A stretch of DNA of 43,948 bases from Burkholderiaceae bacterium. GTDB taxonomy: Bacteria; Pseudomonadota; Gammaproteobacteria; Burkholderiales; Burkholderiaceae_C. The notes beneath the pieces are model-generated. The model was not told where the DNA came from. It searched no databases and saw only the letters and a list, made by a program, of their open reading frames with translations. Location: NCBI GenBank assembly GCA_016790515.1, contig JAEUOY010000039.1:1-43948 (forward strand), written 5' to 3'. The position numbers and the translations under genes were made by a program. Positions 1-43,948 of the stretch are shown here, piece by piece. The stretch's first letter is position 1. Each line of letters begins with the position of its first letter.

Positions 1-1
1 C

Positions 2-652
2 GTGAAACTCGCCATCATCCCCGTCACCGCCTTCCAGCAGAACTGCTCGCTGGTCATCTGCCCGAAGACGAACCGCGCCGCCTTCGTCGACCCCGGTGGC
101 GAGGTGGACCGGCTGTTCGAGCAGCTGGACAAGCGCGGCGCCACGCTGGAGAAGGTGCTGGTCACGCACGGCCACATCGACCACTGCGGCGCGGTGGCCG
201 AGGTGGCCGAGCGTGCGGGCGTGCCCATCGAAGGGCCGCACCCGGACGAGAGCTTCTGGATCGACCAGCTGGACCACCAGGGGCAGATGTTCGGCGTGCC
301 CGGCGCGCGCCGCTTCACGCCCGACCGCTGGCTGCAGGGCGGCGACGAGGTCACGGTGGGTGAGATGCGCTTCGAGGTGCGCCACTGCCCGGGCCACACG
401 CCCGGGCATGTGATCTTCGCCAGCACGCAATTCGGCGTCGCCTTCGTCGGCGACGTGCTGTTCCAGGGCTCGATCGGCCGCACCGACTTTCCGCGCGGCG
501 ACCACGCCACGCTGATCCGCTCGATCACGACGCAGCTGTGGCCGCTGGGCGACGAGATGCAGTTCGTGCCCGGCCACGGGCCGATGAGCACCTTCGGCGC
601 CGAGCGCCGCAGCAACCCCTTCGTCGGGGACGCGGCGCTCGGAGGGCGCTGA
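2..652 (+). CDS. MBL-fold metallo-hydrolase (glyoxalase II-like, YcbL type)
   Basis: A 216-residue soluble protein with a complete metallo-beta-lactamase metal site: HxHxDH at residues 56-61 (THGHIDHCG), His132 in GHTPGH, Asp151 in VGDVLF and His192 in PGHGP. This is the two-metal hydrolase core of small glyoxalase-II-like proteins such as YcbL, which hydrolyse thioesters like S-lactoylglutathione. It lacks the C-terminal glutathione-binding extension of full-length GloB, so the true substrate is not certain. The start is GTG at position 2, and MKLAIIPVTAFQQNC is the usual N-terminus of this family. The window begins one base earlier, so its ribosome site cannot be seen. It converges on the PEP-CTERM gene with only 9 bases between the stops. 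Confidence 0.9.
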   Translation: MKLAIIPVTAFQQNCSLVICPKTNRAAFVDPGGEVDRLFEQLDKRGATLEKVLVTHGHIDHCGAVAEVAERAGVPIEGPHPDESFWIDQLDHQGQMFGVPGARRFTPDRWLQGGDEVTVGEMRFEVRHCPGHTPGHVIFASTQFGVAFVGDVLFQGSIGRTDFPRGDHATLIRSITTQLWPLGDEMQFVPGHGPMSTFGAERRSNPFVGDAALGGR

Positions 653-674
653 CTGCCGCGCTCAGGCGCGGCGG
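653..674. terminator. Hairpin between convergent genes, possible bidirectional terminator
   Basis: Arms 653-661 and 666-674 pair over nine base pairs, seven of them uninterrupted G-C plus one wobble, around a TCAG loop. The stop codon of the minus-strand PEP-CTERM gene sits in the loop. There is no T-tract on either side, so intrinsic termination is an inference from position and stem strength. Confidence 0.35.
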
Positions 675-1867
675 CGGCGCGCCACCCACGTCAGCGCACC
701 GATGCCGGCCAGCAGCATGGCGTAGGTCGCCGGCTCGGGCACCGGCGTGATGCGCAGCACCGTGCCGCCGGCCGGCATCGAGGTATGCGTGGACACGTAG
801 AGCGTCGGGCCCCAGTGGCTGCCGGTCTCCTCGATCGCGATCCCGCCCGGAGCCACCAACCCTGCGTCGAGCAGCGTGGTGCGCGTCCCGTCCGGCGCCA
901 ACTTGATCAGCACCCCGCTGCCCGGCCCGCCCGGTGCAGCCAGGCCGTTGGCGCTGATCTGCAGCACATACAGGTTGCCCGCCGCATCGAAGTCCAGGTC
1001 GATGAGGGTCGTGAAGCCGGCGTAGGCCTCGGTCGTCGCACCACTGGCGAAGTCGTGGCTGAAGACGCCGGCCTTGCCCACCGGGAACGGAAAGCCCGTC
1101 AGCGTGCCGATGACGGCGTTGCCGTCAGGGCCGATCGCCGCCGCAGTCGGTACGGACTGGAACACCGGCGGCCCAAAGGGCAGCGGGTTCGGCTTGGGCG
1201 GCAGCACGCCCAGCGTGGTCACCACGCCGCCCAGCGTGGCTTTCAGGAAGGTGTTGGCCCCGGCATCGGCGACGATGAAGTCGCCGCCGGCCGTGCGCGC
1301 CAGGCCGTAGGGGTTGGTGTCGATGCCGCCGCCGCCCGGGTCGTACGCGGCCTCGTGCGCGGCGATGTCGGCGATCTTCGTCACGCTGCCGCTGCCGTCG
1401 AGCTTCAGGCCCACCACGCTGCCGAACAGCGGTGCACCGAAGGCGCCCAGCGCGTCGCGCTTGGCGGGCGACGAGCCCAGGCCGAACACGCCATAGGCCT
1501 GACCGTTGCCGAATACGATGTCCTGCAGGCCGCTGACGTCGGTGCCGGTGGCGGTCCCTAGCGAGGGCAGCCCGCTGAGGACGCGTGTCTGCCCCGCGGC
1601 GTCGAGCCGGCTCACGGCACCGCTGTAGCCCATGTACATCGGCCTGTTGTTGGCCGTGGTCAGGCTGGGGCCGCTGGCGCCGCCGCTGCCGTTGCCAGCC
1701 TCGGTGACATACAGCGCGCCATCCGGCCCGAAGGCCAGACCACGCGGCGTGACCAGTCCGGTCATCACCGTGTCGATCTGGAACGTCGGTACTGCCTGCA
1801 CGGCGGTGGCAGCAAACACCAGCCCGGCGGCGACAGCCAGCCTGGACGCGGAAAGCAGATGGCGCAT
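662..1867 (-). CDS. ScyD/ScyE-family beta-propeller protein with PEP-CTERM anchor
   Basis: A predicted 401-residue exported protein. It has an N-terminal signal peptide (MRHLLSASRLAVAAGLVFAA, cleavage near AVQA/VP). A repeat region follows with propeller-like motifs (TPRGLAFGPDGALYVTEAG, DLDFDAAGNLYVL) typical of the ScyD/ScyE family. The C-terminal signal is VPEPATYAMLLAGIGALTW followed by an Arg cluster, the PEP-CTERM signal recognised by exosortase. Such proteins are processed and displayed on the surface or in the exopolysaccharide matrix. I chose the start at 1867, not the upstream ATG at 1930, because it opens directly on the signal peptide and has an AAGAGGAA ribosome site just ahead. 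It diverges from the winged-helix/TPR gene, 123 bases away. No exosortase gene is in this window. Its biochemical role is unknown. Confidence 0.85.
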   Translation of the reverse strand: MRHLLSASRLAVAAGLVFAATAVQAVPTFQIDTVMTGLVTPRGLAFGPDGALYVTEAGNGSGGASGPSLTTANNRPMYMGYSGAVSRLDAAGQTRVLSGLPSLGTATGTDVSGLQDIVFGNGQAYGVFGLGSSPAKRDALGAFGAPLFGSVVGLKLDGSGSVTKIADIAAHEAAYDPGGGGIDTNPYGLARTAGGDFIVADAGANTFLKATLGGVVTTLGVLPPKPNPLPFGPPVFQSVPTAAAIGPDGNAVIGTLTGFPFPVGKAGVFSHDFASGATTEAYAGFTTLIDLDFDAAGNLYVLQISANGLAAPGGPGSGVLIKLAPDGTRTTLLDAGLVAPGGIAIEETGSHWGPTLYVSTHTSMPAGGTVLRITPVPEPATYAMLLAGIGALTWVARRRRA

Positions 1868-1990
1868 GGTCGGTTCCTCTTGGTTGATGACGGCCTGCGG
1901 AATCGGGTCCCGCGCGGTCCACGATGCCAAACGGGATGCGTCCCAGTCTTGAGAGAATCCTGAAAAGTTCTGAACACCGAGCGGACGCAG
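1868..1990. promoter_or_regulatory. Divergent promoter region, PEP-CTERM gene / winged-helix regulator
   Basis: A 123-base intergenic region between two divergent start codons must hold both promoters. The stretch near 1952-1978 is AT-richer than its surroundings (TTGAGAGAATCCTGAAAAG), with a TTGAGA hexamer pointing toward the regulator. I see no convincing paired -35/-10 elements. Confidence 0.35.
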
Positions 1991-3751
1991 ATGCCCGACA
2001 CGCAGCTGGCCTTCGATGAGTTCGTGCTCGACGGCGCGCGCCGCCGCCTCGTGCGCCGCGACGGCCGGCCGGTGGCGCTGCCGCCACGGCTGTTCGACGC
2101 GCTGCAGTACTTCGTGCAGCGCCCCGGCGATCTGCTCGACAAGGAGACGCTGATGGCCGCGCTGTGGCCCGGCGCAGTGGTCGAGGAGAACAACCTCAAC
2201 CAGGTGGTGTCCAGCCTGCGCCAGCTGCTCGGCGACAGCACCAAGGGCAGCCGCTACATCCAGACCGTGCCACGCCGCGGCTTCCGCTTCGTGGCCGAAG
2301 TCGGCCCGGTGCGGGCCGCCTCGGCCGGCGCGTCACCGCCGCTGCCGCGGCTGGCGGTGCTGCCGTTCAAGCCCCTTGTGGCCGACGGCCGCGACGAGTT
2401 GCTCGAGGTCGGCATGGCCGACAGCCTGATCGCCCGGCTGTCCACGCTGCCTGGCCTGGCGGTGCTGTCGGTGGGTTCGGTGCGCCGCTTTGCCGGGCCC
2501 GATCAGGATCCGCTGCAGGCGGCCCGTGTGCTGGCGGCCGACTGGGTGGTCGACGGCACACTGCAGCGGCGCGGCGAGCAGCTGCGTGTGGTCGCGCGGT
2601 TGCTGCGGGTGGCCGACGGCGCCGCGCTGTGGACGTCCAGCCTGGCCTCGCAAGCCGGTGCTGTCTTCGAGGTGCAGGATGCGTTGTGCAGCGAGCTGGG
2701 CGCAGCGATGGCGCGAGCGCTGGGGGCCGATCCGGCCGTGGCGGCAGCCGGCCCGGAGCCCGGCGGCACGCGCAGCGTCGAGGCCTATCGCTGGTACCTG
2801 CAAGGCGTGTCGAAGATGCTGCTGCAGCGCGGCAGCGAGCTGCGCGAATCGATCGACGCCTTCAGGCACGCAGTGGTGGCCGACCCGCTGTATGCCCGGG
2901 CCTGGGTGGGCCTGGCCGATGCACACCGGCGCGCGGCCTTCGTCGGCGAGTTGGCGCCCCGGCCGGCCTATGCCGAGGTCGCCGCGGCAGTGCGGCAGGC
3001 ACTGGCGTTCGTACCCGGCCTGGGCGAGGCCCATGCCACGCTGGCCTACCAGCACCTCTTCGACTTCGACATCGATGCCGCCGAGGCCGGCTTCCGCCGC
3101 AGCCTGCAACTGAACCCGAACCTCCCGCTCGGCCACTTTGGGCTGGGCCAACTTCTGCTCGCGCTGCGCGGCAGCGACGCAGGGTTGGGGCACCTTGCAC
3201 GGGCCCGCGAGCTGGACCCGCTGCAACCGCTGTACGGCGCGCTCGAGGCCAGCTTCCTGCACGTGGCAGGCCAAGTAGCTGCGGCGCAGCAGCGGCTGGC
3301 GCAGACGCTGGCGATGGCGCCCGGCATGCCACTGGCCCACCTGGTGCAGGCGCAAGCGCATCTCGACGCGGGTGACACCGAGGCCGGGCTGGCGGCCCTG
3401 CAGCGCGCCGTGGCGCTGTCGGGCGGCGCGCCGATTTTCCAGGGCTTGCTGGGCCACTACCTGGCCCGCACCGGGCAGGCACAGGCCGCCCGGGCGATCC
3501 TGCAGGCGCTGCAAGGCCGCGCCCGCGCCGGCTACCTGCCGGCATCGACGATCGCGCTGGTGCTGGCCGGGCTCGGTGAAGGGCCCGCCGCGCTGGACGC
3601 GCTGGAGCTGGCCTGGCAACAAGGCGATGGGCGGCTGTTGCTCATCCGTGACCAGCCGTACTGGCAGGCCTTGCGCCACGAGCCGCGCTTCGTGCAGCTG
3701 CTCGCGCGCATGCGCCTGGACAACGACACTATCGGGGTCTACAACCCCTGA
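1991..3751 (+). CDS. Winged-helix transcriptional regulator with TPR region
   Basis: A 586-residue protein. Residues about 5-100 form an OmpR/CadC-type winged-helix DNA-binding domain (LLDKETLMAALWPGAVVEENNLNQ, GSRYIQTVPRRGFRFVAEV). Residues about 117-240 resemble the FlgO/TolB-like segment common in such regulators (LPRLAVLPFKPL, GMADSLIARLSTLPGLAVLS). The remainder is a helical repeat region with TPR-like signatures (LYARAWVGLADAHRRAA, LPLGHFGLGQLLLALRG). Unlike CadC it has no obvious membrane segment between DNA-binding and sensory parts, so it is probably cytoplasmic. Ligand and targets are unknown. Its divergent placement suggests control of the PEP-CTERM gene, but this is only positional. 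It converges on argG with 39 bases between stops. Confidence 0.85.
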   Translation: MPDTQLAFDEFVLDGARRRLVRRDGRPVALPPRLFDALQYFVQRPGDLLDKETLMAALWPGAVVEENNLNQVVSSLRQLLGDSTKGSRYIQTVPRRGFRFVAEVGPVRAASAGASPPLPRLAVLPFKPLVADGRDELLEVGMADSLIARLSTLPGLAVLSVGSVRRFAGPDQDPLQAARVLAADWVVDGTLQRRGEQLRVVARLLRVADGAALWTSSLASQAGAVFEVQDALCSELGAAMARALGADPAVAAAGPEPGGTRSVEAYRWYLQGVSKMLLQRGSELRESIDAFRHAVVADPLYARAWVGLADAHRRAAFVGELAPRPAYAEVAAAVRQALAFVPGLGEAHATLAYQHLFDFDIDAAEAGFRRSLQLNPNLPLGHFGLGQLLLALRGSDAGLGHLARARELDPLQPLYGALEASFLHVAGQVAAAQQRLAQTLAMAPGMPLAHLVQAQAHLDAGDTEAGLAALQRAVALSGGAPIFQGLLGHYLARTGQAQAARAILQALQGRARAGYLPASTIALVLAGLGEGPAALDALELAWQQGDGRLLLIRDQPYWQALRHEPRFVQLLARMRLDNDTIGVYNP

Positions 3752-3777
3752 GGCGCAAAGCGCCGACGCGCGTCGGC
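3752..3777. terminator. Overlapping hairpins between convergent genes
   Basis: GGCGC-AAA-GCGCC (3752-3764) abuts a 16-base perfect palindrome centred on CCGACGCGCGTCGG (3762-3777). It lies between the stop of the winged-helix regulator and the stop of argG. There is no T-tract, so bidirectional termination is inferred from position and symmetry. Confidence 0.4.
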
Positions 3778-3790
3778 CGGGCACCCGAGC

Positions 3791-6565
<2,775 letters not shown>

Positions 6566-6569
<4 letters not shown>

Positions 6570-8020
6570 GGGGAGTTCTCCAGGCTGTGCCAGAGTTTGA
6601 AGACGGCGTAACCGCGCCAGGGCCGCCAGGCTTCGGCCTGCGCCGCGGCAGCGGCGACGTCGCGGGTGTCCAGCGCCTTCAGCAGGCCGATGTCAGAGGC
6701 CGGCCAGGCGTCGGGCCAGGCCAGCGTGCGCAGCGCGATCAGCTGGGCGCTCCAGTCGCCGATGCCGGGCAGCGCGGTCAGCGCGGCCAGCGTGGCGTCC
6801 AGGTCGGCGCCTGGGCGCAGCTGCAGCCGGCCTTCGGACACCGCGGCGGCCAGCGCCTGCAGCGCCTTGACCCGCTGGCGCACGATGCCCAAGGTGCCGA
6901 TCGCCGCGGGGTCGGCGCTGGCCAGGGTCTCGGCGGCGGGAAACAGCCGGTCCAGGCCGGCGAACGGTGTCTCGATCGCCGTGCCGAAGCGCTGCACCAG
7001 CCGCTGGGTCAGCGTGCGCGCCGCGGCCACCGTGACCTGCTGGCCCAGCACCACCCGCACCGCGGTCTCGAAACCGTCCCAGCTGCCGGGCAGGCGGATG
7101 CCCTCGCGCGCCGGGCCGGGCACGCTCAGCAGCACCGGGTCGATCCGCGCCGGGTCGGCGTCGAGGTCGAAGGCATGGCGGGCACGCTGCAGCAGCGGGC
7201 CCAGCGCCGGTCGCAGCGACGGCGACACGCTCAGGCGCAGCTCGCAGCGGTCGGGCACGAACTTCGCCTCGAGCCAGCCGGCGAGCGTTCGGCCCTGGTG
7301 CTCGACGGCCAGCGTGCGGCGTACCGCCAGGCCATCGACCACCTCCTGCCCCGGCACCGCGCGGCGGGCGATGAAGCCGAGCAGCCCGTCGAGGTCGAAC
7401 GGCGGCCGCCAGGCCAGCTTCAGGGCTCCCGGCTCCGCCGCGCCTTCGCGGCGCAGCGCCGTCGGGCTCAGCCGGTAGCGCTCGGCGAACGCGGCGTTGA
7501 AGCGGCGCAGGCTGCCGAAGCCGGCGGCCAGCGCGACCTGGGTGACCGGCAGCGCGGTGTCGGTCAGCAACTGCTTGGCCAGCAGCAGGCGCTGCGTCGT
7601 CAGCCAGGCCAGCGGCGTGACGCCGTGGCGCTTCGAGAAGATGCGCCTCAGGTGGCGGTCGGTCACCCCAAGGCGCGCGGCCAGGTCGGGCAGCGGCGGA
7701 TCGAGGCCGTCGTGGGCCGCCTGGTCGAGCCAGCGCGCGGCCTGGTCGGCCAGGACGTCCGACGAATCGGCGAGCGACAGCCCCGGCGCCAGCTCGGGCC
7801 GGCAGCGCAGGCAGGGCCGGAAGCCCTTCGATTCGGCCAGCGCGGCGCTGGCGAAGAAGCGGCAGTTCTCGCGCCGCGGGGCCTTCACCCGGCACACCGG
7901 CCGGCAGTAGATGCCGGTGGAGGTGACGCCGACGAACAGCCGGCCGTCGAAGCGGGCGTCGTGGGTCTGCAGCGCGCGGTAGGCGGCGGCGTCGTGCAGC
8001 GCGGTGGCGGGACTGGACAT
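6566..8020 (-). CDS. Ada N-terminal / AraC / AlkA fusion: methylation sensor and 3-methyladenine glycosylase
   Basis: A 484-residue protein with three modules. Residues about 8-80 are the Ada N-terminal zinc domain with Cys39, Cys43, Cys70 and Cys73; Cys39 corresponds to the cysteine that accepts methyl from DNA methylphosphotriesters and switches Ada on. Residues about 90-190 are an AraC-type helix-turn-helix pair (LAARLGVTDRHLRRIFSKRHG). Residues about 200-484 are an AlkA-type glycosylase, with hairpin LPGIGDWSAQ at 417-426 and likely catalytic Asp443. The protein should both activate transcription of alkylation-repair genes and excise 3-methyladenine. I chose the start at 8020 because it begins the Ada domain; the frame is open further upstream without similarity. 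It diverges from manB by 124 bases and is followed by ogt with a 4-base overlap. Confidence 0.92.
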
Positions 8021-8104
8021 GGGCTCATGATAGGCGGCGCGTCGCCGCCGACTCGCCGTTTTCGGACCTGTGGCCCGGCGCGCTGGCCGCGCCTGGCCGC
8101 TCCG

Positions 8105-8110
8105 TAGAAT
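8105..8110 (+). promoter_or_regulatory. Candidate -10 element of manB
   Basis: TAGAAT 34 bases before the manB ATG, close to the sigma70 consensus TATAAT. No good -35 is seen at 16-18 base spacing, so the assignment is tentative. Confidence 0.4.
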
Positions 8111-8144
8111 CGGCCGCCACCAGCCACCCAGGAAAACCGCCTCC

Positions 8145-9533
8145 ATGAAAGTGCAAGCATCGGCCTTCAAGGCCTATGACATCCGCGGCGTCGTCGGCCG
8201 GGACATCGACGAGACCTTCGCCGAGCACCTCGGCCGGGCCTTCGGCAGCGAGGCCTTGGCCGCCGGCGAGAAGGCCGTGGCCGTCGGCCGCGACGGCCGG
8301 CTGTCGGGCCCGGGGCTCGTCGCCGGCCTCGTTCGCGGGCTGGCCTCGACCGGGCTCGATGTCGTCGACCTCGGCGCCGTGACGACGCCGATGCTGTACT
8401 ACGTCGCGGCCACCCGGGCCAGCCATGGCTGCAGCTCGGGCATCATGGTCACCGGCAGCCACAACCCGAAGGACTACAACGGCTTCAAGATGGTGCTCGG
8501 CGGCCGGGCGATCCACGGCGAGGACATCCAGCGCCTGCGCCGGCGCATCGAGACCGAGAGCTACAGCGCAGGAAAGGGCCGCAGCGCGACGATGGACATC
8601 GTGCCCGAGTACAGCGCGCGCATCGTCGGTGACGCGAAGCTCGCGCGGACCATGAAGATCGTCGTCGATTCGGGCAACGGCATCCCTGGCGCGACGGCGC
8701 CGGCGATCCTGAAGGCGCTCGGCTGCGAGGTGATCGACCTGTACTCCAAGGTCGACGGCGATTTCCCCAACCACCACCCCGACCCGAGCAAGCTGGAGAA
8801 CCTGGCCGACCTGATCAAGGTCGTGCACGCCACCGGTGCCGAGCTGGGGCTGGCCTTCGACGGCGACGGCGACCGGCTCGGCCTCGTCACCCGCGACGGC
8901 CATGTGATCTATCCCGACCGGCAGCTGATGCTGATCGCCCGCGACATCCTGTCGCGCCAACCCGGCGCGACGGTGATCTTCGACGTCAAGTGCTCGCAGC
9001 GGCTGCCGGTGGCGATCCGCGAGGCCGGCGGCGTGCCGCTGATGTTCAAGACCGGCCACTCGCTGATCAAGGCGAAGATGAAGGAGGTCGGCGCGCCGAT
9101 ATCGGGCGAGATGAGCGGCCACATCTTCTTCGGCGAGCGCTGGTACGGCTTCGACGACGCGATGTACACCGCCGCGCGGGTGCTGGAGATCCTGTCGCGC
9201 AGCGCCGACCCCAGCGCCGTGCTCGACGCGCTGCCGACCTCGTTCTCGACGCCCGAGCTGAACGTGCCCTGCGCCGAGGGCGAGCCGCCCAAGGTGGTCG
9301 CCGCGCTGCAGGCGGGGGCGAGCTTTCCCGGCGCCGAGATCAACACCATCGACGGCCTGCGCGCCGACTACGCCGACGGCTTCGGCCTGATCCGGGCCTC
9401 GAACACGACCCCGGTGCTGGTGCTGCGCTTCGAGGGCCACAGCCCCGAGGCGCTGCACCGCATCGAGCGCGACTTCATGGCCGCGCTGCGCGCGGTCAAG
9501 CCCGATGCCCAGGTCACCCAGGCCCAGCACTGA
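8145..9533 (+). CDS. manB: Phosphomannomutase/phosphoglucomutase (AlgC type)
   Basis: Interconverts hexose 6- and 1-phosphates for LPS, exopolysaccharide and nucleotide-sugar synthesis. The 462-residue protein has the four-domain alpha-D-phosphohexomutase layout. The phosphoserine loop is VTGSHNPKDYNG with Ser105 as phosphoryl carrier; TGSHNP is the AlgC-type form of the loop. The metal loop DGDGDR is at 239-244, the sugar-specificity loop is GEMSGHIFF, and the C-terminal phosphate-binding loop is near RASNTTPVLVLRFEG. Start: ATG at 8145 with an AGGAAA ribosome site at 8130-8135. It overlaps the downstream waaA frame, so the two are probably one transcript devoted to envelope sugars. Sequence alone does not decide mannose versus glucose preference. 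Confidence 0.92.
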   Translation: MKVQASAFKAYDIRGVVGRDIDETFAEHLGRAFGSEALAAGEKAVAVGRDGRLSGPGLVAGLVRGLASTGLDVVDLGAVTTPMLYYVAATRASHGCSSGIMVTGSHNPKDYNGFKMVLGGRAIHGEDIQRLRRRIETESYSAGKGRSATMDIVPEYSARIVGDAKLARTMKIVVDSGNGIPGATAPAILKALGCEVIDLYSKVDGDFPNHHPDPSKLENLADLIKVVHATGAELGLAFDGDGDRLGLVTRDGHVIYPDRQLMLIARDILSRQPGATVIFDVKCSQRLPVAIREAGGVPLMFKTGHSLIKAKMKEVGAPISGEMSGHIFFGERWYGFDDAMYTAARVLEILSRSADPSAVLDALPTSFSTPELNVPCAEGEPPKVVAALQAGASFPGAEINTIDGLRADYADGFGLIRASNTTPVLVLRFEGHSPEALHRIERDFMAALRAVKPDAQVTQAQH

Positions 9534-10863
9534 CGCGGTCGGCGATGTCGACGCGTCCAGGCCGGCGCGCCGGCTCTGGCAGGGGCTGGTGCGACTGGCC
9601 TATGGCATGCTGCTGCGGCTGGCCACGCCGCTGTACCTGCTGCGGCTGTGGCGGCGCGGCACCAGCGAGGCAGGCTACCGCTTCCGGCTGATCGAGCGGC
9701 TGGGCGTCTATCCCGGCCCGCGGCCGCTGGCCGGCGCCGTCTGGCTGCACGCGGTGTCGCTGGGCGAGACGCGTGCCGCGCTGCCCTTGGTCGAGGCGCT
9801 GCGCGCGGCCGACCCCGAGCTGCGCCTGCTGCTGACCCACGGCACCGCCACCGGCCGCAGCGCCGGCCGCAAGCTGATGCACGAGGTCGACGGCCAGGTC
9901 TGGCTGCCCTACGACACGCCGGGCGCCGCCCGCCGCTTCCTGCGCCATTTCCGGCCCGCGGTCGGCATCCTGATGGAGACCGAGTTGTGGCCGAACCTGA
10001 TGCGCGAGGCCGAGAAGGCCGGCGTGCCGATGGTGATGGCCAACGCCCGGCTCAGCGAGCGCAGCGCCGCCAAGGGCCGGCGGCTGGCCGCGCTGATGCG
10101 CCCGGCCGCGGCGCGGCTGTCGCTGGTGCTGGCGCAGACCGTCGACGACGCCCGCCGGCTGCGTGACGGCGGCGCGCCGCGGGTGGTGGTCAGCGGCAAC
10201 CTGAAGTTCGACATGACGCCGCCGCCGGCGCTGACCGCGCTCGGCCTGCAGTGGCGCCAGGGCCTGCGCCGCCCGGTGGTGCTGGCCGCGAGCACCCGCG
10301 AGGGCGAGGAGGGTCCGCTGCTGGCGGCCTGGCTGGCCCTGCCGGCGCCGCGGCCGCTGCTGCTGCTGGTGCCGCGGCATCCGCAGCGCTTCGACGAGGT
10401 CGACGCACTGGTGCGCATGCAGGGCCTGGCGCTCATGCGCCGCAGCGAATGGCACGACGCACCGCCGCCCGAGGCCGAGGTCGTCGATGTCTGGCTGGGC
10501 GATTCGATGGGCGAGATGCCGGTCTACTTCGCCTGCGCCGATGTCGCGCTGCTCGGCGGCAGCTTCGCGCCGCTGGGCGGCCAGAACCTGATCGAGGCCG
10601 CCGCCTGCGGCTGCCCGGTCGTGATGGGGCCGCACACGTTCAATTTCGCGCAGGCCTCGAAGCAGGCGCTGGTGGCCGGCGCGGCGGTGCGGGTGCAGGA
10701 CATCCGCGCCGGCGTCGCCCGCGCGGCGGCGCTGGCCCGCGACCCCGACCGCAACGCCTGGGCCCGGCGGGCGCTGGACTTCGCCAATGCCCACCGCGGC
10801 GCCGCGACGCTGATGGCCAGGCAGGTGCTGGCGCTGCGCCGCCCCGAGGCGGTGCAGCGCTGA
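9505..10863 (+). CDS. waaA: 3-deoxy-D-manno-octulosonic acid (Kdo) transferase
   Basis: Transfers Kdo from CMP-Kdo to lipid A precursor at the inner face of the cytoplasmic membrane, starting the LPS core. Family features are an N-terminal membrane anchor followed by the glycosyltransferase-30 domain (WLHAVSLGETRAALPL, ILMETELWPNLMREAEKAGV, NLKFDMTPPP). The C-terminal nucleotide-binding half has DSMGEMPVYFACADVALLGG and GGQNLIEAAACGCPVVMGPH. The first ATG at 9505 lies inside manB (29-base overlap) and gives 452 residues with about 28 extra N-terminal residues. GTG at 9589 would give an anchor of the same length as E. coli WaaA, so the exact start is open. Confidence 0.93.
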   Translation: MPRSPRPSTDAVGDVDASRPARRLWQGLVRLAYGMLLRLATPLYLLRLWRRGTSEAGYRFRLIERLGVYPGPRPLAGAVWLHAVSLGETRAALPLVEALRAADPELRLLLTHGTATGRSAGRKLMHEVDGQVWLPYDTPGAARRFLRHFRPAVGILMETELWPNLMREAEKAGVPMVMANARLSERSAAKGRRLAALMRPAAARLSLVLAQTVDDARRLRDGGAPRVVVSGNLKFDMTPPPALTALGLQWRQGLRRPVVLAASTREGEEGPLLAAWLALPAPRPLLLLVPRHPQRFDEVDALVRMQGLALMRRSEWHDAPPPEAEVVDVWLGDSMGEMPVYFACADVALLGGSFAPLGGQNLIEAAACGCPVVMGPHTFNFAQASKQALVAGAAVRVQDIRAGVARAAALARDPDRNAWARRALDFANAHRGAATLMARQVLALRRPEAVQR

Positions 10864-10880
10864 GATCGCCGGCTGCCGCG

Positions 10881-12263
10881 CTACCTGGCCAGCAGCGTGT
10901 CGACCGCCAGCACGTCCTGCGGCCCCAGCAGCCCTGCCGCCTGGCGCAGCTTCAGGCTGTTGACGATCACGTCGTAGCGCGCCCGCGCCAGGTCGCGCTG
11001 GGTCTGGAACAGCTGGGTCTGGGCGTTCAGCACGTCGATGTTGACGCGCACGCCGACCTTGTAGCCCAGCTCGCTGGCCTCGACGGCCAGCTTGTTCGAC
11101 GATTCGGCCGCCTCCAGCGCCTTGACCTGGGCGATCAGCGACTGCACGCCCAGGAAGGCGCCGCGGGTGTTCTGGGCCACGCTGCGGCGGCCGGCCTCCA
11201 GGTCGCTGGCGGTCTTCTCCTCGAGCGACAGGGTCTCCTTGACCCGGTTCTCGACCGAGTAGCCGGCGAACAGCGGCACGTTGACCTGCAGCGCGACGTT
11301 GCTCGTCAGGCCCGTCCCGCTGCCCGAGAAGGCGCCGTTGCGGGCGGTGGCCGTCAGCCGGGTGTAGGCGTCGGTGACCGAGGCGCTGACCCCCACCGTC
11401 GGCAGGTGACCGGCCTTGGCCTTCTCGATCTCGAGCCGGGCGATGTCCAGCGACAGGCGCAGCGCCTTCAGCGACGGGTTGACCTCGTCGGCGCGGGTCA
11501 CCCATTCCTCCATCTCGGCCGGCAGCACCTGCGGCAGCACCACCGGCTCGGCCATGCGCTTGGGCTCGATGCCGCGGCGGCCGACGACGCTGCCCAGCGC
11601 CAGCCGCTTCAGGTTCAGGTCGTTCTCGGCGGCCAGTTCGGCCGCCAGCACCAGGTCGTACTTGGCCTGGGCTTCGCGGGTGTCGGTGATGGTGGCGGTG
11701 CCGACCTCGAAGTTGCGCTTGGCCGAGGCCAGCTGCTCGGCCGTCGCCTTCTTGCTGGTCTGCACGGTGGCCAGCGCGTCGGCGGCGCCGAGCACGTCGA
11801 AATAGGCCTGCGCCACACGCACGATCAGGTCCTGCTCGACCTGCAGCAGCTGGGCCTGGGCGACCTCGATCGAGCGCTCGGCCTGGTCGATGGTCCTGTC
11901 GTTGGCGCGGTTGAACAGCGACTGCTGGGCGCTCAGCGCGATCGACTGCTGGTTGGTCGTCGCGTTCAGCGTCGTGGCGTAAGGCGTTTCCGAGTCGTTG
12001 TAGGTGGCCGCGCCGGTGGCGCTGACCGTCGGCCGGCGCAGCGCGCGGCTCTGCTCGGCCTTGAAGACCACCGAATCGGCCTGCGCCCGCGCCGAGCGGT
12101 AGGCGGCGTCGTACTCGCGCGCCGCCTCGTACAGCGACTGCAGGCTCTGCGCCCGGGCCGCGCCGGCACAGGCCAGCGCCAGCCCGAGGGCCGTGACCAG
12201 CAGTGCCGGACGCAGTCGAGACGGCGGGCGCCGGGTCGGGGCAGACAGGGTCAGGCGGGGCAT
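10881..12263 (-). CDS. TolC-family outer-membrane efflux protein
   Basis: A 460-residue outer-membrane channel protein of the TolC type, forming the exit duct of tripartite efflux or type I secretion systems. A signal peptide ends near ACAGAARA/QSLQSLYEAA; QSLxxLYxxAxxYD is the typical mature TolC N-terminus. Two long repeats of alpha-helical coiled-coil with short strands follow (AQQSLFNRANDRTIDQAERS, NVALQVNVPLFAGYSVENRV). The C-terminus continues to YDVIVNSLKLRQAAGLLGPQ. An AAGGAC ribosome site precedes the ATG. It is the last gene of a minus-strand series beginning with tetR, adaptor and RND pump, so it probably provides their outer-membrane component. It could also serve other exporters. 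Confidence 0.93.
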   Translation of the reverse strand: MPRLTLSAPTRRPPSRLRPALLVTALGLALACAGAARAQSLQSLYEAAREYDAAYRSARAQADSVVFKAEQSRALRRPTVSATGAATYNDSETPYATTLNATTNQQSIALSAQQSLFNRANDRTIDQAERSIEVAQAQLLQVEQDLIVRVAQAYFDVLGAADALATVQTSKKATAEQLASAKRNFEVGTATITDTREAQAKYDLVLAAELAAENDLNLKRLALGSVVGRRGIEPKRMAEPVVLPQVLPAEMEEWVTRADEVNPSLKALRLSLDIARLEIEKAKAGHLPTVGVSASVTDAYTRLTATARNGAFSGSGTGLTSNVALQVNVPLFAGYSVENRVKETLSLEEKTASDLEAGRRSVAQNTRGAFLGVQSLIAQVKALEAAESSNKLAVEASELGYKVGVRVNIDVLNAQTQLFQTQRDLARARYDVIVNSLKLRQAAGLLGPQDVLAVDTLLAR

Positions 12264-12326
12264 GAACAGGTGTCCTTGGGAGCGGGCGAAGGGAGGGCGG
12301 GGCCGGCGGCGACGAGGCCGGCCGCA

Positions 12327-12674
12327 TCAGTATCGGGGCACCGACGGGTCGATCTGGCGCGACCAGGCGTCGATGCCGCCGCTGACGTTGTGGGCGGCAT
12401 CGAAACCATGGCGCAGCAGGAACGCGGTGCACTGGTGGCTGCGCGCACCGTGATGGCACAGGCAGAGGATCGTCTGGCCGCGGTCCAGCTCGTGCAGCCG
12501 TGCCGGCAGCGTGGCCATCGGGATGTGCAGCGTGCGGACGCCGGGCAGGTCGAGCCGGGCGGTCTGCAGTTCCCAGGCTTCACGCACGTCGAGCAGCAGC
12601 ACCTCGGCCGGCGATTGCGCTGCGACGAAGGCCGCCAGGTCCTGAACGGCCAGCTGCGGGACGGCGTGGCTCAT
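12327..12674 (-). CDS. Rhodanese-like sulfurtransferase domain protein
   Basis: A 115-residue single-domain rhodanese. Family marks are LLLDVREAWELQTA and the active loop C-HHGARS, with Cys73 as persulfide-forming residue, followed by HNVSGGIDAWSRQID. The size matches GlpE/PspE-type single-domain proteins. There is no signal peptide, so it is likely cytoplasmic. It sits 13 bases downstream of the Pcm-like gene and 63 bases upstream of the TolC-family gene on the same strand, a neighbourhood I recognise from Burkholderiales. A functional link to efflux is not evident. Confidence 0.9.
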   Translation of the reverse strand: MSHAVPQLAVQDLAAFVAAQSPAEVLLLDVREAWELQTARLDLPGVRTLHIPMATLPARLHELDRGQTILCLCHHGARSHQCTAFLLRHGFDAAHNVSGGIDAWSRQIDPSVPRY

Positions 12675-12687
12675 CGGCGCGACTGGC

Positions 12688-13353
12688 TCAGAAAGTGAAG
12701 CGCGCCGGCTCCGGGAAGCCGATCAGCCGCGGCGCGACGGTGTCGAACAATTCCTCGGATTTCAGCGCCGAGGTCGACAGCCGGGTGATGCGCAGCGCGC
12801 GCATCACCGGTTCGTGGCCGACGATGGTCAGCAGCCGGCCGCCGGGCTTGAGCTGGTCGAGCAGCGCCTGCGGCACCTCGGCGACCGAGCCCGACAGCAC
12901 GATCACGTCGAACGGCGCCTCGCCGGCGAGGCCGGCGGCGCCGTCGGCCTCGCGCACGCTGGCATTGAGCACGCCGGCGCGGCGCAGGTTGGCGGTGGCC
13001 ATCGCCGCCAGCGCGCCCACGCGCTCGAGCGAGATCACCGATTGCGCCCGGTGCGCCAGCAGCGCGGCCATGAAGCCCGATCCGGCGCCGATCTCGAGCA
13101 CCCGCTCGTGGCGCTGCACCTGGGCTTCCTGCAGCAGCCGGGCCTCGACCTTGGGCGCCAGCATCACCTGGCCGTCGGCGCCGCCGGGGGCCAGCGGCAC
13201 CTCGCAGTCGACGAAGGCCAGCGCCCGGTAGGCCGGCGGCACGAAGTCCTCGCGCCGCACGCTGGCCAGCAGCGACAGCACATGGCCGTCGAGCACGTCC
13301 CAGGGGCGGATCTGCTGCTCGATCATGTTGAAGCGGGCTTGTTCGATGTTCAT
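12688..13353 (-). CDS. Protein-L-isoaspartate O-methyltransferase-like protein
   Basis: A 221-residue class I SAM-dependent methyltransferase of the Pcm family. Motif I is VLEIGAGSGFMAALLAHRA, motif post-I is VISLERVGALAAMA, and motif II/III are PFDVIVLSGSVAEVPQALL and LKPGGRLLTIVG. Canonical Pcm repairs isoaspartyl residues and carries a threonine/serine-rich substrate loop before motif I. Here that stretch reads VPLAPGGADGQVMLAPKVEA and motif II has LSGS instead of TAA, so the real acceptor may differ. The start is ATG 13353, though ATG 13362 is also in frame. The reading frame stays open far upstream through the RND gene, but that extension is a GC-rich shadow. It lies 38 bases after the RND pump gene. 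Confidence 0.85.
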   Translation of the reverse strand: MNIEQARFNMIEQQIRPWDVLDGHVLSLLASVRREDFVPPAYRALAFVDCEVPLAPGGADGQVMLAPKVEARLLQEAQVQRHERVLEIGAGSGFMAALLAHRAQSVISLERVGALAAMATANLRRAGVLNASVREADGAAGLAGEAPFDVIVLSGSVAEVPQALLDQLKPGGRLLTIVGHEPVMRALRITRLSTSALKSEELFDTVAPRLIGFPEPARFTF

Positions 13354-13391
13354 GGCTTCCATCCACGCGTGATTCGGGGCAACCCGGAATT

Positions 13392-16300
13392 CTATTTGGG
13401 CCGCATGGCAGCCGGCTGACGCGCCGCGACGCCGGCCGGACCGCCGAACAGCCGCCGCCAGGCCCAGGCGCCCAGGTCGTCGAGCCAGCAGTAGATCACC
13501 GGCACCACCACCAGCGTCAGCAGCGACGAGGTGATCACGCCGCCGATCACCGCCTGGCCCATCGGCGCGCGCTGTTCGGCGCCTTCGCTGAGCGCCAGCG
13601 CCAGCGGCAGCATGCCGAAGATCATCGCCAGCGTCGTCATCAGGATCGGCCGCAGCCGCACCTTGGCCGCGCGCAGCAGCGCGCTGTTGCGGTCCAGGCC
13701 GTCGTCGCGGGCGCGGATCGCGAAGTCGATCAGCAGGATCGCGTTCTTCGTCACCAGCCCCATCAGCATGATCACGCCGATGACCGAGAACATGTTCAGC
13801 GTGCTGCGCCAGACCAGCAGCGCGCCGACCACGCCGATCAGGGTCAGCGGCAGCGAACTCATCAGCGCCAGCGGCTGCAGGAAGCTGCGGAACTGGCTGG
13901 CCAGGATCATGTAGATGAAGACCACGCCCATCACCAGCGCCGAGATCGCGTAGCCGAAGCTCTCCTGCATGTCCTTGGTGCTGCCGCCGAAGCGGTAGCT
14001 GTAGCCCGGCGGCAGCGGCGTCGCCTCGAGGATCCTGCGCACGTCGGCCGAGACCTCGCCGAGCGCCCGGCCCGAGGTGTTGGCGGTCAGCTCGGCCTCG
14101 CGGTTCAGGTCGCGGCGGTTGACCTGGTTGGCGCCGAAGCCGCTGCGCACCTCGGCCACCTGGCCCAGCCGCACCGTGCGCATCGAGCCGTCGGCGTTGG
14201 CGCCCAGCACCAGGCCCAGGCGGGCCAGGTCCTCGGGGTTGTCGCGCGATTCGGGCGCCAGCCGCACCTTGACATCGTAGGTCTGGTCGTTGGCGGCGCG
14301 CCAGTCGCCCACCGTCTGGCCGGCGATCAGCGCGCGCAGCGTGTTGGTGACGCTGCCCACCGACAGCCCCAGGTCGCTGGCGACGTCGCGCTTGACGTCG
14401 ATCGCCACCGTCGGCTTCGGCGGCTTCATGCTGGTGTCCAGGTCGACCAGCCCGGGCACCGCGGCGAGCCTGGGCATCAGCGCGGCGGTCAGGCGCTGCA
14501 GTTCCTGCAGGTCGGTGCCCTGGATCGACAACGAGATCGGCTTCTGGTTGCCGACGCTGTCGAGCAGCCCGACATGGGTCACGGTGATGCCGGCCACCTG
14601 GTTCAGCCGCTGGCGCAGCGGCACCGACATCTGGTCGGCGCTGCGCTGGCGGTCCTTGCGGTCGACCAGCCGCACGAACACCGAGACATAGTTGCGCCCG
14701 GCGGCGTTGCCGGTGTTGATCGTGGCCAGCGTGTAGCGCACCTCGGGCATCTCGCGCAGGATCGCGTCGACCTGCCGCGCGCGCGCCTCGGTGACCGCCA
14801 GCGACGAGCCCACCGGGGTGTAGAAGCTGACGGTGGTCTCGGAGAAATCGGCCTTGGGCACGAATTCGGTGCCCAGCCGCGGCACGATCGCCAGCGCGCC
14901 GACCAGCGTGCCCAGCGCGATCGCGATCGTCGCGCCCTGGTGCCGCAGCGACCAGCCCAGCGTCGCGACGTAGACGTCGCCCAGGCGGTGCGAGGCGCGG
15001 TCGACCCAGTGCGTCAGCCGGCCCAGCGTGTGATCGTAGAGGTCGGTCGGCCGGAACGGCTGGCCCTCGCGGTCGATCGCCGGGTCGTGCCAGACCGAGC
15101 TGAGCATCGGGTCGAGCGTGAAGCTGACGAACATCGAGATCAGCACCGCGGCGACGATCGTGACGCCGAACTCGTGGAAGAACTTGCCGATGATGCCGCT
15201 CATGAAGCCGATCGGCAGGAACACCGCGACGATCGACAGCGTGGTGGCCAGCACCGCCAGGCCGATCTCGTTGGTGCCGTCCAGCGCCGCGTCGCGCGCG
15301 GTCTTGCCCATCTGCACATGGCGCACGATGTTCTCGCGCACGACGATCGCGTCGTCGATCAGCAGCCCGACGCACAGGCTCATCGCCATCAGCGTGATCA
15401 TGTTGATCGAGAAGCCGAACAGGCCCATGAACAGGAAGGTGCCGATCAGCGCGATCGGCAGCGCCATCCCGGTGATGACCGTCGAGCGCCAGCTGTTGAG
15501 GAACAGGAAGACGATCGCCACCGTCAGCAGCGCGCCTTCGAACAGCGTGCGCTTGACGTTGGCCACCGAGACGCGGATCGGCCGCGAGCCGTCGCGCACC
15601 ACCTCGAGCTTGACGCCCGGCGGCAGCTGGGGTGTCAGCGCCTGGACCGCGGCGAGCAGCCCGTCGACGACCTCGATCGTGTTCTCGCCCTGGCTCTTCT
15701 TGACCTCCAGCGCCAGCATGCGCTTGCCGTTGTACAGCGCCAGCGACTCGATCTCCTCGGGGCCGTCGACCACCTGGGCGACCTGGGCCAGGCGCACCGG
15801 CTGCGGCGTGCTGCCCGAGCCGGTGGCGCCGCGGCGGGCGACGATCAGGTTGTTCAGCTCCTCGGGCCGCTTGACCCGGCCCTCGATCTGCACCGTGCGC
15901 TCGGCCTCGCGCGAGCGCAGGCTGCCGGCCGGCAGGTCCTGGTTCTCGGTGCGCACGGCGCCCAGCACCGCGTCGACGCCGACGCCGAAGGCCTCCATCT
16001 GCGCCGGCTTCAGGTAGACGTTGATCTCGCGCTTGACGCCGCCGACCAGCGCCACCGAGCCGACGCCGCGGGTGTTCTCCAGCCGCTTCTTGACCACCTG
16101 GTCGGCGTAGGTCGTCAGCCACTGCACGTCGCGGCTCGAGTCGGGCGAGGTCACCGCCAGCGAGAAGATCGGCACGCTGGCCGGGTCGAAGCGCGAGACG
16201 CGCGACTCCTTGACCTCGTCGCGGAAGCCGGCCTTGATCACCGCCAGCTTCTCGCGCACGTCGTCGGCGGCGCGGCGGCCGTTGACGTCGAGGTTGAATT

Positions 16301-16580
16301 GCACGATGACGACCGAGATGCCCTCGTAGCTGCGCGAGAACAGCTGGTTGATGCCGGCGATGGTGTTGATCGATTCCTCGATCTTCTTCGTGACCTCGCT
16401 CTCGACGACCTCGGGCGAGGCGCCGGGGTAGTCGGTCTGCACGACGACGGTGGGAAAGTCGATGTCGGGGAACTGGTCGACCTTCAGCCGCTGGTACGAG
16501 AACAGCCCCAGCACGACGAAGGCCAGCATGACCATCACGGCCATCACCGGGTTGCCGATCGAGACGCGGGTGAACCACAT
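13392..16580 (-). CDS. Efflux RND transporter permease (HAE-1 family)
   Basis: A 1062-residue inner-membrane drug/proton antiporter of the AcrB/MexB-like superfamily, at the normal family length. It has an N-terminal transmembrane helix (MWFTRVSIGNPVMAVMVML), two large periplasmic loops and about 12 membrane helices. The TM4 proton-relay pair Asp-Asp is present in CVGLLIDDAIVVRENI, and the TM10 lysine in GLVTKNAILLIDFAI. It starts 3 bases after the adaptor stop, so the pair is translationally linked. With the adaptor and the TolC-type protein downstream it would make a complete envelope-spanning pump. Substrates cannot be predicted, but the TetR repressor suggests induction by an exported compound. 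Confidence 0.96.
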   Translation of the reverse strand: MWFTRVSIGNPVMAVMVMLAFVVLGLFSYQRLKVDQFPDIDFPTVVVQTDYPGASPEVVESEVTKKIEESINTIAGINQLFSRSYEGISVVIVQFNLDVNGRRAADDVREKLAVIKAGFRDEVKESRVSRFDPASVPIFSLAVTSPDSSRDVQWLTTYADQVVKKRLENTRGVGSVALVGGVKREINVYLKPAQMEAFGVGVDAVLGAVRTENQDLPAGSLRSREAERTVQIEGRVKRPEELNNLIVARRGATGSGSTPQPVRLAQVAQVVDGPEEIESLALYNGKRMLALEVKKSQGENTIEVVDGLLAAVQALTPQLPPGVKLEVVRDGSRPIRVSVANVKRTLFEGALLTVAIVFLFLNSWRSTVITGMALPIALIGTFLFMGLFGFSINMITLMAMSLCVGLLIDDAIVVRENIVRHVQMGKTARDAALDGTNEIGLAVLATTLSIVAVFLPIGFMSGIIGKFFHEFGVTIVAAVLISMFVSFTLDPMLSSVWHDPAIDREGQPFRPTDLYDHTLGRLTHWVDRASHRLGDVYVATLGWSLRHQGATIAIALGTLVGALAIVPRLGTEFVPKADFSETTVSFYTPVGSSLAVTEARARQVDAILREMPEVRYTLATINTGNAAGRNYVSVFVRLVDRKDRQRSADQMSVPLRQRLNQVAGITVTHVGLLDSVGNQKPISLSIQGTDLQELQRLTAALMPRLAAVPGLVDLDTSMKPPKPTVAIDVKRDVASDLGLSVGSVTNTLRALIAGQTVGDWRAANDQTYDVKVRLAPESRDNPEDLARLGLVLGANADGSMRTVRLGQVAEVRSGFGANQVNRRDLNREAELTANTSGRALGEVSADVRRILEATPLPPGYSYRFGGSTKDMQESFGYAISALVMGVVFIYMILASQFRSFLQPLALMSSLPLTLIGVVGALLVWRSTLNMFSVIGVIMLMGLVTKNAILLIDFAIRARDDGLDRNSALLRAAKVRLRPILMTTLAMIFGMLPLALALSEGAEQRAPMGQAVIGGVITSSLLTLVVVPVIYCWLDDLGAWAWRRLFGGPAGVAARQPAAMRPK

Positions 16581-16583
16581 CGC

Positions 16584-17759
16584 TCAGGGCGCCGTCGATG
16601 CGGCCGCCGGCGGCGCCTTGGCCGGCTCGGGCAGCTTCAGGATCACGCCGTCGGGCACCAGCCCGGCGCCGGCGGCGAGCACGCGGTCGCCCTCGGCCAG
16701 CCCGCCCAGCACCTCGACCATCGCGGCGCCGTCGTGCTGGCCGCGCATGCCCAGCGTCAGCGGCCGCTGCTGGGCGCGGCCGTTGTCGATGCGGATCGCA
16801 TAGGGCTGGCCCTGGTCGGTACGTGCTGCCGACAGCGGGATCGCCAGCGCGCTGCGCTGCTCCAGGTCGATCCAGCCACGGGCGAACAGGCCGTTGCGCA
16901 GGCTGGGGTGGGCAGCGACCGCGAGGTAGGCCGGCACCGTGCGCGAGCCGGCCTGGGCGCTGGGGTTCAGCCGCGCCACGGTCGCCGGCACCGTTTCGCT
17001 GCTGCCCTCGACGATCAGGCGGGCCTTGGCGCCCAAGCGCAGCGCGGGCAGGTCCTGCGGCGCGATCGCCGCCTCGAGCTCGAGCCGCGACAGGTCGACG
17101 ATCTCGACGATGCGCCCGTCCAGCGGCACGCGCTCGCCGGGCTGGGCCAGGCGCTGGGCCACGGAGCCATTGATCGGCGCGGTCAGCGTCGCATCGGCGC
17201 GCGACTTGCGGGCCAGCTCCACCACCGCCAGCGCTGCCTGCAGCGTGGCCTGGGCGGCGGCTTCGTTCGACGCCGAGGTCTCCAGCGCGGTCGGCGAGAT
17301 GAAGCCCTGGGCCAGCAGGGCCTTGTTGTTGGTCAGCTGGCGCTGGGCGATCTCCAGCTGTGCCTTGGCCGCGGCGGCCTGCTGCTCGGCCTGGCGCAGC
17401 TTCCAGTCGAACTCGGTCGGGTCGATCTGGCCGATCACCTGGCCGGCGCGCACGGTGTCGCCCTCGCGCACCGTCAGGCTCTGCAGCTCGGCGGCGACGC
17501 GGGCCTTGACGAAGGCGCTGTTGACGGCCTTCAGGCTGCCCGAGACCTCCAGCGTGCGGGTCAGCGGCAGGCGCGCCACCGGCAGCACATCCTGCGGCGC
17601 CAGCTCCAGCCGCTGCGCGGCGGCGGCACTGGCCGCTGCGGACGGGGCGGTCGCGGCCGGCGCACCGGCCGCCGGACGGCCCTTGTACCAGCGCAGGCCT
17701 CCCAGCCCCAGCAGCATCATCAGGGCGGCCAGCAACGACCAGCGCAACCAGGTTTTCAT
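16584..17759 (-). CDS. Efflux RND periplasmic adaptor (membrane fusion protein)
   Basis: A 391-residue membrane-fusion protein that bridges the RND pump and the outer-membrane channel. It begins with an uncleaved or signal-type hydrophobic segment (MKTWLRWSLLAALMMLLGLGG), then an Ala/Pro-rich linker. A lipoyl-like half-motif follows (VAAELQSLTVREGDTVRAGQ), then an alpha-helical hairpin rich in Ala/Gln (about residues 120-190). The second lipoyl half is ADATLTAPINGSVAQRLAQP and the rest is beta-barrel. The start at 17759 was chosen because the signal segment begins there; the upstream open frame shadows tetR. It overlaps the tetR stop by 4 bases. Confidence 0.94.
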   Translation of the reverse strand: MKTWLRWSLLAALMMLLGLGGLRWYKGRPAAGAPAATAPSAAASAAAAQRLELAPQDVLPVARLPLTRTLEVSGSLKAVNSAFVKARVAAELQSLTVREGDTVRAGQVIGQIDPTEFDWKLRQAEQQAAAAKAQLEIAQRQLTNNKALLAQGFISPTALETSASNEAAAQATLQAALAVVELARKSRADATLTAPINGSVAQRLAQPGERVPLDGRIVEIVDLSRLELEAAIAPQDLPALRLGAKARLIVEGSSETVPATVARLNPSAQAGSRTVPAYLAVAAHPSLRNGLFARGWIDLEQRSALAIPLSAARTDQGQPYAIRIDNGRAQQRPLTLGMRGQHDGAAMVEVLGGLAEGDRVLAAGAGLVPDGVILKLPEPAKAPPAAASTAP

Positions 17760-18418
17760 GGGCAGGGCAGGGGGTTGGGGGCCGCGACCTGAGCGGTCAG
17801 ACCGTCGAGCACCAGGTTGACGTGGCGGGCGATGAAGGCGCTGCCGTCGAGGTGCCAGTCGCCCCGGCAGGCGCCCAGCGAATGGCGGTGCAGGCAGATC
17901 ATCACCAGCGGCAGCACCAGCGAATGCACCGCGCTGTCGACGTCGACGGCCCGGAACTCGCCGCGTGCGATGCCCTGGCGCACGACGCCGCTGACCAGCC
18001 GGTGCGCCGGCTCGATCACCTGGGCAGCGTAGAAGTCGGCGATCTCTGGGAAATTGCGCACCTCGGTGATCACCAGCTTGAACACGCCCGAGGCCGGGCT
18101 GTCGTAGAGCTGGGTCCACCAGTCGATCAGCATGCCGCGCAGCAGCTCGCCGGCGCTGCCCGGGAACTGCGCCGCCCGCGCCGCGCCTTCGGCGATGCGG
18201 TCCGACAGGTAGTGGCCGATCACCGCCTTCAGCAGCTCTTCCTTGCTCGGGTAATACAGGTAGAGCGTGCCCTTGGAGACACCGGCGCGCGCGGCCACCT
18301 GCTCGGCGCGGGTGGCGGCGAAGCCCTTCTCGACGAAGAGTTCGAGCGCCGCGTCGAGCAGTTCCTGCGGGCGCGCCTCCTTGCGGCGGCGGCGGTGGAG
18401 CAAGTCGGCGGGGGACAT
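17756..18418 (-). CDS. TetR/AcrR-family repressor of the efflux operon
   Basis: A 220-residue regulator with an N-terminal TetR helix-turn-helix: RAEQVAARAGVSKGTLYLYY at about residues 38-57, followed by PSKEELLKAVIGHYL. A helical ligand/dimer domain follows (residues about 75-210). It is the first gene of the efflux series and overlaps the adaptor by 4 bases. A near-perfect palindrome lies 7 bases upstream of its start codon, so it very probably represses itself and the pump genes until a pump substrate binds. The ligand is unknown. Confidence 0.93.
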   Translation of the reverse strand: MSPADLLHRRRRKEARPQELLDAALELFVEKGFAATRAEQVAARAGVSKGTLYLYYPSKEELLKAVIGHYLSDRIAEGAARAAQFPGSAGELLRGMLIDWWTQLYDSPASGVFKLVITEVRNFPEIADFYAAQVIEPAHRLVSGVVRQGIARGEFRAVDVDSAVHSLVLPLVMICLHRHSLGACRGDWHLDGSAFIARHVNLVLDGLTAQVAAPNPLPCP

Positions 18419-18421
18419 TTA

Positions 18422-18441
18422 ATGACTGACTGGTCAGTAAT
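18422..18441. promoter_or_regulatory. Probable TetR operator palindrome
   Basis: ACTGAC-TG-GTCAGT at 18425-18438, a perfect 6-base inverted repeat with a 2-base spacer. Symmetry extends to two more pairs after one mismatch (18422-18441). It lies between the tetR ATG (18418) and the divergent uppP gene. Both size and position fit operators of TetR-type repressors. Binding by the adjacent TetR is inferred. Confidence 0.65.
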
Positions 18442-18481
18442 GTAGCCGCTGTCCGGACACCGGGTCAAGCCGGCGCGCCGC

Positions 18482-18487
18482 TATCAT
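18482..18487 (+). promoter_or_regulatory. Candidate -10 element of uppP
   Basis: TATCAT 26 bases before the uppP GTG, resembling the sigma70 -10 hexamer. No clear -35 is seen. Confidence 0.35.
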
Positions 18488-18513
18488 CCAAAGCTTTTGC
18501 CCGGAGAGCGGAC

Positions 18514-19338
18514 GTGGATCTCGTGCTGTTGCTGAAGGCCGCCGTGATGGGGGTGGTCGAGGGGCTGACCGAGTTCCTGCCGATCTCGTCGACCGGGCAC
18601 CTGATCCTGGCCGGCTCGCTGCTGGGGCTGCACGACGACAAGGCCAAGGTCTTCGACATCGCGATCCAGACCGGCGCGATCGTCGCGGTGATCATCGTCT
18701 ACTGGCAGCGGCTGCGCGACACCGTGCTGCAGCTGCCCAGCCAGCCGCAGGCGCGGCGCTTCGTGCTGAACGTGGCGATCGGCTTCGTGCCGGCGGTGGC
18801 GCTGGGCCTGCTCTTCGGCAAGGCGATCCAGGCCCACCTGTTCACCCCCGAGGTGGTGGCCAGCACCTTCATCCTGGGCGGCTTCGTCATCCTGTGGGCC
18901 GAGAAGCGGCAGGCGGCCACGGTGCGCATCCAGACGGTCGACGAGATGCGCCCGCTCGACGCGCTGAAGGTCGGCCTGGCGCAGTGCCTGGCGATGATTC
19001 CGGGCACCAGCCGCTCGGGCGCGACGATCATCGGCGGCATGCTGCTGGGCCTGTCGCGCAAGGCGGCGACCGACTTCAGCTTCTACCTGGCGATCCCGAC
19101 GCTGGTCGGCGCCGGTGTCTACAGCCTGTACAAGGAACGCGCGCTGCTCAGCCCGGCCGACCTGCCGATGTTCATCGTCGGCCTGGTGACGGCCTTCGTC
19201 AGCGCCTATGCCTGCGTGCGCTGGCTGCTGCGCTACATCGCCAGCCACAGCTTCGTGCCCTTCGCCTGGTACCGCATCGCGTTCGGCATCGTCGTGCTGG
19301 CCACCGCCTGGAGCGGGGTCGTGACCTGGGCGCACTGA
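18514..19338 (+). CDS. uppP: Undecaprenyl-diphosphatase (UppP/BacA)
   Basis: Dephosphorylates undecaprenyl diphosphate to the monophosphate carrier used for peptidoglycan and surface-polysaccharide synthesis, and confers bacitracin tolerance. The protein has 274 residues and multiple transmembrane helices. Both family signatures are present: [20 protein letters not shown] near residues 11-30 and [20 protein letters not shown] near 160-180. The start is GTG at 18514 with a GGAGAG ribosome site nine bases upstream. It diverges from tetR and converges on trmB, with 9 bases between stops. Confidence 0.96.
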
Positions 19339-19345
19339 AGCCGCG

Positions 19346-19360
19346 CGTCAGGCCCTGACG
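19346..19360. terminator. Short hairpin at the uppP/trmB convergence
   Basis: CGTCAG-GCC-CTGACG lies between the two convergent genes and includes the trmB stop codon. The stem is short and has no T-tract, so it is a weak terminator candidate. Confidence 0.25.
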
Positions 19361-20079
19361 AACACCAGATCCCACACGCCGTGGCCGAGCTTCAGGCCGC
19401 GGGCCTCGAACTTGGTCAGCGGCCGCAGTTCGGGCCGCGGCGCATAGCCTTCGGCGGTGTTGCGCAGCGCCGGGCAGCCGCCCAGCACCTGCAGCATCTG
19501 CTGCGCGTAGTCTTCCCAGTCGGTCGCGCAATGCAGCCAGCCGCCGGGGGCCAGGCGGCTGGCCACCAGCTCGACGAAGGCGCGCTGGATCAGGCGGCGC
19601 TTGTGGTGCCGCTTCTTGTGCCAGGGGTCGGGAAAGAAAACGTGCACGCCGGCCAGCGTCGCGGGCGCGATCATCTGTTGCAGCACCTCGACCGCGTCGT
19701 GGCGAAGCAGGCGCAGGTTGCCGATGCCGCGCTCGCCGATCTCGCGCAACAGCGCGCCGACGCCGGGCTGGTGCACCTCGACCCCGATGAAGTCCAGGTC
19801 GGGCCGCGCCAGCGCGATCTGCGTGGTGGCCTGGCCCATGCCGAAACCGATCTCCAGCACCCGCGGCGCGTCGCGCCCGAACAGCGCCGGCCAGTCGGGC
19901 ACGGCAGGCTGGAACGGCAGCAGGTAGCGCGGCCCCAGTTCCTGCAGCGCCCGCTGCTGGCCGCTGCCCAGCCGCCCGGCGCGCAGCACGAAGCTGCGCA
20001 CCGGGCGCAGCCGCGGCGGCAGGCGGTCGGCTGCGGCGGCGACGACGGCGTCGGTGGGGCGGGGCGGGGTGGCGGTCAT
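19348..20079 (-). CDS. trmB: tRNA (guanine-N7-)-methyltransferase
   Basis: Methylates G46 in the variable loop of tRNAs using S-adenosylmethionine. The protein has 243 residues. SAM motif I is [20 protein letters not shown] and the catalytic/tRNA-binding signature is [18 protein letters not shown]. The C-terminal [20 protein letters not shown] stretch is typical of TrmB. The N-terminal 25 residues are a non-conserved Ala/Pro-rich leader ([20 protein letters not shown]). The start at 20079 was chosen because nothing upstream is conserved. It lies 53 bases after the dgkA stop on the same strand and may be read from the same transcript. Confidence 0.95.
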
Positions 20080-20132
20080 CGAGGCGCAGCGGGGCCGGGC
20101 GGGCGCGATTCTGCCCCAGGCCCGGGCGGTGT

Positions 20133-20558
20133 TCAGGGCCAGAAGACCACGCCCCAGGTCAGCACCAACGCCAGCAGGCTCAGCGTCACCGCGGTGCTGC
20201 CCTGGTCCTTGGCGCGCCCCAGCAGCGGGTGGTGCTGCAGCGAGACCGCATCGGCCAGCGCCTCGATGGCCGAGTTGAACAGCTCGACGATCCAGACCAC
20301 CAGCACCGAAACCGACAGCGCCAGCGCCTCCCAGCGGCCCGGCGCGGCCCACCAGGCCAGCGCCAGCAGCGGCAGACCCAGCATCACCTCGAGCCTGAAC
20401 GCGGCCTCGTGGCGCCACGCGGCGCGCCAGCCCGCCCAGGAATAGCCCGCCGCCCGCGCCAGCCGGGTGAAGCCGGCCGGGTTCTTGTGCGGGCTGGTGG
20501 CCGCAGGGTCGGCCGCGGTCGGTTGCGGCGCGGGCTTGTCGAGCGGGTCGGGTGTCAT
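20133..20558 (-). CDS. dgkA: Diacylglycerol kinase (prokaryotic DgkA)
   Basis: Phosphorylates diacylglycerol to phosphatidic acid in the inner membrane, returning it to phospholipid synthesis. The 141-residue protein has an N-terminal polar leader of about 30 residues and three predicted membrane helices. The DgkA core includes [14 protein letters not shown], the active-site stretch [19 protein letters not shown], and [14 protein letters not shown], close to the family KDxGSAAV. It overlaps the sensor-kinase stop by 4 bases. In this context it plausibly recycles diacylglycerol made by the divergent EptA, whose reaction consumes phosphatidylethanolamine and leaves diacylglycerol. Confidence 0.94.
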
Positions 20559-21865
20559 GCGGGCGAGTCCTGGGTCGGGGCGCCGGTCAGGTCGAGTTCG
20601 ACCGCGAAGCCCCGCTCGGTGTCGGGCAGCCGCAGCCGGCCGCCGTGGGCGCGCGCCACGCGATCGGCCAGCATCAGGCCCAGGCCGGTGGCGCCATCGT
20701 AGGCCTGGGCGTCCAGCGCCGCCTGCAGCTGCGCCAGGCGTTCCGCGGCCACGCCGGGGCCGTCGTCCTGCAGCCGCAGGCTGCCGCCGCGCGGCTGGGT
20801 CACCGCGACCTGCTGCGCGCCATGGCGCAGCGCGTTGTCCAGCAGGTTGACCAGCGCTGCGGCCAGCAGGTCGGCGTCGGCCTGCACCTGGAGGCCGTCG
20901 GCCACCCGCACCTGCAGCCCGGCCGCCGGCAGCCGGGCCACCAGGCGCGCCACGTCGACCGGGCTGCGGTTCAACGCACTGCCGGTGCGGAACAGTCCGA
21001 GCAGCGCGGCGACCACGCCCTGCAAGCGGGCCGCCGCGTCGCGCACCCGCTGCAGCCGCGGCGTCAGTGGCGCCGGGCATTCGCGCAGCGCGACCGCCAG
21101 CTGGGCGTCGATGCCGGCCAGCGGCGTGCGCAGCGCGTGCGCGGCATGTGCCGAGAAGGCGCGCTCGGTCGCCACCCGCGTGGCCAGCCGGTCCATCAGC
21201 GCGTCGATCGCCCGGTGCACCGGCTGCAGCTCGCGGCGCTCGGCCGGGCCCAGCGAATGTTCCGGGCTTTGCACCGCGGCGTCGACGTCCAGCGCCTCCA
21301 GCCGGTCCGACAGGGTCTGCAGCGGCTCGAGCTCGCTGCGCACGCGCGAGCGCAGCCAGACATGACCGAGCAGCCCGACCGCCAGCGCGGCCAGCACGGC
21401 GCTCAGCGCGGCATCGGCCCGGGCCTCGAGCCGCTCGTCGCGGGTCTGCGCGGCGTACAGCATGCGACCGTCGGCGCCCAGCGCCAGGCCGAACAGGCGC
21501 CAGTCGGGGGTGTCGCCGAAACCGGCCGAGGGCGTCGAGCGCCACGGCGTCGCCGGTGCGCGCGTCGAACGCAGCGGCACCGTGCCGTCGCGTTCGACCA
21601 CCTGCCAGGCGAAGCGGTCGAGCGCGCCGCCGGGCGTCGGCGGGGTCGTCAACGCGGCCGCCGCCGCGGGTTGCAGCGCGATCGCGGCGAGCAGCTCGGC
21701 CGCCGACTGCAGGCCGTCGTCGAGCAGTTCGTCGACCTCGCTGGTCGCCGCCAGCCAGACCGCGGCGCCGACCGCCAGGCCCCAGACGAGCGACCAGGCG
21801 ACCAGCGCATTGGCCAGCCGGGTGCGGATCGTCGGCACGCGCGGCGACGAGGCAGTCCCGGTCAT
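20555..21865 (-). CDS. Sensor histidine kinase (QseC/PmrB-like) with variant H-box
   Basis: A 436-residue membrane sensor kinase. Membrane helices lie at about residues 21-41 and 152-171, enclosing a periplasmic sensor of about 110 residues, followed by a HAMP-like linker. The HisKA box is [16 protein letters not shown] with phospho-acceptor His243. The usual Glu after this His is Ala244. The ATPase parts are intact: N-box [13 protein letters not shown]1 QDDGPGV and G2 GATGLGLML. It overlaps the response-regulator stop by 4 bases and dgkA by 4 bases, so all three are one operon. By family and neighbourhood it may sense cationic peptides or metals and control eptA. The signal is not shown by the sequence. 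Confidence 0.92.
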
Positions 21866-22518
21866 GGCGCCGCGACGCGGTAGCCCAGGCCGCGCGCCGT
21901 CTCGATCAGCTCGCGACCGAGCTTGCGCCGCAGCGCCGAGACATGCACTTCCAGCGCATTGCTCGCCAGCTCGGCATCGAAGCCGAGCACCAGTTTCTCG
22001 AGGTCGGACTTGGGCACGATGCGGCCGGCGCGCAGCACCAGCGCTTCGAGCACCGCCCATTCGCGCGCGGTCAGCTCGACCCGCGCGCCGCGGCAGCGCA
22101 CCGTCTTCGCGTTGAGGTCGACCTCGATGTCGCCGAAGCGGCGCGTCGCGGCACCGCCGCCGGCGATGCGCCGGCCCAGCGCGCGCAGCCGGGCGGCCAG
22201 CTCCTCGGGCGCGAAGGGCTTCACGAGGTAGTCGTCGGCGCCGGCGTCCAGCCCCTCGATGCGGTGCTGCAGCTGGTCGCGCGCGGTCAGCATCAGCGCC
22301 GGCGTGGTGTCGCCGTGCCGGCGACGGTGGCGCAGCCAGTCCAGCCCGGAGCCGTCGGGCAGCTGCCAGTCGACCAGCAGCGCGTCGAACGGCTCGCCCT
22401 GCCGGGCCCGCGCCTGGTCCAGCGAGCGGCACCAGTCGACCACATGGCCGTCGCCCAGCAGGTAGTCGCGCAGGCCTTCGCCGAGCAGGGCATCGTCTTC
22501 GAGCAGCAGCAGGCGCAT
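21862..22518 (-). CDS. OmpR-family response regulator (PmrA/QseB-like)
   Basis: A 218-residue two-domain regulator. The receiver domain carries the acidic pair in LLLLEDDALLGEGL, phospho-acceptor Asp50 in ALLVDWQLPDGSG, Thr78 in LTARD and Lys100 in DYLVKPFAPEEL. The C-terminal winged helix (about residues 122-218) has TAREWAVLEALVLRAGRIV and SNALEVHVSALRRKLG, characteristic of the QseB/PmrA branch. It is the first gene of the operon with the sensor kinase and dgkA, and diverges from eptA across 99 bases. That gap contains a direct repeat resembling the binding site of this subfamily, so self-control and control of eptA are likely. Confidence 0.94.
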   Translation of the reverse strand: MRLLLLEDDALLGEGLRDYLLGDGHVVDWCRSLDQARARQGEPFDALLVDWQLPDGSGLDWLRHRRRHGDTTPALMLTARDQLQHRIEGLDAGADDYLVKPFAPEELAARLRALGRRIAGGGAATRRFGDIEVDLNAKTVRCRGARVELTAREWAVLEALVLRAGRIVPKSDLEKLVLGFDAELASNALEVHVSALRRKLGRELIETARGLGYRVAAP

Positions 22519-22577
22519 GGCAGGTGATTGCGGTGTCGCGGCGGGATGGCTGAAGGACGAACCGTACCACCGCGACC

Positions 22578-22594
22578 CTTCAGGCTGGCTTCAT
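22578..22594 (+). promoter_or_regulatory. PmrA/QseB-type box in front of eptA
   Basis: CTTCAG-N5-CTTCAT: two hexamer half-sites in direct repeat, 11 bases apart. They are spaced exactly like PmrA boxes (consensus about CTTAAG-N5-CTTAAT), with C in place of the first A in each half. It lies between the response-regulator start (22518) and the eptA ATG (22618). TGAAAT at 22605-22610 is a possible -10, which would put the start of transcription very close to the ATG. The site is seen; regulator binding is inferred. Confidence 0.55.
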
Positions 22595-22617
22595 GCGGGA
22601 GCCGTGAAATCGGCGCG

Positions 22618-24339
22618 ATGAAACTGCCGACCCTCGAGTTGCCCCGGATATCGACCCTGTGCGAAGCGCCAGCCCGGCCGCGCTTCACCGTCGATGCGAC
22701 GGTCGAGCAGCTGATCGTCGTCGCCAGCCTGTTCTGGGCGCTGGCCGCCAACCGGTCCTTCCTGTCCGCGGCGCTGCAGGGCCGCAGCCTGACCGACGCC
22801 TCGTCCTGGGGCTTCGGTGCCGCGATGCTGGTGCTGGTGGTCGCGCTGCACGGGCTGCTGCTGGCGCTGGTGGCCAACCGCTGGACGATCAAGCCGCTGC
22901 TGGTGCTGCTGACGCTGGGCACCGCCAGCGCCAGCTACTACATGGGCGCCTACGGCGTCATTCTCGACCCGTCGATGCTGCGCAACGTGCTGCGCACCGA
23001 TGTCGGCGAGGCGCGCGAACTGCTGGGCCCGCAGTGGCTGCTGCACATGGTGGTGTACGCCGGGCTGCCGCTGCTGTTGCTGTGGCGCGTGCGGGTTGTC
23101 GAACGGCCCTGGCTGCGCGCTGCCGGCGTGCGCCTGGTCATGCTGCTGCTGAGCGCCGCGGTGCTGGCGGGCGTGGTGCTGGCGGTGTTCCAGCCCTTCT
23201 CGTCGCTGATGCGCAACCACAAGGAACTGCGCTACCTGATCACGCCGGCGAACTACCTGTGGTCGATCGGCAGCATCGCGGTGACCGATGCCAAGGGCGC
23301 CGCCCGGCCGCGCCAGCCGATCGGGCTGGACGCCGCCGCCGGACCGTCCTGGGCGGCGCGGCGCAAGCCGCTGGTCGTCGTCGTGGTGGTCGGCGAGACC
23401 GCCCGCGCCGCCAACTGGGGGCTGTCGGGCTACGCGCGGCAGACGACGCCGCAGCTGGCGCAGCTGCCGGTGCTGAACTTCAGCCAGGTGCAGTCCTGCG
23501 GCACCAACACCGAGGTCTCGGTGCCCTGCATGTTCGCCCCGGTCGGCCGGCGCGACTACGACGAGGCCCGCATCCGCGGCCAGGAATCGCTGCTGCACGT
23601 CGCCGCGCGTGCCGGTGTCGCGGTGCAGTGGCGCGACAACCAGAGCGGCTGCAAGGGCACCTGCGACGGCCTGCCCGGCGACACCGTGTCGGCGCTGAAC
23701 GCGCCCGGCCTGTGCAGCGGCGACCATTGCCTCGACGAGGGCCTGGTGCATGACCTGGACCAGCGGCTGAGCTCGGCCCGGGGCACCCAGCTGTGGGTGA
23801 TGCACATGCTCGGCAACCACGGGCCGTCGTATTTCAGGCGCTACCCGCCGGCCTTTGCCCGCTTCCAGCCCGAGTGCCGCGACGACGACCTGCGCCGCTG
23901 CAGCACCGAGCAGATCACCAACAGCTACGACAACGCGCTGCTCTACACCGACCATGTGCTGGCCACCGCGATCGCCAAGCTCGAGGCCCACGCCGGCGAA
24001 GTCGACGCCGCGCTGCTCTACGTGTCCGACCACGGCGAGTCGCTGGGCGAGCGCAACCTGTTCCTGCACGGCGTGCCCTACGCGATCGCGCCGGACGTGC
24101 AGACCCGGGTGCCGATGGTGATGTGGTTCAGCGGCGGCTTCGAGCGCGCGGCCGGGCTGGCCCGCGGCTGCCTGCGGCCGGCGCTGCAGCAGCAGGCGGC
24201 CAGGCCGCTGGCGCACGACCACCTGTTCCACACCGTGCTCGGGCTGCTGGACGTGCGCACGCAGCTGCACGACGCGGCCTTCGACCTGAGCGCCGGCTGC
24301 CGCGAGCCGGCGGCCGCGGTGGCCGTTGCCGCCCGATGA
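22618..24339 (+). CDS. eptA: Lipid A phosphoethanolamine transferase
   Basis: Transfers phosphoethanolamine from phosphatidylethanolamine to lipid A phosphates on the periplasmic side of the inner membrane, lowering negative charge and giving tolerance to cationic peptides such as polymyxin. The 573-residue protein has five N-terminal membrane helices (to about residue 195) and a C-terminal alkaline-phosphatase-fold domain. Zinc/catalytic residues are seen: Glu260 in VVGETARAANWG, acceptor Thr298 in CGTNTEVSVPCMF, and Asp-His in LYVSDHGESLGE. Several cysteines suit the usual periplasmic disulfides. The residue after the acceptor Thr is Glu where EptA/MCR proteins usually have Ala. The start at 22618 was chosen because the conserved N-terminus begins there. 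It overlaps the PAP2 gene by 4 bases. Confidence 0.94.
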   Translation: MKLPTLELPRISTLCEAPARPRFTVDATVEQLIVVASLFWALAANRSFLSAALQGRSLTDASSWGFGAAMLVLVVALHGLLLALVANRWTIKPLLVLLTLGTASASYYMGAYGVILDPSMLRNVLRTDVGEARELLGPQWLLHMVVYAGLPLLLLWRVRVVERPWLRAAGVRLVMLLLSAAVLAGVVLAVFQPFSSLMRNHKELRYLITPANYLWSIGSIAVTDAKGAARPRQPIGLDAAAGPSWAARRKPLVVVVVVGETARAANWGLSGYARQTTPQLAQLPVLNFSQVQSCGTNTEVSVPCMFAPVGRRDYDEARIRGQESLLHVAARAGVAVQWRDNQSGCKGTCDGLPGDTVSALNAPGLCSGDHCLDEGLVHDLDQRLSSARGTQLWVMHMLGNHGPSYFRRYPPAFARFQPECRDDDLRRCSTEQITNSYDNALLYTDHVLATAIAKLEAHAGEVDAALLYVSDHGESLGERNLFLHGVPYAIAPDVQTRVPMVMWFSGGFERAAGLARGCLRPALQQQAARPLAHDHLFHTVLGLLDVRTQLHDAAFDLSAGCREPAAAVAVAAR

Positions 24340-25106
24340 ACGGCCCGGTGAGCGGTCGGGTGAGCGACCCGTTGATCGGCCCGGTGATCGGCCCAGCGAG
24401 CGGCCCGGTGATCGGCCCAGCGAGCGACCCGCCGATCGCCCGGCCGCGCGACGCCTGGTGGCTGCTCGCCGGCCTGGCCGTTCTGCTGGCCTGGGAGGCG
24501 TCGGGCGGCGACCGCTGGCTGATCCAGTTCTACGGCAGCCCGTCGGGCTTCGCCTGGCGTGACGCCTGGCTGACCAGCCGGCTGCTGCACGACGGCGGGC
24601 GCTGGCTGGCCTGGGGCGTGATGGCGGCGCTGGTCTGGCAGACCCTGCGCGCCGGACCCGGCGAGCCCACGCGCGGCGAACGCCTGTACTGGCTGGCTGC
24701 GATCCTCGTCGCGCTGGTCTTCGTGCCTGCGCTGAAGCGCTTCAGCACGACCAGCTGCCCCTGGGACCTGCAGGCCTTCGGCGGCACCGTGCCGTATGTG
24801 CCGCACTGGCTGCTGGGCCAGGCCGACGGCGGTCCCGGCCACTGCTTCCCGTCGGGCCATGCGGTGGCGGCGTTCGCCTTCTTCGGCGTCCACTTCCTCT
24901 GGCGGCGGCACCGGCCCGGCCTGGCCCGCGGCGCGCTGGCCGCGGTGTGGATCGTCGGCGCCGCCTTCGGCTGGGCCCAGATGGCGCGCGGCGCGCACTT
25001 CCTCAGCCACACGCTGTGGACCGCCTGGTGCTGCTGGGCGATCTGCAGCGCCGCGGCCTGGGTGCTGGACAGCCGGCGCCCGGGCCGGGTGGCCATGGCA
25101 TCATGA
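24336..25106 (+). CDS. PAP2-family membrane phosphatase
   Basis: A 256-residue inner-membrane phosphatase of the PAP2 superfamily (COG3907-like). Residues 3-34 are a cytoplasmic low-complexity leader of eight tetrapeptides, described separately. About five membrane helices follow. Active-site parts are LKRFSTTSCPWDLQAFGG, GHCFPSGHAVAAFAFF (PSGH catalytic block) and QMARGAHFLSHTLWTAWCCW (third block with its His). The CPWDL and FLSHTLW variants are normal for this subfamily. Likely substrates are lipid phosphates or diphosphates; with eptA directly upstream (4-base overlap), lipid A, phosphatidic acid or phosphatidylglycerophosphate are candidates. The exact substrate is not known. Confidence 0.88.
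   Translation: MNGPVSGRVSDPLIGPVIGPASGPVIGPASDPPIARPRDAWWLLAGLAVLLAWEASGGDRWLIQFYGSPSGFAWRDAWLTSRLLHDGGRWLAWGVMAALVWQTLRAGPGEPTRGERLYWLAAILVALVFVPALKRFSTTSCPWDLQAFGGTVPYVPHWLLGQADGGPGHCFPSGHAVAAFAFFGVHFLWRRHRPGLARGALAAVWIVGAAFGWAQMARGAHFLSHTLWTAWCCWAICSAAAWVLDSRRPGRVAMAS
24342..24437 (+). repeat. In-frame 12-bp (tetrapeptide) tandem repeat, PAP2 N-terminus
   Basis: Eight consecutive 12-base units encode GPVS, GRVS, DPLI, GPVI, GPAS, GPVI, GPAS, DPPI. A 24-base pair of units is duplicated perfectly (24378-24401 and 24402-24425), a sign of recent slippage or unequal recombination. Because the unit is a multiple of three, copy changes keep the reading frame. Confidence 0.85.
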
Positions 25107-25113
25107 CGCATCG

Positions 25114-26205
25114 ATGCAGCCCCTGTCGGTGGCGCGCGCGCCTGACCGCCGGTCGCTGTTGACGCTGCCGGCCGCGGGCTGCCGGGCCCGCCGCGCCGAA
25201 GTGTCCCGCCCGCCCATTCGTCGTCCCCGTCGTCCCCGCCGTCCCCGCCGTCGCCATCGCTCCGGCAGCGCGCTGCGTGATTCGTGCCTGCTGGCGCTGG
25301 CCCTGTGCGGCCCGCCTGCCTTGGCGCAGACCGCCGGGCGCGCGATCGATTCGGTCGATCTGCAGCGGCTGGCCAACGGCATCCTCGGTCTGATGAGCTA
25401 CACCGTGGCGCCCGACGTCACGACCAGCTCGCTGTCGGTGCAGAACGCGGCGACCTCGAACCCGGGGCTGACGATGACCCAGTTCGGCGGCGGCTTCACC
25501 TGGAGCCGAAGCACCCCGCTGTACCTGGAGGGCAACGCCGCGTACTCGCGCTACGACCCGGCGTTCCTGGTCAGCGACGGCACCGATCAGCGCACGGTGC
25601 CGGTGAAGTGGAACGCGTTCTCGGCCACCGGCGGCGTCGGCTGGGACTTCGCGCTGGCTGAACACTGGGTGCTGCGGCCGATCCTCAACTTCAGCTTCGG
25701 CTACGTGACCAGCGATCTCAGCATCGTCAAGTGGTGGGTCGAGGACAAGAGCAGCTCCGACCTGCAGTTCCTCGACAACGGCAAGATGAACGCCCGCGGC
25801 CTGGGCGGCTCGCTGATGATCGACTACGAGAAGTTCGCGCCCGATGCCGACGTCGACCTGGAGCTGCGCTACACCAACGTGAAGCTGCGCAACAGCGGCG
25901 CGCAGGCCGACCTGATCGCCGGCAGCGCATCGGCCGAGAGCGCCAGCGTCTGGGCCCGCCGCCGCGTACCCACCGGCTGGGTGGCCTGGGACCGCCCGGT
26001 GCGCTACGTGCTCGAAGGCGCCTACACCCGCTTCCTCGGCAGCCAGACCGAGGTCGGCGTCGACCGCATGGCGTCGCTGGGCGCCGGCATCGAGTTCGAT
26101 TCGAGCGCCCACGACATCTGGGCGACACGCTGGCGCGGCGTGCTGCGCTACAAGTTCGGCCCCGACATCTCGGGCTGGTCGCTGGGGCTGGCCGTCAGCT
26201 TCTGA
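25114..26205 (+). CDS. Outer-membrane beta-barrel protein, function unknown
   Basis: A predicted 363-residue protein. After a very basic leader comes a signal peptide (residues about 52-71, ending LCGPPALAQ). The mature part is dominated by alternating strand-like segments ending in SLGLAVSF, with C-terminal Phe as in outer-membrane barrels. Segments such as GGGFTWSRSTPLYLEGNAAY and WRGVLRYKFGPDISGWSLGL are reminiscent of solitary autotransporter-like barrels (Omp_AT type); that match is from memory and unverified. The start is uncertain: ATG 25114 leaves about 50 residues before the signal peptide, and GTG 25201 would shorten this by 29. It lies 7 bases after the PAP2 gene, and the hydrolase gene starts 14 bases later, so co-transcription is likely. 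Confidence 0.75.
   Translation: MQPLSVARAPDRRSLLTLPAAGCRARRAEVSRPPIRRPRRPRRPRRRHRSGSALRDSCLLALALCGPPALAQTAGRAIDSVDLQRLANGILGLMSYTVAPDVTTSSLSVQNAATSNPGLTMTQFGGGFTWSRSTPLYLEGNAAYSRYDPAFLVSDGTDQRTVPVKWNAFSATGGVGWDFALAEHWVLRPILNFSFGYVTSDLSIVKWWVEDKSSSDLQFLDNGKMNARGLGGSLMIDYEKFAPDADVDLELRYTNVKLRNSGAQADLIAGSASAESASVWARRRVPTGWVAWDRPVRYVLEGAYTRFLGSQTEVGVDRMASLGAGIEFDSSAHDIWATRWRGVLRYKFGPDISGWSLGLAVSF
25222..25257 (+). repeat. 9-bp tandem repeat (Arg-Pro-Arg coding)
   Basis: Units CGTCCCCGT, CGTCCCCGC, CGTCCCCGC and a degenerate CGTCGCCAT follow one another and encode RPR-RPR-RPR-RRH in the leader of the barrel protein, ahead of its signal peptide. Slippage here keeps the frame. Confidence 0.8.
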
Positions 26206-26219
26206 CGAAGTTCCAAGGG

Positions 26220-27188
26220 ATGCTGCCGAACTTCGTCGACATCGCCACCAACGGCGTGCGCCTGCGCGCCGTCGTCGAAGGCCGCGGCCCGCTGGTCGTG
26301 CTGGTCCACGGCTTCCCGGAGGGCTGGTACAGCTGGCGCCACCAGATCGGGCCGATCGCCGCGGCCGGCTTCACCGCCTGCGCGATCGACGTGCGCGGCT
26401 ACGGCGGCTCGGACAAGCCGCCCGAGGTGGCCGATTACAGCCTGGCGCAGATCACCGCCGATGTCGCCGGCGTCGTCGAGCAGCTGTCGGCCGACGGCAC
26501 GGCGGTGCTGGTCGGCCACGACTGGGGCGCGCCGATCGTCTGGAACACCGCACTGAGCCGGCCCGACCGGGTGCGCGCCGTCGCCGGCCTCTCGGTGCCC
26601 TGGACCGGCGTGCCGGCGGCGCCGCTGCTCGACCAGTTCGAGGCGGCCTTCACCGCCAGGGGCCGGTTCTTCTACCAGGTCTATTTCCAGGACATCGGCG
26701 TCGCCGAAGCCGAGCTCGAGGCCAACGTGCGCGCCGCGCTGCGCAAGTTCTACTACGCGCTCAGCGGCGACGCGCCCAAGGGAACCTGGCCGAACGACAA
26801 GCCGCATGGCGCCACGCTGCTCGACCGGCTGCCCGACCCGGCGCTGTTCCCGGCCTGGCTGTCGCGCGAGGACGAGGACCACTTCGTCGCCGAGTTCGAG
26901 GCCTCGGGCTTCTACGGGCCGCTGAACCGCTACCGCAACCATGCGCTCGATTTCGCCTGGCAGCAGGGCTACAAGGACCGCCGGATCGAGCAGCCGGCGC
27001 TGTACATCGGCGGCGACCGCGACCTCGCACTGAAGATCTTTCCCGGCGTCGATCCGGTCGCGCTGATGGCACCGCACCTGCCGGGGCTGCGCGGCGCCCA
27101 TCGGCTGCCGGGCATCGGCCACTGGACCCAGCAGGAGGCGCCCGAGCCGGTCAACCGCCTGCTGCTGGACTGGCTGAACGGGCTCTGA
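26220..27188 (+). CDS. Alpha/beta hydrolase, epoxide-hydrolase type
   Basis: A 322-residue alpha/beta-hydrolase close to soluble epoxide hydrolases. The oxyanion motif HGFPEGWYSWRHQI is followed by RGYGGSDKPPEVADYSL and the nucleophile elbow VGHDWGAPIVWN, where Asp takes the place of Ser as in epoxide hydrolases and dehalogenases. The cap domain (about 135-240) contains tyrosines usable for epoxide activation. The C-terminal acid/base pair is GGDRDLA and LPGIGHWTQQEAPE, where the His activates water. Start ATG 26220 follows AAGGG almost without a spacer, a poor ribosome arrangement. With only 14 bases after the barrel gene, reinitiation is possible. The natural epoxide is unknown. Confidence 0.9.
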   Translation: MLPNFVDIATNGVRLRAVVEGRGPLVVLVHGFPEGWYSWRHQIGPIAAAGFTACAIDVRGYGGSDKPPEVADYSLAQITADVAGVVEQLSADGTAVLVGHDWGAPIVWNTALSRPDRVRAVAGLSVPWTGVPAAPLLDQFEAAFTARGRFFYQVYFQDIGVAEAELEANVRAALRKFYYALSGDAPKGTWPNDKPHGATLLDRLPDPALFPAWLSREDEDHFVAEFEASGFYGPLNRYRNHALDFAWQQGYKDRRIEQPALYIGGDRDLALKIFPGVDPVALMAPHLPGLRGAHRLPGIGHWTQQEAPEPVNRLLLDWLNGL

Positions 27189-27208
27189 CCGCGCCGACGC
27201 CGCCGGCG

Positions 27209-27227
27209 CACCCCCTGGGTCGGGGTG
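27209..27227 (+). terminator. Hairpin after the epoxide-hydrolase gene
   Basis: CACCCC-CTGGGTC-GGGGTG is a perfect 6-base stem 20 bases after the stop. It is not followed by a T-run, so it is only a possible terminator. Confidence 0.3.
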
Positions 27228-27269
27228 TCCGCGGGCTTCCCTGAGCTTCCCGGCGCCGGCAGGGCGTCC

Positions 27270-27275
27270 TAGCAT
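27270..27275 (+). promoter_or_regulatory. Candidate -10 element
   Basis: TAGCAT 29 bases before the ATG of the small secreted protein. No convincing -35 is visible. Confidence 0.3.
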
Positions 27276-27304
27276 CGACCGCCCCGGTTCCCTGGGAGTA
27301 CACG

Positions 27305-27703
27305 ATGCGGTCCCTCCAACCGTGTGCGGCGCTGGTCCTCGGCCTCGCCTGCTGCCACGCGAACGCCGGACAGGCGCAGGCCGAGATGACGCTGCCGAGC
27401 TGCGTCGAAGGCAGCCCGCCGCTGCGGGTGTCGGTGGCCGCGGAGCGGGCGGTGCTCGACCGCGGCGACCGCCAGCGCTTCGAGGACGCGGCGCTGGCGC
27501 GCTACCCGCTTTACCAGCGTGGCGGCTGGGCGCCCGCCCAGGTGTTGCTGGTCCGCCGCGGGCCGCACTGGCTCTACGTCACGCTGTCCGAGGCTGGACA
27601 CGCCGGCGCCTGCTTCACCGCGGTGTTCGCCGCCGACCGCTTCGACTTCACCGCAGCCTGGCTGGCCAAGTACCGGCCGCGTGCGACCCCGCCGGAGGAT
27701 TGA
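27305..27703 (+). CDS. Small secreted protein of unknown function
   Basis: A 132-residue protein that I do not recognise. It opens with a signal-peptide-like N-terminus (MRSLQPCAALVLGLACCHANAG, possible cleavage after ANA or QAQA). The mature part of about 105 residues has two cysteines (in LPSCVEG and GACFTAVF) that could form a disulfide in the periplasm. Its repeated pattern of Trp/Tyr strands (GGWAPAQVLLVRRGPHWLYVTL) suggests a small beta-rich domain. A GGGAG ribosome site lies eight bases before ATG, supporting the start. It stands alone between the hydrolase and the CoA ligase genes, with gaps of about 116 and 101 bases. Confidence 0.75.
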   Translation: MRSLQPCAALVLGLACCHANAGQAQAEMTLPSCVEGSPPLRVSVAAERAVLDRGDRQRFEDAALARYPLYQRGGWAPAQVLLVRRGPHWLYVTLSEAGHAGACFTAVFAADRFDFTAAWLAKYRPRATPPED

Positions 27704-27762
27704 CGCCGGCCCGGCGCGTCGCCGCTGTCGCCCGCATGACGCCTCGGCGGCCTGGGCGCCGG

Positions 27763-27768
27763 TAGTCT
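27763..27768 (+). promoter_or_regulatory. Candidate -10 element of the CoA ligase gene
   Basis: TAGTCT 36 bases before the ATG, a moderate match to the -10 hexamer with no clear -35. Confidence 0.25.
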
Positions 27769-27804
27769 CGTCGCGACCCCGACAACGAACGCAGGAGACG
27801 CCCG

Positions 27805-29664
27805 ATGAGGTCGATCGACCCGGCCACCGCGGCCGCGCTGCCGCCCTTCAAGCCGCTGCCGCTGAAGCCGCCCGACGTCGGCGTCGAGCGGCGTGCCGAC
27901 GGCTGCATCCTGCTGCGCTCGAACCATGCGCCGGGCGAGGGGCCGCGCTCGATCGCCCACCTGTTGCAGCAGCGCGCGCAGGCCCACCCCGACCGGCCGT
28001 GGATGAAGCAGCGCGAGCCCGGCCACGGCCCGTGGCGCCAGGTGAGCTACGGCGAGGCGCTGCGTGCCGCCGAAAGCATCGCGCAGTGGCTGCTCGACCG
28101 CGGCCTGGGCGCCGGCGACAGCGTGATGGTGCTGTCGGCCAACTCGATCGAGCATGGGTTGCTGACGCTGGGCTGCTACACCGCCGGGGTGCCGATCGCG
28201 CCGATCAGCCCGGCCACCTCGCTGCTCTCGACCGACCACGCCAGGCTGCGCCACTGCGCCGCGGTGGTGCGGCCGCGGGTGGTGTTCGCGCAGTCGGGCG
28301 CCATCTTCGCGCGCGCTTTCGCGACCCTGCGCGGGACCGACCCCGGCCTGGTCTTCGTCAGCGCCGACGGCAGCGGCGAGGGCGCGATCGCGCTGTCGGA
28401 GCTGACCGGCACAGCGCCCACGGTGGCGGTGCAGGCCGCGCGCGAGGCGCTGGGCCCCGCGACGGTGGCCAAGGTCCTGTTCACCTCCGGATCCACCGGG
28501 CTGCCCAAGGGCGTGCCGCAGACCTTCGGCATGATGGCGGCGACGATCGCCGGCCAGGAGGGGCTGCGCGCCGAAGCACCCGACCCGGACCTGATCCCGC
28601 AGAGCCTGGAGTGGATGCCCTGGAGCCACATCAGCGCCGGCAACATCGGCTTCAACAGCGTGCTGTGGAACGGCGGCACCGTGCACCTGTGCGAGGGCAA
28701 GCCGATCCCGGGCCAGTTCGAGATCACGATCAGGAACCTCTACGAGGTCTCGCCGACGGTGTTCGGCTCGGCGCCGATCGCCTTCGGCATGCTGGCCGAC
28801 GCGATGGAACGCGACCCGCAGCTGCGCCGCTCGTTCTTCCGCCACCTGCGCTACATGGGCTACGGCGGCGCGACGCTGTCGAACGACGTCTACGATCGTC
28901 TGCAGGCGCTGGCGATCGCCGAGACCGGCCATCGCATCCCGCTGACGACGATGTACGGCGCGACCGAGACGCAAGGCGTCACCGTCACCCACTGGGCAAC
29001 CGAACGGGTCGGCCTGGTCGGGCTGCCGGTGCCGGGCATCACGATCAAGCTGGTGCCCAACGGCGCGAAGCTCGAGGTGCGGGTCAAGGGGCCGACGGTG
29101 ACCAGCGGCTACCTGCGCGACCCCGAGCGCAGCGCCGCGGCCTTCGACGAGGAAGGTTTCTACAAGCTGGGCGACGCGGCGCGCTTCGTCGACGAACACG
29201 ACCCGGCGCAGGGCCTGGTGTTCGACGGCCGCGTGACCGAGGACTTCAAGCTCGACAGCGGCACCTGGGTCAGCGTCGGCACGCTGCGGCCCGACCTGGT
29301 CGCCGCCTGCAGCCCCTACGTGCTGGACGCGGTGATCGCCGGCCAGGACAAGCCGTTCGCGGCGGCGCTGGTCTGGCCCTCCGCGGCCGGCCTGCAGGCG
29401 CTGGCCGACGACCCGGGCGCCGGCACCGCGCCGGACAGGCTGGCGGCGGTGCTGAAGGCGCGGCTGGCCGCATTCAACGCCGGCGCCGGCGGCACGTCGC
29501 GCCAGGTGGCGCGCTTCGCGATCCTCGGCGAGCCGCCGGCCATCGATGCCGGCGAGATCACCGACAAGGGCTATGTGAACCAGCGCGCGACACTGGAGCG
29601 CCGCGACGCGCTGGTCCAGGCCCTCTATGCGCAGCCGCCCGGCGCGGGAGTCGTCGTCGTCTGA
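27805..29664 (+). CDS. fcs: Feruloyl-CoA synthase-type acyl-CoA ligase
   Basis: An ANL-superfamily enzyme that activates a carboxylic acid to its CoA thioester through an acyl-AMP; close relatives act on ferulate, p-coumarate and other hydroxycinnamates. It has 619 residues. The P-loop is VLFTSGSTGLPKGVPQT at about 225-241. Motif A5 is TTMYGATETQG, A7 is FYKLGDAARFVD, and the feruloyl-CoA-synthase-specific hinge region is FDGRVTEDFKLDSGTWVSVG. A probable catalytic Lys lies in GEITDKGYVNQRATL near the C-terminus. Start ATG 27805 follows an AGGAG site by seven bases. It converges on the ABC importer genes. No hydroxycinnamoyl-CoA hydratase-lyase or vanillin dehydrogenase is adjacent, so the substrate could be another aromatic or acyl acid. 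Confidence 0.88.
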   Translation: MRSIDPATAAALPPFKPLPLKPPDVGVERRADGCILLRSNHAPGEGPRSIAHLLQQRAQAHPDRPWMKQREPGHGPWRQVSYGEALRAAESIAQWLLDRGLGAGDSVMVLSANSIEHGLLTLGCYTAGVPIAPISPATSLLSTDHARLRHCAAVVRPRVVFAQSGAIFARAFATLRGTDPGLVFVSADGSGEGAIALSELTGTAPTVAVQAAREALGPATVAKVLFTSGSTGLPKGVPQTFGMMAATIAGQEGLRAEAPDPDLIPQSLEWMPWSHISAGNIGFNSVLWNGGTVHLCEGKPIPGQFEITIRNLYEVSPTVFGSAPIAFGMLADAMERDPQLRRSFFRHLRYMGYGGATLSNDVYDRLQALAIAETGHRIPLTTMYGATETQGVTVTHWATERVGLVGLPVPGITIKLVPNGAKLEVRVKGPTVTSGYLRDPERSAAAFDEEGFYKLGDAARFVDEHDPAQGLVFDGRVTEDFKLDSGTWVSVGTLRPDLVAACSPYVLDAVIAGQDKPFAAALVWPSAAGLQALADDPGAGTAPDRLAAVLKARLAAFNAGAGGTSRQVARFAILGEPPAIDAGEITDKGYVNQRATLERRDALVQALYAQPPGAGVVVV

Positions 29665-29673
29665 CGTCTGAAG

Positions 29674-30756
29674 CTACGCCGCGCGCTGGCGCGCGGCCTC
29701 GAAGGCCGCCAGCCGCAGCGCGAAGCGGCTGCTCTCGCCGACGGCGCTGGCGGCGCTGCTCTCGGCCGGCCGCGGCAGCGTCTCGTGGAAGTGGCAGGCC
29801 ACGCGGTGGCCGGGCGCCGCGTCGCGCAGCGCCGGCTCCTCGCTGCGGCAGCGCTCCTGCGCATGCAGGCAGCGGGTGTGGAAGCGGCAGCCCGGCGGCG
29901 GCTTCATCGCGCTGGGCACGTCGCCCGGCAGCAGGATGCGCTGGCGCTCGAGCCCCGGCTGCGGCCGCGGGATCGCCGACAGCAGCGCCTGGGTGTAGGG
30001 GTGCCGCGGCCTGGCGTACAGCGTCGCCTTGTCGGCGATCTCGACCAGCTTGCCGAGGTACATCACCGCGACACGGTCGGCGATGTGCTTGACCACCGCG
30101 AGGTCGTGGGCGATGAACAGGTAGGACAGTCCGAAGCGCTGCTGCAGGTCCTGCAGCAGGTTGACGACCTGGGCCTGGATCGAGACATCGAGCGCCGACA
30201 CCGCCTCGTCGCAGACGATCAGCTCGGGCTGCACCGCCAGCGCGCGCGCGATGCCCACCCGCTGGCGCTGCCCGCCCGAGAACTGGTGCGGGTAGCGCCG
30301 GGCATGCTCGGGCAGCAGGCCGACCACCGCCAGCAGTTCGCGCACCCGGTCGGCGCGGCTCGCCTCGGTGCCGATGCCGTGCACCGCCATCGGCTCGGTC
30401 AGGATGTCGCCGATCGTCATGCGCGGGTTCAGCGACGCATACGGGTCCTGGAAGATGATCTGCAGGTGGCGGCGCATCGTGCGCAGCCGCTCGTCGGGCA
30501 GCGTCGCGATCTCCTGGCCCTGGAAGCGCACCGAGCCGGCGGTCGGCGTCATCAGGCGCAGGATCAGCCGGCCGGTGGTCGACTTGCCGCAGCCCGATTC
30601 GCCGACCAGCGCCAGCGTCTCGCCGCGCGCGATGTCGAAGCTGACGTCGTCGACCGCCCGCACCTGGCCGGCGACGCGGCTGATCACGACGCCGCGCTTG
30701 ACCGGGAAATGCTTGACCAGGCCGCGAACGCTGAGCAGGGTTTCGCTGTCGGCCAT
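29674..30756 (-). CDS. Peptide/opine/nickel-type ABC transporter ATPase (DppF/OppF-like)
   Basis: A 360-residue cytoplasmic ATPase subunit of a PepT-type importer. Walker A is [13 protein letters not shown], the Q-loop is [17 protein letters not shown], the signature is [15 protein letters not shown], Walker B is [12 protein letters not shown] and the H-loop is [10 protein letters not shown]. The C-terminal oligopeptide/dipeptide extension carries four cysteines around [17 protein letters not shown]. Such clusters bind iron-sulfur in some members. Start ATG 30756 overlaps the upstream ATPase stop by one base (TGATG). It is the last gene of the five-gene importer operon and converges on the CoA ligase gene. 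Confidence 0.95.
29678..29697. terminator. Strong GC hairpin at the fcs/ABC convergence
   Basis: Nine-base perfect arms (29678-29686, 29689-29697) around TG, inside the last codons of the ABC ATPase and 13 bases beyond the CoA-ligase stop. It could end the plus-strand transcript. There is no T-tract. Confidence 0.35.
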
Positions 30757-31799
30757 CAGGCGGCTTCCTCCGCGGCGGGCATCGCGCTTTCGACCGGTGC
30801 CTTCCAGCAGGCCGCCAGGTGCGACGGGCCCAGCTCGCGCAGCGGCGGTGCCTCGGCGTGGCAGCGCGGGTCGGCGAACGGGCAGCGCGGCGCGAAGCGG
30901 CAACCCGCCGGCTGGTTGGCCGGGCTGGGCACGCTGCCCTCGATGGTGGCCAGCCGTGCCCGCTGCACGTCCAGCCGCGGGATCGAGCCGAGCAGGCCGA
31001 TCGTGTAGGGGTGCTGCGGGTCGTCGAACAGCGACCCGACCGGCGCGCACTCGACCACCTGGCCGGCGTACATCACGATCACCTCGTCGACCAGCTCGGC
31101 GATCACGCCGAGGTCGTGGGTGATGATCAGGATCGCCATGCCCAGGCGCCGCTGCAGGTCGCGCAGCAGGTCCAGGATCTGGGCCTGGATCGTCACGTCC
31201 AGCGCGGTGGTCGGTTCGTCGGCGATCAGCAGCGAGGGCTCGCACGACAGCGCCATCGCGATCATCACCCGCTGGCGCATGCCGCCCGACAGCTGGTGCG
31301 GGAAGTCGTCGAAGCGCTGCGCCGCCGACGGGATGCGCACCAGCTCGAGCACCTCGATCGCGCGCTTGCGCGCCGCCTCGGGCGGCATGTCCGAATGCGC
31401 GCGGATCGCCTCGACGATCTGGTGGCCGATGGTGTGCACCGGGTTCAGCGAGGTCATCGGCTCCTGGAAGACCATCGCCATGCGGCCGCCGCGCAGCAGC
31501 CGGCGCTCGTTGGCCGACAGGCCCAGCACGTCGCGGCCTTCGAAGACCAGTGCGTCGGCGCTGACCTGGCCGGGCGGCGACGGCACCAGCCCCATCAGCG
31601 ACAGCGAGGTCACGCTCTTGCCGCAGCCCGATTCGCCGACCAGGCCGACCGAGCGCGCGCGCTCGACCTTGAAGCTGATGCCGTCGACCGCCTTGAACAG
31701 CCCGCGCTCGGTGTTGAACCAGGTGCGCAGGTTGCGCACCTCGAGCAGCGCCGCATCGGCCTCGCCTTTCACCGTCGCCATTTCAGCCATCCAGGGCAT
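30756..31799 (-). CDS. Peptide/opine/nickel-type ABC transporter ATPase (DppD/OppD-like)
   Basis: A 347-residue ATPase subunit, partner of the DppF-like protein. Walker A is [16 protein letters not shown], the Q-loop is [20 protein letters not shown], the signature is [15 protein letters not shown], Walker B is [12 protein letters not shown] and the H-loop is [13 protein letters not shown]. The C-terminal oligo_HPY extension has [18 protein letters not shown], with conserved cysteines. Three in-frame ATGs (31799, 31790, 31781) are possible starts and none has a strong ribosome site. The gene follows the binding-protein gene after 123 bases without another gene, the largest gap inside the operon. 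Confidence 0.94.
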
Positions 31800-31922
31800 C
31801 GAGCAGCAGGACCGATCTGCGACACCAGCGCAGGCCAGCGAACGCCGCAGAACCGGCTGTGCCGGGCCGCTGGCCTGGCCGTCTCGAGGGGGCGGCCGGG
31901 GGCCGCAGAGGGTGGGCCATGT

Positions 31923-33506
31923 TCACAGTGAGTGGTCCAGTCCCTTGTAGAAGGTGTACTGGAACAGCATGTGCGTGCGTGCGTTCCTGATCTTCTTGGT
32001 CGTCGTCTGGTACATGCGCACGTTCATCACCGGGATCCAGAGGTGCTCCTTCATCACGATCTCCTGCGCCAGCTGGTTGCCCGCGCTGCGGTCGGCGGTG
32101 GTCAGCGCGACGCGGCCCTTCTGGATCGCGGCGTCGGTCGCGGCATCCTTCCAGTTCATCCGGTTGGGCACCGGGATCTGCGCCGAGTCGAAGTAGAAGT
32201 TCATCAGTTCGCCGGCCGACAGGTACGGCACGGTCACCGTCCACAGGTCGAAGTCCTGCCCGGTCAGGCGGCCGGGCATGATGCTCGACTCGAGCGCGGT
32301 GATCTTCCAGTCGATGCCGACCTTGCGCATGTAGCCCTGGATCGCCTCGGTCATGCGCGGGAAGTAGGTGACCTGCGGGATGAAGACCACCGGCGCCAGC
32401 CGCTCGCCGTTCTTCATGCGGATGCCGTCGGGGCCGCGCTGGGTCCAGCCGGCCTCGTCGAGCAGCCGGTTGGCGCGCGCGACGTCCTCCTTGATGATGC
32501 CCTTGGTCGACGGCGCGAAGTCCAGCGCGTTCGGGTCGATGTAGGTGTAGGCCGGCTCGGCCTGGCCCAGCATCACCGACTTGACCAGCTCGGCGCGGTT
32601 GATCGCGATGTTCATCGCCTCGCGCACGCGCTTGTCGGACACCAGCGGCCGCGTCGTCTTGAAGCCGAAGTACATCAGCTGGAAGTTCGGCTTGGCTTCC
32701 TCGACGTTGAGCATCGGCGACTTCTTCGCCTGGTCGATGAACTGGGTCGGGAAGTGGTTGGTGACGTCGAAGCGGCCGCTCATCATGGCCGCCAGGCGGC
32801 TGGAGTCCTCGGGCACGATCTTGATCGACAGCCGCTCGAACTTGACCGGGCCCGGGTTCTTGTACATGGCCGGGCCCCAGCGGTAGGCATCGTGGCGCCT
32901 GAGCAGCAGTTCGGTGCGCGGCTGCCACGACACCCAGCACCAGGGCCCGGTGCCGTCGATGCCCTTGACGCCATAGTCCTTGCCCAGCGCCTCGACGCTG
33001 TCCTTGTTGTGGATGCTGTTGTTGAACATCGTCAACTGCACCAGCAGGTCGGAGTAGGGCTCGGTCAGCTCGTACTCGACGGTGTAGGGGTCGGGCGCGC
33101 GCAGTTCCTTGATCTTGCCGGCGCGCCAGGCGTAGGGGGCGCGGGTGGCCGGGTCGCGCTGGCGGTTGAAGCTGTAGAGCACGTCGGCGGCAGTGAACTT
33201 CTTGCCGCTGCAGAACTGCACGTCGTCGCGCAGCTTGAAGGTGTAGAGCTTGCCGTCGGGGCTCATCGTCCACGACTTGGCCAGCAGCGGGATCGCGGTC
33301 TTGCCGTCCCAGTCCAGCGCGACCAGCGTGTCCTGGATCATGTGCGTGACGTCCGAGGTCGGCGACCAGGTCGTGCGCTGGCTGTCGTAGTGCGGCGAAT
33401 CGAGCGCCTTGGCCATGTTCAGGGTCTGGGCCTGGGCCGGCGCGGCCCAGGCGAAGAGGGCGCTCACCAGGGCGGCGGCCGGCGCAGCTTTCTCGAGGAT
33501 CTTCAC
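31923..33506 (-). CDS. ABC transporter substrate-binding protein, family 5
   Basis: A 527-residue periplasmic solute receptor of the DppA/OppA/NikA class. The signal peptide is ILEKAAPAAALVSALFAW with cleavage at AQA/QTLNMAK. Family 5 landmarks are IQDTLVALDWDGKTAIPLLA, KLYTFKLRDDVQFCSGKKFT, ADVLYSFNRQRDP, GTGPWCWVSWQPRTELLL and VREAMNIAINRAELVKSVML. The ligand cannot be read from sequence; the class binds peptides, opines, nickel chelates, and occasionally aromatic or sugar compounds. Start GTG at 33506 is supported by an AAGGAGA site at 33512-33518. The frame remains open further upstream, but only this start opens on the signal peptide. It sits between the permease pair and the ATPase pair. 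Confidence 0.94.
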   Translation of the reverse strand: MKILEKAAPAAALVSALFAWAAPAQAQTLNMAKALDSPHYDSQRTTWSPTSDVTHMIQDTLVALDWDGKTAIPLLAKSWTMSPDGKLYTFKLRDDVQFCSGKKFTAADVLYSFNRQRDPATRAPYAWRAGKIKELRAPDPYTVEYELTEPYSDLLVQLTMFNNSIHNKDSVEALGKDYGVKGIDGTGPWCWVSWQPRTELLLRRHDAYRWGPAMYKNPGPVKFERLSIKIVPEDSSRLAAMMSGRFDVTNHFPTQFIDQAKKSPMLNVEEAKPNFQLMYFGFKTTRPLVSDKRVREAMNIAINRAELVKSVMLGQAEPAYTYIDPNALDFAPSTKGIIKEDVARANRLLDEAGWTQRGPDGIRMKNGERLAPVVFIPQVTYFPRMTEAIQGYMRKVGIDWKITALESSIMPGRLTGQDFDLWTVTVPYLSAGELMNFYFDSAQIPVPNRMNWKDAATDAAIQKGRVALTTADRSAGNQLAQEIVMKEHLWIPVMNVRMYQTTTKKIRNARTHMLFQYTFYKGLDHSL

Positions 33507-33511
33507 GCGTG

Positions 33512-33518
33512 TCTCCTT
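33512..33518 (-). promoter_or_regulatory. Ribosome-binding site that fixes the binding-protein start
   Basis: AAGGAGA five bases before the GTG at 33506. It is the strongest Shine-Dalgarno match in the ABC operon, consistent with higher expression of the binding protein than of the other subunits. Confidence 0.7.
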
Positions 33519-33585
33519 GGGGCGGTGGGTCGGGGGGCAGGATGCGGCAGCGGCCGGGCCGCCGCGACGGAGGAAGGCGCGGACA

Positions 33586-34464
33586 TCATTGCTGCAGCCG
33601 CGGGTCGAGCACGTCGCGCACCGCATCGCCCAGCAGGTTGGCGGCCAGCACGATGACGAAGATCGCCAGGCTGGGGATCGTCGCGATGTGCGGCGCCATG
33701 AACAGGAAGTCGCGGCCCTGCGCGGCCATCATGCCCAGTTCGGCCTCGGGCGGCTGCGCGCCCATGCCGAGGAAGCCGAGCGCCGAGCCGACCAGGATCA
33801 CCTGGCCGAAGCGAAGCGTCAGGAACACCGCGATCGTCGAGATGCAGTTCAGCGTCAGGTAGCGCCAGATCAGCGCCCGGTTCGACAGCCCGACGGCGCG
33901 GCCGGCCTCCATGAACTCCATGCCCATCACGCCGACCGCGGCGCCGCGGGCCACCCGCGCGACATCGGGCACGGTCGAGACCACCAGCGCGAAGATCACC
34001 GCCGACAGCCCCGAGCCGAGGATCGCCGCCACCGCCAGGCCGATCAGGATCGCCGGGAAGGCGAGCAGGATGTCGACCACCCGCATGATCCAGGGATCGA
34101 GCCGCTTGTAGAACGCCGCCAGGATGCCCAGCAACGTGCCCAGCGCGCCGCCGATCAGCACGCCGGCGAGGCCCATCAGCAGCGTGTTGCGGCTGCCGTA
34201 GAGCACGCGGCTCAACATGTCGCGCCCGGTGTTGTCGACGCCCAGCCAGTGCTCGGCGCTGGGGCCCTGCATCGCCTTGGGCAGGTCGGTGTAGTAGGGG
34301 TCGTAGGGCGCGATCCAGGGTGCGAACAGCGCCGACAGCACGATCAGCGCCAGCACCACGGTCGCCACCAGCGCGACCGGGTCGCGCATCAGCCGCAGCG
34401 CCAGCGCCGAGCGGCGTTCGACCGCGGGCGCGGCCGCCGCGCCGGGCGAGAGCACGGCGCTCAT
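33586..34464 (-). CDS. Peptide/opine/nickel-type ABC permease (DppC-like)
   Basis: A 292-residue inner-membrane permease. The N-terminal oligopeptide-permease-C domain has a membrane helix (VALVATVVLALIVLSALFAP). Then come the HWLGVDNTGRDMLSRVLYGS signature and five more helices. The EAA loop that docks the ATPases is near GMEFMEAGRAVGLSNRALIW. The C-terminus is DAVRDVLDPRLQQ, the typical DppC ending. It overlaps the DppB-like stop by 4 bases. The binding-protein start follows after 79 bases. Confidence 0.94.
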   Translation of the reverse strand: MSAVLSPGAAAAPAVERRSALALRLMRDPVALVATVVLALIVLSALFAPWIAPYDPYYTDLPKAMQGPSAEHWLGVDNTGRDMLSRVLYGSRNTLLMGLAGVLIGGALGTLLGILAAFYKRLDPWIMRVVDILLAFPAILIGLAVAAILGSGLSAVIFALVVSTVPDVARVARGAAVGVMGMEFMEAGRAVGLSNRALIWRYLTLNCISTIAVFLTLRFGQVILVGSALGFLGMGAQPPEAELGMMAAQGRDFLFMAPHIATIPSLAIFVIVLAANLLGDAVRDVLDPRLQQ

Positions 34465-35399
34465 CCTCGCTGCACCCGGGGGTCGAGCACGACGTACATC
34501 ACGTCGACCAGCAGGTTGATCAGCAGGAAGGCCAGGGCCAGCACCATGATCGCCCCTTGTGCGACGGGAAAATCGGTGGTGACGATGGCGCCGACGGCCA
34601 GCCGGCCGACGCCGGGCCAGGAGAACATCGTCTCGGTGACCACCGCGCCGCCGAGCAGGAAGGCCGCCTGCAGTCCGACCAGGGTGACCACCGGGATCAG
34701 CGCATTGCGCAGCGCGTGATGGATGATCACCGCCGATTCGCGCAGGCCCTTGGCGCGTGCGGTGCGCACGAAGTCGGCACCCAGCACCTCGAGCACCGCG
34801 GTGCGGGTGATGCGGGCGATCGGGCCGATCAGCACGCTGCCCAGCGTCAGCGAGGGCAGGATCAGCGCCGGCAGGCCGCCGTCCCAGACCGGGCCGGTGC
34901 GGCCGGTGAAGGGCAGCAGGTTCCACAGGTAGCCGACGTACTGGATCAGGATCAGGCCGACGAAGAACACCGGCATCGAGACGCCGGCCACCGACAGCGC
35001 GACGATCGCGCGGTCGAGCAGCGAGCCGCGCCGCACTGCCGCCAGCGTGCCCAGCAGCAGCCCCAGCGGCACCGCCAGCAGCATCGAGCCGACCATCAGT
35101 TCGGCGGTCGGGCCCACGGTCTCGGCGAGTTCCTCGCCGACCGACTTGTTCGAGATGATCGAACGGCCGAGGTCGCCCTGCGCGACCCGCGCGAGGTAGT
35201 CGAAGAACTGGATCAGCAGCGGCCGGTCGAGGCCGAGATCCTTGCGGATCGCCTCGACGACCTCGGGCCTGGCATCGGCCCCGGCGATGATCTGCGCCGG
35301 GTCGGTGGGCACCACCTGCAGCAGGCAGAAGCACAGGAACAGCACCCCGACCAGCGCCGGCATCGAGACCAACAGGCGTCGAACGATCAAGGGGCCCAC
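34461..35399 (-). CDS. Peptide/opine/nickel-type ABC permease (DppB-like)
   Basis: A 312-residue inner-membrane permease, first gene of the importer operon. The N-terminal helix (VRRLLVSMPALVGVLFLCFC) leads to the periplasmic DLGLDRPLLIQFFDYLARVAQGDLGRS segment in two parts. Five further helices follow, with the EAA loop near LGADFVRTARAKGLRESAVI. The ending VMYVVLDPRVQRG is typical of DppB. Start is GTG at 35399 with GGGAG eight bases before it. The gene diverges from the crotonase-fold gene across 225 bases. Confidence 0.94.
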   Translation of the reverse strand: MGPLIVRRLLVSMPALVGVLFLCFCLLQVVPTDPAQIIAGADARPEVVEAIRKDLGLDRPLLIQFFDYLARVAQGDLGRSIISNKSVGEELAETVGPTAELMVGSMLLAVPLGLLLGTLAAVRRGSLLDRAIVALSVAGVSMPVFFVGLILIQYVGYLWNLLPFTGRTGPVWDGGLPALILPSLTLGSVLIGPIARITRTAVLEVLGADFVRTARAKGLRESAVIIHHALRNALIPVVTLVGLQAAFLLGGAVVTETMFSWPGVGRLAVGAIVTTDFPVAQGAIMVLALAFLLINLLVDVMYVVLDPRVQRG

Positions 35400-35624
35400 C
35401 GCAGCATCTCCCGACAGGGCCAGCGCCCGTCCTGTTTCAGGCTAAGGGCGATCGTGCTCATGCGTCAATCGCGTTATCCCGTCGTCGAAAACGACGATCC
35501 GGCGGCCGCGCCGGCGGCCAGTCGCCGATGCGACATCGTCGTGCTGCCGCTCGCCGCAGCATCGGGTGGCCTGTGTCGATCGACGCCCGGGCGGCGTCGC
35601 CCCCGTTTCCGGACGACCTACACC
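35400..35624. promoter_or_regulatory. Divergent promoter region, ABC operon / crotonase gene
   Basis: A 225-base non-coding stretch between divergent starts. It contains a 6-base inverted repeat CGTCGT-CGAAA-ACGACG (35480-35496), which could be an operator or a hairpin, and a GC-palindromic segment just after it. No convincing -35/-10 pair is seen. Confidence 0.4.
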
Positions 35625-36476
35625 ATGAGCGACTTCCGCACGCTGCTGTACGAGCTTCCCGCGCCTGCTGTCGCGCGCATCGTGATGAACCGCCCCGAGG
35701 CGCGCAATGCGCAGAACCTCGAGATGGGCTACGAGCTGAACGCCGCTTTCGACCGCGCGCTGCTCGACGATGGCGTCAAGGTCATCGTGCTGGCGGCGGC
35801 CGACCCGCATTTCTCGTCGGGCCACGACCTGCGCGGCGACGGCGGCGTGGTGCTCGGCGAGCGGCCCGTCGTTTCGAGCTGGGGCGGCTTTGCGCAGCCC
35901 GGCGCGCACGGCCGCTTCGCGCGCGAGCAGGAGATCTACCTGCAGAACACCCGGCGCTGGCGCAACCTGGCCAAGCCGACGATCGCCGCGGTGCAGGGCC
36001 GCTGCATCGCCGGCGGTCTGATGCTGGCCTGGGCCTGCGACCTGATCGTCGCCAGCGACGACGCGCTGTTCTGCGACCCGGTCGTCACGATGGGCGTCTG
36101 CGGCGTCGAGTGGTTCGTCCACCCCTGGGAGCTGGGGGCGCGCAAGGCCAAGGAGTTCCTGTTCACCGCCGACCACTGGTCGGCACAGGAAGCGCACCGG
36201 CTGGGCATGGTCAACCAGGTGGTGCCGCGCGCCGAGCTCGACGCTCAGGTGCTGAAACTCGCGCTGCGCATCGCCGAGAAGCCGGCCTTCGCGCTGCAGA
36301 TGGCCAAGAAGGCGGTCAACCAGACGCTGGACGTCATGGGCCAGCAGAGTTCGGTCGACCAGGCCTTCGCGCTGCACCACCTGTGCCACGCGCACAACAT
36401 GCAGCAGTTCGGCAAGGTGATCGACCCAGGCGGCATGCCCGCAGCGGTGAAGCCGGCGAAGCCGGTGCAGCCCTAG
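35625..36476 (+). CDS. Enoyl-CoA hydratase/isomerase-family protein lacking catalytic Glu pair
   Basis: A 283-residue crotonase-fold protein. Fold marks are IVMNRPEARNAQNLEMGYEL, the oxyanion segment FSSGHDLRGDGG, and AAVQGRCIAGGLMLAWACDL with DALFCDPVVTMGVCGVEWF. Canonical enoyl-CoA hydratases have Glu at two places (Glu144 and Glu164 of the rat enzyme). Here the aligned residues are Met133 and Val153. It is therefore probably not a classical hydratase. An isomerase, hydrolase, decarboxylase or lyase reaction on a CoA ester is possible, and the clade may use Glu162. It lacks the signature residues of hydroxycinnamoyl-CoA hydratase-lyase. It diverges from the ABC importer and might share a pathway with the CoA ligase, but this is inference. 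Confidence 0.85.
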   Translation: MSDFRTLLYELPAPAVARIVMNRPEARNAQNLEMGYELNAAFDRALLDDGVKVIVLAAADPHFSSGHDLRGDGGVVLGERPVVSSWGGFAQPGAHGRFAREQEIYLQNTRRWRNLAKPTIAAVQGRCIAGGLMLAWACDLIVASDDALFCDPVVTMGVCGVEWFVHPWELGARKAKEFLFTADHWSAQEAHRLGMVNQVVPRAELDAQVLKLALRIAEKPAFALQMAKKAVNQTLDVMGQQSSVDQAFALHHLCHAHNMQQFGKVIDPGGMPAAVKPAKPVQP

Positions 36477-36566
36477 GCACGGCGGCTGATCAGGGACAGC
36501 CGGCGGGCTGCTGGTCAACGGGGCCCGACCGGGACCGTCGCGCAGTTCAATCAGAATGCGGTCCGA

Positions 36567-36589
36567 GCTGCCCATTTCTCGCGGGCAGC
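36567..36589 (+). promoter_or_regulatory. Leader hairpin touching the ribosome site
   Basis: GCTGCCC-N9-GGGCAGC, a perfect 7-base stem. It ends immediately before GGAGG (36590-36594), the likely ribosome site of the lipoprotein gene starting at 36606. It may influence translation or end upstream transcription. No ligand domain is recognisable. Confidence 0.35.
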
Positions 36590-36605
36590 GGAGGATGCCA
36601 GCCCC

Positions 36606-37721
36606 ATGCGAGTCGCCGCTGTTGCACGCCCCTCGACGAAGCACGGCCGGCCGCGTGCCGCCACCGCGCTGCTCGCCGCGCTGCTGCTGGCCGGTTGTGC
36701 CGGCTCGCCGCTGATCCCGTTCACGACCGACTCGCCGCCGCTGGTGCTGGTGCCGGCGGCGCAGGCCGGCGTGATCGACCAGCGCGGCCGCTTCCGCGAG
36801 ATCTACTGCGCGGTGCTGCTGGCGCGCGCCGGCGAGGTGCCCGATCACCGCCCCTGCGACGATGCGCTGACGCGGCTGGGCACCGAGCCTGCCGGCAACG
36901 GCCGGCCGGTACCGCTGGGCGCGTCGAGCCGGCGCCTGATCGCCGCGGTGGTGCCCGGCATCGGCTACGACTGCTTCGCGCAATGGCTGCAGCCCGCCGG
37001 CATGGCCGCGCGCCATGTCGAGCGCTTCGGCTACGAGATGCGGCCGGTCCAGGTCGACGCGCTGTCGGGCACGGCGAAGAACGCGCGCCAGATCCGCGAC
37101 GCGGTGATGGCGATGGATGCCGGAGCGGGCGCACCGCGCATCGTGCTGGTCGGCTATTCGAAGGGCGCGCCCGACGCGCTCGAGGCGATCGTCGGCTACC
37201 CGGAGATCCGCCCGCGCATCGCCGCGGTGGTCAGCGTGGCCGGGGCGGTGGGCGGCTCGCCGTTGGCCAACGATGCCGAGCAGTACCAGGCCGAACTGCT
37301 GCAGCATTTCCCGGGCGCGACCTGCGACGCCGGCGACGGCGGCGGCGTGGCCAGCCTGCGCCCCGGCGTGCGCAAGGCCTGGCTGGCGCAGAACCCGCTG
37401 CCGCCGGAGGTGCCTTACTACTCGGTCGTGACGCTGCCGCAGCCCGAGCGCATCTCGCGGGTGCTGGGCGGCAGTGCGCGCAAGCTCGGCCGGATCGACG
37501 GCCGCAACGACAGCCAGGTGATCTTCTACGACCAGGTCATCCCGGGCTCGACGCTGGCCGGCTACGTCAACGCCGACCACTGGGCGATCGTGGTGCCGAT
37601 CGCCCGCAGCCATGACACCGTCGCGTCGCTATTCGTCGACCAGAACGCCTACCCGCGCGAGGCCCTGCTCGAAGCGGTGCTGCGCTTCGTCGAGGAAGAC
37701 CTCGCGGCGCGCGGCAGGTAA
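36606..37721 (+). CDS. Lipoprotein with alpha/beta-hydrolase nucleophile motif
   Basis: A 371-residue protein of unknown function. The N-terminal lipoprotein signal is ATALLAALLLAGC with acylated Cys31. A lipase-like nucleophile elbow is VLVGYSKGAPDAL with Ser185 (GxSxG). Candidate partners are Asp309 in IFYDQVIPG and His325 in VNADHWAIVVP, so a serine hydrolase triad is plausible. The segment RLIAAVVPGIGYDCFAQWLQ before it resembles the first strand and oxyanion loop. It is tethered to the inner or outer membrane facing the periplasm. The downstream phospholipase-C-like gene starts 37 bases after its stop, so they are likely one operon, suggesting linked action on lipids. The substrate is not known. 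Confidence 0.75.
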   Translation: MRVAAVARPSTKHGRPRAATALLAALLLAGCAGSPLIPFTTDSPPLVLVPAAQAGVIDQRGRFREIYCAVLLARAGEVPDHRPCDDALTRLGTEPAGNGRPVPLGASSRRLIAAVVPGIGYDCFAQWLQPAGMAARHVERFGYEMRPVQVDALSGTAKNARQIRDAVMAMDAGAGAPRIVLVGYSKGAPDALEAIVGYPEIRPRIAAVVSVAGAVGGSPLANDAEQYQAELLQHFPGATCDAGDGGGVASLRPGVRKAWLAQNPLPPEVPYYSVVTLPQPERISRVLGGSARKLGRIDGRNDSQVIFYDQVIPGSTLAGYVNADHWAIVVPIARSHDTVASLFVDQNAYPREALLEAVLRFVEEDLAARGR

Positions 37722-37758
37722 CGCCCCATCATCCACGGTGTCGAAGGACCGTCCCGCC

Positions 37759-39747
37759 ATGCCCTGCATTCGATCGGCGGCCCTGGCCGCAGTTCTGGCC
37801 TGCCTGGCCGCGGCCGGGCCCGCCCGGGCCTGGGTCTATCCCGAGCACCGCGACATCGCGGTGCTCGGCGTCCAGACACTCGATGCCGAACGCAAGGCGC
37901 GGTTCGAGCGCCTCTGGCACGAGGCCCGCGCCGGCCAGGAGCGGCGCCTGTGCGAGCAGGCCGCCGACGCCAGGCAGGGCGTGGCACCCGAGTGCATCGA
38001 CTGGGCGGCGTTCAGCGCGATCGCCGGCGACCACTCCTGCTCGAGCAGGAACATGCTCGACAACGTGCTGAAGACCGACTGGATCCTGCAGGTGGCCGAC
38101 GTGTCGGCGCAGCTGAAGCTGGACCTGGGGCGCATCGCGGTCACCGCGCGGCCGGAGCTGAACCTCAAGGACCGGAACCTGGTCGCCGACCTGCAGCGGG
38201 TGGTCGAGGACGAAGGCCTGCGCGCCGAACGCCAGAACGCGCTGCGCACCGCCGACATCCGCTTGCAGCGTGCCGATGTCGAGTACGCGACCCGCGCCGG
38301 CGCGAACAACGCGCATTTCCTGCTGCCGCGGCCGCGCACCGACACCACGCCGAAGGACTACGCCGAGCTGACCCTGACGCCGGGCTCGGAGATCAGCGCG
38401 ATCGGCGTCTACAGCTGGTTCCACCTCAGCGCGCTGCAGAAGGCCACCCGGCTGGCCAACGAGACGCTGGCGCCGGCCGAGCGCCAGGCGCTGGCGCTGG
38501 CGATGCTGGCCGACGAAGGTTTTGCGCTGCATTTCCTGCAGGACACCTTTGCCTCGGGGCATGTCGCCGGGGCCTGGGGCGACGTGTCGCAGCGCAAGGG
38601 CACGCACGACTTCTACAACGAGGCCGGGCTCGAGGCCTTCAGCTGGAAGGGCAGCAGCGACTCGATGGTGCTGATGGGCGACGCCCACATGCGCGCCGAG
38701 GACGCCGAGCGCGCTGCGCGCGTGGTGCGGGCCAGCCTGGAGCAGCTGGTCGACCACGCCACCGGGCGTGCCGGGGCCGGCCGCATTCCCCACACCCGCG
38801 CGGCAGCGGCCGAGCCCGACGCGCTCGACGTCTGCAAGACCAACACGCTGCAGCGGCGCGACGAAGCGCTGCGTGCGACGCCCGAGGCCTGGGTGCAGAT
38901 TCCCGAGGTGCTGTTGCAGACACCGGTGCCGGGTCTGGGCCCGGGGCTGGGCGCGATGCCGCGCTTCCGTGCCGAGGTCGGGCCGTTCATCGGCTTTGCC
39001 GGCGCGGCCGACACGCGCTTCGTCGGCGGCGGCTGGGTGCCGTCGGTCACTGCCAACGGCGCGGTGCTCGGCGCCGAGCTGTCGCTGCGCGCCGGCCTGG
39101 GGCTGGACGGCGTGATCAACGAATCGGGTGACGGCCTGGTGTTCGGCTCGATCGGCCTGCGCGGCGATTCGAAGTCGACCAACGACCAGCCGTTCTCGTC
39201 GCCCGCGCTGAGCGCCGCCGGCGGGGTGTCGGCGATCCGCTCGCGCTTCGGCATCACGACGCGGCTGCGCATGCCGTTCTACCTGATCCCGGGCGACCTG
39301 CTGTTCGCGGCGCCGGCCTACTTCTTCTCGCCCCAGACCTACACGACGATGGCCGTCACCGCCAGCAACGGTGGGCTGATTCCGTGGCAGTCGGGCTGGG
39401 CGACCCCGATCGGGCGCTTCCAGTTCGTGCTCGGGCGCGAGCTCGGCGCCACCTTCTACGGCTACGGCTTCGAGAACACCACCGTCGTGCCGCCCGCGGC
39501 GCTGGGCGGCGAGCCGCGGGTGGTCGACTTCAGGTCGATCAACTTCGACCTGCCGATCCTCGAATACCGGCCGTACCGCGCCTTCGACACCCAGCAGAGC
39601 TCGGCGGTGCTGGTCCAGCTGTTCGCCGCCGCCGACCTGCCCAAGGCGACCACGGTGACCTGGCCGCCGGGTGCGCCGGGGGTCAGGCTCGAGACCATCT
39701 ACTCGATCGGCCTGCGGCTGGTCTTCGACTGGCGCCGCTACTTCTGA
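37759..39747 (+). CDS. Secreted zinc-phospholipase-C/P1-nuclease-like protein with C-terminal barrel-like region
   Basis: A 662-residue exported protein. The signal peptide ends PARA at residue 24, leaving Trp25 as residue 1 and His30 as residue 6 of the mature protein. In P1 nuclease Trp1 and His6 are zinc ligands, and Trp1 is also one in zinc-dependent phospholipase C. Further candidate ligands are Asp91/His92 (GDHS), His186 or His222, then His258, Asp262 and His268 with H-x3-D-x5-H spacing, the spacing of P1 His116/Asp120/His126 and PLC His118/Asp122/His128. His283 with Glu288 or Asn287 follows. From about residue 400 the sequence changes to Gly/aromatic-rich strand-like segments ending FDWRRYF, like an outer-membrane barrel. 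I infer a surface-anchored metallo-phospholipase or nuclease. It follows the hydrolase lipoprotein by 37 bases. Confidence 0.75.
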   Translation: MPCIRSAALAAVLACLAAAGPARAWVYPEHRDIAVLGVQTLDAERKARFERLWHEARAGQERRLCEQAADARQGVAPECIDWAAFSAIAGDHSCSSRNMLDNVLKTDWILQVADVSAQLKLDLGRIAVTARPELNLKDRNLVADLQRVVEDEGLRAERQNALRTADIRLQRADVEYATRAGANNAHFLLPRPRTDTTPKDYAELTLTPGSEISAIGVYSWFHLSALQKATRLANETLAPAERQALALAMLADEGFALHFLQDTFASGHVAGAWGDVSQRKGTHDFYNEAGLEAFSWKGSSDSMVLMGDAHMRAEDAERAARVVRASLEQLVDHATGRAGAGRIPHTRAAAAEPDALDVCKTNTLQRRDEALRATPEAWVQIPEVLLQTPVPGLGPGLGAMPRFRAEVGPFIGFAGAADTRFVGGGWVPSVTANGAVLGAELSLRAGLGLDGVINESGDGLVFGSIGLRGDSKSTNDQPFSSPALSAAGGVSAIRSRFGITTRLRMPFYLIPGDLLFAAPAYFFSPQTYTTMAVTASNGGLIPWQSGWATPIGRFQFVLGRELGATFYGYGFENTTVVPPAALGGEPRVVDFRSINFDLPILEYRPYRAFDTQQSSAVLVQLFAAADLPKATTVTWPPGAPGVRLETIYSIGLRLVFDWRRYF

Positions 39748-39760
39748 GCCACGCTCGGGA

Positions 39761-39775
39761 CCGGGCGGCGCCCGG
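39761..39775. terminator. Hairpin between convergent genes
   Basis: CCGGGC-GGC-GCCCGG lies between the stop of the PLC-like gene and the stop of the SLAC1-family gene. There is no T-tract, so termination is inferred. Confidence 0.35.
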
Positions 39776-39787
39776 CCCGGCCCGCGC

Positions 39788-40792
39788 TCAAGCAGCGGTC
39801 GGGCCGGAGGCGGCGCCGATCGGGACGGTTTCCGGTGCGAGCAGGCTGCCGTCGCGCAGGCCGCGCCAGGTGGCCAGCGCCAGCGCCGCGATCAGCAAGG
39901 ACGTGAAGGCCAGCAGCGCCAGGCCCGCCAGGCTCATCGGCCCGGGCGGTGCCAGCCGCAGGCTGAGCGCGGTGAAGGCGGCCAGCGGGAAGCTCATGCC
40001 CCAGTGCGCGATGCCGAACGGCAGCGCGGCGATGCGGCGCAGCAGCGGCGCCGCCCACAGCAGCGAGAACAGCGCGACGCCCCACAGCGCCCAGACCGCG
40101 GCCGGCGCCAGCTCGAAGCGCAGCGCGGCCAGCCCTGCGGCGGCCGGCGGCGCGATGACGATGAAGTTGCTCGGCAGCAGGCGCTCGGGCCACGGGCCCT
40201 GGTTCGCCACCCGCACGAGCAGCAGCACCAGCACCACCGGCCAGAACAGCAGCCCGACGCCGGACTGCGCCGCGGCCCATTCGGCGCGCCCCAGCGGCAC
40301 GCCCGCCAAGGGCACCAGCACGTTGCCGACGATCGGCACGAACAAGGCCGGGGTCACGCCGGCCCACGACGCGCCGCCCGCCTGCGGGCCGCGCCACCAG
40401 CGCGACAGGACCCAGGCCGTGACCGACAGCTGGGCGAGCGAGGCGGCCCACCACAGTGTCTCGAGCAGCGGCCCCCGCAGGCCCGCGGCGACCGCCGAGC
40501 TCACCAGCAGGATCAGCGCGATCGGCAGCGCCGCCACGAACACATGCCGGACCGGGTGTTTCAGGTCCTCGGCCCAGGCCTCGGGGTGGCGGCGCAGTCG
40601 CCACAGGCTGGCGGCCGCCAGACCGGCGAACACCAGCGCTGCCAGCGCGCCGATCACCAGCGCCGCCGCGCCGGCGCCATCGCCCAGCAGCGGCACCGCG
40701 GCGTGCCAGGCCAGCGACAGCCCGGCCAGGCCCATGACCACGGCGTACCAGGCCGGGCCCAGGTGTTTCAGCGCAGCGCGATCGGCGGCCAT
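39788..40792 (-). CDS. SLAC1/TehA-family (TDT) membrane transporter
   Basis: A 334-residue inner-membrane protein with ten predicted helices, the TDT/SLAC1 layout. Recognisable family stretches are LGPAWYAVVMGLAGLSLAWH at the N-terminus, HPVRHVFVAALPIALILL, LVPLAGVPLGRAEWAAAQSG, LLPSNFIVIAPPAAAGLAAL and FGIAHWGMSFPLAAFTAL. Relatives are anion channels or exporters (plant SLAC1, Haemophilus TehA), sometimes linked to tellurite or C4-dicarboxylate/sulfite. Substrate not determined. It lies 13 bases upstream of nothing coding except its own end at the hairpin, and starts 13 bases after the OsmC-family gene stop, so the two are probably co-transcribed. Confidence 0.9.
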   Translation of the reverse strand: MAADRAALKHLGPAWYAVVMGLAGLSLAWHAAVPLLGDGAGAAALVIGALAALVFAGLAAASLWRLRRHPEAWAEDLKHPVRHVFVAALPIALILLVSSAVAAGLRGPLLETLWWAASLAQLSVTAWVLSRWWRGPQAGGASWAGVTPALFVPIVGNVLVPLAGVPLGRAEWAAAQSGVGLLFWPVVLVLLLVRVANQGPWPERLLPSNFIVIAPPAAAGLAALRFELAPAAVWALWGVALFSLLWAAPLLRRIAALPFGIAHWGMSFPLAAFTALSLRLAPPGPMSLAGLALLAFTSLLIAALALATWRGLRDGSLLAPETVPIGAASGPTAA

Positions 40793-40805
40793 CGGCTCGG
40801 TCTCG

Positions 40806-41252
40806 TCACTTCAGCCGTGCGCCGAGGGTGTCGAAGACCTCGACCGTCACCGGGATCGCCGGGCTCACGCTCTGCGTCACGGTGCAGTAGGCCTCGAAGC
40901 CGCCCAGCACGCGGTCCAGTCGTTCGATCGTCGCGGCCGGCACGCCCAGCGTCAGCCGGGCGGTCAGCCCGAGCACGCGCAGGCGGCCTTCGGCGTTGCG
41001 TCCGACCTCCGCCTGCACGGTGCAGGACAGCTGCCCGCTCGCCTGCTTGAACTTGCGCAGCGCGAACAGCAGCGACGCGCTCAGGCAGTTGCCGACCGCG
41101 GCGGCCAGCAGCTGCGTCGGCGACGGGCCCGCACCTTGGCCCAGCGGCGGCGGTTCATCGGCACGCAGGGCAGGGCCCGGGGTGCCGAAGTCCATGTCGA
41201 ACTGGTAGTCCTGCACCTGGGTCAGGCGCACGCCCTCGGCGGCATCGGTCAT
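40806..41252 (-). CDS. OsmC/Ohr-family protein
   Basis: A 148-residue cytoplasmic protein of the OsmC superfamily, whose studied members reduce organic or inorganic peroxides with a Cys pair. The N-terminal strand YQFDMDFGTPGPALRADEPP leads to the helix SPTQLLAAAVGNCLSASLLF, containing the first conserved Cys. The second Cys lies in GFEAYCTVTQSVSPAIPVTV near the C-terminus. The spacing fits OsmC-type redox proteins. The start at 41252 has AGGAGA about seven bases ahead. It sits 37 bases downstream of ccoG on the same strand and may be transcribed with it. Confidence 0.9.
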   Translation of the reverse strand: MTDAAEGVRLTQVQDYQFDMDFGTPGPALRADEPPPLGQGAGPSPTQLLAAAVGNCLSASLLFALRKFKQASGQLSCTVQAEVGRNAEGRLRVLGLTARLTLGVPAATIERLDRVLGGFEAYCTVTQSVSPAIPVTVEVFDTLGARLK

Positions 41253-41289
41253 CACGGGTTCTCCTGGGTGGGTGGGGCTGCAGGCGGCC

Positions 41290-42756
41290 TCAGCGCGGCA
41301 GCACGAAGGTCGACTTCTCGCGCAGTGTGCGCGAAGTGTCGGCGCCCTGCGCCTCACGCTCGATGGAGAAGAGGATCTCGTGGACCCCGGGCGCCGTACC
41401 GGCGGCGGTCTGCGGCGGCACGCGCAGCGTCACCGCGACCCAGCGCGCCTCGGTCGGCCCGACCGCCACGGCCTTGGCGTCGAGCACGCGCAGCCCGGGC
41501 AGGCCCTCGGCGCCGATCCGGTAGCGCTGCGCCTGCTCGGTGGCGTTCATGATCTGCAGGCGGTAGACGTTCTCGACCTCGCCGTCGTCGATCTGGCGGG
41601 CCAGCGTCGAGCGGTCGCGCACCACGTCGACCTTGAACGGCGGGCGCAGCGCGATGCTGGTGGCCAGCGCCGAGACGATCAGCACCAGCACCGCGCCGTA
41701 GACGATCACCCGCGGGCGGAAGAGGCGGCGCAGGCGCTGGCCGCGCGCGAGCTGCTGCGCCAGGCCGTTCTGCGTGTCGTAGCGAACCAGCCCCGGCGCG
41801 TAGTTAACCTTCTTCATCACCTCGTCGCAGACGTCGATGCAGGCGGCGCAGCCGATGCATTCGTACTGCAGGCCCTTGCGGATGTCGATGCCGGTGGGGC
41901 AGACCTGCACGCACAGCCCGCAATCGATGCACGAGCCCAGCCCGAGGCGGGCCGGGTCGGCCTTCTTCGAACGCGAGCCGCGCGGTTCGCCGCGGGCCGC
42001 GTCGTAGCTGATGATCAGGGTGTCCTTGTCCAGCATCGCGCTCTGGAACCGCGCGTACGGGCACATGTACTTGCAGACCTGCTCGCGCATGAAGCCGGCA
42101 TTGCCGTAGGTGGCGAGGCCGTAGAACAGCACCCAGAAGGTCTCCCAGGGGCCCAGGCCCAGGCTGGCGGCCGCGCCGGCGAGCGAGCGGATCGGCGTGA
42201 AGTAGCCGACGAAGCTGAACCCGGTCCACAGTGCCATCGCGATCCACGCCGCGTGCTTGCCGCCGCTGCGCCACAGTCGCTGGCGGGTCCAGCCGCCGGC
42301 GTCTAGCCTCATGCGGGCGGCCCGGTCGCCCTCGAACTGGCGTTCGACCCACATGAACAGCTCGGTGTAGACGGTCTGCGGGCAGGCGTAGCCGCACCAC
42401 AGGCGGCCGGCCACGGCGGTGAACAGGAACAGCGCATAGGCGGCGATGACCAGCAGCGCCGTCAGGTAGATGAAGTCCTGCGGGTAGAGCACCAGGCCGA
42501 AGACGTAGAAGCGCCGCGTGCCCAGGTCGAACAGCACCGCCTGCCGCTGGTTCCACATCAGCCAGGGCGTCAGGTAGAAGGCCAGCTGGGTGATCCAGAC
42601 CAGGGCCCAGCGCCAGGTCACGAAGCGGCCGCTGACCGCACGCGGGTAGATCTTCTTCTGCGCCTGGTACAGCGAGACGATCTGCACGCCGTTATCGGCG
42701 CCGGCGGCGGCAGCGGCGGTCTGCAGGCCTGCAGCCTGGGAGCGCGGAAGTTCCAT
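41290..42756 (-). CDS. ccoG: Cytochrome c oxidase accessory protein CcoG (FixG/RdxA family)
   Basis: An inner-membrane ferredoxin-like protein needed for copper supply to cbb3-type cytochrome oxidase, where it acts as a copper reductase. The 488-residue protein has membrane helices from about residue 50 (WALVWITQLAFYLTPWLMWN) and the family CGYACPQTVYTELFMWVER and EQVCKYMCPYARFQSAML motifs. The cytoplasmic 2x[4Fe-4S] domain has CIDCGLCVQVCP and CIGCAACIDVCDE. A last helix (VIVYGAVLVLIVSALATSIA) is followed by a periplasmic IG-like domain. The start at 42756 was chosen because conserved sequence begins soon after (QIVSLYQAQKKIYPRAV). The ccoNOQP oxidase genes are not in this window. Confidence 0.96.
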   Translation of the reverse strand: MELPRSQAAGLQTAAAAAGADNGVQIVSLYQAQKKIYPRAVSGRFVTWRWALVWITQLAFYLTPWLMWNQRQAVLFDLGTRRFYVFGLVLYPQDFIYLTALLVIAAYALFLFTAVAGRLWCGYACPQTVYTELFMWVERQFEGDRAARMRLDAGGWTRQRLWRSGGKHAAWIAMALWTGFSFVGYFTPIRSLAGAAASLGLGPWETFWVLFYGLATYGNAGFMREQVCKYMCPYARFQSAMLDKDTLIISYDAARGEPRGSRSKKADPARLGLGSCIDCGLCVQVCPTGIDIRKGLQYECIGCAACIDVCDEVMKKVNYAPGLVRYDTQNGLAQQLARGQRLRRLFRPRVIVYGAVLVLIVSALATSIALRPPFKVDVVRDRSTLARQIDDGEVENVYRLQIMNATEQAQRYRIGAEGLPGLRVLDAKAVAVGPTEARWVAVTLRVPPQTAAGTAPGVHEILFSIEREAQGADTSRTLREKSTFVLPR

Positions 42757-43000
42757 GAGTCGAGCCCTGTCCACACGGCGTTCGGTGCTCGGCCGAAAGC
42801 AGCCGCCTGCACCCACGCCATGCGCTGTGTCTGCAAATAACCTGCCAAGCCGGCCCGGGATGCGTCCGCGCGGCGTGCAGCCGCGGGCCGGGCAGCTTTG
42901 CTGCGAGCCGATGCGCAGGGTGCAGGCGACGGGAAGGCCTTGCGCAGCAAGCCTGCGCGCGGTCGCGACCTGGGCGCACACCGGCGCCGGCATCGGCTGT

Positions 43001-43065
43001 TCGGCAGTCCTTGGCAGTGCGTTGGCAGCGAGTTGGCAGTGATTCGGCGGCGAACTGGCAGTCGC
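43001..43065 (+). repeat. Phased 11-bp direct repeats (TTGGCAG core)
   Basis: GGCAG or GGCGG cores begin at 43003, 43013, 43024, 43035, 43046 and 43057, that is one 10-base and four 11-base steps. The best units are TTGGCAGTGCG, TTGGCAGCGAG and TTGGCAGTGAT. All cores therefore face the same side of the helix, like a cooperative protein-binding array. It lies about 80 bases upstream of the possible -10 of the small lipoprotein gene. Confidence 0.7.
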
Positions 43066-43144
43066 GTCGGCGCTCTGGCGCTGGCGGACCACGGCGCGAC
43101 GGCCGCGCCGGGCCCGCCGCAGCCCGACCCAGCGCCGATGGCGC

Positions 43145-43150
43145 TATGCT
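43145..43150 (+). promoter_or_regulatory. Candidate -10 element of the small lipoprotein gene
   Basis: TATGCT 37 bases before ATG 43188. If used, the in-frame ATG at 43146 would lie inside the promoter and could not be the start. Confidence 0.35.
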
Positions 43151-43187
43151 GGTCGCACCGAGACCTGCCTGCGTCCACGCGCCCGCC

Positions 43188-43391
43188 ATGATCGAACTGT
43201 TCCCGCCTCGCCGGACCCTGGGCGTCTGCCTCGCCTGCTGCCTGATCGCCGTCGCGGGATGCGGCACGGTCGCCAAGGCGCCGCCGACCACCGGCGTCTG
43301 CCACATCAAGGACGGCAGGATCGACCGCACGATCGTCCGCGAGACCGACTGCGACCAGGCTGCCGGCACCTGGGAAGTGCGGCCGTTGTAA
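43188..43391 (+). CDS. Small lipoprotein, 67 residues, function unknown
   Basis: A short predicted lipoprotein. The basic N-region (MIELFPPRRTLG) and hydrophobic core end in the lipobox IAVAGC with Cys25. The mature peptide is about 43 residues with two further cysteines (TGVCHIKDG and ETDCDQAAGTW), likely a disulfide loop, and a final Gly-Thr-Trp-Glu segment. I do not recognise the family. An in-frame ATG at 43146 would add 14 residues but spoils the signal peptide and lies within a possible -10. No good ribosome site is seen. It lies 78 bases before the phosphofructokinase gene on the same strand. Confidence 0.7.
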   Translation: MIELFPPRRTLGVCLACCLIAVAGCGTVAKAPPTTGVCHIKDGRIDRTIVRETDCDQAAGTWEVRPL

Positions 43392-43469
43392 GGCGAGCCG
43401 CCGCGCCGCCCCGATGCCGCCGCCGATCACCACCACCGGACTACCGACACCCCTGGAGGGCAGAACAAC

Positions 43470-43948
43470 ATGACTGCGCAGCGTCCTTCCCACCTCGGCG
43501 ATGCGGTTCACGACTCGCCGCTGTCGTTCTTCGCCCGCGACGAGCAGCTGGTGCCCTCCGAGACGCAATGGCCGCAGGGGATTCCGCCGCGCGACATGGT
43601 GCTGTTCGAGAAGGCCGGCCCGCGGCGCAAGCTGTTCTTCGAGCCCTCCAGCACCCGCGCGGCGATCGTCACCTGCGGCGGCCTCTGCCCCGGGCTGAAC
43701 AACGTGATCCGGTCGGTGACGCGCGAACTCAGGCGCGGCTACGGCGTGGGCTCGGTGCTCGGCATCCGCGGCGGCTACCGCGGGCTCGATCCGGCGCGGG
43801 GCAAGCCGCCGCTCGAACTGACCGACGAGGTGGTCGAGGACATCCACAAGGAGGGCGGCACGCTGCTGGGCACCTCGCGCGGGCCGGTGGACATGCACAC
43901 GGCGGTCGATTTCCTGATGGCCGAGCGCGTCAACATCCTGTTCACCGT
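43470..43948 (+). CDS. ATP-type 6-phosphofructokinase, N-terminal part (runs off the window)
   Basis: The first 159 codons of a phosphofructokinase that phosphorylates fructose 6-phosphate in glycolysis. The ATP/phosphate-binding motif is IVTCGGLCPGLNNVIRSVTR at about residues 70-89. It continues with LGIRGGYRGLD and the family motif GGTLLGTSRGP near residues 131-141. The roughly 65-residue extension before the first motif and the LCPGLNNVIR form are typical of the long plant/proteobacterial PFK group. The GGDGT loop that separates ATP from pyrophosphate users lies just beyond the window end, so the phosphoryl donor is not proven. The start is supported by GGAGGG at 43455-43460, nine bases before ATG. 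Confidence 0.92.
   Translation, partial: MTAQRPSHLGDAVHDSPLSFFARDEQLVPSETQWPQGIPPRDMVLFEKAGPRRKLFFEPSSTRAAIVTCGGLCPGLNNVIRSVTRELRRGYGVGSVLGIRGGYRGLDPARGKPPLELTDEVVEDIHKEGGTLLGTSRGPVDMHTAVDFLMAERVNILFT

What the first reader, a model, noticed from the sequence alone, without database searches (positions are those of the whole stretch)
37759..39747. Zinc phospholipase C/P1-nuclease-type domain joined to an outer-membrane-barrel-like C-terminus
Seen: signal cleavage after PARA would leave Trp as residue 1 and His as residue 6. A later H-x3-D-x5-H (residues 258, 262, 268) matches the zinc-ligand spacing of P1 nuclease and zinc-dependent phospholipase C. Known: in those enzymes the free amino group of Trp1 binds zinc, so exact cleavage is needed. 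Inferred: the last 260 residues, Gly/aromatic-rich and ending in YF, form a barrel that would hold the enzyme on the cell surface or thread it outward. I know of no well-described enzyme with this architecture.
Basis: partly seen in the sequence, partly recalled or inferred. Interest (0 to 1): 0.78.

Follow-up and report, generated by a model that had tools for sequence, protein, structure and literature searches.

The report
Outer-membrane-anchored zinc phospholipase-like enzyme
This gene encodes a secreted zinc-enzyme-like domain joined to what looks like an outer-membrane anchor, an unnamed protein family whose gene often sits beside other fat-cutting enzyme genes and that may help bacteria turn over membrane lipids.

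Summary
The ORF 37759-39747 encodes 662 aa; an A-x-A signal end is followed by Trp25 (mature residue 1), His30 (residue 6) and H258-x3-D262-x5-H268. It is not a lone oddity: 19 loci encode relatives; 17 run through both halves, two are cut by contig ends. No Pfam model matches 20 members. An alignment of ten members with six far relatives has 17 invariant columns, nine of them His or Asp, enough for a trinuclear zinc site. Kinship to S1/P1 nucleases rests on the register of the first 32 residues (p 0.0006 with W1 and H6 left out); profile comparison is not significant, and the H-x3-D/E zinc pair is not kept (N287). The C-terminal half has beta-type periodicity, but a barrel is inferred: structure prediction failed and was then switched off. 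Neighbours in 11 of 22 loci, a hydrolase lipoprotein or a phospholipase-D-family gene, point to phospholipids. I favour a periplasm-facing, outer-membrane-anchored phospholipase C-type enzyme, working like PlpD with an unrelated catalytic domain, over surface display. New variant of a known kind.

The parts
37759..39747 (+). whole gene, 662 aa plus stop
   Evidence: translation; 19 loci with a relative in genome contigs
37759..37830 (+). signal peptide, residues 1-24, ending A-R-A
   Evidence: Ala or Gly at -1 in 19 of 19 aligned sequences
37831..38865 (+). predicted zinc phosphodiesterase domain, residues 25-369
   Evidence: A4 invariant columns; N-terminal 32 aa in register with S1/P1 nucleases
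37831..37848 (+). Trp25 to His30: mature residues 1-6 (W-x-Y-P-E-H), free amino terminus plus His as predicted zinc ligands
38029..38031 (+). Asp91, predicted metal ligand
   Evidence: invariant in 16 of 16 of A4
38314..38316 (+). His186, predicted metal ligand (HF motif)
   Evidence: invariant in 16 of 16 of A4
38530..38562 (+). H258-x3-D262-x5-H268 motif
   Evidence: invariant in 16 of 16 of A4; the far relatives were found partly through this stretch
38605..38610 (+). His283-Asp284, predicted metal ligands; Asn287 stands where S1/P1 and PLC have Asp/Glu (recalled)
38680..38682 (+). Asp308 of the GD motif, predicted ligand or structural residue
   Evidence: invariant in 16 of 16 of A4
38038..38835 (+). 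span from invariant Cys94 to invariant Cys359 (inferred disulfide)
   Evidence: 19 of 19
38950..39744 (+). C-terminal half, residues 398-662, inferred outer-membrane beta-barrel
   Evidence: periodicity scans, mixed result; no Pfam match
36606..37721 (+). P0002: alpha/beta-hydrolase-like lipoprotein (LAGC lipobox and G-Y-S-K-G read by eye), 37 bases upstream on the same strand
   Evidence: weak Abhydrolase_2/Cutinase matches below cut-off; single match in the genome as held; relative of it in 7 of 22 family loci

Best explanation
A cell-envelope phospholipid hydrolase. The precursor crosses the inner membrane by Sec; signal peptidase cuts just before Trp25, and the freed amino group together with His30 and a set of His/Asp residues binds two or three metal ions, probably zinc, as in the S1/P1 nuclease/phospholipase C fold. 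The C-terminal half folds into a small outer-membrane beta-barrel that anchors the enzyme with its catalytic domain on the periplasmic side, next to the inner leaflet of the outer membrane. There it would hydrolyse glycerophospholipids to diacylglycerol and a phosphorylated head group, with the co-located hydrolase lipoprotein and, in relatives, a phospholipase-D-family lipoprotein acting on the same or product lipids. Shown: W1/H6 arrangement after a signal-like N-terminus, ligand conservation, co-conservation of both halves, gene neighbourhood. Inferred: metal binding, fold, barrel, side of the membrane, substrate.
For: Conserved cleavage site right before an aromatic residue (also, by eye, in the four far relatives with signal peptides). 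Nine His/Asp among 17 invariant columns in 16 diverged sequences. First 32 residues of 20 members match 12 S1/P1 sequences at z 3.5, p 0.0006 with W1 and H6 left out; over residues 9-26 only offset 0 of 13 offsets scores above zero. C-terminal half: helix-type periodicity below shuffles (z -2.5), strand-type above (z 1.9); nine alternating segments against 3.5+-1.5 in shuffles at one of four thresholds. P0002 has a single match in the genome and a relative of it lies in 7 of 22 family loci; a PLD-family gene lies in 7 of 22, either one in 11 of 22 (PLDc_2 in the 4 PLD proteins scanned). One locus also carries an MFS-acyltransferase protein next to the gene, which I read as an LplT/Aas-type lysophospholipid recycler (name recalled).
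Against: No Pfam, NCBIfam or PDB sequence match beyond chance rows. Profile-profile comparison with S1/P1 nucleases is not significant (E 0.12 to 0.78). The zinc-motif surroundings alone do not match S1/P1 (p 0.10), nor do the N-termini of the four far relatives (p 0.14). Asn287 replaces the acidic ligand. The N-domain shows no helical periodicity (z 0.2) where S1/P1 does (z 3.4). The barrel test is not decisive: three other thresholds gave p 0.06 to 0.08, and at the two lowest the N-domain itself exceeds its shuffles (12 against 9.0+-1.9, 11 against 6.9+-1.9); single C-domains range from z 0.9 to 4.1, N-domains from -1.1 to 2.1, a porin 2.2, a PLD protein 1.7. 11 of 22 loci show neither neighbour, though some contigs are short. 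No substrate evidence.
Confidence: 0.5

Rival explanations
1. Surface-displayed or autotransporter-like phospholipase C: the barrel holds or exports the enzyme to the cell surface, where it cuts lipids of other organisms or detritus.
For: Architecture passenger plus C-terminal barrel (inferred); neighbours are lipid-hydrolase families.
Against: Two invariant Cys far apart; no autotransporter model in Pfam matches 20 members; the C-terminal half looks like 8 to 10 strands by eye, a small pore; the analogue PlpD proved periplasmic (passages).
Confidence: 0.2
2. Outer-membrane-anchored nuclease or 3'-nucleotidase of the S1/P1 kind, scavenging phosphate from nucleic acids.
For: W1-x4-H6 spacing is that of S1/P1, and the first 32 residues align with S1/P1 in register.
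Against: Neighbours are lipid-enzyme families; the same genome has an ordinary S1/P1 nuclease elsewhere; the GD-x-HQP-x-H pattern of the S1/P1 proteins read is absent.
Confidence: 0.12
3. A metal-binding domain that acts on another phosphodiester or phosphomonoester of the envelope (glycolipid, teichoic-type or lipid A head group), or is non-catalytic.
For: Ligand set departs from PLC/P1 at N287; substrate unknown; no significant profile link to characterised enzymes.
Against: Nine His/Asp columns are invariant in A4, which argues for catalysis; lipid-enzyme neighbours.
Confidence: 0.18

Closest known systems
S1/P1 nuclease family (PF02265)
   Same: mature N-terminal Trp with His at residue 6; H-x3-D-x5-H; N-terminal stretch in register
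   Different: no Pfam match; profile comparison not significant; long stretch between Asp91 and His186; Asn287 in place of the Asp of H-x3-D; extra C-terminal half
Bacterial zinc phospholipase C (PF00882; B. cereus, L. monocytogenes type)
   Same: mature N-terminal Trp; in the L. monocytogenes enzyme a residue added before it turns activity off (PMC10576769, abstract and passages); H-x3-D-x5-H (recalled)
   Different: W1-H6 instead of W1-H14 (recalled); no Pfam match; outer-membrane-type C-terminus
PlcC-type metallophospholipases of P. fluorescens and Legionella (PMC2613904 section 9 and passages; PMC7025538 passages)
   Same: PlcC lacks a signal peptide, as two far relatives here do (L043, P0005; 568 and 536 aa, near the 546 aa listed for Pf-5); this likeness is a lead, not a test
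   Different: no PlcC sequence was available to compare; no barrel is mentioned in the passages seen
PlpD, patatin-like Omp85 phospholipase (PMC11116518, abstract and passages)
   Same: N-terminal phospholipase plus C-terminal barrel in one chain; envelope lipid turnover
   Different: patatin domain, POTRA and 16-strand Omp85 barrel; no Pfam model of these matched here

Membership tests
S1/P1 nuclease (PF02265) | Pfam model match | tested here: not met
   no PF02265 row for any of 20 family members at E up to 10
S1/P1 nuclease (PF02265) | mature N-terminal Trp and His at residue 6 | tested here: met
   in S1/P1, 8 of 8 listed PDB chains align from chain residue 1 to the Trp of L028, and the 3 alignments printed show W-x4-H
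S1/P1 nuclease (PF02265) | H-x3-D-x5-H | tested here: met
S1/P1 nuclease (PF02265) | H-x3-D for the second zinc | tested here: not met
   H283 is followed by D284 and by N287 (19 of 19)
S1/P1 nuclease (PF02265) | significant profile-profile similarity | tested here: not met
   E 0.12-0.78
S1/P1 nuclease (PF02265) | local register of the N-terminal stretch | tested here: met
   z 3.5, p 0.0006, against 12 S1/P1 sequences that my own pattern picked from 35 loci; the four far relatives alone gave p 0.14
S1/P1 nuclease / PLC fold | all-helical fold with trinuclear zinc site | not testable with these tools
Zn_dep_PLPC (PF00882) | Pfam model match | tested here: not met
PlcC-type metallophospholipase C | sequence similarity to P. 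fluorescens or Legionella PlcC | not tested
   no such sequence was held; only sizes and the absence of a signal peptide were compared
Outer-membrane beta-barrel | alternating amphipathic strands | tested here: inconclusive
   p 0.003 at one threshold, 0.06-0.08 at three others, and the N-domain also exceeds shuffles at the two lowest; mixed; in favour
Outer-membrane beta-barrel | C-terminal aromatic residue | tested here: inconclusive
   aromatic last residue in 10 of 19 rows; L017 is truncated and L018, L019 run on
Autotransporter / PL-Omp85 | matching Pfam barrel, POTRA or patatin model | tested here: not met
   none in 20 members

The most novel reading that the evidence does not exclude
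A widespread, unnamed family of outer-membrane-anchored zinc phospholipases C that, with a hydrolase lipoprotein and a phospholipase-D-family lipoprotein, forms an outer-membrane lipid turnover module, and whose enzymatic activation is coupled to export because signal peptidase itself makes the metal-binding N-terminus; the barrel has been joined to the same catalytic domain more than once.
Probability: 0.3. Interest if true: 0.75.

Novelty: new variant of a known kind. Interest (0 to 1): 0.55.

Why it matters
How Gram-negative bacteria clear or recycle phospholipids at the outer membrane is only partly known (OMPLA, Mla, PlpD; recalled except PlpD). A family that places a zinc phospholipase C-like site on an outer-membrane anchor, found in MAGs titled Burkholderiales, Cytophagales, Melioribacteraceae, Acidobacteria and Anaeromyxobacter among others, with far relatives in Hymenobacter and Parabacteroides annotated as hypothetical proteins, would add a new enzyme class to that question and gives exact residues to test.

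Tried and rejected
Single-sequence and profile searches of Pfam, NCBIfam and PDB gave only chance rows for the family and its far relatives; of the family proper only the window protein was scanned with NCBIfam. The PDB rows for mistletoe lectin and TIF1-beta lie away from the H-x3-D-x5-H motif and were dropped. PF00882 hits (8 of 150 genomes) were too mixed to build a PLC profile, so PLC was not compared by profile. Comparison with S1/P1 was tried with 6 sequences (three settings) and with 12; none is significant; in the default local mode the best alignment fell on the zinc motif or on the N-terminal stretch. The S1/P1 set is partial: of 35 loci (L026-L033, L056-L082) my pattern, which itself asks for a Trp with a His close behind and for H-x2-G-D-x-H-Q-P-x-H, found 14, 12 of them distinct, so W1/H6 in that set proves nothing. 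The H-x3-D-x5-H surroundings alone do not match S1/P1 beyond chance (p 0.10 for the family, 0.28 for far relatives). The C-terminal halves of the far relatives could not be aligned with this one (E 0.07 to 0.82), so one common barrel is not shown. Of two porin loci, one (L088, z -0.6) looked like an antisense frame and was not used as a control. L042 and L044 share the motif but not H283-D284 and were left out of A4; A4 holds 10 of the family's members. Literature: the listings (20 of 4,248; 12 of 41; 10 of 1,210; 12 of 33) show no title on a zinc phospholipase C joined to a barrel; that is a check of capped listings in an open-licence library only.

Full report
What is there. The frame 37759-39747 (+) encodes 662 aa plus a stop. 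The mechanical ORF starts further up at 37612, but the ATG at 37759 is preceded by an aagga stretch and opens a signal peptide ending GPARA.

Relatives. One scan of genome contigs gave 19 loci that encode a relative (42 stretches matched a pattern), in MAGs titled Burkholderiales, Gallionella, Rubrivivax, Nitrospira, Gammaproteobacteria, Cytophagales, Melioribacteraceae, Acidobacteria and Anaeromyxobacter among others, 36-73% identical. L015 (residues 25-338) and L017 (13-638) are cut by contig ends; the other 17 run through both halves. Alignment A1 holds 19 sequences: the window protein and 18 of the 19 loci, L015 left out. In the phylum it matched 4 of 398, own included, the other three weakly at the motif region (in the rows shown at most three candidates per genome were scored). 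The family is patchy, not core.

Metal site. Two annotated plasmid-record proteins, Hymenobacter WP_270129398.1 and Parabacteroides distasonis WP_211744399.1, both called hypothetical, match at E 5e-4 and 8e-3 and, by eye, have a signal peptide followed by Tyr or Trp and then E-H. Two proteins of genome G058 (L025, L052) have Phe after the signal and end in W and F. L043 and a Rhizobium protein (P0005) share the motifs but show no signal peptide. hhalign of the family's N-domain against these six together gives E 6.7e-21; all six were found by their likeness to this family or to one another, mainly around the zinc motif, so conservation there is partly selection. Alignment A4 of ten family members and these six has 17 invariant columns: E29, H30, D91, A180, H186, F187, A225, A256, H258, L260, D262, G267, H268, H283, D284, G307, D308 in window numbering (which prints mature numbers, 24 lower). 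Nine are His or Asp. With the amino group of residue 25 this is about the number of ligands of the trinuclear P1/PLC site (ligand lists recalled; that the N-terminus binds zinc in S1 nuclease, and that a residue added before W1 turns off L. monocytogenes PLC, are from passages of PMC5201275 and PMC10576769). Asn287 stands at the place of the acidic residue in H-x3-D/E (recalled), so D284 or D308 would have to take that role; this is a real departure.

Kinship with S1/P1. No Pfam match was found for 20 members, and no NCBIfam or PDB match for the window protein or, for PDB, the family profile. Yet the first 32 residues of 20 family members against 12 S1/P1 proteins, W1 and H6 left out, score z 3.5 (p 0.0006), and for residues 9-26 only offset 0 of 13 offsets scores above zero. 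The 12 are those that my pattern picked out of 35 loci. The zinc-motif surroundings alone are not above chance (p 0.10), and the four far relatives with signal peptides give p 0.14. I take homology as likely, not shown.

C-terminal half. Residues 398-662 are rich in Gly (12.8%) and aromatics (13.2%) and hold no Cys. Averaged over the family, helix periodicity is depressed (z -2.5) and strand periodicity raised (z 1.9), the opposite of S1/P1 (z 3.4 and -1.0); the N-domain is neutral (0.2, -0.1). The alternation scan found nine segments against 3.5+-1.5 at threshold 1.5 (p 0.003; N-domain 5 against 4.8+-1.7), but p 0.08, 0.08 and 0.06 at the other three, and at the two lowest the N-domain also exceeds its shuffles. 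In single sequences seven C-domains range from z 0.9 to 4.1 and their N-domains from -1.1 to 2.1; one porin gives 2.2, a PLD protein 1.7, and the C-terminal parts of four far relatives 1.0 to 3.1. D-W-R near the end is kept in 16 of 19 rows, and the very last residue is aromatic in 10 of 19.

Sidedness. Cys94 and Cys359 are invariant in 19 of 19; Cys65 and Cys79 are present together in 16 and absent together in 3 (L010, L012, L013). Disulfides of an oxidising compartment fit; one closing a 265-residue loop would hinder threading through a barrel. PlpD, long thought to export its patatin domain, keeps it in the periplasm, and its loss raises phospholipid levels (PMC11116518, abstract and passages). 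I therefore place the domain in the periplasm, as an inference.

Neighbours. P0002 (36606-37721) ends 37 bases upstream on the same strand, with an LAGC lipobox and a G-Y-S-K-G nucleophile elbow read from the sequence; library matches are weak and below cut-off. It has no second match in the genome, which is 82% complete as held. In 22 family loci (window, L001-L019, L083, L084; the fragment L085 was searched too and shows neither) a P0002 relative lies in 7 (window, L001-L005, L009; in L002 about 5 kb away and cut by the contig end) and a PLD-family gene in 7 (L002, L003, L005, L007, L011, L083, L084), either in 11, in changing order and strand. L014/L016 come from one MAG, L018/L019 are near kin, and several contigs are short. 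The four PLD proteins scanned (from L005, L007, L011 and L023, the last being the gene of L084) match PLDc_2 well over the cut-off, and the three scanned with NCBIfam match cardiolipin synthase models under theirs; by eye those of L002, L003, L005, L007, L011 and L083 begin with lipoprotein-type signals. The own genome has PLD relatives at five places on other contigs. In L005 an MFS plus acyltransferase protein is encoded next to the gene, upstream on the other strand. Together this points to phospholipids rather than nucleic acids; the genome has an ordinary S1/P1 nuclease elsewhere.

Verdict. A real, conserved, unnamed family: a P1/PLC-type metal-site domain with export-coupled N-terminus, joined to a probable outer-membrane barrel, most likely a periplasm-facing phospholipid hydrolase.

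Noticed in passing
L029 (G000:C152:22350-23240): The window's own genome encodes an ordinary S1/P1 nuclease (over the Pfam cut-off) with Trp after the signal, so the two enzyme types coexist.
   Followed up: partly
L054:250-4245: In a Parabacteroides distasonis plasmid record the relative lies 18 bases downstream of a DUF5686 gene on the same strand, a possible pair.
   Followed up: no
L002:2440-7858: Between the PLD-family gene and the hydrolase gene lies a DUF748/AsmA-like protein with an OmpA-family domain; AsmA-like proteins are linked to lipid transport (recalled).
   Followed up: no
L042 and L044: Long proteins (open frames of 1040 and 735 aa) in other Pseudomonadota genomes share H-x3-D-x5-H and, in the alignment, the HF and GD motifs; no library model matches the parts read.
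   Followed up: partly
L014 and L016: One Acidobacteria MAG holds two near copies of the family on different contigs.
   Followed up: no
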